The notes below the pieces were generated by a model, which ran no database searches, had not been told where the DNA came from, and saw nothing but the letters and a program-made list of their open reading frames with translations. From Sphingobacteriales bacterium (GTDB lineage Bacteria; Bacteroidota; Bacteroidia; Chitinophagales; LD1), in NCBI GenBank assembly GCA_018262795.1, contig JADFDM010000010.1:1-64000 (forward strand): a stretch of DNA of 64,000 nucleotides. The letters run 5' to 3'. This document shows, piece after piece, positions 1 through 64,000 of this stretch. Position 1 is the first letter of the stretch; each line of letters opens with the position of its first letter. The position numbers and the translations under genes are program-made.

Positions 1-86
1 TGAAAATCGCCACCTTCGCCAAGCGCCAAAACGTCAGGCTGTGAAATAACCCCCTCTTTGGTTTTTACCGGCAAAAAAACCTTCAT
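1..86 (-). CDS. Possible 5' end of an unidentified gene, cut by the window edge
   Basis: The frame starts at ATG (84-86, read on the minus strand) and stays open for 28 codons to the edge. An in-frame TGA lies eight codons upstream, which makes this ATG the first possible start. The visible peptide is MKVFLPVKTKEG..., which I do not recognise. Without the rest of the gene it cannot be told from a chance open frame. Confidence 0.2.
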   Translation of the reverse strand, partial: MKVFLPVKTKEGVISQPDVLALGEGGDF

Positions 87-488
87 AGGCTTTTTGTATA
101 GAGCGATTCAAAGCGATTTGAGCTTGCTGTTTTTCAGGAGATACTTACACCCTCTCGAGACGTATCCGAAAGCCACTTAGTTTCGTCCGGCTTCGGTCAT
201 TTGCCCCAAAGCAGGAGTCCTTCGGAGAAAGAATTGTATAAAAAATTGATTGAAACTTTGCCACAAGCAAATAAGGGAACGAAAAACGTCTTTGCCTACC
301 TCTTAAAGCAGGTAAATGGGCAGCGTAAAAATCCGAAAATAAAGGGGGAGGGCAATATGAATTATAGGCACTATGATAATATCTAAAAACATGCTTACAA
401 CTGCAAATGAGTGGGATTTATGATTTTGTCCTGCGGTCTTTCCTTTTTAATCCTCACTTATTCCTTTACTTCGCGATAAACTACAATC
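1..488. other. Left-edge region without a confident gene
   Basis: No recognisable gene lies here. A minus-strand reading frame begins with ATG at 86 and runs off the left edge (28 codons, first residues MKVFLPVKTKEG) after an in-frame TGA, so it could be the start of a gene continuing outside the window. A plus-strand frame is open from about 102 to the stop ending at 386 (Lys/Asn-rich end, ending YRHYDNI) but has no recognised family and no good start. Positions 387-488 probably hold the promoter of the lipoprotein gene that follows. Confidence 0.4.
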
Positions 489-2216
489 ATGCGTACAGCT
501 TTTCCGTTTGGCCATATTCTATTTGCAATAATATTTCTTGCTTCCTGTAGCGGTGGCAGGCAAAAACAACAAGAACAAAGAGAAGGAAAGGGCGGCATCA
601 AGTACGGAGGCGTGTTCCGGTATAATGAAACTGAATTCTTTAAAAGCCTTTATCCGCTCAGTATCACCGAGGTGGTGGGGCATCGCATCACTACCCAAAT
701 TTATGAAGGGCTGGTGCGCTTAAATCCGAAAGACCTGACGGTAGAGCCGCAACTCGCTAAAAGTTGGGACGTGGACAGCACCGCCACCGTTTATACCTTT
801 CATCTTCGCAAAGGAGTTTTCTTTCACGATGACCCCTGTTTCCCGAACGGTAAAGGACGCGAAGTAACGGCTCCTGATTTTGAATATTGCCTCACCTTGC
901 TTTGCACGCCCGACTCTAAAAACAATGGCTTTAGTTTCTTCCGCGACATTGTGAAAGGGGCTACCGCTTATTACGAAGCGCTGCAAAACAAACAAAGCCC
1001 TGAAGGCGGAGTAGCCGGCATTCAAGTGCTCAACGACTCTACCCTTCAAGTTACTTTGCAGCAGCCCACAGCCGATTTTCTGGAGCGGATGGCTTTGCCC
1101 TTTACTGCGGTTTTCCCTAAAGAAGCAGTGGATTATTACAAGAACGATATCCTTCGTCACACGGTTGGCACCGGCCCATTTTATCTCAAAGCGATGAAGG
1201 ATAATGAAACGGTAATTTTGGCGCGCAACGAACAGTATTGGGGCAAAGATGAATTTGGCAATCAGTTGCCGTACTTAGATGGCGTAAAGGTTTCTTTCAT
1301 TAAGGAAGATAAAACGGATATGCTGGAATTTTTGAAAGGAAACTTTGACATGAAGTATCGTTTGCCTTTTGACATGATTGACGATATATTGGACGAAAAC
1401 AATCAGCCCAAAGGCGAGTACAAGAAATATATTTTCCAAAACAAGCCGGAATTGAGCAATCAGTTTTATGGCTTTTTGATTCCCGATAAAACTTTTGGAA
1501 ATAAGAATGTGCGCTTGGCCTTTAACTACGCTATTGACCGCACTAAAATTGTGGACTACTCTGCTAAAGGAGAAGGCACTCCTGCCATTTATGGATTTGT
1601 GCCATTGGGAATGCCGGGCTATGACAATACTTTGGTGAAGGGGTACACTTTCGATCTGAAAAAAGCAAAAGATTATATGGCCAAAGCCGGATATCCGAAT
1701 GGAAAAGGGTTCCCAAAGGTGACGTTGGAAATAAATAGCGGTGGCGGTCGCAACGAAAAAATTGCCGAGGCAGTTCAGAAGATGCTGATGGATAATCTGA
1801 ATATACAGGTAGATATTTCACAAGTGGTTTGGGCGCAGCACACCAATAATGTAGAAACGGGGAAAACAAATTTCTGGCGTTTTGGCTGGGTGGCCGATTA
1901 TCCCGATCCGGATAACTTCCTCAATCTGTTCTACGGAAAAAATGTTCCCAAAACTTTTGACGAAGCCTCTTACATGAACCCTACGCGGTATGTCAATCCG
2001 CAGTTCGATGCGCTGTTTGAAAAAGCTATTACGACCATCAACGCTGAAGCGCGGAATAAGCTGTATGCCCAACTCGACCAAATGATTATTGATGATGCTC
2101 CGGTGCTGCTGATCTATTTCAGCGTAAATCGCAGGCTGCTGCAACCTTATGTGCGCAACTTTGATAACAACCCGATGGAATACCGGAGCTTTAGAGAAGT
2201 GTGGTTTGATAAATAG
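489..2216 (+). CDS. Peptide ABC transporter substrate-binding lipoprotein (SBP family 5)
   Basis: Extracytoplasmic solute-binding protein of the OppA/DppA type, which captures oligopeptides or similar ligands for an ABC importer. The 575-residue product begins with a lipoprotein signal: a hydrophobic stretch at about 8-18 and lipobox LASC with Cys20. Family hallmarks follow: the early segment with IYEGLVRLNP and PQLAKSW (about 75-95), the FHLRKGVFFHDD strand, a VGTGPF segment in the middle and the VVWAQHTNN...GWVADYPDP segment near residue 460-480. Length is normal. No permease or ATPase gene lies beside it here, as is common in Bacteroidetes, so the partner transporter and exact substrate are unknown. 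The ATG start fits the signal peptide. Confidence 0.9.
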   Translation: MRTAFPFGHILFAIIFLASCSGGRQKQQEQREGKGGIKYGGVFRYNETEFFKSLYPLSITEVVGHRITTQIYEGLVRLNPKDLTVEPQLAKSWDVDSTATVYTFHLRKGVFFHDDPCFPNGKGREVTAPDFEYCLTLLCTPDSKNNGFSFFRDIVKGATAYYEALQNKQSPEGGVAGIQVLNDSTLQVTLQQPTADFLERMALPFTAVFPKEAVDYYKNDILRHTVGTGPFYLKAMKDNETVILARNEQYWGKDEFGNQLPYLDGVKVSFIKEDKTDMLEFLKGNFDMKYRLPFDMIDDILDENNQPKGEYKKYIFQNKPELSNQFYGFLIPDKTFGNKNVRLAFNYAIDRTKIVDYSAKGEGTPAIYGFVPLGMPGYDNTLVKGYTFDLKKAKDYMAKAGYPNGKGFPKVTLEINSGGGRNEKIAEAVQKMLMDNLNIQVDISQVVWAQHTNNVETGKTNFWRFGWVADYPDPDNFLNLFYGKNVPKTFDEASYMNPTRYVNPQFDALFEKAITTINAEARNKLYAQLDQMIIDDAPVLLIYFSVNRRLLQPYVRNFDNNPMEYRSFREVWFDK

Positions 2217-2352
2217 CTCTATCATTTCCTAAAAAATCATTCCCGCAACAACGGTTTACCCGAATCGTTCTATCATTGCGTAAATGCATTCCTTCGGGAC
2301 ATAAGAGATTTCTTATGGAAAAGATGCGTTTGTAGTATCTTCGGATCGGCTC

Positions 2353-5300
2353 ATGGCAACATATTCCAATTCATATCATTCGCTGATAGAAAAACTTGAC
2401 GGTTTTATTCGTAAGTATTATACGAATCAGATTATACGTGGCGCTATTTTCTCTGCTGTGTATGTGTTGGCATTCTTTCTGGCCATCAATCTGATGGAGT
2501 ACTACTTGTATTTATCTCCGCTGTTGCGCAAATTCCTTTTCTACGGATTTCTTCTTTCATCTGCTGCCTTCATTGCGCGTTTCGTGGCATTGCCCCTTCT
2601 ACACTATTATCATTTGGGAAAAATAATTTCGTATGAGCAAGCGGCACAAATTATAGGCACACATTTCAGTGAAGTAAAGGACAAACTGCTGAACATTCTT
2701 CAATTGAATAAAACCGCAGCTTCGGCAGATTCAGAGTTGCTGCTGGCGGCCATAGACCAAAAGGCATTTGAGTTAAAGCCCATTAACTTTTCTATTGCCA
2801 TTGACTTAAACAAAAACCGCAAATACCTGCGTTACTTAGCACCTCCGCTATTGCTATTTCTGTTTATTCTGATTGCCGCGCCTAACGTGATTAAAGAAGG
2901 AACCAAACGTCTTTATCACAACGATACTTTTTACGAGAAGGAAGCGCCCTTTCAATTTGAAGTGCAGAATAAACAATTAAAGGCTTTACAATTCGGCAGT
3001 TTTGAATTGCAGGTAAAAATTGAAGGCGATGCCTTGCCTTCGGAGGTGTACTTAGAATCCGGCAACACCATCCTTAAGTTGAAGAAAAAGGATAAGGATC
3101 TTTTTACCCATGAATTTGAGAATCTTCAAAAGTCAACCGCATTCCGTCTCACGGCTAATGGATTTCACTCTAAAGAGTACACCCTCGATGTGGTAACCAA
3201 GCCGGTGGTGACGAGTTTTGAGGTAAGCTGCAACTACCCTGCTTATACCGGAAAGAAAGATGAGGTGCTGAAAAATATTGGCGACTTAGTGGTTCCGGCA
3301 GGTACTAAATTGAGTTGGCGATTCAACACACAAAATGTGGAGATGATTGATTTTGTACTGGGCGATAGCACATACCTCATCCAGAGAAGCGGCACCGATG
3401 AGTTTCTTTTCAGTAAAACATTTCTGCAAAGCATTACCTACACGGTAAAGGTTTCCAATAAAAATGTGCCCAATGCCGATTCGGTCTCCTATTCCTTGAA
3501 CGTTACACCCGACCTGTATCCGGTGATTGCGGTGAAGGAGAAACGCGACTCTGCTGCACAGAAATACTTCTACTATATCGGTGAAGTGTCTGATGATTAC
3601 GGCTTGCATAAGCTCACTTTCAATTATCAAATTACCAGAGGTGATTCTTCTCCTTCCGCCATGAAAAGTACAGAGGTGCCTATTACACCGGGGCTTTCTT
3701 CTCGCTTTACATACTATTGGTCGCTCACTGATTTTGCCATTAAGCCGGGCGATAAGATGAGCTACTATTTTGAAGTGTGGGATAATGACGGCATACACGG
3801 CAGCAAAAGTACCCGCAGCAATATGATGACCTTCGATATGCCGGGCATGAATGAATTGAACAAGGAAATTTCGAAGGACAATAATGAACTAAAAGATGAG
3901 ATGAAGCAGACTATGACGGATGCACAAAAGATGAAGGACGAACTGCAGAACATGAAGAATAAACTGATGGATAAAGAGAATCTGAACTGGGAGGATAAAA
4001 AAAATCTTCAGGATAATATCGAGAAACAAAAGCAGCTACAGGAACAACTGAAACAGATGAAAGAAAAATTGGCTCAGAATTTTGAAAAACAAAATGAGTT
4101 CAAGGAAATCCCCGAAAGCATTAAAGAAAAGCAAAAGAATTTGCAAGACCTGATGGATAAAGTGATGGATGATGAAATGAAAAAGCTAATGGACAAGTTG
4201 GAAAAGATGCTGGAGGATTTACAAAAGAAAGATGCGCTCGATAAAATGACAGATATGCAGATGAGCAACGAAAACCTAAATAAGGAGTTGGATCGCATGT
4301 TGGAGTTGTTCAAAAAATTGGAGTTCGATCAAAAGTTGCAAGAGACTGCCGATAAGCTAGAGAAGCTCGCAGAAAAACAGGAGGAATTAGCTAAAAAGCA
4401 AGCCGATAATGCAGATGGTAAGGAGGCAAAAAATACAGACGAACTAAAGCAAGAGCAGGACAAACTGAAAGAAGATCTGAAGCAAGCCAAACAGGATGTG
4501 CAGGACTTAAAAAAACTGAATGAAGAGACCAAGAGCCAACAAGATTTTAAAGACATTGAAAAAAGTTTAGAAACTGCCGATAAGCAGATGAGCGATGCAC
4601 AGCAAAATCAAGAACAAAAGCAGAACAGCAAAGCATCGCAAAACCAAAAAAGTGCTGCCAACAACATGAAGGATGCTTCGCAGAAGTTGAGTGATATGAA
4701 AATGCAGATGGAGCAGGAAGAGGCGGCCGAAGATATGCAGGCCATCCGCCAATTACTCGAAAACATTATAAAGCTTTCATTTGATGAAGAAAAGCTGATG
4801 AACGATGTGAAGGGGACTAACATTAACAACCCGAAATATGTGCAGCTAATGACGGAACAGCAGCGTATTCGCGAAAACTCAAGAATGGTGGAAGACAGTC
4901 TTTATGCGTTGGCAAAACGTCAAGATCAGATCAAATCATTTGTGACCAAAGAGATCGCCAATGTAAACAAACATCTGACTCATGCCCTCCGTGATATGGA
5001 AGATCGCAACGTTGTGAAGGTACTGGCCGACCAGCAATTTGTGATGACCGGCTACAACAACTTGGCACTGATGCTCAGCGAAGCACTTCAGCAAATGCAA
5101 CAGCAGATGAGCGAAAGTCAGCAGCAAAAGCAGGGAATGAAGATGTGTCAGAAATGCAAGAAACCCGGCAATGGTCTTCCGAGCTTGTCAAAGATGCAGA
5201 AACAACTGAACGATAAGATTTCGCAGTTGGGAGAGATGATGAAAAAAGAAGGGCAGGGCAAACAAGGTGGCCAGCAGGGAATGAGTAAACAGTTTGCAGA

Positions 5301-5712
5301 GATGGCGCAGATGCAGGAGCAAATCCGAAAGGAATTAGAACGTATCCATCAACAAGAGGGGAAAGATGGGAAAGGACAGTTGGGAAATTTGGGCGATGCC
5401 ATTAAACAGATGGAAGAAACTGAAAAGAACTTAGTGAACAAACAAATTACGGCTGAGATGATGAAACGGCAGCAGGATATTATGTCGAAATTGTTAGATG
5501 CCGAAAATGCCCAGCGGCAGCGAGAAGAACAACCCGAACGAGAGTCGCACACGGGCAAAGACACCGAGCGGAAAATGCCTCCCTCATTAGAGGAATATTT
5601 AAAGGCAAAGGAGAATGAAACTGATCTGTATCGCACCGTTCCCCCTGCATTGCGTCCGTACTACAAAAACTTGGCAGAAAAATATTTTAGAACCATAACT
5701 ATTCAACAATGA
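2353..5712 (+). CDS. DUF4175-type giant membrane and coiled-coil protein
   Basis: A 1119-residue protein of the Bacteroidetes DUF4175 family, function unknown. Visible architecture: two membrane segments near residues 30-50 and 57-82, a third near 156-175, a beta-rich, probably periplasmic part to about 490, then about 550 residues of Gln/Lys/Glu/Met-rich predicted coiled coil. The charged helical part carries a lone CxxC (Cys932, Cys935; KMCQKCKKPG). The C-terminus (about 1080-1119) returns to a globular segment ending with TVPPALRPYYKNLAEKYF. The layout suggests an envelope-spanning or scaffolding role, which is inference. An ATPase gene follows 88 bases later. The family call rests on the N-terminal membrane block and overall plan. 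Confidence 0.8.
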   Translation: MATYSNSYHSLIEKLDGFIRKYYTNQIIRGAIFSAVYVLAFFLAINLMEYYLYLSPLLRKFLFYGFLLSSAAFIARFVALPLLHYYHLGKIISYEQAAQIIGTHFSEVKDKLLNILQLNKTAASADSELLLAAIDQKAFELKPINFSIAIDLNKNRKYLRYLAPPLLLFLFILIAAPNVIKEGTKRLYHNDTFYEKEAPFQFEVQNKQLKALQFGSFELQVKIEGDALPSEVYLESGNTILKLKKKDKDLFTHEFENLQKSTAFRLTANGFHSKEYTLDVVTKPVVTSFEVSCNYPAYTGKKDEVLKNIGDLVVPAGTKLSWRFNTQNVEMIDFVLGDSTYLIQRSGTDEFLFSKTFLQSITYTVKVSNKNVPNADSVSYSLNVTPDLYPVIAVKEKRDSAAQKYFYYIGEVSDDYGLHKLTFNYQITRGDSSPSAMKSTEVPITPGLSSRFTYYWSLTDFAIKPGDKMSYYFEVWDNDGIHGSKSTRSNMMTFDMPGMNELNKEISKDNNELKDEMKQTMTDAQKMKDELQNMKNKLMDKENLNWEDKKNLQDNIEKQKQLQEQLKQMKEKLAQNFEKQNEFKEIPESIKEKQKNLQDLMDKVMDDEMKKLMDKLEKMLEDLQKKDALDKMTDMQMSNENLNKELDRMLELFKKLEFDQKLQETADKLEKLAEKQEELAKKQADNADGKEAKNTDELKQEQDKLKEDLKQAKQDVQDLKKLNEETKSQQDFKDIEKSLETADKQMSDAQQNQEQKQNSKASQNQKSAANNMKDASQKLSDMKMQMEQEEAAEDMQAIRQLLENIIKLSFDEEKLMNDVKGTNINNPKYVQLMTEQQRIRENSRMVEDSLYALAKRQDQIKSFVTKEIANVNKHLTHALRDMEDRNVVKVLADQQFVMTGYNNLALMLSEALQQMQQQMSESQQQKQGMKMCQKCKKPGNGLPSLSKMQKQLNDKISQLGEMMKKEGQGKQGGQQGMSKQFAEMAQMQEQIRKELERIHQQEGKDGKGQLGNLGDAIKQMEETEKNLVNKQITAEMMKRQQDIMSKLLDAENAQRQREEQPERESHTGKDTERKMPPSLEEYLKAKENETDLYRTVPPALRPYYKNLAEKYFRTITIQQ

Positions 5713-5732
5713 TTTTAGTATAAGGAAATAAT

Positions 5733-5741
5733 TATTTTTAG
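5733..5741 (+). promoter_or_regulatory. Putative -7 promoter element for the RsbW-like gene
   Basis: TATTTTTAG sits 60 bases before the ATG at 5801 and resembles the Bacteroidetes TAnnTTTG element. A second similar match (TATTTTAGC at 5790-5798) is too close to the start codon to serve it. No transcript data are available, so this is a motif call only. Confidence 0.35.
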
Positions 5742-5800
5742 CCCTAACCCGTAAGATGCGGACAGTATTTTTCATTTCATCATTTATCCTATTTTAGCGC

Positions 5801-6214
5801 ATGTTAACCGATACCGTGAAATCAATAAAATTCAAATCAAAACCCACCAACTTAGCTCTGGTAGAAAAGTTTATTGACGACTTGAAGAGCGAATTCAACA
5901 TAGGAGACGATGCCTATGGGAATATTTTAATATCGCTGACTGAAGCCGCCAACAACGCAATCATACACGGCAACAAAAGTGATGAGAGCAAAGAGGTAGA
6001 AGTCATTTATGGCTTAGATGACCGAGGAAAGAATCTTACAGTAATTATGAAAGACGAAGGTCCCGGATTCGACTATAACCATCTGCCCGATCCGACTGAA
6101 GAGGAGAATCTGGAAAAAACCAGCGGCCGCGGAGTTTTCCTTATTATGCAGTTAGCCGACATGGTTGTGTTCAGCGACAATGGTGCTACCGTAGAAATGC
6201 AGTTTAAGATTTAA
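5801..6214 (+). CDS. RsbW/SpoIIAB-like ATP-binding anti-sigma-type regulator
   Basis: A 137-residue stand-alone GHKL ATPase domain (HATPase_c_2), the fold of serine-kinase anti-sigma factors. The N-box is clear (LTEAANNAIIHGN, residues 46-58, with Glu48 and the Asn pair 51-52), followed by the G1 box DEGPGFD (85-91) and the G2 box SGRGVFLI (108-115). Length fits the family. In many bacteria such proteins bind and phosphorylate an anti-sigma antagonist (STAS protein), but neither an antagonist nor a sigma factor gene lies nearby, so the partner is unknown. In other Bacteroidetes a similar gene commonly precedes ybeY; that neighbour is missing here, where insertion-sequence relics begin instead. 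Confidence 0.85.
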   Translation: MLTDTVKSIKFKSKPTNLALVEKFIDDLKSEFNIGDDAYGNILISLTEAANNAIIHGNKSDESKEVEVIYGLDDRGKNLTVIMKDEGPGFDYNHLPDPTEEENLEKTSGRGVFLIMQLADMVVFSDNGATVEMQFKI

Positions 6215-6245
6215 GTATAGGGGTAAAAGGCGAAAGCTTTGAGTT

Positions 6246-6280
6246 TCGTATTTTGCTGTTCTCGACAGAACAAAATACGA
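6246..6280 (+). terminator. Hairpin terminator after the RsbW-like gene
   Basis: A ten-base-pair stem (TCGTATTTTG with CAAAATACGA) closes an inner CTGT/ACAG stem and short loop, 31 bases after the stop codon. The downstream T-tract is short (TTTCTT), so it may be a weak terminator or the edge of the adjacent insertion-sequence relic. Confidence 0.5.
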
Positions 6281-6292
6281 TTTCTTCCCTAG

Positions 6293-6445
6293 CGAAAAGT
6301 GCAATATAAAGCGCTAAAGGAGAAATTAGAACAGAAAGGCAAACCCTCAAGAGTGATAAAAGTTGCGATGGTCAATAAACTATTGCGAATAGCTTTTGCG
6401 GTTGCAAAGAAAAATATCGCTTACGATAAAAATAGTGATCTCTAA
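6293..6445 (+). pseudogene. 3' relic of an IS110-family transposase
   Basis: About 50 codons remain in frame up to the TAA at 6443-6445; an in-frame TAG at 6290-6292 closes the frame upstream. The translation has a KGKPSRVIKVAMVNKLL segment followed by RIAFAVAKKNIAYD, which matches from memory the extreme C-terminus of IS110-type (DEDD, Transposase_20) enzymes, where a KGK...KALIAVxxKLL segment ends the protein. The catalytic domain and start are absent. This is a dead fragment, probably left by a deletion. Confidence 0.65.
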
Positions 6446-6453
6446 ACTTGGAT

Positions 6454-6603
6454 TTAAGCACAGTTCATGTCGAACAGCAGTTGTTCTAAATCGAGCTTAT
6501 TGACAAAAGCCTCAATCACGCGAACAGCATTGCTTTCTCCAATTTCTTCTTCGAGACAGCCAAACTGCATTTGAAGCCGGCTCTGTGCTTGTATATATTC
6601 CAT
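6454..6603 (-). pseudogene. 5' relic of an IS1182-type transposase
   Basis: Read on the minus strand from ATG at 6603, about 49 codons give MEYIQAQSRLQMQF, GCLEEEIGESNAVRVIEAF and VNKLDLEQLLFD, then a stop at 6454-6456. This resembles the N-terminus of IS1182-type DDE transposases (NxVRxIDAFVDxLDLxxLGF). The rest of the enzyme is missing. Bases just upstream on that strand (about 6604-6690) may be the terminal region of the element. It faces the IS110 relic tail to tail, eight bases away. Confidence 0.6.
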
Positions 6604-6764
6604 ACCCTCGATGACGAACAGCGAAAGAATAAATTGTACTTTTTCCTCAATTTTTTTTGGAATATCTTGGAGGGTGGTATTTTCACAGTCTGACGTTAGC
6701 GGCAAGCAACGCGCACAAGAAGTCATTGACGAACAATTATCTTTGGACGACAAAAAGTAAGACC

Positions 6765-7709
6765 ATGAAAACAATCTTACTGACAGCAATTCTAATTTAC
6801 TCTGGACTTGCCAATGCACAGACTTGGTGTCCGACAGGTGCTGAATGGACTTACAACTATTACAGCATGACTGCGTTTGGCTATGAGAAATTAGTTTACG
6901 AGAAAGACACTGTTGTTTCATCTCAACCATGCAAAAAAATTATCGGAAACTTGGTAGTTCCGCATTACATTACTTGGGGTGTGCCTCCAACAGGTATTGA
7001 CACAATACCTGTCAATCCAATTTTTACTTTTTCCCAAGGCGACACTGTTTTTACTTTCTATCATAACTCTTTCCGACCAGTTTACTTTTTCAACGCACAA
7101 GTTGGCGACACTTTGCCGTATTACAACTTCATGTTACCCTACAATAATTTCACAGGTTGCGACACAACCCTTCGACAAGTTGTTGATTCCGCAGGAACGG
7201 TTGTTATCAATTCTGTCACCTTACGCTTTTATGTTGCTCGACACATTGACTTCAGCGACAATTTTCTCTATCCTGTGACGGTAACAATTGTAGAGCGACT
7301 GGGAGCAATAAACAATTTTTTCGTTCCTTATTTTACTTGTTACACGGACGGTGACGAATATGCTCTTCGTTGTTATCGTGACGACAATTTTGCAACTTAT
7401 CAAACAGAACCTATAACGGCTTGCGACTACATTTATGCCGGCTTACAAGACATTAAAAAAAGTTCAATCTCAATTAGCCCTAATCCTGCACAAAAATTTT
7501 TGACTATTACGAGTTCATCAAATGAAGAAATAGAAAGCATTAATATTTACAGCATCATTGGACAATTACAAAAGAGAATTGCTAAAGAAAGTAATCAGAC
7601 AATCTCGTCAATTGATGTAAGCGATTTTCAAGATGGAACATATTTTCTGCAACTCGTTTCATCAAACGGACAGACAATGACGACAAAATTTATTAAACAA
7701 ACACATTGA
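6765..7709 (+). CDS. Secreted protein of unknown function with type IX sorting domain
   Basis: A 314-residue protein starting MKTILLTAILIYSGLANAQ, a good signal peptide ending near residue 19. The central part is beta-rich with several Cys and many aromatic residues; I recognise no catalytic domain. The last 80 residues form a type A sorting domain of the type IX system: SISPNPAQKFLTI opening, a NIYSIIGQL strand and the FQDGTYFLQLVSSNG closing pattern. ATG at 6765 is chosen because it gives the signal peptide; an upstream extension in the same frame reads into insertion-sequence debris. The gene looks by eye more A/T-rich than its neighbours and lies between relics, so lateral acquisition is possible. 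Confidence 0.75.
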   Translation: MKTILLTAILIYSGLANAQTWCPTGAEWTYNYYSMTAFGYEKLVYEKDTVVSSQPCKKIIGNLVVPHYITWGVPPTGIDTIPVNPIFTFSQGDTVFTFYHNSFRPVYFFNAQVGDTLPYYNFMLPYNNFTGCDTTLRQVVDSAGTVVINSVTLRFYVARHIDFSDNFLYPVTVTIVERLGAINNFFVPYFTCYTDGDEYALRCYRDDNFATYQTEPITACDYIYAGLQDIKKSSISISPNPAQKFLTITSSSNEEIESINIYSIIGQLQKRIAKESNQTISSIDVSDFQDGTYFLQLVSSNGQTMTTKFIKQTH

Positions 7710-7844
7710 CAGAACATGAAAATGCCAGCCGATAACATGGGTGGCAGTTGCACAACCCCTTATTAAGGGGCGGCAAAAAACGTAAAACCGGGATACTTTG
7801 AAGTAGTAATCGAGAAAGAGAGATTGCAACGAGCGACCCTTCTT

Positions 7845-8708
7845 TTATGGCATGGCTTCTACCAGAAAGCCTTTTTTGCGCAGCAATTCTATCACCCCTT
7901 TTTCTCCGGGAAGGTGCAAGGCACCGATGGCAATAAAGGTAGATTGCTTTCGTATAAAGTCGCCAATGCGGTTAGCCATCCTTTTGTTGCGGTCGGTCAC
8001 TAAGGCCTTGTAAAATTTTTGCGGCATTTCATTCTCCTCATTTCCATTGGCGAGGCTGTCTAAGTTTTCTTCGAGGTAAAACTGAACCATCTTGGCGGCT
8101 CCCTGCCGATTTCTTTCGTATTCATGTACTTCGTGCACCAGCATATCGGCCTGTTCATTATAGGTAAGTGAATTGAGCGCACTGAGTTGTTCATCGGCTG
8201 TTTCAATACCGATAACTGGTTTTTGTTTTTCTTTTGCCAAGTCATACAGATATAAATCCAGCACCTCATCTTCATTAGACTGTGAATCTGAAAGCTCCAT
8301 CCCGGCCGTTTCAAAAATGGTCATGATAAAAACCGGAGCCATGTTATCTAACAGCCCCATCGAGAAACCGGTTTGATCTCTGATAACAGAATCTAACAAC
8401 AGATACTCTGCCTGCGGAATCATCTTTTTAAGACTGTAATTCTTCCCCATCATCAGTTTGCTGAACAGCGACATGTCGAGGGCTTCCTTCGGATCTAACT
8501 CCATAGCAAACCCCCCACTTTCATTAAAGAAAGGGATAGCGCGGTCGCTCATCTTTTTCACGCGGCTGTCAGAAGTGTGCATACTGCCAAAGAGGTACGA
8601 TGGCTCGGCCAATCCGTTCCCCGATATTTTCCAAAGCAAAGAATGATACTGCGCACTTGCCGGCAAGGTGAGCAGCGGCAACAACAGCAAGTAAAATAAT
8701 TTCTTCAT
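7845..8708 (-). CDS. TraB/GumN-family protein, exported
   Basis: A 287-residue protein beginning with signal peptide MKKLFYLLLLPLLTLPASAQ. The family's two conserved histidine motifs are visible: SYLFGSMHTSD near residues 37-47 and the late IGALHLPGEKGVIELLRKKGF (about 255-280), together with a conserved Glu in AMELD (about 68-72). TraB/GumN proteins share an EreA/ChaN-like fold and were proposed to be metal-dependent hydrolases or proteases; the bacterial function is unsettled. The ATG at 8708 gives the signal peptide. It is divergent from the DUF3109 gene with only 22 bases between the start codons. Confidence 0.85.
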   Translation of the reverse strand: MKKLFYLLLLPLLTLPASAQYHSLLWKISGNGLAEPSYLFGSMHTSDSRVKKMSDRAIPFFNESGGFAMELDPKEALDMSLFSKLMMGKNYSLKKMIPQAEYLLLDSVIRDQTGFSMGLLDNMAPVFIMTIFETAGMELSDSQSNEDEVLDLYLYDLAKEKQKPVIGIETADEQLSALNSLTYNEQADMLVHEVHEYERNRQGAAKMVQFYLEENLDSLANGNEENEMPQKFYKALVTDRNKRMANRIGDFIRKQSTFIAIGALHLPGEKGVIELLRKKGFLVEAMP

Positions 8709-8730
8709 CTTGCGAAGTAAAACGAAAAAG

Positions 8731-9309
8731 GTGATTGTTGTCGGTGATATAATAATAAGTGAGGAGGTGGTGGAAGAGCAGTTTGTTTGTGACCTGAATG
8801 CCTGCAAAGGAGCTTGCTGTGTGGAAGGGGAACTCGGAGCACCACTCCAAGAAGAGGAAACCAAAATATTAGAAGAAATCTACGAAAAGGTAAAGCCTTA
8901 TTTGCTGCCCGAAGGAATTGCTGCTATCGAAAAGCAAGGCCCTTGGGTTCGCACGCAAGAGGTTGAAAAATTCAATACTCCGCTAATGAAAAAGGGGGGC
9001 TGTGCCTGGATGAACTACGACAAAAGCGGAGTAGTGATATGCGGCATTGAGAAAGCCTATTTGGAGGGGGCGATAGACTGGAAGAAACCTATCTCGTGCC
9101 ATCTGTATCCCATCCGTATTACCAAACAAAAGAAAACGGGGTTCGACATGGTGAACTACGAGCGGTGGTATGTCTGCAAGGCTGCCTGTAAACTCGGTAA
9201 GCTGCTCAAAGTTCCGGTGTTTCGTTTTCTAAAAGATGCGATTATCCGAAAATACGGAGAGGAGTTTTACCAAGCCTTAGAGGAATACGCAAAAACAAAA
9301 GGCATCTAA
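8731..9309 (+). CDS. DUF3109 cysteine-cluster protein
   Basis: A 192-residue cytosolic protein of the DUF3109 family, related to the YkgJ-type metal-binding cysteine cluster. The Cys-rich signature is near the N-terminus: Cys20, Cys25, Cys29, Cys30 in FVCDLNACKGACCVEG. Further Cys lie in GGCAWM, VVICGIEKAY, SCHLYP and YVCKAACKLG, a pattern that suggests bound zinc or an Fe-S cluster; the reaction is unknown. I chose GTG at 8731 because it yields MIVVGDIIIS, the usual family N-terminus; a TTG at 8710 in the same frame would leave one base to the divergent TraB gene. Confidence 0.8.
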   Translation: MIVVGDIIISEEVVEEQFVCDLNACKGACCVEGELGAPLQEEETKILEEIYEKVKPYLLPEGIAAIEKQGPWVRTQEVEKFNTPLMKKGGCAWMNYDKSGVVICGIEKAYLEGAIDWKKPISCHLYPIRITKQKKTGFDMVNYERWYVCKAACKLGKLLKVPVFRFLKDAIIRKYGEEFYQALEEYAKTKGI

Positions 9310-9426
9310 ATCCTGTCTTTTTCTCTGTCCACTTAGCATTTAGCGGGTATAATGATTTCGGGCATTACTCGTTACTAATTGCGCTTGCCGGTAAATTCGC
9401 GGGTAGCATAAGCAGGTAATTGATTC

Positions 9427-11688
9427 ATGGCGAAAAAGAAAATAAAGCCACAAAATTTTTGGTGGTGGTTTAAGTGGACGCAGCTAATCCTTTGGTTGGG
9501 GATACTACTCACGATTCTCTTTTTTGTGGGTATTAATTACGGACTACTGGGCGAAATGCCCGATCTGGAAGCCATACAAAATCCGCGCAATGCGGTTTCT
9601 ACCACTATCTATTCTTCTGACTTTGAAGTGCTCGGTTCGTATTATACAGAGAATCGGATTGAGGTTTCATACGATGATCTTTCTCCGTACTTGGTGCAGG
9701 GCTTAGTGACCACCGAAGACAAGCGGTTTTATGATCATTCGGGGATTGACCTCAAAGGATTGTTTCGCGCCATCGTGCTCACCGGTATATTAGGACGCGA
9801 AGGCGGTGGTGGCTCTACGCTTACACAGCAGTTGGCCAAAAATCTTTTCCATCAGGATTTCAATCGAGCCGGTGCTGTTAAGCGAGTGGTGCAGAAACTA
9901 AAAGAATGGGTGCTGGCTGCGAAATTGGAACGCACTTTTACCAAGGAAGAAATCATCAGCCTTTACTTCAACACGATTGGTTTTGGGTACAATTCGTACG
10001 GCATCAAAACAGCCGCCTTTACCTATTTCTATAAAACACCTAAAGAATTAAAACCCGAAGAAGCGGCTATGCTGGTAGGAATGCTGAACGGCCCTTCGTA
10101 TTACAATCCGCGCTTGCATCCAAAGCGGGCTGCCGAGAGGCGTAACTTAGTGTTACATCGGATGGTGGAAGGAAGCGACCTCACCAAAGCAACGTTTGAT
10201 TCACTGTCTAAACTACCCATCCAACTCAACTTTCACAATCCTGATTTTAGAGAGGGAACGGGCACTTACATCCGCGAATACCTTCGGCAAGAACTACAAA
10301 ACTGGTGCGATAAAAATCCTAAACCCGGTGGGGAGAAATGGAATATTTATGAAGATGGCTTAAAGGTATATACCACCATTGATTCGAGGATGCAAAAATA
10401 TGCGGAGGATGCCACGGCAGAGCATTTGAAAAATTTACAGGATGCCTACTTTAAAGAATGGCACGGACGCGACCCCTGGAAATATGGCACTCGCGCCAAG
10501 CCCGATTTGTTAGATAAAATGATGAAACAAAGCGACCGCTACTTGGGGATGAAAGCCGAAAAGAAATCGGATGCGGCCATAAAGAAGGCATTTGAAACCA
10601 AAGTAGAAATGACCGTGTTCAGTTGGCATGGCGATAAATCATATAGTGTAGATACAATGATGAGTCCCTTGGATTCGCTGCGCTATTACCTACAGATCAT
10701 TCAGGTGGGTTTTCTTGCCGTAGATGCAAAAACCGGTGAAATAAAAGCCTGGATAGGCGGCCCCAACATTCGCTACTTTCAGTTGGATCACGTAAAGAAA
10801 TCAACGAAGCGGCAGGTAGGCTCTACCATGAAACCCTTTGTGTATGCTTCGGCTATTGATAAAGGTTATTCTCCTTGCACGCCTATCTCGTACTTACCTC
10901 CTAAGTTTGAAGGCAACGATGCCAACTGGGATCCCGAAGGCACTAATAAATGGAAAGAAGGAGAAATTGTGCCGATGGAAGAAGGGCTGTGGTACTCCGA
11001 TAACCGGATTACAGCCAACATTATCAGTTCTATGGTAACACCTGATGAATTAGTGGCCTTTGCGCGAAGATTAGAAATTCAAAGTCCGCTGGATCCGGTG
11101 CCTGCTCTTTGTTTGGGGGTTTCGGATATTTCGCTTTATGAGATGGTAGGAGCTTATACCGCTTTTGCCAACTTAGGCACTTACAGCAAGCCTTTCTTCA
11201 TCAAAAAAATTGAAGATAAAGATGGGAATATACTCGCCAACTTCAGCGAAGTACACAAGGAAGCTATTCCCGAAAAAACGGCTTATATCACCACCGAAAT
11301 GTTGAAGGGAGTGATTAATAAAGGAACCGGAGCCCGGTTGCGCTCCCGCTTTGGTTTGCAGATGCCACTGGCTGGGAAAACAGGCACCACGCAAAGCAAT
11401 GCCGATGCCTGGTTTATGTGTTTTAATCCCGACATAGTAGTAGGCACTTGGGTGGGTTTTGAGCAGCCGAGTGTTCACTTCGCCTCCAACCATTCGGGGG
11501 CAGGAGCCACTGCTGCCATGCCTATTGTAGGGCAGTTTCTAAAAAGTATTTTCAATGATCGAGTGCTACAAGTAGGGCAGGGTGATTTCAGCTTGCCCTC
11601 CGATTCATCTAACCTGAATGTAGTGTTTGATTGTGCGGCTCTCGATTCTATTAAAAAAAAAGAAGCCCTGTTCAATTCTGGCTTTTAA
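9427..11688 (+). CDS. Class A penicillin-binding protein 1A (glycosyltransferase-transpeptidase)
   Basis: Bifunctional peptidoglycan synthase of 753 residues that polymerises lipid II and cross-links stem peptides at the outer face of the inner membrane. One membrane anchor lies at about 18-38. The GT51 domain shows TTEDKRFYDHSGID with catalytic Glu97, then GGSTLTQQLAKN (about 128-139). The transpeptidase domain has SxxK (Ser466-Thr-Met-Lys469), SDN (524-526) and KTG (651-653). No motif residue is missing. The protein ends soon after the transpeptidase domain. A 13-base upstream motif, AGCGGGTATAATG (9342-9354), recurs before the BASS gene. The next gene starts nine bases after the stop, suggesting one transcript. 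Confidence 0.93.
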   Translation: MAKKKIKPQNFWWWFKWTQLILWLGILLTILFFVGINYGLLGEMPDLEAIQNPRNAVSTTIYSSDFEVLGSYYTENRIEVSYDDLSPYLVQGLVTTEDKRFYDHSGIDLKGLFRAIVLTGILGREGGGGSTLTQQLAKNLFHQDFNRAGAVKRVVQKLKEWVLAAKLERTFTKEEIISLYFNTIGFGYNSYGIKTAAFTYFYKTPKELKPEEAAMLVGMLNGPSYYNPRLHPKRAAERRNLVLHRMVEGSDLTKATFDSLSKLPIQLNFHNPDFREGTGTYIREYLRQELQNWCDKNPKPGGEKWNIYEDGLKVYTTIDSRMQKYAEDATAEHLKNLQDAYFKEWHGRDPWKYGTRAKPDLLDKMMKQSDRYLGMKAEKKSDAAIKKAFETKVEMTVFSWHGDKSYSVDTMMSPLDSLRYYLQIIQVGFLAVDAKTGEIKAWIGGPNIRYFQLDHVKKSTKRQVGSTMKPFVYASAIDKGYSPCTPISYLPPKFEGNDANWDPEGTNKWKEGEIVPMEEGLWYSDNRITANIISSMVTPDELVAFARRLEIQSPLDPVPALCLGVSDISLYEMVGAYTAFANLGTYSKPFFIKKIEDKDGNILANFSEVHKEAIPEKTAYITTEMLKGVINKGTGARLRSRFGLQMPLAGKTGTTQSNADAWFMCFNPDIVVGTWVGFEQPSVHFASNHSGAGATAAMPIVGQFLKSIFNDRVLQVGQGDFSLPSDSSNLNVVFDCAALDSIKKKEALFNSGF

Positions 11689-11697
11689 AAATTAAAA

Positions 11698-12399
11698 ATG
11701 CTTTTCGGAAAAATATATCTGATACCATCGTTTCTGGGAGAAAACAATCCCGACATCATCCCCGATCAAGTAAAAAATAAGGTCGCTGAAATCAATGAGT
11801 TTATTGTAGAAGACTTGCGCACTGCCCGAAGGTATTTGCGCGCCATCGGGTACCAAAAGAATTTTGATACCGATGTGATTTTGCGCGAATTAGATAAACA
11901 TGCTGCCAAACAAAATTGCCAGCAATTGTTAGAGAATGTGCTGCGCGGAACCGACTGTGGCATTATTTCCGAAGCAGGGAATCCATGTATCGCTGACCCC
12001 GGCAGCGAAGTGGTCGCATTTGCCCATCGCAAGAAAATAGAGGTAATTCCTTTGGTGGGGCCTTCGTCTATTTTACTCGCGCTGATCGCTTCCGGTTTTA
12101 ACGGGCAGCAATTTTGCTTTCACGGTTACTTGCCCATTAAAGAGCCGGAGCGCAGTAAAAAAATAAAGCAGTTGGAAAACAGTTCGCAACGAGCCACGCA
12201 GTTGTTTATGGAAACTCCTTTCCGCAATCAAAAATTGTTGGACGAAGTGCTAAAGCATTGCAGCGATGAAACGAATCTATGCATTGCCTACGACCTCACT
12301 TTGCCCACTCAATTTATACGCTCCAAAACCATTCAAGGATGGAGGTCGCAACTGCCCGACTTGCATAAGCGCTATTGTATTTTTTTGTTGGGCGCTTAA
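11698..12399 (+). CDS. RsmI-like tetrapyrrole-methylase-fold SAM methyltransferase
   Basis: A 233-residue SAM-dependent methyltransferase of the same family as RsmI, the 16S rRNA cytidine-1402 2'-O-methylase. Visible motifs: SEAGNPCIADPGSEVV (91-106), matching the RsmI glycine-rich loop; PLVGPSSILLALIASGF (118-134); FHGYLP (141-146); then an ETPFRNQKLLDEV segment. It is shorter than classical RsmI (about 280 residues) and lacks its C-terminal domain, so it may be the Bacteroidetes paralogue with another target. Its place right after the PBP gene (nine-base gap) points to co-transcription rather than shared function. Confidence 0.8.
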   Translation: MLFGKIYLIPSFLGENNPDIIPDQVKNKVAEINEFIVEDLRTARRYLRAIGYQKNFDTDVILRELDKHAAKQNCQQLLENVLRGTDCGIISEAGNPCIADPGSEVVAFAHRKKIEVIPLVGPSSILLALIASGFNGQQFCFHGYLPIKEPERSKKIKQLENSSQRATQLFMETPFRNQKLLDEVLKHCSDETNLCIAYDLTLPTQFIRSKTIQGWRSQLPDLHKRYCIFLLGA

Positions 12400-12440
12400 A
12401 ACGTGCACCTACGATATTTTAAACGAGGAGGAATATTCAG

Positions 12441-12513
12441 AGCCGATGGTGGGACTCGAACCCGCGACCAACGCATTACGAATGCGCTACTCTACCAACT
12501 GAGCTACATCGGC
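12441..12513 (-). tRNA. tRNA-Thr (anticodon CGT)
   Basis: A 73-base cloverleaf on the minus strand. The acceptor stem is perfect (GCCGATG with CATCGGC, discriminator T). The D-arm is GCTC...GAGT; the anticodon stem GCGCA/TGCGT closes loop TTCGTAA, giving anticodon CGT (reads ACG, threonine). The T-arm has loop TTCGAGT; its stem GCGGG/CCCAC has one C-A mismatch. No CCA is encoded at the 3' end, so it must be added after transcription. Confidence 0.93.
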
Positions 12514-12664
12514 TTATTAACTCCGCAAATTTTATAAATCATTCGACAAGTTTTATACTTGATGAAATCTTTCTTTAGTAAACAGTCACTTACAAATTTA
12601 TAGAACTGGCGATGGTTGCTGTAATTAAGCGGGTATAATGCGGTAGATGAAGGGGAGCAATAGT

Positions 12665-13582
12665 ATGGATCAACTCGATAATATTCATATCCATTTTAGT
12701 CCGGGTAGCTTAACGGCTCTCAATATTATTTTGGCGCTTATTCTTTTTGGCATTGCGCTGGAGTTGCGCAAAGAAGATTTTAGTGCGCTGTTGCGAAATA
12801 AAAAAAGTGCACTGGCGGCACTTTGTTCGCATTTTGTTATTCTACCGGTGATTACTTTTCTGCTCGTAATTATTATACGGCCACCTGCTGCCATTGCGCT
12901 GGGAATGATATTAGTGGGAGCCTGCCCGGGCGGCAATATGAGCAATTACTTTACTCACTTAGCTAAAGGCAATACCGCCTTGTCGGTAAGCATTACTTCC
13001 GTCTCGCATCTATTAGCTATTGCATTCACCCCACTCAACTTTTCGTTTTACGGCAGTCGGTATGCTCCGGCTGCTTCACTGCTTCGCGAAATCCATCTCA
13101 GTTTTTCTGAGGTCTTTCAAACCGTTGCTCTAGTGATAATCTTTCCGCTTTTTGCCGGTATGTTGTTGAATTATTACCGTCCGGAGATAGCGGCTCGTAT
13201 TACTCCATTTATGAAAAAATTCTCATTGGCTGCCTTTGGGTTTTTTCTGGTGGCTGCCTTTGTTTCTAATGCTGAAGTGTTTTTGAGCACCGTTAGTTTT
13301 ATTCTGCCGATAGTGATACTTCACAATACACTGGCACTGGGGAGCGGCTACATTTTTGCGCGACTGCTGAAACTATCTGCGGCCAATATAAAAACCATCA
13401 CCTTTGAAACTGGGATACAAAACAGCGGTCTGGGTCTTATTCTCATTTTCAGTTTTTTCAACGGGATGGGCGGCATGGCCTTAGTGGCAGCTTGCTGGGG
13501 TCTTTGGCATTTAGTGAGCGGTGGCCTATTAGCCGGCTGGTGGGGAAGACAATTCGCCCAAGGCGCGAAGCGCAAGACTTAA
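12665..13582 (+). CDS. Bile acid:sodium symporter family (BASS) transporter
   Basis: A 305-residue polytopic inner-membrane protein with nine or ten hydrophobic segments. BASS hallmarks are present: LVGACPGGNMSNYFTHLAKGN (about 85-105), followed by ALSVSITSVSHLLAI, and later FETGIQNSGLGLIL with the conserved Glu and Gln. Members move organic anions (bile acids, pyruvate, pantoate, sulfonates) with sodium; the substrate cannot be told here. ATG at 12665 is preferred over ATG at 12647 because a purine-rich AAGGGGA lies just before it; the choice adds or removes six residues. The TonB receptor gene follows in the same direction after 69 bases. Confidence 0.83.
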   Translation: MDQLDNIHIHFSPGSLTALNIILALILFGIALELRKEDFSALLRNKKSALAALCSHFVILPVITFLLVIIIRPPAAIALGMILVGACPGGNMSNYFTHLAKGNTALSVSITSVSHLLAIAFTPLNFSFYGSRYAPAASLLREIHLSFSEVFQTVALVIIFPLFAGMLLNYYRPEIAARITPFMKKFSLAAFGFFLVAAFVSNAEVFLSTVSFILPIVILHNTLALGSGYIFARLLKLSAANIKTITFETGIQNSGLGLILIFSFFNGMGGMALVAACWGLWHLVSGGLLAGWWGRQFAQGAKRKT

Positions 13583-13621
13583 ACCGATACTGTTAGAATA
13601 TTGAGTTTATAGTATAGCTAT

Positions 13622-13630
13622 TATATTTAG
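13622..13630 (+). promoter_or_regulatory. Putative promoter of the TonB receptor gene
   Basis: TATATTTAG lies 22 bases before the ATG, with TTGA 17 bases further upstream (13601-13604). This resembles the Bacteroidetes -33/-7 pair. Motif evidence only. Confidence 0.4.
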
Positions 13631-13651
13631 CCCTCACATTCAGTGTAAAGC

Positions 13652-16603
13652 ATGAAACAAATTTTACTTTCCCTTACCTTCTTTATAGTATTGGCTAATA
13701 CTGTTTTTGCACAGGAACTCAATGGTATTCTACTCGATAAAAGCACCGGAGAGCCACTGATAGGAGCTACCGTATTAGTGAAAGGAACTACCAATGGCGC
13801 ACTCACCGATGTAAGTGGAAAGTTTCAATTAAAAATTACCGAAACACCCCCTCTCACTCTGGTGTTTTCATACATTGGCTACGATGCTCAGGAAATTGAG
13901 ATAAAAAGTGCGACTGACTTAAAGCGCTCGTTCAATATTCGTCTGGCTGTTTCTGAAACTGTTTTGGATGCGGTAGAAATAGTGGACTCGCGCATCACTG
14001 AAAAGCAACAGCAATCACCACTTACGGTGGAAAGCATGGGCTTGCAAGCCATTAAACAAACGGCAGCCACTACTTTTTACGAGGGCTTAAGCACCTTAAA
14101 AGGAGTAGATATGACGGCCGCTTCGCTGGGCTTTGTTATCATTAATACTCGCGGCTTTAACTCTACCTCTCCGGTGCGCTCACTTCAACTTTTAGACGGA
14201 GCCGATAACCAAGCACCGGGGCTGAATTTTAGCGTTGGAAACTTTGCGGGCGCTACTGAAATAGATATTCAAAAGGTGGACTTAATCGTAGGGGCATCCT
14301 CCTCTCTATATGGGCCGAATGCTTTTAACGGAGTGATTAGTATGCAAACCAAAAATCCATTTTATTACCCCGGCTTAACGGTGTTTGTAAAGGGAGGAGA
14401 GCGGAATATGTTTGAGGGAGCTATTCGCTATGCCCAAGTTTTTAAAAATAAGTTAGGAACCGACAAGTTTGCCTATAAGGTCAACTTCAGTTACTTGCGG
14501 GCAGACGATTGGCCTGCAAATAACATGGCTGCTTCTACCAATTCTTGGCAGCCGGCTACCAATCCGGGAGGATATGATGCCGTGAACCGATATGGTGATG
14601 AATTGCTGACGAAGGATGCCTTCAACTATGGCAACAGTCCCTATATTATGCGACAGCGTCCAGGTCTAGGTCAGTTTTTCAGAACCGGATATTTAGAAAA
14701 AGATGTAGTGAATTATGATGTAAGAAATATAAAGGCAAATGCATCGCTTCATTACAAGATTACCGATAAGATTGAACTAAAAGGCAGCTATAATTTCGGC
14801 ACAGGATCTACAGTTTATCAGGGCGATAACCGCTACCGTTTGAACGGGCTTACCTTTCAGCAAGCGAAAATAGAACTGGGTCAACCCGATAAGTTTTTCA
14901 TTAGAGCTTATGCTACTTTCGAAAACTCCGGCCATTCATACGATGCCGTTTTTACCAGTTTAAAAATGCAGGAATACGCAAAAACCGATTTGCAATGGGG
15001 GCAACATTACGAACGCTTTTGGTCAAATGGGCTTCCCGGTTTGTTGGCTCCCATGGCGCGGGTGAAAAATTTACCGGGCTTTCCGAATACTAACGCTGTC
15101 TGGACATCGACCACCGCAGACGCAGCAAATGCTGTTTTGGCATTGTATCAGGACTCCCTCACGCTATGGCATGAATGGGCACGCAATTACGCTGACACCG
15201 TCACTAAGTTTGGTGGCCGAGCGCGATTGGTCCCCGGAACGGCACTTTACGATTCTATCTTTAACGATATTATTTCGCGCACCGCCTTTGAGCAGGGGGG
15301 AACTCTTTTTTACGACCGTTCTAAGTTGGTACATGTGCAGGGGGAATATAAATTCCAACCGAAGAAAAAGGGAACCGAAAAACCGCTCTTTGACCTGATT
15401 GCCGGAGCGAGTTTCAGAATGTATTTGCCCGACTCTAAGGGTACCATTTTCAGCGATACCATTGTGCGCAATTATGCCCGAGATACTTCTGGAAATATTT
15501 TGAAAGACAACTCGGGAAATTACATCGTGTTGGATTCCACCAGAAAATGGATTCGCAACTGGGAAGTGGGTGGCTATATCAGCTTATCAAAGAAGTTTGA
15601 TTTTGGTGCGGAGAACAAAAATTCGTTTATCCTAACTGCTACTTGCCGAGTGGATAAAAACCAAAACTTTCCGGTGATTGCAACACCGGCCGCTTCTATT
15701 GTTTATTCCTACAAAAACAATCACACTATTCGATTGTCATTTGCCTCGGCCATTCGCAATCCTACCTTACAGGATCAATATCTTTATTACAACGTGGGCC
15801 GAGCCATTCTTATCGGAAACTTAAATGGCTTCGACTCTCTTCCGACCGTAGAATCGGTTCGCAATTACTTCGACAGTGCCGAGCCGAAAGACTCTATGAT
15901 TAAATACATCAACGTGCCGAAAGTGCGTCCTGAAAAAGTGCAGAGTTTAGAAATAGGATACAAAGGAGTGATCGCAAAAAAACTTTACATTGACGGAAGT
16001 GCCTACGTCAGTTTTTACCGTTACTTTTTGGGCTATCAATTCGGACTTACGTTGCAACAAATCGGCATCACCAAACAGCCAAAGCAAGTGTATCGTGTAG
16101 CAGCTAATTCGCCCGACAGAGTCATGACGTACGGGGCTTCTATCGGCTTCAATTATTTCTTCATCCGCAATTTTTCTTTTAATGGAAACTACAGTTGGAA
16201 CCATATTAATATGATGGGATCCACCGACCCCATTATTCCGGCTTTCAACACGCCCGAACACAAATTCAATATAGGCCTCAGTGGCAGCAACATCAAAATA
16301 AAAAACACCAATGGTTTCGGATTTAATGTCACCTACAAATGGATACAGGGATTCCTGTTTCAGGGCTCCCCGCAGTTTACCGGCTCTATTCCTTCATACT
16401 CCTTGTTAGATGCCCAAGTAAGTTATGAAGTGAAGCGGATTTACAGCACCTTTAAACTGGGTGGCTCTAACCTTATTTCAAAGAAAAATTATCAGGCCTA
16501 CGGTGGGCCGGGTATTGGTCGCTTAGTGTATGCTTCGGTGCTGATTGATATAGATGCCGAAAGTCTAAAAAGAGGATACGATAAGATTAAAACTAAATGG
16601 TAA
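13652..16603 (+). CDS. TonB-dependent receptor with carboxypeptidase-D-like N-domain
   Basis: An outer-membrane, TonB-driven uptake receptor of 983 residues. A signal peptide ends at VFAQ (about residue 21). Residues 22-107 form the CarboxypepD_reg-like domain (GILLDKSTGEPLIGATVLV...FSYIGYDAQEIEI). A plug domain follows at about 125-240, with the INTRGFNS segment and the VDLIVGASSSLYGPNAFNGVI signature, then a long beta barrel ending in aromatic Trp. It lacks the usual SusC features and no SusD gene is beside it, so it is an ordinary receptor rather than a Sus pair. Neighbours are a BASS symporter and two secreted hydrolases, which hints at an ester-containing nutrient, but the ligand is unknown. 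Confidence 0.9.
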   Translation: MKQILLSLTFFIVLANTVFAQELNGILLDKSTGEPLIGATVLVKGTTNGALTDVSGKFQLKITETPPLTLVFSYIGYDAQEIEIKSATDLKRSFNIRLAVSETVLDAVEIVDSRITEKQQQSPLTVESMGLQAIKQTAATTFYEGLSTLKGVDMTAASLGFVIINTRGFNSTSPVRSLQLLDGADNQAPGLNFSVGNFAGATEIDIQKVDLIVGASSSLYGPNAFNGVISMQTKNPFYYPGLTVFVKGGERNMFEGAIRYAQVFKNKLGTDKFAYKVNFSYLRADDWPANNMAASTNSWQPATNPGGYDAVNRYGDELLTKDAFNYGNSPYIMRQRPGLGQFFRTGYLEKDVVNYDVRNIKANASLHYKITDKIELKGSYNFGTGSTVYQGDNRYRLNGLTFQQAKIELGQPDKFFIRAYATFENSGHSYDAVFTSLKMQEYAKTDLQWGQHYERFWSNGLPGLLAPMARVKNLPGFPNTNAVWTSTTADAANAVLALYQDSLTLWHEWARNYADTVTKFGGRARLVPGTALYDSIFNDIISRTAFEQGGTLFYDRSKLVHVQGEYKFQPKKKGTEKPLFDLIAGASFRMYLPDSKGTIFSDTIVRNYARDTSGNILKDNSGNYIVLDSTRKWIRNWEVGGYISLSKKFDFGAENKNSFILTATCRVDKNQNFPVIATPAASIVYSYKNNHTIRLSFASAIRNPTLQDQYLYYNVGRAILIGNLNGFDSLPTVESVRNYFDSAEPKDSMIKYINVPKVRPEKVQSLEIGYKGVIAKKLYIDGSAYVSFYRYFLGYQFGLTLQQIGITKQPKQVYRVAANSPDRVMTYGASIGFNYFFIRNFSFNGNYSWNHINMMGSTDPIIPAFNTPEHKFNIGLSGSNIKIKNTNGFGFNVTYKWIQGFLFQGSPQFTGSIPSYSLLDAQVSYEVKRIYSTFKLGGSNLISKKNYQAYGGPGIGRLVYASVLIDIDAESLKRGYDKIKTKW

Positions 16604-16666
16604 CAAAAATTTGTTATTTTCAACCCTCAACTTCAAACACAATTTTTAAACTAAAACCACTATTTT

Positions 16667-18148
16667 ATGAAACGAAACTTACGATTTCTGGTCATTGTTG
16701 CACTTGTAGCCATGTCCACTTTTTCGAATGCCCAGGTGCGCTATTTAGACGAAGTATTTTCTAATGTGCAGGTAGATACAAGCATCACCTATGCACAGAA
16801 TTACGAGTTTTTTACCGGTTTCGCTTCTCTGCAACCACTAAAAATGGACGTGTACACACCGGTGGGTGACACCGCCACCAATCGTCCGGTGATATTGCTT
16901 TCACACAACGGCTCTTTCCTTCCTGAAAACCTTACCAGTGCACTTTTAGGTCTTTGCTTTAAGGGGAGAAAAGATTCTTCAATGGTAGAACTTTGTAAGC
17001 GTTTTGCTCGCAGAGGTTATGTCGCGGTTTCTTTCGATTACCGGTTAGGCTGGAGTGCAACTTCTGCTGATCAGGAAACTCGCACAGCTACGATTATTCG
17101 CGCAGTGTACCGTGCTATGCAAGATGCGAAGTCTCTGGTTCGCTACTTTAAAAATGATTTTGCCACTAATAGCAATTCCTATGGCATTGACACTGGCAAG
17201 TTTGTAATTGGAGGCTCTAACTCCGGAGCTTACGTTGCTTTAGCAGCAGGCGCACTGAACGATACCGCTGAGTTATCGGCTCCTAAATTTGTTGGTTCGG
17301 GAGGACCGTTTATCAATCAGGATACTCTGGGTGATTTTGATGGGTTCGGAGGCGTGCAAAACAACGATAACTATCCCGGCATTTCTTCCAAATTTAGCTG
17401 TGTGTTATCTTTGGGAGGTTGCATTGGCGACACCTCATGGGTGCAGGCAGGAGAAGTTCCTGTGATTGCATTGCACGGAGTGACAGAAACGGGCAGTCCC
17501 TTCAATACCGGCATTGTTACTACTACTACCGGCCAACCGGTTATTGAAGTAAGTGGCCCCGGTGACTATATGCCTTATGTAGATAATTATGGAAACAACA
17601 ATGTGTTTTTACCAAATAACTTTCCGCAAGGCCCGGCAAATATAGATGGACAGGGAACGGCTACTACTTCTATTGAAGGTTTGTATCCTTTTTATGGAAT
17701 CGGATTTGAACCCTATAACTGGTACGATCCTACTTGCTACAACGGTTCAACTAACATGCAGGCTTTAAACCCCGGTGCTACTCCAACTCGTGCAAACTTA
17801 TACATAGACACGATTATGGGCTATGCCGCTCCACGTCTTTACAAATTGTTTGTAGATCCTTCCTACACCGGCCCTACCGGTATTCGTGAAGTAGCCGGCA
17901 ACATTGAAATGCAGTTGTTCCCTAACCCTGCCTCTACTCAGTTAAACGTACGCGTTAGTTCGCTGGAAAGACCTATCCAAACCATTCGCTTATACAACAT
18001 CATCGGAGAAATGGTGAAAGACGACAACAGCATCGCTTCTTACAATCACACGTTAAACGTTAGCGATTTAACCAACGGTATTTATCTGATGTATGTTAAA
18101 CTGACAGACGGTAATTATACTACCAGAAAAGTAACCATTAACAGATAA
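16667..18148 (+). CDS. Secreted alpha/beta-hydrolase (esterase-like) with type IX sorting domain
   Basis: A 493-residue exported protein with a signal peptide ending near FSNAQ (residue 23). The core looks like an alpha/beta hydrolase: DVYTPVGD and RPVILLSHNGSFL early, RRGYVAVSFDYRLGW near 120, a nucleophile-elbow-like GGSNSGAYVAL with Ser184, and a late PVIALHGVTE strand that may hold the catalytic acid/His region. The elbow is unusual: the second Gly of GxSxG is Ser. The final 80 residues are a type A sorting domain (MQLFPNPASTQLNV ... LTNGIYLMYVKLTDGNYTTRKV). PorU/PorV in this window would process it. Substrate unknown; the fold call is by motif. Confidence 0.78.
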   Translation: MKRNLRFLVIVALVAMSTFSNAQVRYLDEVFSNVQVDTSITYAQNYEFFTGFASLQPLKMDVYTPVGDTATNRPVILLSHNGSFLPENLTSALLGLCFKGRKDSSMVELCKRFARRGYVAVSFDYRLGWSATSADQETRTATIIRAVYRAMQDAKSLVRYFKNDFATNSNSYGIDTGKFVIGGSNSGAYVALAAGALNDTAELSAPKFVGSGGPFINQDTLGDFDGFGGVQNNDNYPGISSKFSCVLSLGGCIGDTSWVQAGEVPVIALHGVTETGSPFNTGIVTTTTGQPVIEVSGPGDYMPYVDNYGNNNVFLPNNFPQGPANIDGQGTATTSIEGLYPFYGIGFEPYNWYDPTCYNGSTNMQALNPGATPTRANLYIDTIMGYAAPRLYKLFVDPSYTGPTGIREVAGNIEMQLFPNPASTQLNVRVSSLERPIQTIRLYNIIGEMVKDDNSIASYNHTLNVSDLTNGIYLMYVKLTDGNYTTRKVTINR

Positions 18149-18174
18149 AAATCTGTTGAGAATATCTTCTTTCT

Positions 18175-18209
18175 AAAGAGGCGCAGAAAATAAAATTTGC
18201 GCCTCTTTT
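18175..18209 (+). terminator. Rho-independent terminator after the esterase gene
   Basis: An 11-base-pair stem, AAAGAGGCGCA with TGCGCCTCTTT, closes a 12-base loop and runs into a TTTT tract. It lies 27 bases after the stop and ends the TonB receptor-esterase stretch. Confidence 0.8.
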
Positions 18210-18278
18210 ATTTCGGTGGATGCCGCAAACTTTTTTGTCGGTTAATGGCACACTCTCCGACAAACAAAATCTCTCGCT

Positions 18279-18287
18279 TATCTTTTG
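18279..18287 (+). promoter_or_regulatory. Putative -7 element before the SGNH hydrolase gene
   Basis: TATCTTTTG matches the TAnnTTTG pattern closely (one extra T) and lies 43 bases before the ATG at 18331. No good -33 partner is seen. Confidence 0.35.
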
Positions 18288-18330
18288 CAGTTTATTTTCT
18301 TTACTTTTCGCCCTCTTTAAAAAATAAGAA

Positions 18331-19968
18331 ATGAAGAAAACTTACCTGCTCCTACTGGTTGTTTTAGCAACAACATTCAATACCTTTTCTCAATGCACTG
18401 AAACCTCTACCCCAAAAATTTTACTAGTGGGGGATAGCTGGGCTTGGTTTATGAGCACACAGTCTATCATTAACATCGAATTAAAAGCATGGGGGCATTC
18501 TGACTACACCTTTGTTTCTGATGCTATTGTGGCAGAAAACGGAGCAGAAACAAATGACTTTTTGAAGGCCGATAAAAAAGCAGAAATTCAATCGCTACTA
18601 AACGCCAACCCCACTATTGAAGTGGTGCATTTGAGTATTGGCGGCAACGATTTTCTGGGCGATTGGAACATTAGCATGACCCCGGGACAGGTTGACACCC
18701 TCACCTCCAATGTTTTTACACGATTGGATTCGGTGATACAGTTTATTAAAAGTTGTAAGCCGGGCATAAAAGTTTTTTGGAGCGGGTATGTGTATCCGAA
18801 TTTTGCCGAGCCAATTAATGATATGGCTCCCTTTCAAACCAGCCAACCATTTTACGGCACTTGGCACGGCATGGGCGACCCCACTTTTTTACAGATCAAC
18901 ACGCTGCTCAATGGCATCTCGTTAGAGTTTGATAGTATTTACGCTAACGACCCTCAGGTGGAGTCCAATATATGCACCGGTTTGATGCAATATTTATATG
19001 GACAAACCTCACCGATGAGCGTTCCACCATCGGGCACCTATGCCCCATTTACCCAACCTCTACCTTTTGGCGATCCCAATTACCCTTCTCCTAAAACAGC
19101 GATGAACGATTACGGATTTACCAAAGATTGCTTCCACCTTTCGGCTAATAGTTACAAAGCTTTCTTCGGCTACCACATGCAAAAGTTCTATCAAAAATAT
19201 CTGATGGATGATTTGTATTTGCTTTCGGCAAATAACAGCGAAACAGGAACTGTTTCATCACAAGGCAATGTGGCCGCATCACTTTCGCTCGGAAGTGCTT
19301 CCGGGGAAGACTTTGCCACCGTGTTATCCTTTAACACTACCACTATGGCCGACACTACTTTAGCGAAGGCGAGCCTGTTTATTCGGAGGCAATCGTTAAC
19401 CGGCACTAACCCGCTTTCGGGCGCTTTGGAGGTAACTGTTAAGAACGGAAATTTGGGAACCACTGCGAATGTGGAGGCTGCGGATTATACAGCTACCGGA
19501 GATGCTTCGGGCGCACCATGTCAGTTTGGCTCTATTGCCAATAATGATGATTGGGTTCGTTTGGATCTTCCTGTTCAGGCACTTCCTTTTATTACAAATG
19601 CAGCCGGCACTCAAATAATTATCAAAGCAACGGGCGCAACCGGCAAGGTAGATTTCTACGATTCAAGCAATCCGGAATTTGCTCCGATTTTAAATCTCAA
19701 ATACGGTCAAACTCCTTCCGGTATCAATGAGGCCACAAAGGAAACTGCTTTCACCGTTTACCCAAACCCAACTTCGGGAAAACTGACTATCAAAGCAAAC
19801 GGAGAAAACATCCGCACGCTTGAAATCACTAACTCACTTGGGCAAGTAGTGCTTCATCCCACGTTGCTGAATAACAGTATAGATATTTCTACGCTGGCAG
19901 CAGGCTTATACACCTTGAGCGTAACTACCAACAACGGAACCTCATCGCAACTAATTCTGAAAAACTAA
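18331..19968 (+). CDS. Secreted SGNH/GDSL hydrolase with type IX sorting domain
   Basis: A 545-residue exported hydrolase, probably an esterase or acyl hydrolase. A signal peptide ends near residue 20. SGNH blocks are in order: block I LLVGDSWAW with Ser36; block III HLSIGGNDFLG with Asn106; block V DCFHLSA with Asp266 and His269. Residues about 300-455 form a second beta-sandwich domain (alternating strands ending PILNLKYG) resembling the DNRLRE-type module of surface proteins. The last 80 residues are a type A sorting domain (FTVYPNPTSGKLTI ... LAAGLYTLSVTTNNG). The terminator and promoter-like motif upstream suggest its own transcript. With the neighbouring esterase it could attack the same polymer; this is inference. 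Confidence 0.85.
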   Translation: MKKTYLLLLVVLATTFNTFSQCTETSTPKILLVGDSWAWFMSTQSIINIELKAWGHSDYTFVSDAIVAENGAETNDFLKADKKAEIQSLLNANPTIEVVHLSIGGNDFLGDWNISMTPGQVDTLTSNVFTRLDSVIQFIKSCKPGIKVFWSGYVYPNFAEPINDMAPFQTSQPFYGTWHGMGDPTFLQINTLLNGISLEFDSIYANDPQVESNICTGLMQYLYGQTSPMSVPPSGTYAPFTQPLPFGDPNYPSPKTAMNDYGFTKDCFHLSANSYKAFFGYHMQKFYQKYLMDDLYLLSANNSETGTVSSQGNVAASLSLGSASGEDFATVLSFNTTTMADTTLAKASLFIRRQSLTGTNPLSGALEVTVKNGNLGTTANVEAADYTATGDASGAPCQFGSIANNDDWVRLDLPVQALPFITNAAGTQIIIKATGATGKVDFYDSSNPEFAPILNLKYGQTPSGINEATKETAFTVYPNPTSGKLTIKANGENIRTLEITNSLGQVVLHPTLLNNSIDISTLAAGLYTLSVTTNNGTSSQLILKN

Positions 19969-20095
19969 TAGTGTGCTGTTTGGTAACTTACGGTAGGGGA
20001 TGTGGGTTTGAGATAAATGAATTGTTCCACCTTTGTGGATGTTTCTTGCATAGCCGTTGTGCTGCGTTATCACCAACATGACTTTTAATAGCTTT

Positions 20096-20413
20096 CTACT
20101 TTATTAAAATCATATTCTCTGAAGGATTCTCTTCGAGGTAATACACCGTTACTGAATCGCCTACGGCTACTTCATTCTTTATTTCTTGCGAAAGGGCAAA
20201 TACCTTATCGCCCACTTTCAGCGTTACAAAAATTTGCTTTCCATCTACTATATCAATTAAACTATCCACCGGCAACAGAATGCGCTTGCCTTCATTTTTG
20301 AGCTTATCCGATTTATTGTAATCATACATTTTCCAAAGCACGGCAATCGCTCCTGCGGCAATAAATAAAGTGATGGCAATCCAAAAACTGAGCTTTGTTC
20401 GTCTGCGTTCCAT
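20096..20413 (-). CDS. Small single-pass membrane protein, unknown
   Basis: A 105-residue protein with a basic N-terminus (MERRRTK), one membrane helix at about 9-27, and an outside or cytoplasmic beta-rich domain (VDGKQIFVTLKVGDKVFAL, VAVGDSVTVYYLE) that may be a small barrel. I do not recognise a family. It starts nine bases after the stop of the tryptophan dioxygenase gene, so the two are likely one operon; that does not by itself imply a kynurenine role. Confidence 0.7.
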   Translation of the reverse strand: MERRRTKLSFWIAITLFIAAGAIAVLWKMYDYNKSDKLKNEGKRILLPVDSLIDIVDGKQIFVTLKVGDKVFALSQEIKNEVAVGDSVTVYYLEENPSENMILIK

Positions 20414-20422
20414 AGGCGCTTG

Positions 20423-21457
20423 CTATTTACCAAAGCCGAGGCGTACACACAAGGCGGGCGATAACTTCGGCAGTTTATTTCTTTCTATCATAAAGGTAGT
20501 CAGTTCGGCAAACTCCTTAAAAATGTGGTGACTGTTCAAGGCTCCCTGCAAGTAATCTTTGCCGGTGCTTCCTCCGGTGCCGGTGCGCATGCCTATCATG
20601 CGGTGCACCATATTCACGTGTCTAAAGCGCCAGGTAGAAATCGTATTATCAATCTCTAACAGTGTATTGATGATCTGAAAAGGCATTTGAAGTAAAGGGT
20701 AGTCGCGGTATAATACAATAAACAGAGCGGCTCTGCGCGCATCGCTGCTCAAGTTCCAATCCTTGTTTTTTTCTTTGCTGAAAAATAATTCTTCAAAGCG
20801 CTTTAAGTTAAATTTCTCTACCTCCTGAAGGCTGCTCGTATAGGCTTCGCGGTATTTTTGCCAAAAGGGATGCTCCGGCCCGTCACTCTTCCAACCCTCC
20901 CAAAAGTTGCTGTCATCAAAAAACGGCATGCGCTCTAACCATTCGTTCACCAAATCAATCAGCGGCTTTTTCTTCTCCACGTCTTCAATTATTTTCTTGT
21001 CTTCAGGTTTCAATTGACTGGTGTAATATTCTTTGCCAAACCGTTGATTCATTCGCAACCCTAAATGTGCTTCGAGCAACTTAAACTGAATACTCTGAAA
21101 ACCCGAAGCAGGGCGCAACATATTCCGAAAATCGAGAAAATCGAGCGGGGTCATCGTTTCCAGAATATTGATTTTGTCCACCAGAATAGTCAGAATAGTC
21201 GCCACTCTTTTCAGGCGATGATGTGCCACAAATAAATCGGGCGAATTATCGCTGATGTTGGGTTGCGCAAGAATATCCATCACCGAACTTACTTCATACA
21301 ATATCTGCTTAAACCAAAGTTCATACGATTGGTGAATGACAATAAAGAGCATCTCGTCATGTGCATGTTCGCGTCCTGCTTTATCGCTTTCTAATTCTTG
21401 GGCATTTAGAATTTTATCTAATTGCAGATACTCGCTGTAGTAAACTCCGTCTTTCAT
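20423..21457 (-). CDS. kynA: Tryptophan 2,3-dioxygenase
   Basis: Haem enzyme that opens the indole ring of L-tryptophan to N-formylkynurenine, the first step of tryptophan catabolism. The 344-residue product carries the family blocks: HAHDEMLFIVIHQSYELWF (31-49) with substrate-binding His42; a middle GFQSIQFKLLEAHLG segment; and RHVNMVHRMIGMRTGTGGS (about 279-297) with His285 as the likely haem ligand. It is longer than the roughly 280-residue proteobacterial enzymes and closer in plan to eukaryotic ones. ATG at 21457 is preferred to upstream in-frame starts, which add no family-like sequence. No formamidase, kynureninase or monooxygenase gene lies nearby. It is divergent from the desaturase gene. 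Confidence 0.88.
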   Translation of the reverse strand: MKDGVYYSEYLQLDKILNAQELESDKAGREHAHDEMLFIVIHQSYELWFKQILYEVSSVMDILAQPNISDNSPDLFVAHHRLKRVATILTILVDKINILETMTPLDFLDFRNMLRPASGFQSIQFKLLEAHLGLRMNQRFGKEYYTSQLKPEDKKIIEDVEKKKPLIDLVNEWLERMPFFDDSNFWEGWKSDGPEHPFWQKYREAYTSSLQEVEKFNLKRFEELFFSKEKNKDWNLSSDARRAALFIVLYRDYPLLQMPFQIINTLLEIDNTISTWRFRHVNMVHRMIGMRTGTGGSTGKDYLQGALNSHHIFKEFAELTTFMIERNKLPKLSPALCVRLGFGK

Positions 21458-21608
21458 TATGCTTAGATTTTCGCTGTGAAGGCGCGAATAAATTTTCGCG
21501 CGGTTAATTAGATAGTTCAAAGATGAAAAAAAACAGGAGTAGTGCTGCGATTGCTTGTAAAAACAATTGCGCATAAAACTTCTATACTTGTATTTAGAAA
21601 TAGCGACA

Positions 21609-22607
21609 GTGAATCAGAAAAATTTTCATCAGGTTGATTTTGACCAACCCCATCCGCAGCGAACTCGAGCAATACTGAAGGCGCACCCCGAAGTAAAAAA
21701 ACTTGTTGGCCGCAATCCCTGGACGGCTGCTGTGATGTTGGGCATATTAGTGCTTCAAAGCGGTATCGCTTATGGCATGGGAAAGTTGGGAATTCATTAC
21801 TGGTGGGCAAGTTTGATAGTTGCTTACATGATCGGAGCCTTTGCTAACCACGCCATGTATGTAATTATTCATGAAGCTACACATAACCTCGTGTTCACGA
21901 GTAAAACTTGGAATAGATGGGTGGCTATTATTGCCGATTTACCCAACACATTTCCCGGCTCTATGGGATTTAATGTGTACCATTTAAAGCATCATGCGCA
22001 TCAGGGCGACTATGATTACGATGCTGACTTAGCCAACCGTTGGGAGGCAAAACTAATTGGCAACACTGCCTTGGGTAAAGCCCTTTGGCTCTTGCTTTTT
22101 CCGGTGTTTCAAATTACGCGGCCTCCCCGGTTGAAAGCGATTAAAATGTGGAGCAAATGGAGCTGGTTTAATTTGATGGCAGCGGTGACTTACGATGTGC
22201 TCATTATTTGGCTTTGCGGGTGGAACGGCATGATTTATCTCTGGGCATCTTTTGTTTTTTCTATTGGTCTGCACCCGGTTGGTGCGCGCTGGATTCAGGA
22301 ACATTACACCACCGATTCATCGCAGGAAACCGCCAGTTATTACGGCATTCTCAATATTCCCGCGCTGAATGTGGGATACCATAATGAGCATCACGATTTC
22401 CCTTCTATTCCTTGGAACAACCTGCCCAAGTTAAAGGCGCTGGCTCCTGAATTTTACGAGCCGTTGCAATCTCATCACTCTTGGGGAAAGTTATTGTTGC
22501 GATTTCTTTTTGATAAAGACTACAGCTTGTTTTCGAGGGTAGAACGGATGCAAAATGGAAAGGTGGCTTTTGAAAAAAAGAAAAGAGGCTTAGCGAGTGA
22601 GGCCTAA
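21609..22607 (+). CDS. Membrane desaturase, close relative of dihydroceramide delta-4 desaturase (DES1)
   Basis: A 332-residue membrane di-iron desaturase. The N-terminus has the sphingolipid desaturase signature (FDQPHPQRTRAILKAHPEVK, residues 11-30), known from animal and plant DES1. The three histidine boxes are HEATH (88-92), HLKHH (125-129) and HNEHHDFP (258-265), at nearly the spacing of human DEGS1 as I recall it. Other shared words are SYYGxLN, NVGYHNEHHDFP and GLHPxxxxxIxEHY. Four or so membrane segments lie between. The likely reaction is trans double-bond insertion into a dihydroceramide-type base. GTG at 21609 is chosen since TATACTTG (21583-21590), a promoter-like motif, would lie inside a longer version. 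No sphingolipid synthesis gene is adjacent. Confidence 0.85.
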   Translation: MNQKNFHQVDFDQPHPQRTRAILKAHPEVKKLVGRNPWTAAVMLGILVLQSGIAYGMGKLGIHYWWASLIVAYMIGAFANHAMYVIIHEATHNLVFTSKTWNRWVAIIADLPNTFPGSMGFNVYHLKHHAHQGDYDYDADLANRWEAKLIGNTALGKALWLLLFPVFQITRPPRLKAIKMWSKWSWFNLMAAVTYDVLIIWLCGWNGMIYLWASFVFSIGLHPVGARWIQEHYTTDSSQETASYYGILNIPALNVGYHNEHHDFPSIPWNNLPKLKALAPEFYEPLQSHHSWGKLLLRFLFDKDYSLFSRVERMQNGKVAFEKKKRGLASEA

Positions 22608-22646
22608 TTGCAAGGCTATGATATATTCGCACAAAATATTTTAACG

Positions 22647-23018
22647 ATGGATATAACCGGAACACTGATACAGATTTTACCTGCACAAACCGGAACCGGA
22701 AAAAACGGCCCGTGGAAAAAGTGCGATTTCGTGATTGAGACCAGCGACAAATTTCCTAAGAAAGTTTGCATCACTGCTTGGAACGAATTATCTGATCAGG
22801 TAGAAAAGATGAACATGAATAGTCAGCTCAATGTGAGCTTTGACATTAGTAGCCGTGAATACAACGGACGCTGGTACACGGATGTAAAAGCATGGAAAGT
22901 AGTCGCTGAAAATAAGGGCAGTGCTCCCAGCAACAACAGCACCAATAGCAGTTCACCGGGCAGTAATGAGCCTCCTGATTTCCCAAGTATTGAATCGGCT
23001 GATGATCTTCCGTTTTAA
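22647..23018 (+). CDS. DUF3127 OB-fold-like protein with SSB-type acidic tip
   Basis: A 123-residue protein of the DUF3127 family, thought to resemble small OB-fold nucleic-acid binders; function not established. Residues 1-90 form the domain (MDITGTLIQILPAQTGTG... RWYTDVKAWKVV). A disordered Ser/Asn/Pro-rich linker follows, and the chain ends ESADDLPF, very like the DDDIPF tip of bacterial SSB that docks repair and replication proteins. The ATG at 22647 starts the conserved domain. It lies 39 bases after the desaturase stop, and is followed by a convergent zinc-finger gene and then ssb. Confidence 0.8.
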   Translation: MDITGTLIQILPAQTGTGKNGPWKKCDFVIETSDKFPKKVCITAWNELSDQVEKMNMNSQLNVSFDISSREYNGRWYTDVKAWKVVAENKGSAPSNNSTNSSSPGSNEPPDFPSIESADDLPF

Positions 23019-23023
23019 AAGAA

Positions 23024-23401
23024 TCAATTTTCTTTTTTCTCCTCTATTTTTCGCACCAACATCACCCAATCATTTTCGATAGGGAGATAGCCGTACTCAT
23101 AACAGAAGAAATAGGTTTTGCCCGCTTTGGTTTGAAGCATGTTGGTCACGTACTCAAACTGAAAACCTTTTTGCAACAACTTCGCTTTTGGCACTTTGGT
23201 AATTCCTTTTGGCTCGGTGTTTAGCTCCTCCATAATTCTGCGGTTCTTTCGGAGAATATTATTGATGTTGCGCACCACATTAGTAGCATCGCTGTTCTGC
23301 TGATTGTTATAACCATTGCGACATTGATCGTCACAGAATTTCTTATCCGAACGCCCCTTTATTACCGCACCGCAGGCAAGGCAAGTTTTTTGTTCCTCCA
23401 T
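23024..23401 (-). CDS. Small zinc-ribbon protein
   Basis: A 125-residue protein with an N-terminal four-Cys zinc finger: Cys7 and Cys10 (CLAC), Cys23 and Cys27 (KFCDDQCRNGYNN). The pattern resembles the FCSxxCR ribbons seen in DUF2116-like proteins. Residues 35-125 are helical then beta-rich (TKAGKTYFFCYEYGYLPIENDWVMLVRK) with no enzyme motif. Its stop faces that of the DUF3127 gene with a five-base gap, so the two are convergent. Function unknown. Confidence 0.75.
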   Translation of the reverse strand: MEEQKTCLACGAVIKGRSDKKFCDDQCRNGYNNQQNSDATNVVRNINNILRKNRRIMEELNTEPKGITKVPKAKLLQKGFQFEYVTNMLQTKAGKTYFFCYEYGYLPIENDWVMLVRKIEEKKEN

Positions 23402-23562
23402 TTTTGAAGTTTAGCCGAATATACAATCGTTTGTTGTCGCTTACAAACGGAAGTAAATGTTTAGAATCCGGCTAAGGGTTTTCACCATCACCATCTTTGC
23501 ACCATCATTTTTTAACCACCTCTGTGTTTAACCTTAGCACGCAGAGGATAAAACCAAGAATT

Positions 23563-23901
23563 ATGAGCAATTTAAAAAACAGCGTTCGCCTCATGGGCCA
23601 CCTGGGTGCTGCACCCGAAGTAAAAACTATTGCTGGCAGCAAAAAACTGGCAAAGTTCAGTATCGCTACCAACGAATCGTACAAAAACGAGAAAGGGGAA
23701 AAAGTGCAGGAAACATACTGGCACAATGTAGTGGCATGGGGCAAACTGGCCGACATTGCCGAAAAGTATTTGCAAAAAGGAAGCGAAGTGGCGCTGGAAG
23801 GCAAACTGACTAACCACAGCTACACCGATAAAGAAGGTAATAAGCGCTACGTCACTGAAATTCTCGCCAATGAGATTTTGATGGTGGGCGGGAAGGATTA
23901 A
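23563..23901 (+). CDS. ssb: Short single-stranded DNA-binding protein
   Basis: A 112-residue SSB that coats single-stranded DNA. The OB fold is complete: NSVRLMGHLGAAPEVK opening, KLAKFSIATNESYKNEKGEKVQETYWHNVVAWGKLADIAEKYLQKGSEVALEGKL core written here in part (ETYWHNVVAWGKLA is the hallmark), and YVTEILANEI closing strand. It ends at MVGGKD right after the fold: the linker and DDDIPF-type tip of canonical SSB are absent. It may therefore be an accessory SSB. Inverted repeats lie just before and just after the gene. ATG at 23563 gives the normal N-terminus. Confidence 0.9.
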   Translation: MSNLKNSVRLMGHLGAAPEVKTIAGSKKLAKFSIATNESYKNEKGEKVQETYWHNVVAWGKLADIAEKYLQKGSEVALEGKLTNHSYTDKEGNKRYVTEILANEILMVGGKD

Positions 23902-23911
23902 AGCAAGAAAA

Positions 23912-23961
23912 CCACGAGTACACGGATAAAAAATACTCTATTCTCATTCGTGTATTCGTGG
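23912..23961 (+). terminator. Long inverted repeat after ssb, likely terminator
   Basis: CCACGAGTACACG (23912-23924) pairs with CGTGTATTCGTGG (23949-23961), 13 pairs including one G-T, with a 24-base loop. It is followed by CATTTCTTTTC. It could end the ssb transcript or be an intergenic palindromic repeat copy. Confidence 0.55.
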
Positions 23962-24021
23962 CATTTCTTTTCTACTCTTTCAAATTACTTACATTTATTG
24001 CCTTCAACTCTCTACTATACT

Positions 24022-25653
24022 ATGGTTTACCGCTACTCTCTTTTAACTATTGCCTTGTTCATTTCTTATACCTGCACAAAGGCACAATCCTGGAAAAATT
24101 ATCCCTACCACGAAGCGGGAAGCGCGCTCACTTTTCCCCGCGATGAAGGGTACCATCCGGGAGAAGTGGTAGAGTGGTGGTATACCAATGCTCACCTGAC
24201 AGGCGATAGCACCGGCACCGATTACGCTTTCATGTTCACCTATTTTTATTACCCCGCCTTAGGCTTTGACGGCTTTCGCATTTTTGAGCTATCAAACGAA
24301 AACACAGGAGATTTTCTAACCGAATCTACTCCCTGCCATTATACTACCATTGATACCTCTAAACTCCATATAGTAGCCAATACGGGCATTACCGGCACCG
24401 GACATGAAGAATGGAAAACACTGGACTCCTCCGGTATTCTCCGTCCTTTTGAATATCACCTAAGCGGCTCCATGGCAAATGCTTCTTTCGACTTAACCTA
24501 TAAGGCAGTGAAGCGACCCTTGATGGTGGGAGGCACCGGCTTTTTATATGAAGGTATCACCGGCTACACCTATTACTACTCACAAACCGGGCTGGAAGCC
24601 ACCGGCACTATGACGATGAATGGAGTGACCGAGACGGTGCATGGCATTTCGTGGATTGACCGCCAGTGGGGGCAGTTTAATCCGAATAATGGAGAGCAAT
24701 ATACCTGGATGTCACTGCAACTTTCAAACGGTATGGATCTGAACCTCTGGAATATTTTCAACGCACAGGCGCAAATACCCGATACTTCAACTTATCGCTT
24801 TTGCACCGTTTACTTGAGTGACAGCACCCACACCACCTTCAGTAATTTTACATTGGAAAGATTAAAGTACACCTACACTCCAAGCAATCAAACCTGCTAC
24901 GATCAAAAATGGCGATTGACTTATGGCAACACCGATCTAATTCTCACGGCTACGCATGTCAATAACGAAGTCACCTTTCCTATACGATTCTTTGAAGGCA
25001 ACATGCAGATTGAAGGAACCATAGACGGGCAAGCAGTAACCGGAGTGGGGTACGTGGAGTTGCTCCATTCTTTTAAAAACCCCCAAGTGGCCATCACCTC
25101 ACCTGTACCCAATGCCGGATGGGATGGCAGTACCGCAGTAAGTTGGCAGTTGCAAAACCCTGATGATGGAAGGCCGGTGTGGTACGATTTATCAGTAAGC
25201 ACCGACAGCCAAAGCACATTTACACCTATCGCCAACCACTTGACCGATACTGATTTTGTATGGTCTCCTTCTTTACCAATTGGAACACAAGGTTGGTTTC
25301 GAGTAAAAGCCTATTCTATTGATACTACCCTTGTGAGTACAGTCACTGCCTCCGGTCCATTTATCTTTGGTGTAACCGGTATCCACGAAATTATTGAAGG
25401 CAACACCGTGAGTGTGTTTCCAAATCCTTTCAATAAGGAAACAACCCTCGGCTACTCACTTTCCGCTCCGGCCAATGTGCAGTTAGATATTATAAACGTA
25501 AATGGAGAATTAGTAAAACGATTTGACGCAACGCATCAAGGAACTGGTCAGCATCAATTTATTTGGAACACAATCAATACACCAGCCGGAGTATATTATT
25601 ACCGATTAAGCGTAAATGATAATGTGCTGAATGGGACGATGGTAAGGCAGTGA
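24022..25653 (+). CDS. Secreted AttH/CrtC-type lipocalin protein with type IX sorting domain
   Basis: A 543-residue exported protein. After a signal peptide ending about residue 21 (CTKAQ), residues about 25-345 form the double lipocalin of the AttH/CrtC group (carotenoid hydratase-like): HPGEVVEWWYTNAHLTG (45-61) and HGISWIDRQWGQF are the two diagnostic words. This family includes 1-hydroxycarotenoid-forming CrtC and the attachment protein AttH; no catalytic assignment is safe for a secreted form. A fibronectin-like segment (PNAGWDGSTAVSWQL...) follows, then a type A sorting domain (VSVFPNPFNKETTL ... AGVYYYRLSVNDN). ATG at 24022 gives the signal peptide. The opposing lipoprotein gene is convergent. 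Confidence 0.83.
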   Translation: MVYRYSLLTIALFISYTCTKAQSWKNYPYHEAGSALTFPRDEGYHPGEVVEWWYTNAHLTGDSTGTDYAFMFTYFYYPALGFDGFRIFELSNENTGDFLTESTPCHYTTIDTSKLHIVANTGITGTGHEEWKTLDSSGILRPFEYHLSGSMANASFDLTYKAVKRPLMVGGTGFLYEGITGYTYYYSQTGLEATGTMTMNGVTETVHGISWIDRQWGQFNPNNGEQYTWMSLQLSNGMDLNLWNIFNAQAQIPDTSTYRFCTVYLSDSTHTTFSNFTLERLKYTYTPSNQTCYDQKWRLTYGNTDLILTATHVNNEVTFPIRFFEGNMQIEGTIDGQAVTGVGYVELLHSFKNPQVAITSPVPNAGWDGSTAVSWQLQNPDDGRPVWYDLSVSTDSQSTFTPIANHLTDTDFVWSPSLPIGTQGWFRVKAYSIDTTLVSTVTASGPFIFGVTGIHEIIEGNTVSVFPNPFNKETTLGYSLSAPANVQLDIINVNGELVKRFDATHQGTGQHQFIWNTINTPAGVYYYRLSVNDNVLNGTMVRQ

Positions 25654-25723
25654 TAAATGTAATTTGGGGAGCCAGACAATGGAACAGCAGACCCCTCATC
25701 TATCGTTTTACCTGTCTTAAAAA

Positions 25724-25754
25724 CCAAAGGCCGCCCTATGCAGACAGCCTTTGG
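25724..25754 (-). terminator. Terminator between convergent genes
   Basis: CCAAAGGC (25724-25731) pairs with GCCTTTGG (25747-25754). On the minus strand the stem runs into TTTTTAAG, so it fits best as terminator of the small lipoprotein gene. Confidence 0.65.
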
Positions 25755-25774
25755 AAATAATCAAATTTTACTTT

Positions 25775-25987
25775 TTAGAATGCTCTTGATTTGGCGTGGC
25801 ATGTAGCACCACCAGATTCAGCAGCTTTAATAGCGGCATCTACATCTCCTTTGTCGAAATCCTTGCTACAGTATTCGTACTTGGTAAACTCAGTGCTGTT
25901 TTTGTCGGTGCACACATAGCACTTGGAGCAAGAAGAGGCCATCGTTACTAAAACTACAACTACTAAGGGTAAAAACATCTTTTTCAT
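25775..25987 (-). CDS. Small cysteine-rich lipoprotein
   Basis: A 70-residue protein with a lipoprotein signal: MKK, hydrophobic residues 5-16 and lipobox ASSC with Cys20. The mature part has four further Cys (23, 26, 40, 63), giving CSKCYVC at the lipid end, which could form two disulfides or a metal site. No family recognised. A hairpin terminator follows the stop. Confidence 0.6.
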   Translation of the reverse strand: MKKMFLPLVVVVLVTMASSCSKCYVCTDKNSTEFTKYEYCSKDFDKGDVDAAIKAAESGGATCHAKSRAF

Positions 25988-26202
25988 AAAAATTTGGTTT
26001 TAAGTGTGTGCCTACTCTGATCACTTTTCGGCTTCCGCGCCTTACTTTTTGAGGGGTTCAGGGGACTCCCTTTAATCTTTGTTTGTCAAATGTTTACCAA
26101 ATATAAGATTTTAAACCAATAGTGCCCTAAACGGTTTAATTTTTTTGAATTGAGCTTCAAAATAGTAATTACAATACTTTGAAAATCACTTTTCAAAAAT
26201 GA

Positions 26203-26782
26203 ATCTCCCTCTTTATTCTGGGGCTGGCACTAATACTTACCCCTTTTGTTCTTTACAATTTCTCTGTATATCATCAGATACTTAGCCCCTATTATTTACC
26301 CGGAACTTTGAAAGTTGGTAGAAGCCACTATTTAACGGAGGCTTTAGCAGGTGCGCTCTTTTCTCCGGGACGGGGATTGTTTATTTTTTCAATTATCGGA
26401 ATCATTATCCGGCTTGCACAGAAAAAATTTAGTCTTCTTGATACTGCCATTCTTTTGATAATACTCTCGCACTACTACCTTATTTCAAGTATTTCAACTC
26501 CTTATGGTGGCTGAGGTTTTGGCCCTCGTTACTTTACCGACATAGTGACTTTTCTCATTTATTTCCTCGCCTTTTTTCTACAATATCTTTTTGAAGAGAA
26601 AAAGGGGTGTCAAGTGTTCGGTGATGACTCTTTTAATTGTTACAGCTTCATTAAACTTTCTCATTAACTATAAAGGAGCTAGTCATCCCGCCACATTCTT
26701 TGATTGGAATGCTGTAGGCAATGTTGAAGAGCACTACGAAAGAGTGTGGAGTTGGTGGAATGACTTGCAATTTTTGAGGTAA
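26203..26782 (+). pseudogene. Decayed multi-pass glycosyltransferase-like membrane protein
   Basis: Three pieces of one protein remain. The first frame (26203-26514) reads LFILGLALILTPFVLYNFSVY, then EALAGALFSPGRGLFIFS, and ends in STPYGG followed by TGA; the next in-frame codons give GFGPRYFTDIVTFLIYF. Families of this sort (dolichyl-phosphate-mannose transferase-like, GT39/83) carry GGWxxGPRYxxDxxPF, so the TGA stands where a Trp codon was. The last piece (26591-26782, plus one frame) ends ERVWSWWNDLQFLR, a typical C-terminus. One nonsense change and at least one frameshift are visible, and the N-terminal half is missing. Confidence 0.7.
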
Positions 26783-26797
26783 GCCTTCAAATAAACT

Positions 26798-28105
26798 CTA
26801 CTGCTCTAAAATGAGATTTACACTATCGGCATTCAGTCGCACCCGCAGCCAACTTTGCAAGCGTTCCTTTTCGGCTTTCGAAATCTTTTTTTGAAAACGC
26901 AGCGCTACGGTGTAAGCAGTTGCTAAGTGAATGCTGTCTGCCAGTATCAGTTGTTTCTGCACAATGCCCGAATTCATTTGAGGCCACTGCACTTTCATTT
27001 CTGCCACCACTTGTTGTTCTACCTTTTGTTGAGAGACTGCGCTATCGTACTTTGATTGCAGATAGGAAATTTCGGCATCCTTAGATTTAAGTACCGCATT
27101 TAACTGATCCGTACGATCGTCTGTTGCTTTTTTATCGGCCAGCCAGGCAAAGCCCTGTTTAATTTCGAGGGTAGCACCCGGAAGGTTATACGCCTTCATT
27201 TTCTCCTGCATCGCTTTTATTTCTGCTTCCGAGATTTCACGACCACCATAAGTAAGAGTGATGGTTTTAGCTTTCGAGTCCACCACGCGGTTCAGCAAGT
27301 AATCGTTGGCGATATGTGATTCTACAGCAATAAAACGTGCTGCTTCCTTATTAAATCGCTCTTTCATTACTACATCATAACCAAAATAAAGACTGGGCAA
27401 TATAGTCACGATGGTAAGTACCCATACCACCCGTTGGTTGCGCTTTTCCAATTTAGGATCGCTGTGATGGTGCAGTGGAAATTTCAAAAAGCGCATAGTG
27501 AGTAGAGTGGCCAGCGCTATGAATACAGTATTGATGAAGAAGAGATAAAACGAGCCAAAGAAAAAACTCAACTGAAAGGTGGCTAAGCCATAGCCGGCTG
27601 TACAAAGTGGCGGCATCAGGGCGGTGGCAATGGCCACACCGGGAATTACATTTCCTTTTTGGCGACTGGCTACGGCCATTATCCCCGCCAGGCCACCAAA
27701 TAGAGCGATGAGCACATCGTAAATGTTAGGAGAGGTGCGTGCTAATATTTCAGAGTGCGCATCATTGAGCGGGGAAATAAGAAAATAAAGAGTGGAAGTA
27801 GCTAAGGCCACTCCTGCGGCAAATAGGTAATTGCTAAATGCCTTGCGCAGTAAAGGCAAATCGTTTACCGCCAAGCCCGCACCGATGCCGATGATAGGCC
27901 CCATGAGCGGAGAGATAAGCATGGCACCAATAATGACCGCAGTAGAATTGACGTTAAGCCCCAATGACGCTACAAAGATGGCGAAGATGAGTACCCATAA
28001 GTTAGTGCCGCGAAACACAACACCCTTGTCAATATTTTCAATCACGGCATTATAATCTTCTTTTTCTTCGTTTAATCGGAAGTTGTCGAGAAAGGGAATA
28101 TTCAT
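26798..28105 (-). CDS. DUF389 family inner-membrane protein
   Basis: A 435-residue polytopic protein of the DUF389 (TIGR00341) family, function unknown. The N-terminal half holds about six membrane helices, beginning LWVLIFAIFVASLGLNVNSTAVIIGAMLISPLMGP written here in part (NSTAVIIGAMLISPLMGPI is the hallmark, about 53-71). The C-terminal half (about 260-435) is soluble, with a beta/alpha part (KTITLTYGGREISEAEIKAM) and a Gln/Lys-rich coiled coil. It starts 12 bases after the MscS stop, so the two form an operon, which suggests a shared envelope-stress role; that is inference from context. Confidence 0.85.
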   Translation of the reverse strand: MNIPFLDNFRLNEEKEDYNAVIENIDKGVVFRGTNLWVLIFAIFVASLGLNVNSTAVIIGAMLISPLMGPIIGIGAGLAVNDLPLLRKAFSNYLFAAGVALATSTLYFLISPLNDAHSEILARTSPNIYDVLIALFGGLAGIMAVASRQKGNVIPGVAIATALMPPLCTAGYGLATFQLSFFFGSFYLFFINTVFIALATLLTMRFLKFPLHHHSDPKLEKRNQRVVWVLTIVTILPSLYFGYDVVMKERFNKEAARFIAVESHIANDYLLNRVVDSKAKTITLTYGGREISEAEIKAMQEKMKAYNLPGATLEIKQGFAWLADKKATDDRTDQLNAVLKSKDAEISYLQSKYDSAVSQQKVEQQVVAEMKVQWPQMNSGIVQKQLILADSIHLATAYTVALRFQKKISKAEKERLQSWLRVRLNADSVNLILEQ

Positions 28106-28117
28106 AGGTGGCTTCTA

Positions 28118-29041
28118 TTAACTTTTATTACTCACTATCACGTCTAAATTAGGCAATCCAGTCACTTCAAAGGTGGCTGAAGCCAACTTTACTCGACCAT
28201 TCGTTTTTGAGATGGCTTCATGAAGTGCGGTGTACAATTTTGTTTTAGTGATTCTTCTTTTTCTGTAGTCAACTACATAACGGAGATTAAACTCTATCCA
28301 GTTATCCGTTAGTTTGAGTGCAATAGAGGGAGCTACATTTGCTTGCTCAATCAAATACTTTTTCACCATTACTTCCCAGTGTTTTTCAGCAAAGTCTGCA
28401 TATTCTGTAAGCAGCGTTTGAGTGGTCTGCATCAGCAATTCATTCGCAAGCTGAATATCTGAGCCGTATTGTATAGGAAGGTTTATTTCTTCCCATACAA
28501 AAGGGAAGTCCGTAGAATAATTGCTTACCGGCCCTTTGAAAACAAAGGAGTTGCTAATTTGAACGATGCGCCCGGTATAGTTGTCGCTGGTGATCCATTG
28601 ACCCAACTCCATCAGGGTAGTGCGGGTAATGCCAATGTCAATCACATCTCCCTTTACATTATTTATTTCAATGCGATCTCCGGTTTTATAGGTGCCGGAA
28701 CTGATAATGGTTATCCATCCGGCAACACTTAAAATCACCTCTTGCAAAGCAAAAGCTAATCCAGCACTTAACAATCCGATGGCTAAGGAGAAATATTGCA
28801 TTTTGCCGGTAAATGAGATGATCGCCAACAGGATAACCAGAAAGTATCCTACAAATCGCACTACCTTATTTGCCCGGTAGCGGGTACTGTTGTCATGTAT
28901 AGTTTTACTGATGCCTTTACGAACGGCCCAAACCAATAGCAATACAAACACCACCCAAACAAAAAATTGAAGGAAATGAAGCAAAAGAGCACTTGACTCG
29001 CGACTTTGAAATTGTTGTATAAGTTGTTCTATATGATTCAT
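28118..29041 (-). CDS. MscS-family mechanosensitive channel
   Basis: A 307-residue small-conductance mechanosensitive channel. Three membrane segments lie at about 22-42, 60-80 and 82-105; the third carries the Gly/Ala-rich pore helix (LSAGLAFALQEVILSVAGW). The beta domain follows with GDRIEINNVKGDVIDIGITRT and the NSFVF turn, then the alpha/beta cytoplasmic part. Length is close to E. coli MscS. It releases solutes under osmotic downshock in the inner membrane. The DUF389 gene is next in the operon. Confidence 0.87.
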   Translation of the reverse strand: MNHIEQLIQQFQSRESSALLLHFLQFFVWVVFVLLLVWAVRKGISKTIHDNSTRYRANKVVRFVGYFLVILLAIISFTGKMQYFSLAIGLLSAGLAFALQEVILSVAGWITIISSGTYKTGDRIEINNVKGDVIDIGITRTTLMELGQWITSDNYTGRIVQISNSFVFKGPVSNYSTDFPFVWEEINLPIQYGSDIQLANELLMQTTQTLLTEYADFAEKHWEVMVKKYLIEQANVAPSIALKLTDNWIEFNLRYVVDYRKRRITKTKLYTALHEAISKTNGRVKLASATFEVTGLPNLDVIVSNKS

Positions 29042-29444
29042 ACCTTGTGAAACTATCGGATACCACAGCGGTTAACAAAGTACTCCAAAGTTAATAGATT
29101 ATTAACTGCAACGATGATATTGATTTATAGCGAGATAGGTTCATTTGCAGCGTTTATAGACCCCTTCCAATTTATACTACAACCCAGTTATTTTTTCAAT
29201 ATACCCTCAGCCGAAAAGGTAAGCTGAAGGCGAGGAAGAATAAATACTTCCTATGCTCATTTCTTACACTCCTGCTGTTGCTCTATAGCTTGGTTGGTGG
29301 GTGAGGGGCGAGAATATCCGGGCTGTCCCGCAAACTTATAGCTTTGTCATTCTAATAAACTCAGTAATAAATTGAAACTTTATGCTGTGAAACTCACCCA
29401 AACACAAAGATCAAAAGCATTGAGTAGGGGCAGGAAATAAAGCT
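29042..29444. other. Divergent intergenic region, promoters only
   Basis: No gene is seen in these 403 bases between the divergent MscS and FAD-enzyme genes. TAGCTTTG at 29339-29346 fits the TAnnTTTG element and could serve the FAD-enzyme gene with a leader of about 95 bases. A weak imperfect hairpin (CCTCAGC at 29205-29211 with GCTGAAGG at 29223-29230) has no evident role. Confidence 0.4.
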
Positions 29445-31127
29445 ATGGATAAAAAATACGATTCGATAATAATAGGTTCAGGGGCAGGAGGGTTAACTAC
29501 GGCCGTGTGTTTAGCCAGAGCCAATCAGAAAGTTTTATTGTTAGAGCAACATGATGTTCCGGGAGGATGGTGTCATAGCTTTACCCTAAACGGGCAACGA
29601 TTTAGCCCGGGCGTTCACTATGTCGGTTTAATTGGCGAAGGCGAAAGCCTCAACGAAATACTGTGCGGTTTGGGTGTAGCGAATGACTTAGTTTTTTTTG
29701 AAATGAATAAAAAGGGATACGAGCACTGCCACATTGGAGAGGAGGTATTTTCAATGCCTGCGGGAATAGAAAATTTGAAAACAGAGTTGTGCAAACGCTT
29801 CCCGGAAGAGAAAAAGGCTATCGTTAAATATCTTGACCTTGTAAAGTCCATTCACGCTCAATTGATGTTAATGCCAAATGTGAAAGGGTTTTGGGAGCAC
29901 CTTACCATTCCGTTTAGAACGAAGTATGTTGGAAAATATGGGCTTTTCACTTTAAAGCGGGTGATTGATTGGCATATTAAAGACCCTCTGCTAAAAACAA
30001 TTCTCAATGTGCAATGTGGCGATCATGGATTACCGCCCAATAAAGCCAGCTTTTTGGTTCACGCAGTGTTGATGGCGCATTATTTTGATGGAGGTTTCTA
30101 CCCTATGGGCGGTGGCGGTGGTTTTGTAAAAGCATTTACGCGAAGAATCAGATCGCTTGGAGGTGAAATTAGAACCAAATCAAAGGTTGATAAAATAGTA
30201 GTAGAACAAGGGAGGGCCGTAGGCATCAAATTAAAAAATGGAGAGATCATTAAAGCCGATCGCGTAATTTCTAATGCCGATCCGAATACGACCTTCTTGA
30301 AACTTGTCGGAGAAGAAAACATCAGTAAAAAACTGAAGAAGAGATTACACCACACAAAATATTCGGTGTCTTCACTTATCCTGTTTTTGACATTAGATAT
30401 GGATGTTACAAAATATGGCATTGATTCCGGTAACATCTGGAAAATTAGCGAACCCGATTTAGATGTTGTATTTGGCAACCTAACCAAAGACAATATCCTG
30501 GAAGGAGATGAATTTAAAGGCGTGTTCCTAAGTTGTACAACGCTTAAAGATCCCGCCAGCTTTAATGGGCGGCATCATAATTTTGAGATCGTTACCTTTA
30601 TAGACTATTCCACATTTGAGCAATTTGAGAAGCTCAAAGATTACCATACCGAAGAGTATGGGATTTTTAAGGAGAAGCTTATCAGCAAGATATTGAACAC
30701 CGTAGAAAATCTTATTCCGGATGCCGGAAAGCATATTATTCAAGCCGAATTAGGCACCCCGATGACCAATAATTTTTATATAAATTCCACCCGTGGCAAT
30801 GTATATGGAACAGAAAAAACCTTACTGGGTGTTGGGCCTTTTGCATTTAAAGCTAAAACGGAAATTGAAAACCTCTACTTAACCGGGGCAAGTACTCTCT
30901 CTCATGGTGTAGGGGGAGCTACCAATTCGGGACTTGAAACAGCCGCAAAAATATTGGGTTGCAAACCGGAAGAGTTATTGATCGAAGATGAAAATCAAAA
31001 ATTGCGAATTTATGATCCTGAAGACCCAACTTCATGGCCGGATTGGCTCAACCAAAAACGAGCGGATAAATCAAGAAGATTTAGCGAAGTAGATTTAAAA
31101 GATAAGGAGAAGCGCATAGTTATTTAA
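29445..31127 (+). CDS. FAD-dependent phytoene desaturase/retinol saturase-type oxidoreductase
   Basis: A 560-residue flavoprotein of the CrtI/RetSat group. The dinucleotide motif is at the start (IIIGSGAGGLTTAVCLA, Gly11, Gly13, Gly16) followed by LLLEQHDVPGGWCHSF; the closing FAD motif is LYLTGASTLSHGVGGATNSGLETA near 480-505. The GGWCHSF and GVHYVG words favour the retinol saturase (all-trans-retinol 13,14-reductase) side over true CrtI. Such enzymes reduce or desaturate conjugated lipids; the substrate here is unknown. No carotenoid cluster (crtB, crtY) lies in the window. A strong two-way terminator follows. Confidence 0.82.
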   Translation: MDKKYDSIIIGSGAGGLTTAVCLARANQKVLLLEQHDVPGGWCHSFTLNGQRFSPGVHYVGLIGEGESLNEILCGLGVANDLVFFEMNKKGYEHCHIGEEVFSMPAGIENLKTELCKRFPEEKKAIVKYLDLVKSIHAQLMLMPNVKGFWEHLTIPFRTKYVGKYGLFTLKRVIDWHIKDPLLKTILNVQCGDHGLPPNKASFLVHAVLMAHYFDGGFYPMGGGGGFVKAFTRRIRSLGGEIRTKSKVDKIVVEQGRAVGIKLKNGEIIKADRVISNADPNTTFLKLVGEENISKKLKKRLHHTKYSVSSLILFLTLDMDVTKYGIDSGNIWKISEPDLDVVFGNLTKDNILEGDEFKGVFLSCTTLKDPASFNGRHHNFEIVTFIDYSTFEQFEKLKDYHTEEYGIFKEKLISKILNTVENLIPDAGKHIIQAELGTPMTNNFYINSTRGNVYGTEKTLLGVGPFAFKAKTEIENLYLTGASTLSHGVGGATNSGLETAAKILGCKPEELLIEDENQKLRIYDPEDPTSWPDWLNQKRADKSRRFSEVDLKDKEKRIVI

Positions 31128-31204
31128 TACTATAAATATAGGCGCAGCTCATGGCATCTCTGTATTATACTGCATCAGAAATGATTTACATGAAATATTG
31201 CTCA

Positions 31205-31239
31205 AAAGAGAAAAGCCCCGATTTGGGGCTTTTCTCTTT
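31205..31239. terminator. Bidirectional terminator
   Basis: A 15-base-pair perfect stem (AAAGAGAAAAGCCCC with GGGGCTTTTCTCTTT) and five-base loop. With A-tract on one side and T-tract on the other, it can end both the FAD-enzyme gene and convergent porV, whose stop codon lies within a few bases. Confidence 0.9.
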
Positions 31240-31240
31240 A

Positions 31241-32641
31241 TTACTTAGGCTCTATGGGTTGCAGCTTCATTTCTTTTGGCGCAGTTTGTTTTTGAGGAAC
31301 TACCTCTTCATCTGCTTTGGCTTTCTTTTCTTTCTTTTTGGGAGTATCGTTCACTAAAGAAATGCCGGTGCTGCCGTCTGCCTTTTTGCCTCCTTTCTTA
31401 AAGTCAAACAGCAACGAGAAGCGAAGCGTGTTGTCTAATGGATTGCGCTGAATGGTAGTTGGAATCAAGTAAGAAAAATTCAATCCTACGATGCTGTATT
31501 TAACGGTTAAGCCCGCAGTTAAGAATTGGCGATTCCCTTTTGATGCCGGCTCATAGAAGTATCCGAAGCGCACCCCGAATTGTTTGTTATACATATATTC
31601 CATTCCAACCCCCACAGAGGTTTCTCTCAACTCTTCTTTGGAGCGGCTTCCTTTGATTCGGGTTACCTTGCCGTCTTTATCCATATACATCAAGCCCGGA
31701 GCATCGTTAAACGAAGTAAACATTCCGGTAATCGGACTTTTCTGTTTCCAGTCGCCAATCTTATCACCGTCCTTGTCGTAATTAGGGTTAATGGTATCTC
31801 CGCCTCCTTCAAAAGGAATGGTATAAGGTTGTGGTGTAGGAACCATTAAACGATTCACATCTAAGTAAACCCCTACTGCATTTTTCTCACCAATGTTTAA
31901 GGTATAGCCTAATCCGATGCCGAGGTTGGTAGGGATGTAATCAGAGTTTCTAGCATTGTGTGTGTAAGAGATTTTGTTGCCGATGTTGGAGATATTCATC
32001 CCGGCATATAAATCGTGTGAAATGTTGGAGTTATCCTTATGAAAATTCTTTTGGTAGGTCCATGAAATATCTGCTGCTCCGGCATATCCCGGATAAGTGG
32101 GCACTCCATCTATTCCCACATTGGTCAGATTAGAGTAAACGAAACGAAGGGTAGCTGCCAAGGCGAAGTTATCACCTAATTTACGGGCATAACCGGCATC
32201 AATGCTAAACTCGTTGGGTTTAAAATTTCCTATTTCCTGTCCGTTATAATCGGTGAAGGTGATATTCCCCAATGAGAAATATTTAATACTCATTTGTACG
32301 GTCTGCTTCTCTTTTACTTTGTAATATCCGGCTAATCCCGCCATGTAAATATCATTGACAAGGGACTTCAGCCACGGAGTGAAAGAAACCGCAAAACCGA
32401 AATCCTTTTCGTTGAAAGCCATGCGTGAAGGATTGGCGTAAAGCGAATTAATATCTGCGGGAGTAGCTATTCCTACATCTCCCATACCGCCTGCGCGGGC
32501 ATCGGGGTTAATCCGTAAAAACGGAACCGCAGTGGTGACGGTGTTGACTAACTTTCCATCTTTTTCGGAAAGGTTCAATTGACCAAAAGCCGGCATAATG
32601 GCAGTGAGGGTGATGGCAAGCGCAAAAAACTTATTCTTCAT
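31241..32641 (-). CDS. porV: Type IX secretion outer-membrane protein PorV (LptO)
   Basis: A 466-residue FadL-like outer-membrane barrel that carries type IX cargos from the translocon to the PorU sortase. A signal peptide ends at AFGQ (about 21). The family N-terminal words are clear: VPFLRINPDARAGGMGDVG (38-56) and NSLYANPSRMAF (about 65-76), then VSFTPWLKSL and a barrel. The C-terminal 50 residues are a Lys/Glu/Pro-rich extension after the barrel (KKKEKKAKADEEVV). It follows porU by 85 bases in the same direction, likely one operon. Confidence 0.92.
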   Translation of the reverse strand: MKNKFFALAITLTAIMPAFGQLNLSEKDGKLVNTVTTAVPFLRINPDARAGGMGDVGIATPADINSLYANPSRMAFNEKDFGFAVSFTPWLKSLVNDIYMAGLAGYYKVKEKQTVQMSIKYFSLGNITFTDYNGQEIGNFKPNEFSIDAGYARKLGDNFALAATLRFVYSNLTNVGIDGVPTYPGYAGAADISWTYQKNFHKDNSNISHDLYAGMNISNIGNKISYTHNARNSDYIPTNLGIGLGYTLNIGEKNAVGVYLDVNRLMVPTPQPYTIPFEGGGDTINPNYDKDGDKIGDWKQKSPITGMFTSFNDAPGLMYMDKDGKVTRIKGSRSKEELRETSVGVGMEYMYNKQFGVRFGYFYEPASKGNRQFLTAGLTVKYSIVGLNFSYLIPTTIQRNPLDNTLRFSLLFDFKKGGKKADGSTGISLVNDTPKKKEKKAKADEEVVPQKQTAPKEMKLQPIEPK

Positions 32642-32726
32642 ACGTTAGGGTATTCGGTTGAGTTGGTATTACCTGATTTTACGTAAATGTGGAGCTATAT
32701 AAAGTTTTTTGGTCAAGGGGGTAAAT

Positions 32727-35700
32727 CTATCTTAAAACAACCAATTTTTCAAATTTGTGTGCAGAGTTTCCCTGTGAGTCGCGAACGTTTAGCTTATACA
32801 CGTAAACGCCCTTGCCTATTGGGTCTCCATAATCATCTCGTCCGTCCCAGTCTATATCATTTACTCGAAATCCTTCACAATGTACCTCATCGCGGAGAGT
32901 TTTTACAATCCGCCCGCTGATGGTGTAGATTTGAATTAATACGGATAAATCGTCACAAGGTTTGTTATGCTCAAACATAAATTGTGTGTGCGTAGTAAAA
33001 GGGTTGGGGTAATTGAATACATGAGTGAGGGCTAATTTAGCATTGGAGGCCACTACAAACTCGGTGTAATCTTCCGAGGAATTATTCTGAATATCCCACG
33101 ATTTTACTTTCAAGGTGTGGTGGCCGTCTGCTAATTTGCTGAAGGGATATTTTACAGACCCCTTTTGAAAACTGTCCAAAGCACTTTCGTAATAATCGTT
33201 CAGCACAATCTTGTGTTGCGCATCGTTATCTAAGTCGGCTGTGAGGTCGTGCCCAATGCCGTTACCTACGGTATTGATACCGCTGGCATCCTCAAACTTC
33301 ACTAACAGAATAGGCGACTCATCGGTAGTGCCGCCAAACACAAACTTTTCATCGTTCATGTATATTTTCATTTGAGGGCCTTCTCCATCTAGATTAAAAG
33401 AGTCGGCAGAGCCGCCTATTACAATATCATTATTGTATCCATGCGCGTCCACATAATTTCCATTATCGGCATAGTAACTAATACGGCCATTGCCAAACTG
33501 GTAGTTGATATCCTTGGGAACCATAAAGGTGAAACTGAAATCTCCATTGGTCACACTGGCCTTCCCTTTAAACAAAAGATTCTTATACAATTTGAAATTG
33601 CGGATCGGGCTGTCAGCATCATTACCAAGTGTTTGAAGGGTAGAAATTTTATCGTAAACCGTGGGATAAACTACCCCGTTAAAGGAAGTCATCTTGTTGT
33701 TGTTGTCATCTCTCACTTCTCCTTTAAAGGTGATGAGCGAGAGCGCTTTCAGCGTGTCGTGTGGTTGAGTGATTGGCCGATTATTTACTTCAGTAGTGAC
33801 TACGTTATAACGCGGGTAATTTATCTGCAATGCAGGGTCGCCTAACAGCACAAATTTGCGGGTGTTGTTGATGTCTGTTTGTACCGTGTTTTTGGTTTCC
33901 ATAGTCAACTCTCCTAAGGTTGGGTCTCTTCCTTCGTAAGGCTCAAACATGTATTTGAAAACCTTGCTGTTCAGCGCTTCGTTAGCATTAGAGTAAACCA
34001 GCCTCACCGTAGTAATAGAGGCAATGGCCCCTCCCTTTCCGTTTACAATCAGCCACTCCCCGGCTGTGCGGGCAGGGAGGTCAAACCTACTGAACTCACA
34101 GGTGGCAGTGATAAATAGCGGTAGTCTTTCTTTATTCTCTAACTGCACAATGTCGCTCATGTTGAAAATGCGCTCATGTGCCCAGTTGGTTACGCCTCCG
34201 TGGCCAATCCAGTTCACGATCAGGGTACCTGAATTTAATCTGTTGAGGATAGCTGTATTCACATCCGGGTAGCGATCTCCGGCCGGGGTGCTCAGTTGTT
34301 TGTAGGCATCCAAGTATATCTTGTCGTAGTTATACACCGGATACAAGGCTCTAGTGCTTTCGCAGATATTGTCAGAGGCATCTAAGTGAGTATCGCCATC
34401 CTGATCATCTCCAATAAAAGTGACAATATTTCGCCAGCTATTATTCGCAGTAATCTGCACGCAGGTAGGTCCTGAAGTAGAGGGGTGCTTATAGTTTTTA
34501 ATTTTATTCACCACATCCCAGGCTTCCTGTTCGCTGGCTACGGGTATTCGGCCTACAGCCACATCTAATTTCTGAGCGGCATTAGCAATGTTGCCCCCTT
34601 CGTTTATATCTAATAAACCATAAAAATCATCGGAGGTAAAGGAGGCTGTTTCAGAATACGACTCGTAACTCTGGTAAGTCGGCACAAAATTATTGTTGTC
34701 GGGCACTCGATTTTTCGGGTCGAAGGAACCATCGCCCATCAGCAAGAGATAGCGGGGCATGATAGCGGTATCGCTTCCCGCCCGGTCATACAACATTCGC
34801 ATCAAATTTCGGATGGAGGAAATGTCGGGTTTGCCACAGCCGAATTCATTATATATCTCTGAAAGTTTCACCACATTCACAGAAATACCTTCGTTGCTGC
34901 GATGAAAATTTGCTAACTCTTCTGAGGCAGCTGCGAAAGCATCATAAGTTACTATTACCATATCCGGCTCTCCGATAGCATGCAAGTTTTGATTGGCTAC
35001 CTGTCCTATATATTCCGGGTTGCTGAAAGAACCATAGGGGCTGAACGCTATGAATTGTTTCATGTTATCGGTAGCCGTTGTAAAGGATAAGGTAGAGCCG
35101 TTTACTGAAGATGGCATCCGTTTAATATCACCCACGTTGCTAACATCCCAAACGCTCAAATTGCCGGAGGCATTTCCTAATCGAAATTCAGAGATGTTTC
35201 CGGTTCCTACCGATGAAATATTTCGAAACGTCATGGCATCTCCGCTCATCGTTAAGGCTCGCTTTAGGTGAAGTTCAAACCAGTCTATATAAGTAGCAGC
35301 GGTTCCGGTAGGGTCGGCATTCGGTGAAAAAGTATAAACCACGCTAATGGCGGTAGAGGCAGCCGTAAACGTGGCAGAAGCAGTATAAGGCAAAGCTCCG
35401 GGTGGATAAATATTGTTGGGGTTAATGCCGGTATCTGTATGTGTAATCAGCGTTTGCCCATTAACGGTGACGGTGGTATGCGAGCCATAATTGGTTTTCG
35501 CTCCAATAGAAGAAATGATTTGTACCGGAACCGAGGTAATAATATTGGGGAAGTCGAAGGAAAAACTTTTAGTGTTATTGAATCCGGTCATTTTATCGCC
35601 CAACCAGGTTCTGCCGCTTTGGAGGGTGTTCTCCTCATCGCTTTCGTGGTAGGCGTATTCGTCAAAATCAGTGATTACATGGTTGGCGCTTCCTGCCGAT

Positions 35701-36596
35701 GGTGCTGTTTGAATCCGTTTGCCGGTTCCTGCATCGGTGGTGAGGAAATAAAAATTCTTATCAGAGAACAAATTCTTTTCGTGCGAAAAAGTCTGCGTAG
35801 TGGCATTGTATTTCCACTGGTCTGCCATTTGTCCGTAGAACAAAAGATAATCGTCCTGATCTAAGTGGTTGTTGCCGTTATTGTCCACAACCATAGTGGG
35901 GTTTTCGAGCAAATCATCGGGATAATAAGTAGCGTTATCATCGGGCAACATACCTCCTCCGTTTCCAAAAATTGCAAGTCGGTTCAGGTTGATGTTTTCA
36001 GGATTTACCCCCAGTTTATTTTTTACAAAATCATAATCTACTTTATAAATGCCTTCGGTGGCCACTGCAATTTTGTACCAAGTGCCACCCGCCAACACCG
36101 AATTAGAAGCATAAGAATTAGTCGAGCGATGTTGCGGCTTTGGAGTGACTGAAACTCGCAGGGTAAAACTCTCTAATTTTTCAACTTGCCCACCAGCATT
36201 CTTTCTAAAGGGGAGAAACTCCACAAACACTCCGGGTCTTTTCCGGAGATACGAAAGAGTAGCTTTTGGGTCTATATTTTCGTTGATAAAACCAATGCTG
36301 CCCTTATCTATAGATACAGGAGAGTAAACCGGATTAACGAGCTGCACCGATACCTCACCGGAAACAGCGACCGGAATTCTTTCTCTGTAAACCGGTAACA
36401 GATTGTACTGCTCATAAGGGGCGGCATCTGTAAAAGTGGGCTGAGTAATAGTTTTAGCGTCCAGTGTATGAAAAGTTTTTGCTTTCGGAAGCCAGTCAAT
36501 TTTTCTCACAAAATCTTGTGCATTGGCAAATGACCCGCCAATCATTAACAGCATTAAAAATACTGCCCCTCTCTTTAAAACCGAAAAACTTCGCAT
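32727..36596 (-). CDS. porU: Type IX secretion sortase PorU
   Basis: A 1289-residue gingipain-family (peptidase C25) protein that removes C-terminal sorting domains and attaches cargos at the cell surface. A signal peptide ends near NAQ (about 27). The peptidase domain has LIVNWIGHGGVTNW with catalytic His799 and LFITATCEFSRFD with Cys833. The last 90 residues resemble a sorting domain themselves (VFNYPNPFTTHTQFMFEHN ... GKGVYVYKLNVRDSQG), which PorU keeps. Start ATG at 36596 gives the signal peptide; an ATG nine codons upstream is possible. It is divergent from the PorP/SprF gene and sits ahead of porV, the usual Bacteroidetes order. Confidence 0.92.
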   Translation of the reverse strand: MRSFSVLKRGAVFLMLLMIGGSFANAQDFVRKIDWLPKAKTFHTLDAKTITQPTFTDAAPYEQYNLLPVYRERIPVAVSGEVSVQLVNPVYSPVSIDKGSIGFINENIDPKATLSYLRKRPGVFVEFLPFRKNAGGQVEKLESFTLRVSVTPKPQHRSTNSYASNSVLAGGTWYKIAVATEGIYKVDYDFVKNKLGVNPENINLNRLAIFGNGGGMLPDDNATYYPDDLLENPTMVVDNNGNNHLDQDDYLLFYGQMADQWKYNATTQTFSHEKNLFSDKNFYFLTTDAGTGKRIQTAPSAGSANHVITDFDEYAYHESDEENTLQSGRTWLGDKMTGFNNTKSFSFDFPNIITSVPVQIISSIGAKTNYGSHTTVTVNGQTLITHTDTGINPNNIYPPGALPYTASATFTAASTAISVVYTFSPNADPTGTAATYIDWFELHLKRALTMSGDAMTFRNISSVGTGNISEFRLGNASGNLSVWDVSNVGDIKRMPSSVNGSTLSFTTATDNMKQFIAFSPYGSFSNPEYIGQVANQNLHAIGEPDMVIVTYDAFAAASEELANFHRSNEGISVNVVKLSEIYNEFGCGKPDISSIRNLMRMLYDRAGSDTAIMPRYLLLMGDGSFDPKNRVPDNNNFVPTYQSYESYSETASFTSDDFYGLLDINEGGNIANAAQKLDVAVGRIPVASEQEAWDVVNKIKNYKHPSTSGPTCVQITANNSWRNIVTFIGDDQDGDTHLDASDNICESTRALYPVYNYDKIYLDAYKQLSTPAGDRYPDVNTAILNRLNSGTLIVNWIGHGGVTNWAHERIFNMSDIVQLENKERLPLFITATCEFSRFDLPARTAGEWLIVNGKGGAIASITTVRLVYSNANEALNSKVFKYMFEPYEGRDPTLGELTMETKNTVQTDINNTRKFVLLGDPALQINYPRYNVVTTEVNNRPITQPHDTLKALSLITFKGEVRDDNNNKMTSFNGVVYPTVYDKISTLQTLGNDADSPIRNFKLYKNLLFKGKASVTNGDFSFTFMVPKDINYQFGNGRISYYADNGNYVDAHGYNNDIVIGGSADSFNLDGEGPQMKIYMNDEKFVFGGTTDESPILLVKFEDASGINTVGNGIGHDLTADLDNDAQHKIVLNDYYESALDSFQKGSVKYPFSKLADGHHTLKVKSWDIQNNSSEDYTEFVVASNAKLALTHVFNYPNPFTTHTQFMFEHNKPCDDLSVLIQIYTISGRIVKTLRDEVHCEGFRVNDIDWDGRDDYGDPIGKGVYVYKLNVRDSQGNSAHKFEKLVVLR

Positions 36597-36717
36597 AGAA
36601 CCGTGATAAAACAAACGTATCATTATTTTTGGGCGTTTTTATCGAAAGCGCGCAATAAAACGAGGTGCTTTTGGTTTTATTTCGCAGCCGAATTTATTTT
36701 CTGCCTGTAATATTAAA

Positions 36718-37791
36718 ATGACCAATTTGAAAACATCATGGAAGCTGTGCTCATTTAACACGTGGTGTCTAAAAAGTATTGCCGCTTTTTTGTTGCTGAG
36801 TTTTATGAACCCGGTATTGTCGCAGGATGTGGAGATGAGCCAGTATTTCTCGGCTCCGCTACACCTGAATCCCGCTCTTGCAGGTATTTCTTACGGGCCG
36901 CGAGTCACACTGAACTATCGCAACCAATGGAGTGGATTGGGCGATGGCTTTAATGGTGGATACACTACTTATATGGCGGGTTTCGATATGCACATTCAAC
37001 AGATGCGCGGAGGTATTGGAGCATTGTTTGTAGCCGACCAAATTGCCAATGGCCTGTATGCCACCTACCGGGCATCCATTATGTATTCGCAGCAGTTTAA
37101 GATTAACCGGAAGATGGCGATTAAACTGGGTATTGAAGGCACTTACATTAATACCCGCATTAAGTGGAATGAACTATTGTGGAGCGATATGATTAATCCC
37201 TATACGGGCTTTTATAACAACGTGGACGTGCCGAACACCACCACCGAGCCGATGCCGGGAAAAACCTCTACCCACCGAGGAGATGTAGGAGCAGGAATTG
37301 TGTTTTTTACAGAGAAACTTTATGTAGGCTTTGCCGTAAATAATCTCTTAATGCGCAAAGAATCTTTTAATGGAGTGGACGAATCGAGTGTGCCGCCCCG
37401 GTTCGTTGGACATTTTGGAGCTAACTTTCCTATCCGGCACAGAAAAGAGACGAGGTACAATATTTGGATATCACCAAACGTTTTGTTTGTGAATCAAGGA
37501 AAATCATTTCAGGCGGGAGGCACCTTGCTCACCGGAATTAGTTTTGCATATTTCGGTCTCGGTTTCCGCCATTCAATACGAAATTTCGATTCGGTGATTG
37601 GTTATGTTGGCTTTAAAAAAGGAAAATTCAGAGTGGGATACAGTTACGATTACACCATTTCAAAGCTCATGAACCGCACGGGTGGAACGCACGAGCTTTC
37701 ATTCACGTTTAATTGGACGGGGGATGATAATTCCCTTAATCCCAAAAAGATGAAGGGATATGTGCCTTGCCCCGATATTCTGAACTTCTGA
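36718..37791 (+). CDS. PorP/SprF-family type IX secretion outer-membrane protein
   Basis: A 357-residue outer-membrane barrel. A signal region ends at LSQD (about residue 41); the mature start carries the family words MSQYFSAPLHLNPALAGI (about 43-60) and VTLNYRNQWSGLG. The remainder is alternating strands to GTHELSFTFNW near the end. Such proteins pair with secreted adhesins in gliding or help anchor surface proteins (SprF with SprB). Family-level call is firm; the individual partner is unknown. A gldJ gene follows 128 bases later. Confidence 0.9.
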   Translation: MTNLKTSWKLCSFNTWCLKSIAAFLLLSFMNPVLSQDVEMSQYFSAPLHLNPALAGISYGPRVTLNYRNQWSGLGDGFNGGYTTYMAGFDMHIQQMRGGIGALFVADQIANGLYATYRASIMYSQQFKINRKMAIKLGIEGTYINTRIKWNELLWSDMINPYTGFYNNVDVPNTTTEPMPGKTSTHRGDVGAGIVFFTEKLYVGFAVNNLLMRKESFNGVDESSVPPRFVGHFGANFPIRHRKETRYNIWISPNVLFVNQGKSFQAGGTLLTGISFAYFGLGFRHSIRNFDSVIGYVGFKKGKFRVGYSYDYTISKLMNRTGGTHELSFTFNWTGDDNSLNPKKMKGYVPCPDILNF

Positions 37792-37867
37792 TTCACAACG
37801 ATTTTTTTATTTAAACACTCGGTTGAAAATTTAGCGAATTATTTTTTTGAGCTTTAACTGAATATTC

Positions 37868-37876
37868 TATTTTAGC
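37868..37876 (+). promoter_or_regulatory. Putative promoter of gldJ
   Basis: TATTTTAGC, with TTTG 18 bases upstream (37846-37849), fits the Bacteroidetes -33/-7 spacing, 44 bases before the gldJ ATG. Motif evidence only. Confidence 0.45.
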
Positions 37877-37919
37877 AACCTTTAAATGAACAACCCTTCT
37901 AAAACTAAACAATCAAGCA

Positions 37920-39419
37920 ATGAAGCTTAGTAAATTGTATCTGCTGCTCGCCTTGCCCATTATGGCAGGGATTTCATCTTGCAGCAAGGAGAAGTCATCT
38001 GTTACCGGGTGGGATTATAATGACCCCAAGAATGGGGGATTTGAAGTCACCAAATATCAGGGGCAGGAAACAGGTCCCGGTCTGGTGTATATTCAGGGTG
38101 GAACTTTTGTCATGGGAAATACCGAGCAGGATGTGATGTATGAATATCACAACGTACCTCGCAGAGCTACAGTTTCTTCGTACTACATGGACGAAACCGA
38201 AATTGCAAACGTTCACTACCGTGAATATTTGTACTGGATGGTGCGCGTTTTCGGAAATGATTTTCCGGATGTGGTGAAGAAAGCGCTTCCCGATACCTTG
38301 GTGTGGAGAGATGAGCTGGCTTACAACGAACCTTATGTAGAATATTACTTCCGCCACCCGGCTTATGATTTTTATCCGGTAGTGGGAGTGAACTGGTTGC
38401 AGGCCAATGACTTTGCCTCTTGGCGTTCGGATCGTGTAAACGAAAGAATTTTGGTGGATAAAGGAGTATTAGCTGAAAATCCATCACAGGTAGGCAGTGA
38501 TAATTTCAACACTGAATCTTATCTGATTGGTCAGTATGAAGGCGCAGCCGGAAAAAGACCCGTAAAAGACTTGAACCCTAATGGCACCGGCACTCGTCAC
38601 GTCCGTTTAGAAGATGGAATTATGCTGCCGAAGTACCGCCTGCCTACAGAAGCAGAATGGGAATATGCCGCACTTGGTTTAATAGGCAATCAGCCTAATG
38701 GAGGAGAGGAGAGAATTACCGACAGAAGAATTTATCCTTGGAATGGAACTTCTACCCGTTACCCTAAAAGTGGTATGTGGCAAGGAGAGTTTTTGGCAAA
38801 CTTCAAAAGAGGACGCGGAGACAACATGGGAGTTGCCGGTAAGCTAAACGATAATGCAGACGTAACTGCTCCGGTAAAATCTTATATGCCGAACGACTTT
38901 GGTTTATATAACATGGCCGGTAACGTGAATGAGTGGGTGCTGGATGTGTACCGCCCTATGACCACGATAGATGCTGACGATTTCAGAACTTTCCGTGGTA
39001 ATGTATTTATGACGAAGGTGCTGGATGCCGATGGCAATCCGGTTGAAAAAGATAGCTTAGGTCACATTCAATATCGCGAGGTAACGCAGGAAGAAAGTGC
39101 TAACCGCAGAAACTACAGAAGAGGTGATGTAAGAAATTTTGAAGACGGTGATGAAGTATCTAACGTGGATTATAAATTCGGACAATCTTCTTTGATTGAT
39201 GATAATGTGCGGGTTTATAAAGGCGGTAGCTGGAAGGACAGAGCTTATTTCCTTTCTCCCGGAAACAGAAGATATTTAGACCAAACACTTTCTACCGATG
39301 ATCTTGGATTCCGTTGTGCTATGGATCGCGTAGGCTCCCCTTCAGGAAATTATATGAAAGGCGGAAAAGGTGGAAACAATTTCCCGAAAGAAAAGGGTAA
39401 AAGAAAAATGAAGGGATAA
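37920..39419 (+). CDS. gldJ: Gliding motility/type IX secretion lipoprotein GldJ
   Basis: A 499-residue lipoprotein needed for gliding and for stability of other Gld proteins in flavobacteria. Lipobox ISSC puts the lipid on Cys21. The mature part is a sulfatase-modifying-factor (FGE) fold: YIQGGTFVMGNTEQD (about 59-73), DETEIANVHYREYLYW, YRLPTEAEWEYAALG, NMAGNVNEWVLDVY and the final VYKGGSWKDRAY...LGFRCAMDR. The last 25 residues are Gly/Lys-rich. FGE-like enzymatic activity is not expected of GldJ. The PorP/SprF gene precedes and murF follows, as in many relatives; a terminator lies before murF. Confidence 0.92.
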   Translation: MKLSKLYLLLALPIMAGISSCSKEKSSVTGWDYNDPKNGGFEVTKYQGQETGPGLVYIQGGTFVMGNTEQDVMYEYHNVPRRATVSSYYMDETEIANVHYREYLYWMVRVFGNDFPDVVKKALPDTLVWRDELAYNEPYVEYYFRHPAYDFYPVVGVNWLQANDFASWRSDRVNERILVDKGVLAENPSQVGSDNFNTESYLIGQYEGAAGKRPVKDLNPNGTGTRHVRLEDGIMLPKYRLPTEAEWEYAALGLIGNQPNGGEERITDRRIYPWNGTSTRYPKSGMWQGEFLANFKRGRGDNMGVAGKLNDNADVTAPVKSYMPNDFGLYNMAGNVNEWVLDVYRPMTTIDADDFRTFRGNVFMTKVLDADGNPVEKDSLGHIQYREVTQEESANRRNYRRGDVRNFEDGDEVSNVDYKFGQSSLIDDNVRVYKGGSWKDRAYFLSPGNRRYLDQTLSTDDLGFRCAMDRVGSPSGNYMKGGKGGNNFPKEKGKRKMKG

Positions 39420-39442
39420 TCTCCCGATGGATAATACTAAAT

Positions 39443-39473
39443 CCCTCCGCATTTGCGGGGGGATTTTTATTTT
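39443..39473 (+). terminator. Terminator between gldJ and murF
   Basis: CCCTCCGC (39443-39450) pairs with GCGGGGGG (39455-39462), eight pairs with one T-G, loop ATTT, followed by ATTTTTATTTT. It ends seven bases before the murF ATG, so it sits inside any murF leader transcribed from gldJ. Confidence 0.75.
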
Positions 39474-39479
39474 CAACCG

Positions 39480-40784
39480 ATGCAAATAGAAAAACTGTAC
39501 GCTCTTTTTAAATCTTCTGCCGGTGTAACTACCGATACCAGAAGCATTGCTGCGGGCACTATTTTTTTTGCGCTGAAGGGAGAAAAATTTAATGCCAATG
39601 AATTTGCTGAAGAGGCACTGAAAAAAGGAGCCGCCTATGTGGTCGTAGATGAAATTACCCAAGCAGAATGGATAAAGAAATATGCGGGGCAGATAATTCA
39701 GGTGGAGGATTCTTTAAAGACTTTACAGCAATTGGCAGCTTATCATCGGCAGCAATTTGAGTGCCCGGTGTTGGCCATTACCGGTTCTAACGGCAAAACC
39801 ACCACCAAGGAATTGATCGCTGCGGTGCTCTCTTCTAAATACAAAACTTATGCTACCAAAGGCAATCTCAATAACCATATAGGTATTCCGCTGACGTTGC
39901 TTTCTATGAAAGCGGAAGTGGAGTTTGCGGTGATTGAAATGGGAGCCAATCACCGAGGGGAAATTGCTTCGTACTGCGAATATGTGTGCCCCGATTTCGG
40001 TATTATCACCAATGTAGGAATGGCGCACACGGAGGGCTTTGGCGGCTTTGACGGTGTGGTAAAGGGAAAGACAGAGTTGTATGCTTACCTCGCATCTTCA
40101 GGCGGGAAAGTGTTTGTGTGCGCTGAAAATGAAATCCTCCAAGAGAGAATCAATCATTACAAATTTCCAAATACAGCGGTAGTTAGTTATGGCAAATCAT
40201 CTGCTGCATTTTGCAAAGGCGAAATTGGGAATAGCAAAGAATTTCTTTCGGTAATAATAGATGGCGAAGCCATACAAACCAATTTGGTGGGTCATTACAA
40301 TTTTGAAAATGTGATGAGCGCTGCATGTGTAGGGAAGTATTTCGGAGTGGAGCAGAACCGCATTAAATCGGCCATTGAAAATTACATTCCTTCCAACAAT
40401 CGCAGCCAAAAAATTACAGTGGGTAATAACACTATTATTCTGGATGCTTACAATGCAAACCCCTCCAGCATGAAAGCGGCTATTGAGAATTTTGATAAAA
40501 TAACAGCTGATAAAAAAGTGATGATACTCGGTGAAATGATGGAGTTGGGAGAGTGCTCTGCTGCCGAACACAGGCGCATAAAAGAGATGACAGATAGCAT
40601 GAAAATAGCGCAAAGAATTTTTGTAGGGGCGGGATTTGCTTTTCTGAAACAGGCAGGGGATGTGCTACATTTCTCAACTACTGATGAACTGAAAAAGTGG
40701 TATGAGAAACAGCGCTTTGAGCACTGCACTATTCTTATTAAAGGCTCGCGAAAAAATCAGTTGGAGAAAATTCTCACTGACTAA
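39480..40784 (+). CDS. murF: UDP-N-acetylmuramoyl-tripeptide-D-alanyl-D-alanine ligase
   Basis: Cytosolic ATP-dependent ligase that adds D-Ala-D-Ala to UDP-MurNAc-tripeptide, the last soluble step of the peptidoglycan precursor. The 434-residue protein shows the MurF N-domain (GVTTDTRSIAAGTIFFALKG, 15-34), the P-loop TGSNGKTTTK (101-110), the EMGANHRGEI word, and the C-domain ILDAYNANPSSMKAA with the later GEMMELGE. ATG at 39480 yields the family N-terminus. Its last 26 bases (40763-40788, spanning the stop) are repeated at 40871-40896 beyond a small palindromic element. Confidence 0.94.
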   Translation: MQIEKLYALFKSSAGVTTDTRSIAAGTIFFALKGEKFNANEFAEEALKKGAAYVVVDEITQAEWIKKYAGQIIQVEDSLKTLQQLAAYHRQQFECPVLAITGSNGKTTTKELIAAVLSSKYKTYATKGNLNNHIGIPLTLLSMKAEVEFAVIEMGANHRGEIASYCEYVCPDFGIITNVGMAHTEGFGGFDGVVKGKTELYAYLASSGGKVFVCAENEILQERINHYKFPNTAVVSYGKSSAAFCKGEIGNSKEFLSVIIDGEAIQTNLVGHYNFENVMSAACVGKYFGVEQNRIKSAIENYIPSNNRSQKITVGNNTIILDAYNANPSSMKAAIENFDKITADKKVMILGEMMELGECSAAEHRRIKEMTDSMKIAQRIFVGAGFAFLKQAGDVLHFSTTDELKKWYEKQRFEHCTILIKGSRKNQLEKILTD

Positions 40785-40896
40785 CTCTCCGCCCGCGGCT
40801 GTGTCCTCACAGACGCGCTTGATAATCCAAAAATGTCTGTGAGGACACAGACATTGGCGGAGACATTGGCGGAGAAAATTCTCGCTGACTAACTCT
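40763..40896. repeat. Direct repeat of the murF end flanking the palindrome
   Basis: A 26-base sequence beginning GGAGAAAATTCTC at 40763-40788 recurs at 40871-40896 with one substitution (A to G). The first copy includes the murF stop codon. The pair brackets the palindromic element, like a duplicated insertion site. Confidence 0.7.
40789..40860. repeat. 72-bp palindromic repeat element
   Basis: The arms are CCGCC-N5-CTGTGTCCTCACAGAC (40789-40814) and GTCTGTGAGGACACAG-N5-GGCGG (40835-40860); the 16-base inner arms match perfectly around a 20-base centre. Each inner arm is itself a short palindrome (CTGTG/CACAG). A 12-base unit ACATTGGCGGAG occurs twice in tandem at 40851-40874. Confidence 0.75.
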
Positions 40897-41212
40897 GTTT
40901 TTTTAGAAATGTAATTTGCTCTCCATCATTGCGAGACCTCTTCGAGGCAATGCCATTAAGTTAAGGATGGATAGTTCTTCTTCGGCTAAAGCCGAGTTCC
41001 TTTTTACATCATTGCCAAATAGTTGCGATCTCATTAATCAAACCGATTGTTGAATAAAAGATATTGGCAGAATGCACTCTACCTGCAAAAATTTCTGCAA
41101 AATTCAGACGGTGGAGGATATAACCCAACTGGTTCGAGCATCCGATCGGACCAAAACAGAAAATCCTACATAGCTCCCGAAAAGCCGGAGGCTTTGCTTT
41201 TCTCTATGCCAG

Positions 41213-41318
41213 CGCCCGCGTCTGTGTCCTCATAATCACGCAATTAGCTCTCGCAGCGCCTGCATTTTCACAGTCGCTCATAGTTATCGAAAATGTCTGT
41301 GAAGCCACAGGCATTGGC
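41213..41318. repeat. Diverged second copy of the palindromic repeat
   Basis: The left part CGCCCGCGTCTGTGTCCTCA (41213-41232) and the right part ATGTCTGTGAAGCCACAG (from 41292) match the arms of the 40789-40860 element with substitutions, but the centre is about 60 bases longer. Confidence 0.5.
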
Positions 41319-41536
41319 TCCTCTCCTCCGCATCAGTAGCCAAGCTCGCGCCAAGCTGATGCTTCTGCATGACCGAACGGGCAAGGATGCAAATACCATA
41401 GCATTTGTACCCCAATATTTCTTTTCCACAAGTTCTTACCGCTTGGTAGATGCCCCTCCTATCCAAAAAGTAGAACAGATATAGGCAGGGGTGACGGTCG
41501 AGAAGCGAATTACTTCCCTCCCATCATCATCAGAAA

Positions 41537-43426
41537 TTATTTGTTTTTGCGCTTCGCCAACTCCATCAGCTTTTGACCGCGCAACAATATTTTTAGTCCG
41601 TTTCTTCTCAGCGAGATGTGCGACTCCTTCATTTCGTGATCGTCCATTCTATCTTTATAGGTGGCGAGGATGTCGCGATACGATAAAATGCCCACAATAG
41701 TTTTATGCTCATCGGAAACTACCGGCAGCACATCCACATTCTCTCTGGCCATCGTGCCGGCTGCCGTCCTAAGTGAGTCGTTGAGCTTAATATAAATAGA
41801 GTTTCGTTTTATCAACTCTCCGATCCCATCTTCCTGAGTATGATGTTCGCTGAATAAGTTGGAAGAGCTGATAATTCCTTTGTATTCGCCCCCATCATTT
41901 GAAACAATAAAATAATTGGGCTTGTAGTTCTGTTCCTTATCCAACCACTCCCGCACTTCTTTGATGCTGTTCTCTTCACTTAATATCACTCCATTATCTT
42001 CCATCACTTGTTCCACCGTCATTCGTTCCAACATATCCGGCTCATAAGAGTCAGGCGTTTTTACACCTCTTCGCGCAATTTTTTCGGTCATAATAGTATG
42101 CTCCATCAAGAAAAAAGAAACTAAGTAAGAAGCCACACAGGTAACTAATAAGGGCAGCAAAGCATTAATCTGGTAGGTTGTTTCAATGGCAAAAATGATA
42201 GAGGTGAGCAAGGCTCTGGAAGCCCCGGTAAACATGGCGGCCATGCCCACTAAGGCGGCCAATGGAATAGTGATACCTGCGGTAGGAAATAAATAAATAA
42301 CAGCCATACCCAATAAGGAACCGGTGGCTCCTCCGATAGTGAGCAATGGGGCTAAAGTTCCTCCGGAGGTGCCGCTGCCCAATGCAATGGCCCATGAAAT
42401 GAATTTGAAAAAGCACAGCGAGAAGATCACCTGCATGGTTAAGTTACCCGTAAGAATATCGGTAATGTTTTCGTACCCTACCCCCAGAGTGCGCGGAGAA
42501 ATATATCCTACTACTCCCACTACCAAGCCTCCTATGGCCGGCCACCACATCCAGTGAATGGGCAGTTTTTCAAAGCCTTCTTCGATCAGGTAAACTCCTT
42601 TGCTCACAAACACCGATAGGAACCCGATAATAACTCCGATGGCACCACAGGCTAACAATACTGAAGGACCGTGAGCGGTGATAGTTGCCATTTCGAAAAC
42701 GGGCTTTTGACTAAACAGCAAGTGATGCCCCGCAGCACCTACCATGCAAGCGATAGCTACCGGAATAAGGGAGCGGGGAGAAAATTCAAACAGCAATAAT
42801 TCTATCGCTAAAAACACGGCTGCGATAGGGCTGCCAAAAACCGCTGCCATACCGGCTGTAGCCCCGGCTGCGAGCAATATCTTTCGTTCGTTGTGCGATA
42901 TCTTTAAAATTTGTCCGATGGTAGAACCCAAAGCGCCCCCCGTTGCAATAATAGGCCCCTCGGCTCCAAAAGGCCCCCCCGTGCCAATGGCGATAGCCGA
43001 TGAAAGTGGTTTCAGATAAGTAATGGCCGGACTTATTTTACTTTGGTTGGTTAAGATTTGTTCCATCGCTTCGGGAATCCCGTGGCCGCGAATAGCTTTA
43101 GAACCGTAGAGCGCCATTAAACCGACTATCACCCCTCCGACTGCGGGAATAATGATAACGAATACCCCCAGTGAATTGGCAACAGGCGTGGCGTGTTCGT
43201 AGGAGAAATTTCCGTAGAACGAAAGGTTCGTAATCAGGTTGATCAGATAAATTAAAAACTTGGCTACTAAGCTAACTGCGATGGCTACTAAGAAAGCAAT
43301 AGCCGAAATAGTGAGAAGTCTTTTCTTGTTTTGATCGCTACGCGGAATTATATGTTCTACTTCTAAGGCGGGGTTTAAGGATGGGGCAATGGGAATTCCA
43401 TTGTCTAATAAATCAGGTCTTTTCAT
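41537..43426 (-). CDS. ClC-family chloride channel/transporter with CBS pair
   Basis: A 629-residue inner-membrane ClC protein. The selectivity motifs are GHGIPEAME (114-122; the usual Ser is His), GGPFGAEGP (150-158; gating Glu156 kept) and GTSGGTLAP in the later half. The internal proton glutamate of CLC-ec1 (Glu203) aligns with Leu210 in AIELLLFEF, so proton coupling may be lost or altered. Two CBS domains occupy about residues 475-610 (VEQVMEDNGVILSEE ... VVSDEHKTIVGILSYRDI), where nucleotides may regulate gating. Length is normal for ClC plus CBS. The gene stands alone between two gene-free tracts. Confidence 0.9.
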   Translation of the reverse strand: MKRPDLLDNGIPIAPSLNPALEVEHIIPRSDQNKKRLLTISAIAFLVAIAVSLVAKFLIYLINLITNLSFYGNFSYEHATPVANSLGVFVIIIPAVGGVIVGLMALYGSKAIRGHGIPEAMEQILTNQSKISPAITYLKPLSSAIAIGTGGPFGAEGPIIATGGALGSTIGQILKISHNERKILLAAGATAGMAAVFGSPIAAVFLAIELLLFEFSPRSLIPVAIACMVGAAGHHLLFSQKPVFEMATITAHGPSVLLACGAIGVIIGFLSVFVSKGVYLIEEGFEKLPIHWMWWPAIGGLVVGVVGYISPRTLGVGYENITDILTGNLTMQVIFSLCFFKFISWAIALGSGTSGGTLAPLLTIGGATGSLLGMAVIYLFPTAGITIPLAALVGMAAMFTGASRALLTSIIFAIETTYQINALLPLLVTCVASYLVSFFLMEHTIMTEKIARRGVKTPDSYEPDMLERMTVEQVMEDNGVILSEENSIKEVREWLDKEQNYKPNYFIVSNDGGEYKGIISSSNLFSEHHTQEDGIGELIKRNSIYIKLNDSLRTAAGTMARENVDVLPVVSDEHKTIVGILSYRDILATYKDRMDDHEMKESHISLRRNGLKILLRGQKLMELAKRKNK

Positions 43427-43833
43427 TTGATTTTAAATATTGGTCTCGTTCTAATTTTTTTGATGGTTTGTTGAATAAAATACAAAAGCCATAGCCAGTC
43501 TGCCGCTTTGCCAATCGCAAATTGGTAGCAAAGGCACAAAGCCCCTCAGGTTAAATTCCGTTGTTCTATTTTTCACTAAACGCTTGCCTTAAATTCAAGA
43601 GATTCTCTCTTAAACGCAGCAAAATTCATAGTTAGGGCTGCCGGGAAAGGTCGCCTCTAACTCGCTATTCCTGCCGCAATAGTAGGCATATCTCTTTTAT
43701 TGTAGTGGGATTTCGGGTTAAAAAAGCAAATAAGCTATGAGGAATTTAGACCCCGAAGGACCATGCCATTCAGTGAAGTGCATTTTGGCTTTACCGGAAG
43801 AAGAACAATTCCTCCTTCACTGAATAGCATTGA
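43427..43833. other. Intergenic region upstream of the ClC gene
   Basis: No gene seen in about 400 bases. It should hold the ClC promoter (minus strand) and the end of the SDR transcript. The only clear structure is the inverted repeat at 43768-43825. Confidence 0.5.
43768..43825. repeat. Inverted repeat after the SDR gene
   Basis: ATTCAGTGAAG (43768-43778) and CTTCACTGAAT (43815-43825) match perfectly around a 36-base centre; the match extends outward to GC with one mismatch. It lies nine bases beyond the stop of the SDR gene and has no T-tract, so it is not a classical terminator. Confidence 0.55.
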
Positions 43834-44838
43834 CTACTCAAACGTTCCGTAACTCTTGTTTTCGTTCTTACTTTTTAGATAGAGTGCGGCCGTTTCTTCA
43901 ATGGTTTGTTTCACAGGGCGGAAACGGTAGCCAAGCATTCGGCTTATCTTTTCGTTGCTGTAGCGAAAATCTATTGCCGTGAGGGAGGCGCTTTCTTTGG
44001 TGAGAATCGGGGGTTGGCGTGTGATCCATGAACGCAGTAGCTGCACCCGCCAGGCAATGGCCATTAACCATTTTCCTGCCGGAATAAAAGCGCGCTTCAC
44101 TTGTAGGGTATCGGCTATCATCCATACCAAATCGCGCAATGAAATATTTTCTGCCACCAGCAGAAATTTTTCACCGTTGATGTCACTCTCCATCAGTCGG
44201 TAAATACACTCTGTCACATCGCGCACATCTACAAAACCATTCACTGCGTGGGCATAAAACCAAAGCCCGCGATCTACTTCGGGAAACAATAAATTGGGTG
44301 GTTGGCTCCACCAGCCACCGCCAATAATAGTAGCCGGGCAGGCAATGACCACCTCTAATCCCTCGGCATGTGCGCGCCATGCTTCGCGCTCGCCATACTG
44401 CTTGCTGCGGTAATACCAAGGGCATTTGTGGATGCCTGAATCGTCATAACTTTCATCAATCACCTTCCCCATGCGGGGAAAGCCGAAGGCCGCTTCGGAG
44501 CTAACATGCAACACTTTCTTTACACCAGAGTATAAAGCCACATTCATCACATTGGCAGTGCCTTCTCTGTTCACTTTCACCATTGCGTTTGCATCGGAAG
44601 GCAGAAAGGAGATGAGTGCAGCGCAGTGATACACTTTTTCCACTCCCTGCATGGCATCTTCTAAGGAGGGGATGTCGAGAATATCACCTTCCATCCATTC
44701 CACTTGCTGTGCCGCAGCGCCCAGCAGACTGAGGTCAGAGGTTTTACGCCTAAGTGCGCGCACCTGCTCGCCTTTGGCCAACAACAATTTCGTAAGATAT
44801 GAACCTAACAATCCGGTGGCTCCCGTGACAAATACCAT
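43834..44838 (-). CDS. NAD(P)-dependent epimerase/dehydratase, extended SDR
   Basis: A 334-residue extended short-chain dehydrogenase, closest in plan to dihydroflavonol-4-reductase-like proteins. The Rossmann motif is GATGLLG (6-12); the HCAALIS segment is at 71-77; Ser113/Ser114 precede the catalytic Tyr142-xxx-Lys146 (WYYRSKQYGE); and CPATIIGGG follows. Substrate unknown: similar Bacteroidetes proteins act on hydroxysteroid-like, ladderane-like or sugar compounds, none of which is supported by neighbours here. The AnmK gene lies upstream in the same direction with a 112-base gap. Confidence 0.85.
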   Translation of the reverse strand: MVFVTGATGLLGSYLTKLLLAKGEQVRALRRKTSDLSLLGAAAQQVEWMEGDILDIPSLEDAMQGVEKVYHCAALISFLPSDANAMVKVNREGTANVMNVALYSGVKKVLHVSSEAAFGFPRMGKVIDESYDDSGIHKCPWYYRSKQYGEREAWRAHAEGLEVVIACPATIIGGGWWSQPPNLLFPEVDRGLWFYAHAVNGFVDVRDVTECIYRLMESDINGEKFLLVAENISLRDLVWMIADTLQVKRAFIPAGKWLMAIAWRVQLLRSWITRQPPILTKESASLTAIDFRYSNEKISRMLGYRFRPVKQTIEETAALYLKSKNENKSYGTFE

Positions 44839-44950
44839 GGGGTGAAAATAAGGAGTTGGACACAGGAAAAAATAGCGGAACGGACTTTAAAGCAAGTAAC
44901 GCGATATAGTGCTTTAGCTCACCGGTTCGTTTAATATTTTCTTCGCTAAA

Positions 44951-46048
44951 TTAAGGCTGCGGAACATACACCGCCCCACCCACTGAATCTCTTGAAGCTC
45001 CGGTAACACTACACAGCACATTCCATTCATTTCTCCTTCGCAACACACCCATCAATGCGATAACCAATGCTTCCTTGAACTTTACAATTTGCTCCGCTGG
45101 CACTACTACTTCTACTTTGCATAGTGCAGCTATTCGGCTGACCAAAAATTTATTGAAAGCACCTCCACCGGTCAGCAGCATTTTATCACCGTCTGCCAGG
45201 GTAATTTTTTCTGCGGATAAAATTTGTTGCAGATGTGCCGCCACCTGCACCGCAATATGTTCCGTATAGGTTCGCAATTTGTCTGCTGTGCCGGTATTGA
45301 AATCTTCAATAAGTGGCCACACCACATCGCGAGAAAAACTGTTGTCTAACGATTTTGGAAAATTTTGTTGGTAATAAGGAATAATGTTCAGCCGTTCCAA
45401 TAGTTCGGTATTCAATTTCCCCGAAGCAGCCAAGTCGCCATCGGCATCGTACTCCTTCCCCAATTTATTCGCCAGCAAATTCAGCACTTGATTAGCCGGG
45501 CAAATATCAAAGGCTACTATTCGCTTTTCATTTTTGCCACTGATATTGCTAATGCCGCCTATGTTCAGGCAAAAGCGATAATCCTTAAAAAGTAAGAGGT
45601 CGCCAATAGGCACAATGGGGGTTCCTTGTCCGCCCAAGGCGATATCGCTCGAACGAAAATCGCAGACTACCGGTAAGTTTGCTTTAGTAGCAATAGCGGC
45701 ACCATCGCCTATCTGTGCCGTAAATCCTTGGTCGGGAAAATGGAAAACGGTGTGGCCATGCGAGGCCACCAAATCTACCTTTTGCTGCAAATGGTTGCGC
45801 CCTATAAAATCGTTCGCTTGCTCCCCAAAGTAATGGCCTAAGCGGATGTGCGTATTCCAAAAATCTTTGGCATTAGCTTTTGTCAGTTGCAGAAATTCTT
45901 GAATCCATTCATTCGGATAGGGAATAACTTCCGTGGAGAGAATCTCAAAATTCCATGAATTACCTTCCAGAGAAAACCGGCAATAGGCAATGTCTAATCC
46001 ATCTAAGGAACTGCCGCTCATCAAACCGATCACCCGGTAATCAGTCAA
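44951..46048 (-). CDS. anmK: Anhydro-N-acetylmuramic acid kinase
   Basis: Cytosolic kinase that phosphorylates and opens 1,6-anhydro-MurNAc from cell-wall turnover to MurNAc-6-phosphate. The 365-residue product starts with the signature IGLMSGSSLDGLD (7-19), then VASHGHTVFHFP, FRSSDIALGGQGTPIVPIGD and a late LLTGGGAFNKFL, the ASKHA ATP-binding block. Length matches E. coli AnmK. It starts two bases after the cytochrome stop. Neither MurQ nor NagZ is in the window. Confidence 0.92.
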   Translation of the reverse strand: MTDYRVIGLMSGSSLDGLDIAYCRFSLEGNSWNFEILSTEVIPYPNEWIQEFLQLTKANAKDFWNTHIRLGHYFGEQANDFIGRNHLQQKVDLVASHGHTVFHFPDQGFTAQIGDGAAIATKANLPVVCDFRSSDIALGGQGTPIVPIGDLLLFKDYRFCLNIGGISNISGKNEKRIVAFDICPANQVLNLLANKLGKEYDADGDLAASGKLNTELLERLNIIPYYQQNFPKSLDNSFSRDVVWPLIEDFNTGTADKLRTYTEHIAVQVAAHLQQILSAEKITLADGDKMLLTGGGAFNKFLVSRIAALCKVEVVVPAEQIVKFKEALVIALMGVLRRRNEWNVLCSVTGASRDSVGGAVYVPQP

Positions 46049-46050
46049 GG

Positions 46051-46359
46051 CTACTTGTTGTGCCAGCTAATAATCAAATCGGCTAAGGCTGAAATTTCAA
46101 CAGCACTCAGTTTGTCTTCCCAAGCAGGCATGTGATTTTTGCCATAGGTGATGCCATGAATAAGGCCGGCCTTGTCGAGGTCAATGGTTTGCAAATTAGG
46201 GGTGCGCTCGTCCTTTACCCCCTGAGGGCCGTGGCAGCGGGCGCAGTCATTAGCAAAAATCTTTTCGGCATTGATAGAGGCCGTAGGAGCCGAAGTCTTT
46301 TTAGAACAAGAGCCGATCATTAAAGCTAAGGCGAAAAAGGTGACATATACTTTTCTCAT
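46051..46359 (-). CDS. Small lipoprotein cytochrome c
   Basis: A 102-residue monohaem class I cytochrome c. Lipobox IGSC lipidates Cys18; the haem site is CARCH (39-43) and the likely axial ligand is Met77 in KNHMPAW. The rest is the usual helical C-terminus (SAVEISALADLIISW). It would carry electrons in the periplasm, anchored to a membrane; the partner is unknown. Its stop lies two bases from the AnmK start, so the genes are co-transcribed although functionally unrelated as far as visible. Confidence 0.88.
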   Translation of the reverse strand: MRKVYVTFFALALMIGSCSKKTSAPTASINAEKIFANDCARCHGPQGVKDERTPNLQTIDLDKAGLIHGITYGKNHMPAWEDKLSAVEISALADLIISWHNK

Positions 46360-46416
46360 AAAAATATTTTTTGAGCTTAAAAAACACTAAACGATAATAG
46401 AGGTATCTCGCAGATC

Positions 46417-49400
46417 CTAACGCACTAAAGTAACATTTCCCTTGCGAAGTATTTCTACTCCGTCTTTTGAAAGAGCGGTTACCAGCCACACATAAGTACT
46501 CATCGGCTGCTTCGTATTTCTGAACGTGCCATCCCATCCTTCATAAATATCCGCAGTGCTGAAAACTTTTTCGCCCCAGCGATTATAAACCGAAAAATCT
46601 TTTAGTCTGTCAATGTTCAGCCAATTAATAATGTGAAACACATCATTGATGCCATCGCCATTGGGAGAGAAAGCCGTGGGCAGATTTAGGATAGTCACCG
46701 TCTTCACGTTCACGACAATAGAATCGTAGTTCGAGCATCCGAAGTCAGAGGTAGTGTATAAATAATACACCTGCGTGCTGAGGATATTGGCAGTAGTCGT
46801 CAGCAACTTGGGGCTTTCTAATCCCGTTTCCGGATTCCAGAAAAAACTGCCGGCATCGGTTACTCCTGAAAGCACCGCAGGGGTTTCGCGCCAAATCACG
46901 GTATCGTTTCCCGCTTCTGTATAAGGCAAAGGCATAGCTTCTACCCATATCGAGTCGCGGTTCACGCAGCCATAGTTATTCGTTCCGGTTACAAAGTAGA
47001 AGGTGCTGACCGTAGGCACTACCGTTGGGGTAGCAGTAGCCGTATTGGTGAGCGCGGGGTCAGCATCCCACAAATAGCTTTGCGCCCCACTCACATTCAA
47101 CTGCTTGGCTTGTCCGTAACAAATGGAGTCGGCATCCTCTAATATCATACTGGGCAATGGCCAAATATTAATCACCACCGAATCATTTTTAGTATAGCAA
47201 TAGTTAGAAACCCGGAGCACATACAGCGTAGTATCGGGAGGATAAAATCCGGGGTTAAACACAGTCACATCGGTCATGTAATTGGTAGGGCTCCAACTGT
47301 AGTCAGAAGCTCCTTGATTCACAACATTCAGATAGGCGGTATCACCGGGGCATATTCCTTCCTCATTATCAATGATAACATTCAACATCGGATCAAGCAC
47401 ATAAACAATCACTGAATCGGAGGCACGGCATCCGTTCACATCAGTGCCGATAACGACATAGGTAGTGTTTGCAGAAGGTCTGGCTACCGGATTTGCAATA
47501 GCTGCATTGTTTAAAGAAATAGCCGGTGACCAAAGGTAGTTGAGCGAGCCGCTTGCGGTTAATTGCACACTGTCGCGATAACTGCCGGGGTTTAAGCACA
47601 CCGAAGTATCTATCCCCGCACTTACCTGAGCGGGAGCATAAAAGGAAACGGTTACACTGCCGGTAGCCGTGCACTGAAATTGATTAGTGACGGTCACCGA
47701 ATAAGTAGCCGCATTGGGGGCTGCCGGAGAAGCAACAGGGTTGGCAATATTTGGATCGCTTAAACCAAGAGTCGGAGACCAAACATAGCTCGTTCCGTCA
47801 TGTGCAGCTAATGGAACGGAAGCTCCCGGACAAACAGCCGTGTCATTAGAAATATTGATGACCGGATCGGGATGAACGGTGAGTGGTTTGCTCAACGAAT
47901 CGGGGCAATTGCCTCCCATGGTCACCAACAGTTTAATCTGATAAGTGCCGGGGGCATAGCTCACCGTAGGGGAAGCTGTAGTGCTGCTCGTGCTGTTGCC
48001 TAAATTCCAATTAAAATCAGCACTGGATGGGGTAGAATTATTAATGAAATGAACAGAGCTGCTTTCACATACCGGATCAGAAAAACTAAAGTCGGCATGG
48101 GCACTCGCCAAAATAGTAATGCCTTTCTGGGTGGTATCCTTACAGCCCAAATCAGTTTGGCTAACTAACGTGACCGTATATGCTCCCGGAGTAGAATAAT
48201 TGTGCGTAGGGTTTTGAGTATTATCCGTGTTGCCATCTCCAAAATTCCAACTCCATTGGTTAATAGCGCCCAGCGTAGAAACACTCAAATCGGTAAACGA
48301 AGCAGGTACAGATTGACAAACATCTGCCGTTTGAAAATCGCCTGAGAAGGTGGGGTATATCTTCACATAAGCGTAAGTGGTATCTACACAGGGCTGCGTG
48401 CTAGTGCCCTTCGAGGCCACTAACTGCACTAAGTAAACCCCGGTATCGGGATAGGTGTAAGTCGGAAATTTCACGTTGGAGGTATCGTCCGTAAGCCCCG
48501 GCACCCCAAAATCCCAGTGGTAAGTAATAGGGGAGTTTGTTGGCGGAGGATTGTACGTATTGTTCTGGAAGGTGACGGTATAGTTAGAGCAATTGGTTAC
48601 ATAAATACCCACCCCTGTAATCGGGTTAATGTTGGTGCTGGGAATATTGGCGGCAGGAATATTGCACTGCGTTACATTAAACTGAAAGTCGCGCAAGTAA
48701 GTGGCGATCAACTGACCGTTGCGATATTCCGATACACAAACTCCCACCACAAATTGGCCAATGGTGCTGGGCGTGCCGGTAATGACCCCTGTATTCGGAT
48801 CTATGCTTAGCGGAGAAGTGCCTCCCAGTAAATTGGAAGTAGAATAAGGCGACTGCCAAGGAATGTTACTCAAAGGCGGCCCCACTGGTGGGTTGGGGGC
48901 GGGGTTGGTCACATCGCCTCCATTGTATGGAGTGCATAGGCTGTAAGTCAGCACATCGCCATCGGCATCGGAGGCGGAATAGTTGAGTACCAAAGGAGAA
49001 CTGATACAGATAAAAAGTGGCGGCAGGGTATTAAACACCGGGCTGGTGTTATGAAAAGTGCCGGTAGGCGGAATGTAAGCAGCATAAGCTGCTCCCTGAT
49101 TGCCGGGATCAAACACATTCGTAATGGAGCCGTTGCGGCAGCAGCGCTCGTGTACCAAAGTATATCCCTGCGTGGAAGACGGCAAAGTAATAGTGGTGGT
49201 GTAAACTCCTTCTTCTACACACACATTTGTATTTATCTGCAAGCAGGGATTATCGGTAGGAGCCTGCACGGTAGTGATCACCGGATTGACCAAACCAAAG
49301 GTGTTCACGAGATTATTATTACTGTCGAATAAGCCCAATATAGCATTGGTAGTAGAGCCCGGTGTTCCGTCAAAAGGGGTACTGCTGGTGCAATCGCGGT

Positions 49401-49527
49401 AAATCGTCAACTTCACTTCGTAGGTAGTGCCGGAAATAAAACGGTACGAAATAAACCCACCTACGATATGGGTAGCATAAGCACCGGCTGATAAAAACAC
49501 TAATAACAGAGTAAAAAACTTTCTCAT
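46417..49527 (-). CDS. Large PKD-repeat surface protein with type B (gliding-type) C-terminus
   Basis: A 1036-residue secreted protein. After a signal peptide (…GAYA, about residue 18) comes the Bacteroidetes ATHIVGGFISYRF start and a Cys-bearing beta domain to about 290. PKD-type domains follow (HWDFGVPGLTDDTSN, WSWNFGDGNTDNTQNPTHNY and FNWNLGNSTSS), then four or five Ig-like repeats with the word ATYSVTVTN or its kin and YLWSPxxxLNN. The last 90 residues are the gliding-motility C-terminal domain (LPTAFSPNGDGINDVF ... SVYNRWGEKVFSTADIYEGWDGTF), a type B sorting signal that usually pairs with a PorP/SprF protein. Adhesin-like; ligand unknown. Confidence 0.87.
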   Translation of the reverse strand: MRKFFTLLLVFLSAGAYATHIVGGFISYRFISGTTYEVKLTIYRDCTSSTPFDGTPGSTTNAILGLFDSNNNLVNTFGLVNPVITTVQAPTDNPCLQINTNVCVEEGVYTTTITLPSSTQGYTLVHERCCRNGSITNVFDPGNQGAAYAAYIPPTGTFHNTSPVFNTLPPLFICISSPLVLNYSASDADGDVLTYSLCTPYNGGDVTNPAPNPPVGPPLSNIPWQSPYSTSNLLGGTSPLSIDPNTGVITGTPSTIGQFVVGVCVSEYRNGQLIATYLRDFQFNVTQCNIPAANIPSTNINPITGVGIYVTNCSNYTVTFQNNTYNPPPTNSPITYHWDFGVPGLTDDTSNVKFPTYTYPDTGVYLVQLVASKGTSTQPCVDTTYAYVKIYPTFSGDFQTADVCQSVPASFTDLSVSTLGAINQWSWNFGDGNTDNTQNPTHNYSTPGAYTVTLVSQTDLGCKDTTQKGITILASAHADFSFSDPVCESSSVHFINNSTPSSADFNWNLGNSTSSTTASPTVSYAPGTYQIKLLVTMGGNCPDSLSKPLTVHPDPVINISNDTAVCPGASVPLAAHDGTSYVWSPTLGLSDPNIANPVASPAAPNAATYSVTVTNQFQCTATGSVTVSFYAPAQVSAGIDTSVCLNPGSYRDSVQLTASGSLNYLWSPAISLNNAAIANPVARPSANTTYVVIGTDVNGCRASDSVIVYVLDPMLNVIIDNEEGICPGDTAYLNVVNQGASDYSWSPTNYMTDVTVFNPGFYPPDTTLYVLRVSNYCYTKNDSVVINIWPLPSMILEDADSICYGQAKQLNVSGAQSYLWDADPALTNTATATPTVVPTVSTFYFVTGTNNYGCVNRDSIWVEAMPLPYTEAGNDTVIWRETPAVLSGVTDAGSFFWNPETGLESPKLLTTTANILSTQVYYLYTTSDFGCSNYDSIVVNVKTVTILNLPTAFSPNGDGINDVFHIINWLNIDRLKDFSVYNRWGEKVFSTADIYEGWDGTFRNTKQPMSTYVWLVTALSKDGVEILRKGNVTLVR

Positions 49528-50052
49528 TGCGCTAAAAGGCTACGAAGATAAGTTTAATGCTTTTATCTTATAATCAGACAAGTTAAAAGAAGGAAAGTGG
49601 GATATAGAGCCGCAGAGGAAGAAAGCAGAACAGATACTGCGCGATGGCTTGTGCATTTTGACTTCCTGTTTTCAGGTTTGATGCGAGCGGATGCTCGAAT
49701 TAGCTCGAGAATTATGGAAGCGCTTTCTTCATTAAAGGCTCGAGTTGCTTGGCTCGGATGCCGCAGGCTATGCTTGCGCCAATGGGGTGCTTACACAAGC
49801 AGATCAGGCTGTACTCTCCGTTTACTTTCCCCCGCTCGTCCGCGTCTGTAGCCAAGCCCGAGCGTAAGGGATGCCCCCGCCTGTCAGCCCGAAAGAATCG
49901 TTTTGGCGGTAATCACAAAGTGGGTAGGGATGTAATATCATAGCGTTTGTAACGCTTGCATTTCCTCCCCTTGTGCTTAATGATTAGCGTACAACCATTA
50001 ACCGCGATAAATTTTGGGTAATTAAATCTTCTTTGAATCTCAGCTTGCTGTT
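49528..50052. other. Gene-free tract with degenerate repeats
   Basis: About 525 bases without a credible gene. CCGCGTCTGTAGCCAAGC (49840-49857) resembles the segment at 41329-41346, and ATCATAGCGTTTGTAACGC (from 49938) resembles ACCATAGCATTTGTACCCC (from 41396). These point to relics of the same repeat family as beyond murF. Upstream-type A/T sequence near 49990-50040 has no clear role. Confidence 0.45.
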
Positions 50053-50493
50053 CTATCGCAAGCGGTTTAAACTCTTTACCAGGTTTTCATCTTTGCGGAT
50101 AGCTCTAATGGCCAAAAACAAGAGCGCAGCAGCTACTAAGGCCAACAAATTCCACCAAGTAAAAACCACATCGCCTACAAAAACCTTTGTTTGGTAGGCG
50201 TAATACACCACTGCTTCGGCCAAAGCGATAAACAGCAGAGAGAAGCAACAGAACACTATTTGCAAATTTCTTTTTTTGAAAAGAAAAATACCGAGCAGCG
50301 CAAAGCCCGCAGCTATCCCGGTAAGAATGGCGTTTACAAAGAAAATGTAGCCATTATAAAAATGGCGAATGTCCCAGCCGGGAATGGAGTCGGAGAAATT
50401 AGTTGCTTCTAAGTGAATAAGAGGCATCCACAAAAAAATACCGAGAGTAATCACTACCAGAAATAAAAACACGGTTTGAATTCGCTGAATCAT
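50053..50493 (-). CDS. DUF4293 four-helix membrane protein
   Basis: A 146-residue protein of the Bacteroidetes DUF4293 family with four membrane helices (about 5-24, 50-70, 77-97 and 107-127). The hallmark start MIQRIQTVFLFLVVI is present and fixes ATG at 50493 over a TTG two codons upstream. The short basic tail (AIRAIRKDENLVKSLNRLR) is cytosolic. Function unknown. It is divergent from the thiolase gene. Confidence 0.85.
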   Translation of the reverse strand: MIQRIQTVFLFLVVITLGIFLWMPLIHLEATNFSDSIPGWDIRHFYNGYIFFVNAILTGIAAGFALLGIFLFKKRNLQIVFCCFSLLFIALAEAVVYYAYQTKVFVGDVVFTWWNLLALVAAALLFLAIRAIRKDENLVKSLNRLR

Positions 50494-50549
50494 AAACAAG
50501 AATTTTGAATCGTTTAATTTGCGCTCACAAACCTAAATTTTTTATTGAA

Positions 50550-51746
50550 ATGGACGCTTATATAATAGATGCGATACGCACACCCATAGGAAAAATTAAC
50601 GGCACTCTCAGTTCGCTGCGCCCCGATGATTTAGCGGCCTTGGTCATTCAAAAAATAGTAGCGCGAAATAGCAGTTGGCTGCAAGTGGCTCAGATTGAAG
50701 AGGTGATCTTGGGAGCCGCCAATCAAAGCGGGGAGGACAACCGAAATGTGGCGCGCATGGCGTTGTTATTAGCCGGGCTGCCGGTAGAAGTATCGGGCGT
50801 TACGGTGAATCGGCTTTGTGCATCGGGCTTGCAATCTATGGCCGATGCGGGCCGGGCAGTTCAACTCGGAGACGGAGAAATATTCATAGCCGGAGGCGTG
50901 GAAAGCATGACGCGCGCACCTTACGTGCTTTCAAAATCGGAGATTGGTTTCGGAAGAACCCAGCAAATGTTTGACACCACCATCGGCTGGCGCTTTACCA
51001 ATAAAAGGTTTTCGAAGGAAATGACTTACAGCATGGGCGAAACCGCAGAAAACGTAGCGAAGAAATGGAATATTACACGCGAAGAGCAAGATCAATTTGC
51101 GCATCAATCGCAATTAAAATATCTGGCGGCTCATGAGGCAGGAAAGTTTAATGATGAGATGATTCCGGTAGAAATTGACAAAGGGAAAGCCGGGAAAATA
51201 TTCTTAGAGAAAGACGAGCACCCGCGACTTTCAGCTATCGAAGATTTAGCAAAACTTAAGCCCGCTTTTGTAAAAGACGGAACGGTGACTGCCGCAAATT
51301 CATCGGGTATTAATGATGGATCGGCCGCCACTGTAATAGTGAATGAGGGGGTGGTGAAGAAGTATAATTTGAAACCACTCGCGCGAATTGTATCGGTAGC
51401 GGCAGCAGGAGTGGAGCCGGCCTACATGGGCATAGGCCCGGTGCCCGCTTCGCGGAAAGCGCTAAAGCGAGCCGGTCTTCAGGTAAAGGATTTGGACCTA
51501 ATAGAATTGAATGAAGCCTTTGCTTCTCAGTCCATCGCTTGTATGCGTGACTTAGGTTTAAACCCCGACATAGTGAATGTAAACGGGGGCGCTATTGCCC
51601 TTGGCCATCCGCTCGGTTGTTCGGGAACCAGAATTGCGACTACACTTCTTCACGAAATGAAAAGAAGAGGAAACGTAAAGTACGGTCTGGCCACTATGTG
51701 CGTAGGAGTAGGGCAAGGAATGGCAATGGTGTTTGAAAAAATGTGA
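50550..51746 (+). CDS. Thiolase (acetyl-CoA or 3-oxoadipyl-CoA type)
   Basis: A 398-residue thiolase that cleaves or forms a 3-ketoacyl-CoA. Catalytic residues are all visible: Cys90 in [10 protein letters not shown], His353 in [14 protein letters not shown] and Cys384 in TMCVGVGQG, plus the NEAFASQ word. The segment [15 protein letters not shown] followed by DTTIGWRF is shared with PaaJ/PcaF, favouring 3-oxoadipyl-CoA thiolase of aromatic catabolism, but no other pathway gene is present, so acetoacetyl-CoA or fatty-acid use remains possible. ATG at 50550 begins the conserved [14 protein letters not shown]. Confidence 0.88.
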
Positions 51747-51797
51747 TCCTCCGGAAATGAGTAAATTAATTCGTGAGTTAAGCTAAAGTGATCACCG

Positions 51798-52160
51798 GTG
51801 AAAGGCGCTTCATTTTCCAATAATCCAATTTTGAATCTCACCTTTCATTTTGCGCTAAATGTGATAGCGTATTGCGAAAGCATAGAGGTATTGAAAAGAT
51901 ATTCTCTGGCAAAACAACTATTCCGATGTGGCACATCCATAGGGGCTAATGCCAACGAAGCTCAGGATGCAGAAAGCAAAGCTGAATTTATTCACAAATT
52001 TAAAATAGCAGCAAAGGAAATTCAGGAAACAAAGTATTGGTTGACGCTATGCAAAGAATCGGAAAATTATCCTCCATGTGATCACTTGCTACAATCTCTG
52101 ACTGAAATTGAGAAAGTGGTAAATAAAATTATTGCTACGTCAAAACAAAAAGTTCTCTAA
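51798..52160 (+). CDS. Four-helix bundle protein of the 23S rRNA intervening-sequence family
   Basis: A 120-residue protein of the TIGR02436 family, originally found in intervening sequences of 23S rRNA genes but common as single genes in Bacteroidetes; function unknown, RNA or protein binding proposed. Family words are LTFHFALNVIAYCE, RCGTSIGANANEAQDAESKAEF written here in part (GTSIGANANEAQ) and KIAAKEIQETKYWL. The start appears to be GTG at 51798. It lies 51 bases after the thiolase stop and 52 bases before truA. Confidence 0.85.
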   Translation: MKGASFSNNPILNLTFHFALNVIAYCESIEVLKRYSLAKQLFRCGTSIGANANEAQDAESKAEFIHKFKIAAKEIQETKYWLTLCKESENYPPCDHLLQSLTEIEKVVNKIIATSKQKVL

Positions 52161-52212
52161 TCCCAATGCGCCACCTTTCATTTCCTCATTTTCTAATTCC
52201 CTAATTTCCACC

Positions 52213-53031
52213 ATGCGCTACTTTCTTCACTTAACTTATGATGGGACCAATTACTGCGGCTGGCAGGTGCAGGCCAATGCGCCCACCGTGCAGCAAACTA
52301 TTAATGAAGCGCTCTTCAAGTTATTGCGGAATGAAATTAAATCAATGGGCTGCGGAAGAACCGATACGGGAGTGCACGCCAAAGATTTCTACATGCACTT
52401 TGTAACCGAGAAGGAGATAGCCGATATTCCCGATTTCCTGTTTCGCTTAAACTGTGTGTTGCCCGATGACATCTCCATTTTCCGCATTATTCCTGTAGCA
52501 GAAAAAGCACATGCGCGCTTTGATGCCACCGAAAGAACCTACGAGTATTTTATTCATTTTGACAAAACTCCCTTTCTCAAAAAGTACTCGTTCTACCAAG
52601 GCTTTTATCAAATTAACTGGGAGCCGATGATAGAAGCGGCAGAGTTTATAAAAACTATTCAAGACTTCTCTTCACTCTGCCTGCCCAGTGTGGACTTCAA
52701 AACAAATATCTGCTACCTTAAAAAGGTACAATGGGAAACACTTCCTTCTCAACATTTAATTCTGAAACCCTATGATGAACAGCAGATTTATGCCCCACTT
52801 CAAAATAAATTGACCCCCGGTGAAGTGGTGCGTTTTACCATTACCTCTAACCGCTTTCTACGCGGTATGGTGCGCAAGATTGTCGGCACCATTCTGATGA
52901 TTGGGAAAGGAAGAATTACGCTGGATGAATTTAAAGAAACGGTAACTGCCCAAAGGGACTTCCGGGTCCATTACTTGGCTCCGCCCAATGGTTTGTTTCT
53001 TTCCAAGGTGAAGTATCCGAACCTTCAATGA
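52213..53031 (+). CDS. truA: tRNA pseudouridine(38-40) synthase
   Basis: Cytosolic enzyme that isomerises uridines 38-40 in the tRNA anticodon arm. The 272-residue protein begins with MRYFLHLTYDGTNYCGWQVQ and has the catalytic motif GCGRTDTGVHA with Asp51. The later ARFDATERTYEYFIH and FLRGMVRKIVGTILMIGKG words are typical TruA. Length fits. ATG at 52213 is the family start; an upstream in-frame extension overlaps the previous gene. A small hairpin (AGTGT-TTCA-ACACT) follows the stop. Confidence 0.93.
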   Translation: MRYFLHLTYDGTNYCGWQVQANAPTVQQTINEALFKLLRNEIKSMGCGRTDTGVHAKDFYMHFVTEKEIADIPDFLFRLNCVLPDDISIFRIIPVAEKAHARFDATERTYEYFIHFDKTPFLKKYSFYQGFYQINWEPMIEAAEFIKTIQDFSSLCLPSVDFKTNICYLKKVQWETLPSQHLILKPYDEQQIYAPLQNKLTPGEVVRFTITSNRFLRGMVRKIVGTILMIGKGRITLDEFKETVTAQRDFRVHYLAPPNGLFLSKVKYPNLQ

Positions 53032-53060
53032 GTGTTTCAACACTGATTCAATTAGGTTAT

Positions 53061-53068
53061 TACTTTTG
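53061..53068 (+). promoter_or_regulatory. Putative -7 element before the ABC exporter gene
   Basis: TACTTTTG is an exact TAnnTTTG match 9 bases before the ATG at 53077. If used, the leader would be only a few bases. TTTC at 53035-53038 could be a poor -33 partner. Confidence 0.3.
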
Positions 53069-53076
53069 TCCTTCCC

Positions 53077-54882
53077 ATGTGTGCAGCGAGCAAACAGTCT
53101 TTTCTTGATTTTACATTGCTGAAACGCATCATTCGTTTAGCCATTCCCTATCGGGGAATATTTGCAGCCGCTATTCTTCTTTCAGTCGTGTTGGCGATTC
53201 TTTCTATTGGTCGGCCGCTCATCATTATCTACGCAACCGATCATTATATCACTTCCAAGGTGTTCAACTATCAAGGCTTAAAACTAATGGCTATCTGGAT
53301 GGTAGTGATACTGATAGTGGAAGGCCTATTGCGATATGTTTTTAATTACACCACTGCTTGGTTGGGCCAAAGCATTGTAAAGGATATGCGCTTGCGAGTC
53401 TATCGGCATGTGATTTATTCCCGCCTCAAATATTTCGATACCACTCCCATCGGTATTTCTACCACCCGAACCATCACCGATATTGAAGCGATTAACGATA
53501 CCTTCAGCGAAGGGCTTATCAGCATCTTGGCCGATATTCTCACCATCGTTGTGATTCTTAGTTCAATGCTATATGTAAACTGGCAAGTGGGGCTGGCGAG
53601 CATAGCGGTATTGCCGATTCTGCTTTGGTTTACTCGGTGGTTTCAGAATGGAGTAAAAAGAGCCTTTCAAGAAGAACGCACTCAGATTGCCCGGCTCAAC
53701 ACGTTTCTGCAAGAGCGGATCACCGGAATGCGCATCGTGCAGATTTTCAATGTGGAGGAAAAGGAAAAGAAAAAATTTGAAGAAATAAATGCCGCCTTAA
53801 GAGATGCCAACATCCGAGGTATCTGGTATTACTCGCTGTTTTTCCCGGCCGTGGAAGTTTGTCTGGCAATAGCTATCGGAGCGATGGTATGGATGGCCAG
53901 CAACCAGATATTGGGCGGAGGTATTTTTAATGAAAATCCTTTGGATGTAAAAGGAGTGGGTATTATCTCCGGCTTTCTGTTGCTCATCAGCATGTTGTTT
54001 CGCCCTTTGCGATTTATAGCCGACAAAGTGAATGTAATACAGCGAGGACTTATCGCTGCCGAGCGAGTGTTTAAACTCCTGGATCGAGATGAAACCATTC
54101 CCGACACCGGCACTTTTGCTCCGGACAGTGTGAAGGGTAAAATTACTTTTGAAAATGTGTCGTTCGCTTACAACAATCAAGACTGGATTTTAAAGAATAT
54201 TTCGTTTCAAATCAATGCGGGAGAAACACTTGCCATTGTGGGCGCTACCGGTTCGGGTAAAACATCTACCATTTCTATCCTTAGCCGTTTTTACGATATT
54301 CAGAAAGGGCATATCAAAATTGACGATACCGATATAAGGGAGTATCAGTTACATGCCCTCCGTGCTAAAATGGGAGTGGTGCTACAGGATGTGTTTTTAT
54401 TTGCCGGTACGGTGTACGAAAATATTACGCTGAGGAATCACCAAATTTCGCGCGAACAGGTAGTGTGGGCGGCTGAATTAGTAGGGGCACATCACTTTAT
54501 TAAGAAACTGCCCGGGGCTTATGATTATCAGGTGATGGAGCGCGGAGCTACGCTTTCGATGGGGCAGCGCCAATTAATTTCGTTTGTGCGCGCTTTAGTG
54601 TATAACCCGCAGATATTGGTGTTAGACGAAGCGACATCGTCTATTGACAGTGAGAGTGAAGCGCTGATTCAACACGCTATCGAAACCTTGGTGAAAGATC
54701 GAACTTCCATTGTGATAGCGCACCGCCTCAGCACCATTCGCCATGCCAATAAAATAATGGTGTTGGATAAAGGAGAATTGAAAGAATTTGGTTCGCATAA
54801 AGAACTTCTCGCGCTGAATGGCTATTACAAACGTCTTTACGATATGCAATTTGTAAAGCAGAAGGAAAAAGTAGTTGAGTAG
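53077..54882 (+). CDS. ABC exporter, fused permease and ATPase (MsbA/multidrug type)
   Basis: A 601-residue half-transporter that works as a homodimer or heterodimer in the inner membrane. Six membrane helices span about residues 20-330. The nucleotide-binding domain has Walker A GATGSGKTS (389-397), the signature LSMGQRQ (493-499), Walker B ILVLDEATSS (Asp517, Glu518) and a HRLSTIRH switch. Likely cargo is a lipid or hydrophobic compound; specificity cannot be read from sequence. The MauE-thioredoxin gene starts 10 bases after the stop, which suggests co-transcription, but no link of function is known. Confidence 0.92.
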   Translation: MCAASKQSFLDFTLLKRIIRLAIPYRGIFAAAILLSVVLAILSIGRPLIIIYATDHYITSKVFNYQGLKLMAIWMVVILIVEGLLRYVFNYTTAWLGQSIVKDMRLRVYRHVIYSRLKYFDTTPIGISTTRTITDIEAINDTFSEGLISILADILTIVVILSSMLYVNWQVGLASIAVLPILLWFTRWFQNGVKRAFQEERTQIARLNTFLQERITGMRIVQIFNVEEKEKKKFEEINAALRDANIRGIWYYSLFFPAVEVCLAIAIGAMVWMASNQILGGGIFNENPLDVKGVGIISGFLLLISMLFRPLRFIADKVNVIQRGLIAAERVFKLLDRDETIPDTGTFAPDSVKGKITFENVSFAYNNQDWILKNISFQINAGETLAIVGATGSGKTSTISILSRFYDIQKGHIKIDDTDIREYQLHALRAKMGVVLQDVFLFAGTVYENITLRNHQISREQVVWAAELVGAHHFIKKLPGAYDYQVMERGATLSMGQRQLISFVRALVYNPQILVLDEATSSIDSESEALIQHAIETLVKDRTSIVIAHRLSTIRHANKIMVLDKGELKEFGSHKELLALNGYYKRLYDMQFVKQKEKVVE

Positions 54883-54892
54883 ATATTTTGTT

Positions 54893-55834
54893 ATGACTTC
54901 CGCCACTGTAAAAAAAATTGTTGCTGTCGCTTTTACACTTATCTGCGGAGGAGTTTTTGTGTTTTCCGCGTTCTCTAAGTTAGCTCCCATTGAGCCGTTT
55001 GAAATTTCACTGACAGATATTGGAATCACCAATTGGCAAGGGGCTCCTATCGTTGCCCGGCTCTTTATCGGGATGGAATTTATTGTGGGCTTCCTTCTTG
55101 TGTTTCAGTTTCACCTTCGCAAGTTTACCATTCCCTTTGCTGCAATAATCCTCAGCATTTTTACTATCTATTTATTGTTTGTGATTAGAGCTTATGGCAA
55201 CACCGGCAATTGCGGATGCTTTGGCAATGTGCTGGTGATGTCGCCATTAGAGGGAATTTTGAAAAACTTGGCACTGCTTCTTCTTTTAGGCATCTCCTAC
55301 AGATGGGCATCTGCCTTTGAATTTCGGTTCAAAACACTTATAGCTGTCGTGGTAGCCATCCAGTTACTGATACTGCCTTTTCTCTTAAATCGGATGGGCA
55401 ATCCATTCTCTGCTGAGCCTATAAGTGAGTATCATTCCTTTGCGCTGAATATGGATTGGATGAAAGACACCTCCGACAATACGGCAGAGAATATAGCCCT
55501 CCAAAAGGGGAAACACATCCTCGGAATTTTTTCACCGACCTGTCCTCATTGTCGGGTAGCAGCAAAAAAAATGGCGGTGATGAAGCGGCATGATCCATCC
55601 TTGCCTATGGTGTTTATCATTTACAATAGTCCCGAAGCTATGCAAGACTTTTTTGGCGATACAAAATCAGAAAAGGTGCCGCATATTCTACTCGACAATC
55701 AACAGGAATTTTTCGAGTTGACGAAAGGAGCTTTCCCTCGAATATATTTTGTGAGAGATTCAGTCGTGGAGTATGAAACCAATTATTTCTTGCTGAATAC
55801 TTCTATGATGAAGAACTGGCTGAATGAAAAGTAG
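54893..55834 (+). CDS. MauE/DoxX-like membrane protein fused to a thioredoxin-like domain
   Basis: A 313-residue inner-membrane protein. The first 165 residues hold four or five helices of the MauE/DoxX kind: VFVFSAFSKLAPIEPFEISL (21-40) and the CGC pair in TGNCGCFGNV (Cys107, Cys109). After a helix at about 149-165 comes a periplasmic thioredoxin-like domain with FSPTCPHCRVAAKKM (CPHC, 217-220) and VPHILLDNQQEFFELTKGAFPRIYFV. This plan suggests thiol-disulfide electron flow across the membrane, perhaps for maturation of exported proteins; that is inference. ATG at 54893 is used; a TTG at 54875 would overlap the exporter gene. Confidence 0.82.
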   Translation: MTSATVKKIVAVAFTLICGGVFVFSAFSKLAPIEPFEISLTDIGITNWQGAPIVARLFIGMEFIVGFLLVFQFHLRKFTIPFAAIILSIFTIYLLFVIRAYGNTGNCGCFGNVLVMSPLEGILKNLALLLLLGISYRWASAFEFRFKTLIAVVVAIQLLILPFLLNRMGNPFSAEPISEYHSFALNMDWMKDTSDNTAENIALQKGKHILGIFSPTCPHCRVAAKKMAVMKRHDPSLPMVFIIYNSPEAMQDFFGDTKSEKVPHILLDNQQEFFELTKGAFPRIYFVRDSVVEYETNYFLLNTSMMKNWLNEK

Positions 55835-55863
55835 CAGAGAAAATAAATCGGACAGAGGTTATG

Positions 55864-56964
55864 CTATGCCTTCCTCTCAAACTCCCTCATCACGGCTATC
55901 AATTTATCCACTCCGCTTTCGGGCATGGCATTATAAATAGAGGCGCGGAAACCACCCACAGAGCGGTGGCCCTGAATGCCGATTATGTTTTGATTTTTGC
56001 AGAACTGGATAAATCCATCTTCGAGTTTCGCCCTTTGAGTTTCCGCTAAATCAGGATTCACCACAAAGCACACATTCATTTTAGAGCGACTATCCCTTTC
56101 AACGGTACCTTTGAAAATTTGGGAGGAATCTATTGCCCCATAAAGTGTTGCCGCTTTGCGATTGTTCTGTTCTTCCAGCGTATCTAAACCACACTTTTTA
56201 ATCCACTGCAGCGTGAGATACGAAACATAAACTGAAAATACAGAAGGAGTATTGAGCATACTTTCCTTTGCGATATGTTGGCGATAGTCCAGCATCCTTG
56301 GAATGGAGCGGGACACAGAGCCGAAAATTTCTTTATTCACAACGACCAGCGTGGTGCCGGCCGGTCCCATATTTTTTTGCGCCCCCGCATAAATCAAATC
56401 GAATTGATTAAAGTTTAACTGCCGCGAGAAAATATCGGAACTCATGTCGCATACCAGCGGATTAGTTAGCGATTTAAGATCGGAGATATATTGGGTAGAA
56501 AGTTGAGTGCCGTAAATGGTATTGTTGGAAGTAATGTGCAAATATTTTGAATTGGGCGCTATGGTGTATTGACGGGGGATATAAGTATAATTTTTATCCT
56601 TCGAGCTACAGGCAATATGAACCGTGCCGAAAAGTTTTGCTTCTTCTTGTGCTCCGTGCGCCCAAGTGCCGGTGTCAAAATAAGAGGCCGTTTCCTTCTC
56701 ATTCAGCAAATTCATGGGCACTACATGAAACTGCGAAAGTGCCCCCCCGTGCATAAAAATTACTTCGCGGTTGTGGTCCAATTGCAGCAGTTCTTTTACC
56801 AACTCACGAGCTTCTTCCATCACTTTTACAAACTCTTTGCTGCGGTGCGAAATCTCCAGTACGCTCAAACCGGTTCCCATAAAATCGTGTATCGCTTCTT
56901 GTGCTTTTTGCAATACTTCTTCGGGCAATATTGCCGGGCCACTATAGAAATTTAACTTCTTCAT
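55864..56964 (-). CDS. serC: Phosphoserine aminotransferase
   Basis: PLP enzyme that makes 3-phosphoserine from 3-phosphohydroxypyruvate with glutamate, for serine (and often pyridoxine) synthesis. The 366-residue product begins NFYSGPAILPEEVL (5-18) and has the cofactor lysine Lys197 in YAGAQKNMGPAG, the SNNTIYGTQ block and a final GGFRASIYNAMP. Length matches E. coli SerC. ATG at 56964 is chosen over extensions that add unrelated residues. Usually serA is adjacent; here it is not. Confidence 0.93.
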   Translation of the reverse strand: MKKLNFYSGPAILPEEVLQKAQEAIHDFMGTGLSVLEISHRSKEFVKVMEEARELVKELLQLDHNREVIFMHGGALSQFHVVPMNLLNEKETASYFDTGTWAHGAQEEAKLFGTVHIACSSKDKNYTYIPRQYTIAPNSKYLHITSNNTIYGTQLSTQYISDLKSLTNPLVCDMSSDIFSRQLNFNQFDLIYAGAQKNMGPAGTTLVVVNKEIFGSVSRSIPRMLDYRQHIAKESMLNTPSVFSVYVSYLTLQWIKKCGLDTLEEQNNRKAATLYGAIDSSQIFKGTVERDSRSKMNVCFVVNPDLAETQRAKLEDGFIQFCKNQNIIGIQGHRSVGGFRASIYNAMPESGVDKLIAVMREFERKA

Positions 56965-57282
56965 ACGACAAACATAAATCTTTAAATCGCCCAAACGCAA
57001 CAATAGAATTTAGCAGTGTGCGAAAAAAATTGAGCTTTTGAAACAAAGTCGCTTAGCGGTCACCATTGCCCTTTTCCCAAATTATTATACTCACATACAG
57101 CCATTCTGAGTGGAGACTTTACACATACTTTCTAAATAAAAATATATGGCACTCACCTATTCAAGCAATTCATTTTATCGTCAAAATTTTAACTTCCGCA
57201 TTGAAATAGCAATTTGTGATATACTCTATACCCTACGAGTATTCCCGATTGGCAGGAAAAATTTCTAACCCTAATTGATCGA
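56965..57282. other. Divergent intergenic region
   Basis: About 320 A/T-rich bases between divergent serC and the TonB receptor gene. No gene or known riboswitch was recognised. The stretch ATTTGTGATATACTC near 57210-57225 could carry receptor promoter elements, but nothing decisive is visible. Confidence 0.4.
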
Positions 57283-59721
57283 ATGAAGCAAAAAATATTT
57301 ACCCTCGCTTCCCTCCTCTTTACTATTGTTTTATTAAACGCCCAAACCACCGAAATCCGCGGAACGGTGCTGGATGATGAAAGTGCTGAACCCTTAGCCG
57401 GTGCTACCGTGAAATTTGAAAAAGGCAGAGGGCTGCTTACCGATGTATCCGGCAAATTTCACTTCTCAGTTCCCGAAGGGGAGTACGATTTGACGATCGC
57501 TTATATCGGGTATAAAAACTTTAAAGAGAAGTTAGTAGTGAAAGCCGGAGAAGCGCAAGACTTGGTAATCAAGTTGAAGCCTTCGGCCATTCAGATTTCG
57601 CAGGTAGTCACCGTGAGTCAATACCGAAAAAATTCTGCCAAGGAAACTGTTACCACCGAAGTGGTAAACAAGAGCCAAATAAAAAACACGAACGCAAACG
57701 ACTTGGGCGAAGTGGTGAACAAAACGCCCGGAGTATTAGTGCAGGATGGGCAAATCAGTATTCGTGGAGGTAGTTCATATTCTTATGGCGTAGGAACCCG
57801 CACGGCCGTATTAAGCGATGGCCTTTCGATGATGAGTGCCGACCTCGGAGAGGGGCAAAGTAAAATGGTGCCCCTCTCAAACGTGAAACAAGTAGAAATT
57901 ATCAAGGGAGCTTCTTCAGTAGTTTATGGCTCATCAGCGCTAAACGGAGTGGTGAATGTGGTCACGGAGTGGCCCTCAGATTATGAGCCTAAAACCGAAG
58001 TGGAAATAAATTTTGGAGTGTATGATAATCCACCCAAAGGATATAACAAGTGGTGGGGCGATAACACCCTTCCTGCTTTTGGCAATGTAAACTTTAATTA
58101 TCAGCAGCGCATTAAGCAGTTACAGGTGGTGGCAGCCGCTAACATTACGCGCAACGATGGCTATTTGCAAGCATCCGATGAAACCAGAGAGCAGGTCTTA
58201 TTTAAATTGCGTTATCTCCATCCCAAAATTACCGGACTCAACTTCGGATTAAACGGGAGCGTGCAAAATGAATTGAGTAACCGCTTCTTTATTTCAAAAG
58301 ATGTGGCGGCAAATTCGCTTTTTCTCGGGGTAGGTTCGGGCGATGGCTATTGGCGTACCAGCGTTGACCCTTTTGTGAGCTACACCGCTAAAAAGGATCA
58401 CCGTATTACTTCTCACTTTCGATACATGAATATTTTTCGACCCGGGGGAGACCTCCCTGATGCAGTTTCTCACCAGTTGATAGCAGACAACCAATATCAA
58501 TATCGTTGGAAAAAAATGATTGTGTTTACTGCCGGAATACCCTTCAATGTAGGGTTTTCGAGAAGTAACTTATACCCGGAAGTAAGGAAAAATTTTGCCG
58601 CTTCCGTTTACGGTCAATTAGAGTTCAACTATAAAATACTCACCCTGCAAGGAGGTTTCCGATACGAAATTTCAGCGATAGATACTGACATTGTGGTGGG
58701 CTTTCCTTACAAGCGAAACCAGCAACCAAATTTCAGATCGGGGGATAAAAAAATCCTTTTGGGTATTCCTATTTTCAGAGCAGGGATGAATATTCAAGCA
58801 GCCGCAGCCACCTTCTTCCGCTTTAGCTGGGGGCAGGGGTATCGCATTCCTTCCATTGCCGAAAAATATATTGCTAATGAATTTGTAGGCGGCTTGCGCA
58901 TTATTCCCAACGATACGTTGAAATCTGAAACCGGTTGGAGTTTAGAACTGGGATTCAAGCAAGGATTCAAAATCGGTAATTGGAGTGCTTATGTAGATGC
59001 CGCTTTTTTCTGGCAGGAATATCAGAATTTTATCGAGTTTGAATTAGGTACTTGGCCCAATCGCTATGGCAATGGAACAAAAATTTTTCCTGATAGCCTC
59101 GAGTTTCCATTTCCCGGTACCGGAAAATTACTTGGATTAAAGGCGCTGAATGTGGAAAACGCACGTATTGCAGGGTATGAACTCAGCTTGGCAGGAAATG
59201 GTAAGATAGGACCGGTAGGTTTACAGCTCATAGCAGGCTACACCTACACCTGGCCCGGCAAAGCGGAACGCGATTCCTCCGGTAAGAGTAATTACCCGGT
59301 CGGTACATTTTTCAAAGACATGTTCTATTACAACTTCCACAAAGTGGGATTAAGTGATCCGGACACTTCAAAGCTTTTATATTACCGCATTCGCCATTTG
59401 TTCCGCATGGATTTTGAAGTTACTTACTGGAAAGTATATGTGGGCGCTACCTTAAACTATGGAAGTGCTCCCGAAAAAGTGCCGGGGTTGTTTAAAGCAG
59501 CCGCCAACCTGATTTTTGGGGATGTGAATGCGCTGGATAATTATTTGATAAAGCACAGCAAAGGTGATTTCTTTATGGATGTAAGGGCAGGGATAAAGTT
59601 TGATGAACACTTTCGACTGGGGTTCATTATAAAGAACGTGGGTAACCGGATGTACTCCCTTCGACCGGGCAAGCCCGAACCTCTTCGAAATTACACCGTA
59701 CAACTCCGATATACTTTTTAA
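57283..59721 (+). CDS. TonB-dependent receptor
   Basis: An 812-residue outer-membrane receptor. A signal peptide ends near LNAQ (about 21). Residues 22-110 are the carboxypeptidase-D-like domain (GTVLDDESAEPLAGATVKF ... IAYIGYKNF). The plug follows at about 118-230 with VVNKTPGVLVQDGQISIRGGS written here in part (TPGVLVQDGQISIRGG) and VEIIKGASSVVYGSSALNGVV. The barrel ends with NYTVQLRYTF, a canonical terminal Phe. No SusD partner. An RND fusion protein follows after 162 bases in the same direction. Ligand unknown. Confidence 0.9.
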   Translation: MKQKIFTLASLLFTIVLLNAQTTEIRGTVLDDESAEPLAGATVKFEKGRGLLTDVSGKFHFSVPEGEYDLTIAYIGYKNFKEKLVVKAGEAQDLVIKLKPSAIQISQVVTVSQYRKNSAKETVTTEVVNKSQIKNTNANDLGEVVNKTPGVLVQDGQISIRGGSSYSYGVGTRTAVLSDGLSMMSADLGEGQSKMVPLSNVKQVEIIKGASSVVYGSSALNGVVNVVTEWPSDYEPKTEVEINFGVYDNPPKGYNKWWGDNTLPAFGNVNFNYQQRIKQLQVVAAANITRNDGYLQASDETREQVLFKLRYLHPKITGLNFGLNGSVQNELSNRFFISKDVAANSLFLGVGSGDGYWRTSVDPFVSYTAKKDHRITSHFRYMNIFRPGGDLPDAVSHQLIADNQYQYRWKKMIVFTAGIPFNVGFSRSNLYPEVRKNFAASVYGQLEFNYKILTLQGGFRYEISAIDTDIVVGFPYKRNQQPNFRSGDKKILLGIPIFRAGMNIQAAAATFFRFSWGQGYRIPSIAEKYIANEFVGGLRIIPNDTLKSETGWSLELGFKQGFKIGNWSAYVDAAFFWQEYQNFIEFELGTWPNRYGNGTKIFPDSLEFPFPGTGKLLGLKALNVENARIAGYELSLAGNGKIGPVGLQLIAGYTYTWPGKAERDSSGKSNYPVGTFFKDMFYYNFHKVGLSDPDTSKLLYYRIRHLFRMDFEVTYWKVYVGATLNYGSAPEKVPGLFKAAANLIFGDVNALDNYLIKHSKGDFFMDVRAGIKFDEHFRLGFIIKNVGNRMYSLRPGKPEPLRNYTVQLRYTF

Positions 59722-59883
59722 GACATCGTTTTCACTATCTTGTTTGTGAAGGGGCTACTCGTCAAAGCGAAGCCACCTCTATTTTTTAAGAACTTTTAGT
59801 AGGAAAGATGTTGTAACAATCAATAAGCATGGAAGCTAATTCATTCGATTTGTACATCTTTGCCGCTCTAAAAATATTTGAGG

Positions 59884-60948
59884 ATGTCAAAAGCAACCTG
59901 GTTTTTTGTTGTCGTGATTCTTTTGATGGGTGGGGTTATTGTGTACAACAAAGTACTTACTCCGCAGGAAGAGAAAGGCAAAGCGGCTCATAGCGGCCCA
60001 CCAAAAGATATGTCGGTGAATGGATTTCTGGTGCAGCCGAAAACACTGAACAGCAATATTACGGCTTCGGGCACTTTACTCGCCTTTGAGGAGGTGGAAC
60101 TGCACACCGAAACTTCAGGACGCATCACCGAACTAAATCTGAAAGAAGGAACACCGGTGAGCAAAGGCACCTTGTTAGTAAAACTCTACGATGCCGATTT
60201 GCAGGCGCAGTTGGGGAAACTGAAACTTCAGCAAGAAACGGCAGAAAAAACAGTAGGCCGACTTCAACAACTGCTGGCAATCAACGGAATCGGGCAACAG
60301 GACTTTGATAATGCAGTGACTCAACTGAACAACATAAAGGCCGATATAGATGTGGTGCTGGCACAAATTACTAAAACGGAAATAAGAGCACCCTTTAACG
60401 GAGTAGTGGGCCTGCGCAATGTGAGCGCGGGAGCTTATGTATCGCCATCGGTAGCCATTGCTACCCTGCAACAGATAGACCCTCTGAAGATTGATTTTAC
60501 GGTTCCTGAAAAGTACGCCTCATCGGTTAAGAAGGATGACGGAATTCAGTTTGCAGTAGATGGTTTTGATGGAACCTTTCACGGGAAGGTGTATGCGATA
60601 GAACCGAAAATTGATGAAGACACCCGCACCATTCGTATGAGAGCATTGGTGCAAAACACCAATGCAAAATTATTTCCCGGAGGATTTGCTAAAGTAGATC
60701 TAGGACTGAAGAGCATGGACAATGCTTTGATGATACCCACCCAGTGTATTATCCCCGAAGCCAGAAATAAAAAAGTGATTGTAGTGAAGGATGGTAAGGC
60801 CGATTTCAGAATTGTAGAAACCGGTGTGCGGAATGAGTCAGACGTGCAGATTACCAAAGGATTAGAAGCCGGAGATACGGTAGTAACCACCGGAGTAATG
60901 TATTTAAAACCCGGTGGTGGAGTTAAAATCGCCAAACTGACAGAGTAG
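59884..60948 (+). CDS. RND efflux membrane fusion protein
   Basis: A 354-residue periplasmic adaptor linking an RND pump to an outer-membrane channel. One N-terminal helix (about 7-25) anchors it. The lipoyl halves are AFEEVELHTETSGRITELNLKEG (about 68-90, in part) and IRAPFNGVVGLRNVSAGAYV (about 170-190), separated by a helical hairpin; the beta-barrel domain follows (KIDFTVPEKYAS, KVYAIEPKIDEDTRTIRMRA in part). Length fits the HlyD/AcrA family. ATG at 59884 is chosen, two codons after a TTG. The pump gene starts 28 bases later. Confidence 0.9.
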   Translation: MSKATWFFVVVILLMGGVIVYNKVLTPQEEKGKAAHSGPPKDMSVNGFLVQPKTLNSNITASGTLLAFEEVELHTETSGRITELNLKEGTPVSKGTLLVKLYDADLQAQLGKLKLQQETAEKTVGRLQQLLAINGIGQQDFDNAVTQLNNIKADIDVVLAQITKTEIRAPFNGVVGLRNVSAGAYVSPSVAIATLQQIDPLKIDFTVPEKYASSVKKDDGIQFAVDGFDGTFHGKVYAIEPKIDEDTRTIRMRALVQNTNAKLFPGGFAKVDLGLKSMDNALMIPTQCIIPEARNKKVIVVKDGKADFRIVETGVRNESDVQITKGLEAGDTVVTTGVMYLKPGGGVKIAKLTE

Positions 60949-60976
60949 TTTTTTGATCTAAACATTTGCTGAATTT

Positions 60977-63900
60977 ATGAGTTTACCTTCCCTGAGTTTA
61001 AGTCGTCCTGTACTAGCCGCTGTGATGAGCATCGTCATAGTAATTTTTGGTATTATCGGCTTTAAATTTTTGGGAGTTCGTGAGTATCCTTCCATAGATC
61101 CGCCAATCATTACCGTGCGCACAAACTATACGGGAGCCAATGCAGATGTTATTGAATCGCAGATCACAGAGCCTTTAGAAAAAGCAATTAACGGAGTAGC
61201 CGGTATTCGCACTATTTCATCTTCCAGCAACTTAGGTTCCAGTTCAATTACAGTAGAGTTTAACCTCAGCGAAAATCTCGAAGCTGCGGCCAATGACGTT
61301 CGCGATAAAGTATCGCAGGCCTTGCGCCAACTTCCGCAAGATATTGATGCGCCACCGGTAGTATCGAAAGCCGATGCCAACTCCGATGCTATTATTTCCA
61401 TGACGGTGCAGAGCGATACGCGCAATCAGTTAGAGGTATGTGATTATGCCGAGAATATTCTTTTGGAGAAGTTGCAGACCATTCCCGGGGTGAGTACGGT
61501 ACAGGTATGGGGCGAGAAAAAATATGCCATGCGCCTTTGGATAGACCCGTCAAAGCTCTCGGCTTACAAACTTACGTTTACCGATATTCAAAATGCGCTC
61601 GATAAAGAGAATGTAGAGTTGCCTGCCGGAAAAGTGTATGGCAACAACACAGAACTGACGGTTAAAACCTACGGTCGCTTAACTACAGAAGACGATTTCA
61701 ATAATCTCATCATTAAAGCTTCCGACAATCAGGTTATCCGTTTGCGCGATGTGGCTACGGCCATGCTGGGGCCGGAGAATGAAGAAACAGTTCTGAAAGA
61801 ATCCGGAATTCCAATGGTAGCTTTAGCAATAGTGCCCCAACCGGGAACAAATTATATTGACATAGCTGATGAGTTTTACAAACGCTACGTAAATATTCAG
61901 GAAAATTTGCCCAAGGACATCAAGTTGGATATTGCCCTGGATAAAACTGGTTTTGTGCGAAAATCAATCAGTGAAGTAGGGGAGACATTAGCCATCGCCT
62001 TTGGACTGGTGGTGCTTATCATCTTCCTGTTTTTCCGCGACTGGCTCATCGCCTTGCGACCACTCATTGACATTCCGGTGTCACTTATCGGCACCTTCTT
62101 CATCATGTACCTGGCGGGTTTTACTATTAATGTACTAACCCTTTTGGCTATTGTACTCGCTACCGGCTTGGTGGTGGACGATGGGATAGTGGTAACCGAA
62201 AATATTTTTAAAAAATTAGAGAAAGGTTATGACCGGCACCGAGCCGCGCTGGAAGGCTCTAATGAAATTTTCTTTGCTGTAATAGCCACCTCTATTACGC
62301 TGGCGGTTGTGTTTCTTCCCATCATTTTTCTCGAAGGCTTTGTGGGAAGTTTATTCCGCGAATTCGGAATTGTAGTGGCCGGTGCCGTGTTAATCTCAGC
62401 CTTTGTTTCGCTTACTCTGACTCCGGTACTCAATGTGTTACTAACTCGTAAAGACCATCAGCACGGTTGGTTTTACCATAAAACAGAACCTTTCTTTCAA
62501 GCAATGGATGAAGGCTATCGCAGTTCTCTGGAAGCATTTATGAAAAAAAGGTGGCTGGCATTTGTGGTATTGGCGGCCTGTGTAGGATTGACTGTGGTGA
62601 TAATCAAAAATCTTCAATCGGAATTATCTCCATTAGAAGATCGAAGTGTTTTCCGAATGGCGGTGAGCGCTCCGGAAGGGACTTCGTACGATCAAATGGA
62701 TCGGTACATGGATAAGATTACGCAGTTCCTAATGGACTCTGTTCCGGAAAAAAGCGTGATACTGAGTGTGACCGCTCCCAGCTTTGCCGGAAGCGGGGCG
62801 GTGAACAGCGGTTTTCTTAGGGTCGGGCTAAAAGAGCCGGATGAAAGAAAACGAACTCAAAATCAGATTGTGGGTTACATCGCTCAAAACATGGCTCGGT
62901 TTAATGAGGGCAAAGCTTTCCCTATACAAGAACAAACTATCTCAGCAGGCGGCTCTTCTCGGTTTGGCTTGCCGGTTCAATTTGTGATTCAAAATCTCGA
63001 CTTTGAAAAACTGAAAAATCAGCTTCCTAAATTTTTAGATGAAGCAACCAAGAACCCCACCTTCATGGGAGTGGATGTAAACCTCAAATTCAATAAGCCC
63101 GAATTGCAAATACAGATTGATAGGCTGAAAGCCAGCGAACTCGGTGTTTCGGTGCTCGATATTTCGCAAACACTGCAATTAGCTCTTAGCGGCAGAAGGT
63201 TTGGGTATTTTATTATGAACGGAAAACAATATCAGGTGATGGGTCAGGTGGATCGGGACAACCGCGATGAACCAATGGATCTGAAATCGTTTTATGTGCG
63301 CAACAGCCGTGGGCAACTGATTCAATTGGATAACCTGGTAAAAATTGAAGAGCAAAGTAGTCCGCCACAATTATATCACTATAACCGATATAAATCGGCT
63401 ACTGTTTCGGCAGGGCTTGCTCCGGGAAAAACAATTGGAGACGGAATAGAAGCCATGAAGGAAATTGCAGCGAAAACCTTAGATGGCACTTTTGCCACAG
63501 ACTTATCGGGACCATCGCGCGATTATGCCGAAAGTTCTTCGAATACTTCCTTTGCATTTATACTGGCACTGGTGCTCATCTTTCTAATTCTGGCAGCTCA
63601 GTTTGAGAGTTTTGTTGACCCGCTCATCATCATGCTCACGGTTCCTTTGGCTATAGCCGGAGCCTTATTGAGTTTGTGGATGTTCAATCAAACGTTGAAT
63701 ATTTTCTCTGAAATTGGAATTATCATGCTGATAGGGTTAGTGACAAAAAACGGAATCCTGATTGTGGAATTTGCCAATCAGAAACAGAGAGCGGGAGAAG
63801 AAAAGCTGGAAGCGGTAATTGATGCGGCAGCGCTTCGCCTTCGCCCTATCTTAATGACTACCTTAGCGACTTCGCTGGGAGCTTTGCCCATTGCGCTGGC

Positions 63901-64000
63901 GCTGGGTGCCGGTGCGCAAAGTCGTATTCCATTAGGTATTGTGGTGATAGGCGGATTGATGTTTTCCCTCATATTGACCTTGTTTGTGATCCCTGCGATG
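60977..64000 (+). CDS. RND multidrug efflux pump (AcrB/HAE1 type), cut by the window end
   Basis: Inner-membrane proton-driven pump; 1008 codons are present with no stop, so the gene runs past the right edge. The frame starts MSLPSLSLSRPVLAAVM with the first helix. The proton relay is complete: Asp401-Asp402 in TGLVVDDGIVV and Lys924 in GLVTKNGILIVEF. The porter-domain words PSIDPPIITV and QSDTRNQLEVCD are also visible. Substrate class (drugs, bile salts or lipids) cannot be read. It belongs with the fusion protein upstream; no outer-membrane factor is inside the window. Confidence 0.93.
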   Translation, partial: MSLPSLSLSRPVLAAVMSIVIVIFGIIGFKFLGVREYPSIDPPIITVRTNYTGANADVIESQITEPLEKAINGVAGIRTISSSSNLGSSSITVEFNLSENLEAAANDVRDKVSQALRQLPQDIDAPPVVSKADANSDAIISMTVQSDTRNQLEVCDYAENILLEKLQTIPGVSTVQVWGEKKYAMRLWIDPSKLSAYKLTFTDIQNALDKENVELPAGKVYGNNTELTVKTYGRLTTEDDFNNLIIKASDNQVIRLRDVATAMLGPENEETVLKESGIPMVALAIVPQPGTNYIDIADEFYKRYVNIQENLPKDIKLDIALDKTGFVRKSISEVGETLAIAFGLVVLIIFLFFRDWLIALRPLIDIPVSLIGTFFIMYLAGFTINVLTLLAIVLATGLVVDDGIVVTENIFKKLEKGYDRHRAALEGSNEIFFAVIATSITLAVVFLPIIFLEGFVGSLFREFGIVVAGAVLISAFVSLTLTPVLNVLLTRKDHQHGWFYHKTEPFFQAMDEGYRSSLEAFMKKRWLAFVVLAACVGLTVVIIKNLQSELSPLEDRSVFRMAVSAPEGTSYDQMDRYMDKITQFLMDSVPEKSVILSVTAPSFAGSGAVNSGFLRVGLKEPDERKRTQNQIVGYIAQNMARFNEGKAFPIQEQTISAGGSSRFGLPVQFVIQNLDFEKLKNQLPKFLDEATKNPTFMGVDVNLKFNKPELQIQIDRLKASELGVSVLDISQTLQLALSGRRFGYFIMNGKQYQVMGQVDRDNRDEPMDLKSFYVRNSRGQLIQLDNLVKIEEQSSPPQLYHYNRYKSATVSAGLAPGKTIGDGIEAMKEIAAKTLDGTFATDLSGPSRDYAESSSNTSFAFILALVLIFLILAAQFESFVDPLIIMLTVPLAIAGALLSLWMFNQTLNIFSEIGIIMLIGLVTKNGILIVEFANQKQRAGEEKLEAVIDAAALRLRPILMTTLATSLGALPIALALGAGAQSRIPLGIVVIGGLMFSLILTLFVIPAM

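Follow-up and report, generated by a model that had tools for sequence, protein, structure and literature searches.

We find that the gene at positions 21609-22607 (+ strand) of the 64,000-nucleotide stretch of DNA analysed here (hereafter the window) encodes what is, on the evidence of its sequence, a genuine member of the sphingolipid delta-4 desaturase (DES) family; the protein is a new, bacterial representative of this family, whose characterised members are eukaryotic. The most likely reading of the protein, labelled P0001, and one that we consider probable, is that it is a dihydroceramide C4 desaturase. To our knowledge, sphingosine-like unsaturated lipids are usually said not to be made by bacteria; given that a genuine relative of the animal enzyme converting dihydroceramide to ceramide and a serine palmitoyltransferase (SPT) occur in one genome, the source bacterium, a member of the Chitinophagales, probably makes such lipids.

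The reading frame begins with GTG, codes for 332 amino acids of a membrane di-iron protein and is open to its stop codon; the reverse strand of the same interval is interrupted by stops. Pfam places an N-terminal Lipid_DES domain (PF08557) at 21615-21722 (+), with 45.7 bits and an E value of 4.3e-12 against a curated cut-off of 23, and a FA_desaturase domain (PF00487) at 21801-22463 (+), with 95.3 bits and an E value of 6.7e-27; in a genome-wide search the Lipid_DES score of the same protein is 49.7 bits. The iron-ligand histidines lie in three boxes on the + strand: HEATH (residues 88-92, 21870-21884), HLKHH (residues 125-129, 21981-21995) and HNEHH (residues 258-262, 22380-22394), the last of these inside NVGYHNEHHDFP. 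Across 21 aligned relatives every box histidine (H88 and H92; H125, H128 and H129; H258, H261 and H262) is invariant, as are N259 and E260, and the bacterial relatives share the DES motifs too. The protein also contains the motif SYYGILN, of the SYYGxLN type. The earlier note had located the three boxes and both motifs exactly, and the DQPHPQRTRAILKAHPEVK signature that it described is present within the Lipid_DES match.

Compared with a relative that is 89% identical (L046, from a Chitinophagales metagenome-assembled genome), the gene differs at 39, 20 and 165 first, second and third codon positions, respectively, a pattern that indicates strong purifying selection. This pattern and the invariant box histidines show that the open reading frame is not a chance one. 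The gene is retained in 14 of the 18 genomes of the source genus and is, to judge by these signatures, a maintained and functional gene.

Within the source genome (3.48 Mb, 98% complete) no protein besides P0001 matches Lipid_DES, and the three other PF00487 proteins encoded there are without this domain. No NCBIfam equivalog was found for P0001, and a search of the PDB for a DES sequence returned none. The AlphaFold model of P0001 has a pLDDT of 85.6 and in a fold search is weakly similar to the membrane di-iron enzymes AlkB and stearoyl-CoA desaturase; the matches are generic membrane di-iron ones, and the top ones are unexplained chains of plastid motor complexes.

For comparison with the eukaryotic enzymes we used provisional sequences of human DEGS1, human DEGS2 and Arabidopsis DES1, which serve as yardsticks only. 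P0001 aligns with the DEGS1 yardstick over 324 residues at 37% identity (E 3e-72), and L157, another desaturase of the source genome, is alignable with it over 42 residues only. Like P0001, the DES1/DEGS1 enzymes of animals and plants combine PF08557 with PF00487 and carry the three boxes at nearly the same positions, as well as SYYGxLN and NVGYHNEHHDFP. They differ in that P0001 is bacterial, falls in a different branch of the family in the tree described next and comes from a genome without cytochrome b5. In a phylogenetic tree rooted on the very distant L157, the eukaryotic yardsticks cluster within the bacterial family, beside L002, L003, L183, L184 and L186 (support 100/99), and P0001 falls in another branch with sequences from Verrucomicrobia and Alphaproteobacteria (100/98). 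The earlier note's description of P0001 as a homologue of the animal enzyme stands as far as the family is concerned, since the Lipid_DES match exceeds its cut-off, but P0001 appears to lie apart from those bacterial sequences that come nearest to the enzymes of animals and plants. The bacterial L184 and L002 are 48-50% identical to the DEGS1 yardstick, about as close to it as the plant yardstick (52%).

It is the gene neighbourhoods of homologues that most strongly indicate a sphingolipid substrate. Relatives are encoded at 581 or more bacterial loci; in 34 of the best 80 of these, the gene for an alpha-oxoamine synthase, a class of enzymes that includes SPT, lies within about 6 kb of the desaturase, almost always on the same strand. 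Three lineages each have an arrangement of their own, and next to the desaturase there is a GNAT, FA_hydroxylase, CDP-OH_P_transf, GT21 or GT4 protein. The order in Verrucomicrobia is desaturase, FA_hydroxylase, alpha-oxoamine synthase, CDP-alcohol phosphotransferase and GNAT; in Beijerinckiaceae it is alpha-oxoamine synthase, GNAT and desaturase; and in other Alphaproteobacteria the synthase is followed by the desaturase (after a gap of 4 bp in L087) and then a GT4 glycosyltransferase. The synthases of the verrucomicrobial and alphaproteobacterial operons form clades of their own beside the SPT clade, and the residue that they have at the diagnostic column discussed below is Cys or Val. Taken together, the operon parts appear to be those expected of a sphingolipid pathway, namely condensation, N-acylation, hydroxylation, C4 desaturation and addition of a head group. 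Two individual loci are worth recording: L064 (5935-11356) and similar verrucomicrobial loci hold such a five-gene cluster, which resembles a phosphosphingolipid-type operon in soil Udaeobacter, and in Methylocapsa acidiphila (L095, 3163-8158) the synthase, GNAT, desaturase and a GT21 protein of the ceramide-glucosyltransferase family are consecutive, with an FA_hydroxylase nearby.

In the source genome itself, the SPT-type enzyme is encoded on contig C18 (L034/L127). We called SPT from an Ala/Lys diagnostic column together with the tree; we did not accept the score of the SPT model by itself, since BioF, KBL and SulA also reach about 200-370 bits with it. The column is that of SulA Lys281, the one clear active-site difference between SPT and SulA (PMC9304779), and L034 has an alanine there. 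Its best PDB match is the solved Sphingobacterium SPT 3a2b, at 398 bits, the next kind of enzyme scoring 281 bits, and it groups with 3a2b with support of 98/97 in one tree and 100/98 in another. Against the NCBIfam SPT equivalog it scores 490 bits, below the cut-off of 640; apart from a narrow group, SPT-like proteins mostly fall short of this cut-off. The other alpha-oxoamine synthases of this genome are a glycine C-acetyltransferase (L032/L145, above cut-off), the BioF-like L037 and, as a side observation, L038 on contig C11, an outlying synthase-like protein with a very long branch and Gly at the SPT/SulA column. A homologue of the GNAT N-acyltransferase of the DES operons (L161, 399 residues, 135 bits) is encoded on contig C2. 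The earlier note had counted absence of spt from the genome against its reading; a gene for an SPT-type enzyme is there.

From these observations, we infer the substrate of P0001, the position at which it acts and the outcome, a double bond and not a hydroxyl. The backbone of the substrate would be supplied by the bacterium's own SPT, followed by a 3-keto reductase, and would be N-acylated by the candidate N-acyltransferase L161. P0001, as an integral-membrane di-iron oxygenase, would then use O2 and electrons supplied by a donor to take two hydrogens, at C4-C5, from the sphinganine moiety of dihydroceramide, and the product would be a 4,5-unsaturated (sphingosine-type) base. Cytochrome b5 is the electron donor of the animal enzyme; no cytochrome b5 (PF00173) was found in the source genome, so the electrons must come from something other than the animal donor. 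Against this reading, besides that absence, stand the sub-threshold NCBIfam score of the SPT, the separate clades of the operon synthases and the lack of a significant association of DES with SPT by genus (see below). The desaturase gene, too, is linked neither to SPT nor to an obvious lipid operon in the source genome. The desaturase, SPT and L161 genes sit on three different contigs, the neighbours of the desaturase gene in the window encode a tryptophan dioxygenase and a DUF3127 protein, and a Pfam search of the rest of the window revealed no clear sphingolipid gene near it. An extended short-chain dehydrogenase of the epimerase / 3beta-HSD type at 43834-44838 (- strand) is a possible, unspecific candidate for a 3-keto reductase.

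P0001 might act on the same substrate and carbon and yet insert a hydroxyl, giving a phytosphingosine-type ceramide as animal DES2 does. DES1 and DES2 belong to the same family, P0001 has its family and proposed reaction site in common with DES2/DEGS2 (delta-4 desaturase / C4-monooxygenase), and the class to which a sequence belongs does not by itself decide the outcome; DEGS2 has both desaturase and C4-hydroxylase activities (PMC10791800). We nevertheless regard a C4-hydroxylase as unlikely. The third box of P0001 reads HNEHH, whereas that of the DEGS2 yardstick reads HVEHH. Every bacterial relative whose third box is of standard form (122 in all) has the asparagine, as HNEHHD, and so does the DEGS1 yardstick, although the role of this residue as a determinant is putative.

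We give a similarly low probability to the idea that P0001 desaturates or hydroxylates another lipid, either a phospholipid acyl chain or the one that is amide-linked in ceramide, and shares with DES its ancestry alone. PF00487 members act on many lipids, and the source genome encodes the three further ones mentioned above. A bacterial membrane desaturase-type enzyme with sphingolipids as its reported substrate is known: the DesA-type CC_0202 of Caulobacter crescentus is reported to hydroxylate the acyl chain (PMC11324152). It resembles the proposed P0001 in this respect but targets a different carbon, and the Lipid_DES domain is missing from Caulobacter, as it is from every one of the 14 control genomes to which Caulobacter belongs and from the three other desaturases of the source genome. 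The verrucomicrobial operons, moreover, already contain a separate FA_hydroxylase. We also tried P0001 as a known acyl or carotenoid desaturase (DesA, CrtR, CrtW) and rejected this, the NCBIfam models giving only 14-26 bits against cut-offs of 350-500. Such a placement, which the earlier note had recognised as fatal to its proposal, is not what we see: family and tree put P0001 in Lipid_DES, far from L157 and from the acyl-lipid and carotenoid models.

It is very improbable that P0001 introduces a double bond into the cysteate-derived backbone of a sulfonolipid (a capnoid), since the alpha-oxoamine synthases of the source genome comprise only SPT, KBL, BioF and one outlier, with A, N, T and G at the diagnostic column and no SulA-type enzyme found among them, which makes a sulfonolipid route unlikely there, even though six DES-positive genomes elsewhere pair the desaturase with SulA. 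The SulA/CapB pathway of Bacteroidota makes a sulfonic analogue of the sphingoid base. We examined 15 DES-positive genomes. An A-type SPT is present in nine of them and missing from six (G150, G391, G146, G249, G371 and G387), which have SulA orthologues instead. These orthologues (L141, L147, L149, L150, L152 and L153, from G249, G371, G387, G391, G150 and G146) carry the diagnostic lysine, and L141 matches the solved SulA 7u7h at 585 bits. This suggests a desaturated sulfonolipid in the SPT-less SulA lineages, where the capnoid base may be what the DES relatives desaturate. DES-positive genomes that contain SPT have SulA orthologues as well, so the link to SulA is not exclusive.

The desaturase is not an exceptional gene in bacteria, but widespread. 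Of the 395 Bacteroidota genomes that we sampled, 40 (from 26 of 171 genera) encode a Lipid_DES protein above cut-off, and the total of at least 581 bacterial loci with relatives was obtained by scanning one genome per species across 84,980 bacterial and archaeal species. The best 80 of these belong to Bacteroidota, Verrucomicrobia (Udaeobacter and kin), Ignavibacteria, Acidobacteria and Alphaproteobacteria. Two scans of viral contigs for a giant-virus DES, sought as a comparator of eukaryotic type, found none. Within Bacteroidota, the association of DES with bona fide SPT has a p value of 0.0003 by class-level counts and 0.21 when counted by genus, and outside the class almost every genome has SPT-like enzymes. 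We therefore rejected co-occurrence of DES and SPT as the main evidence, its significance depending on related genomes being counted separately. Tentatively, and as a prospect of rather less than even chance, we propose that C4 desaturation of long-chain-base lipids is old and widespread in bacteria, with ceramides as the substrates in some lineages and sulfonolipids in others, and that eukaryotic DES1 and DES2 are one branch inside this diversity, so that animals and plants may have acquired theirs from bacteria.

In animals, the 4,5 double bond is what distinguishes bioactive ceramide from dihydroceramide. Our search of the open-licence PMC literature found no description of a bacterial DES. 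A 2025 paper says that bacteria lack desaturases for higher sphingolipids, yet lists a d18:1 ceramide in Sphingobacterium (PMC12724326), and a survey of the Black Sea, which attributed its ceramide structures to bacteria, found a single double-bond equivalent in the base of about half of them (PMC11334938). The bacterial DES family, with its operon context, offers a candidate gene for such unsaturated bacterial ceramides; an enzyme that uses O2 leaves, by itself, ceramide production in anoxic water unexplained. The hypothesis is testable at once in cultivated carriers, which include Methylocapsa acidiphila, M. aurea, M. palsarum and Methylocella silvestris.

Two further observations concern other genes of the source genome. 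On contig C2, a few kb from L161, a Cas9-like protein of 1370 residues with HNH_4 and RuvC_III domains is encoded (L187, 308-4420, - strand). In the window, at 31241-36623 (- strand), a PorV gene adjoins one for a peptidase C25 protein of 1298 residues; a pair of PorV and a PorU-like sortase is typical of type IX secretion.
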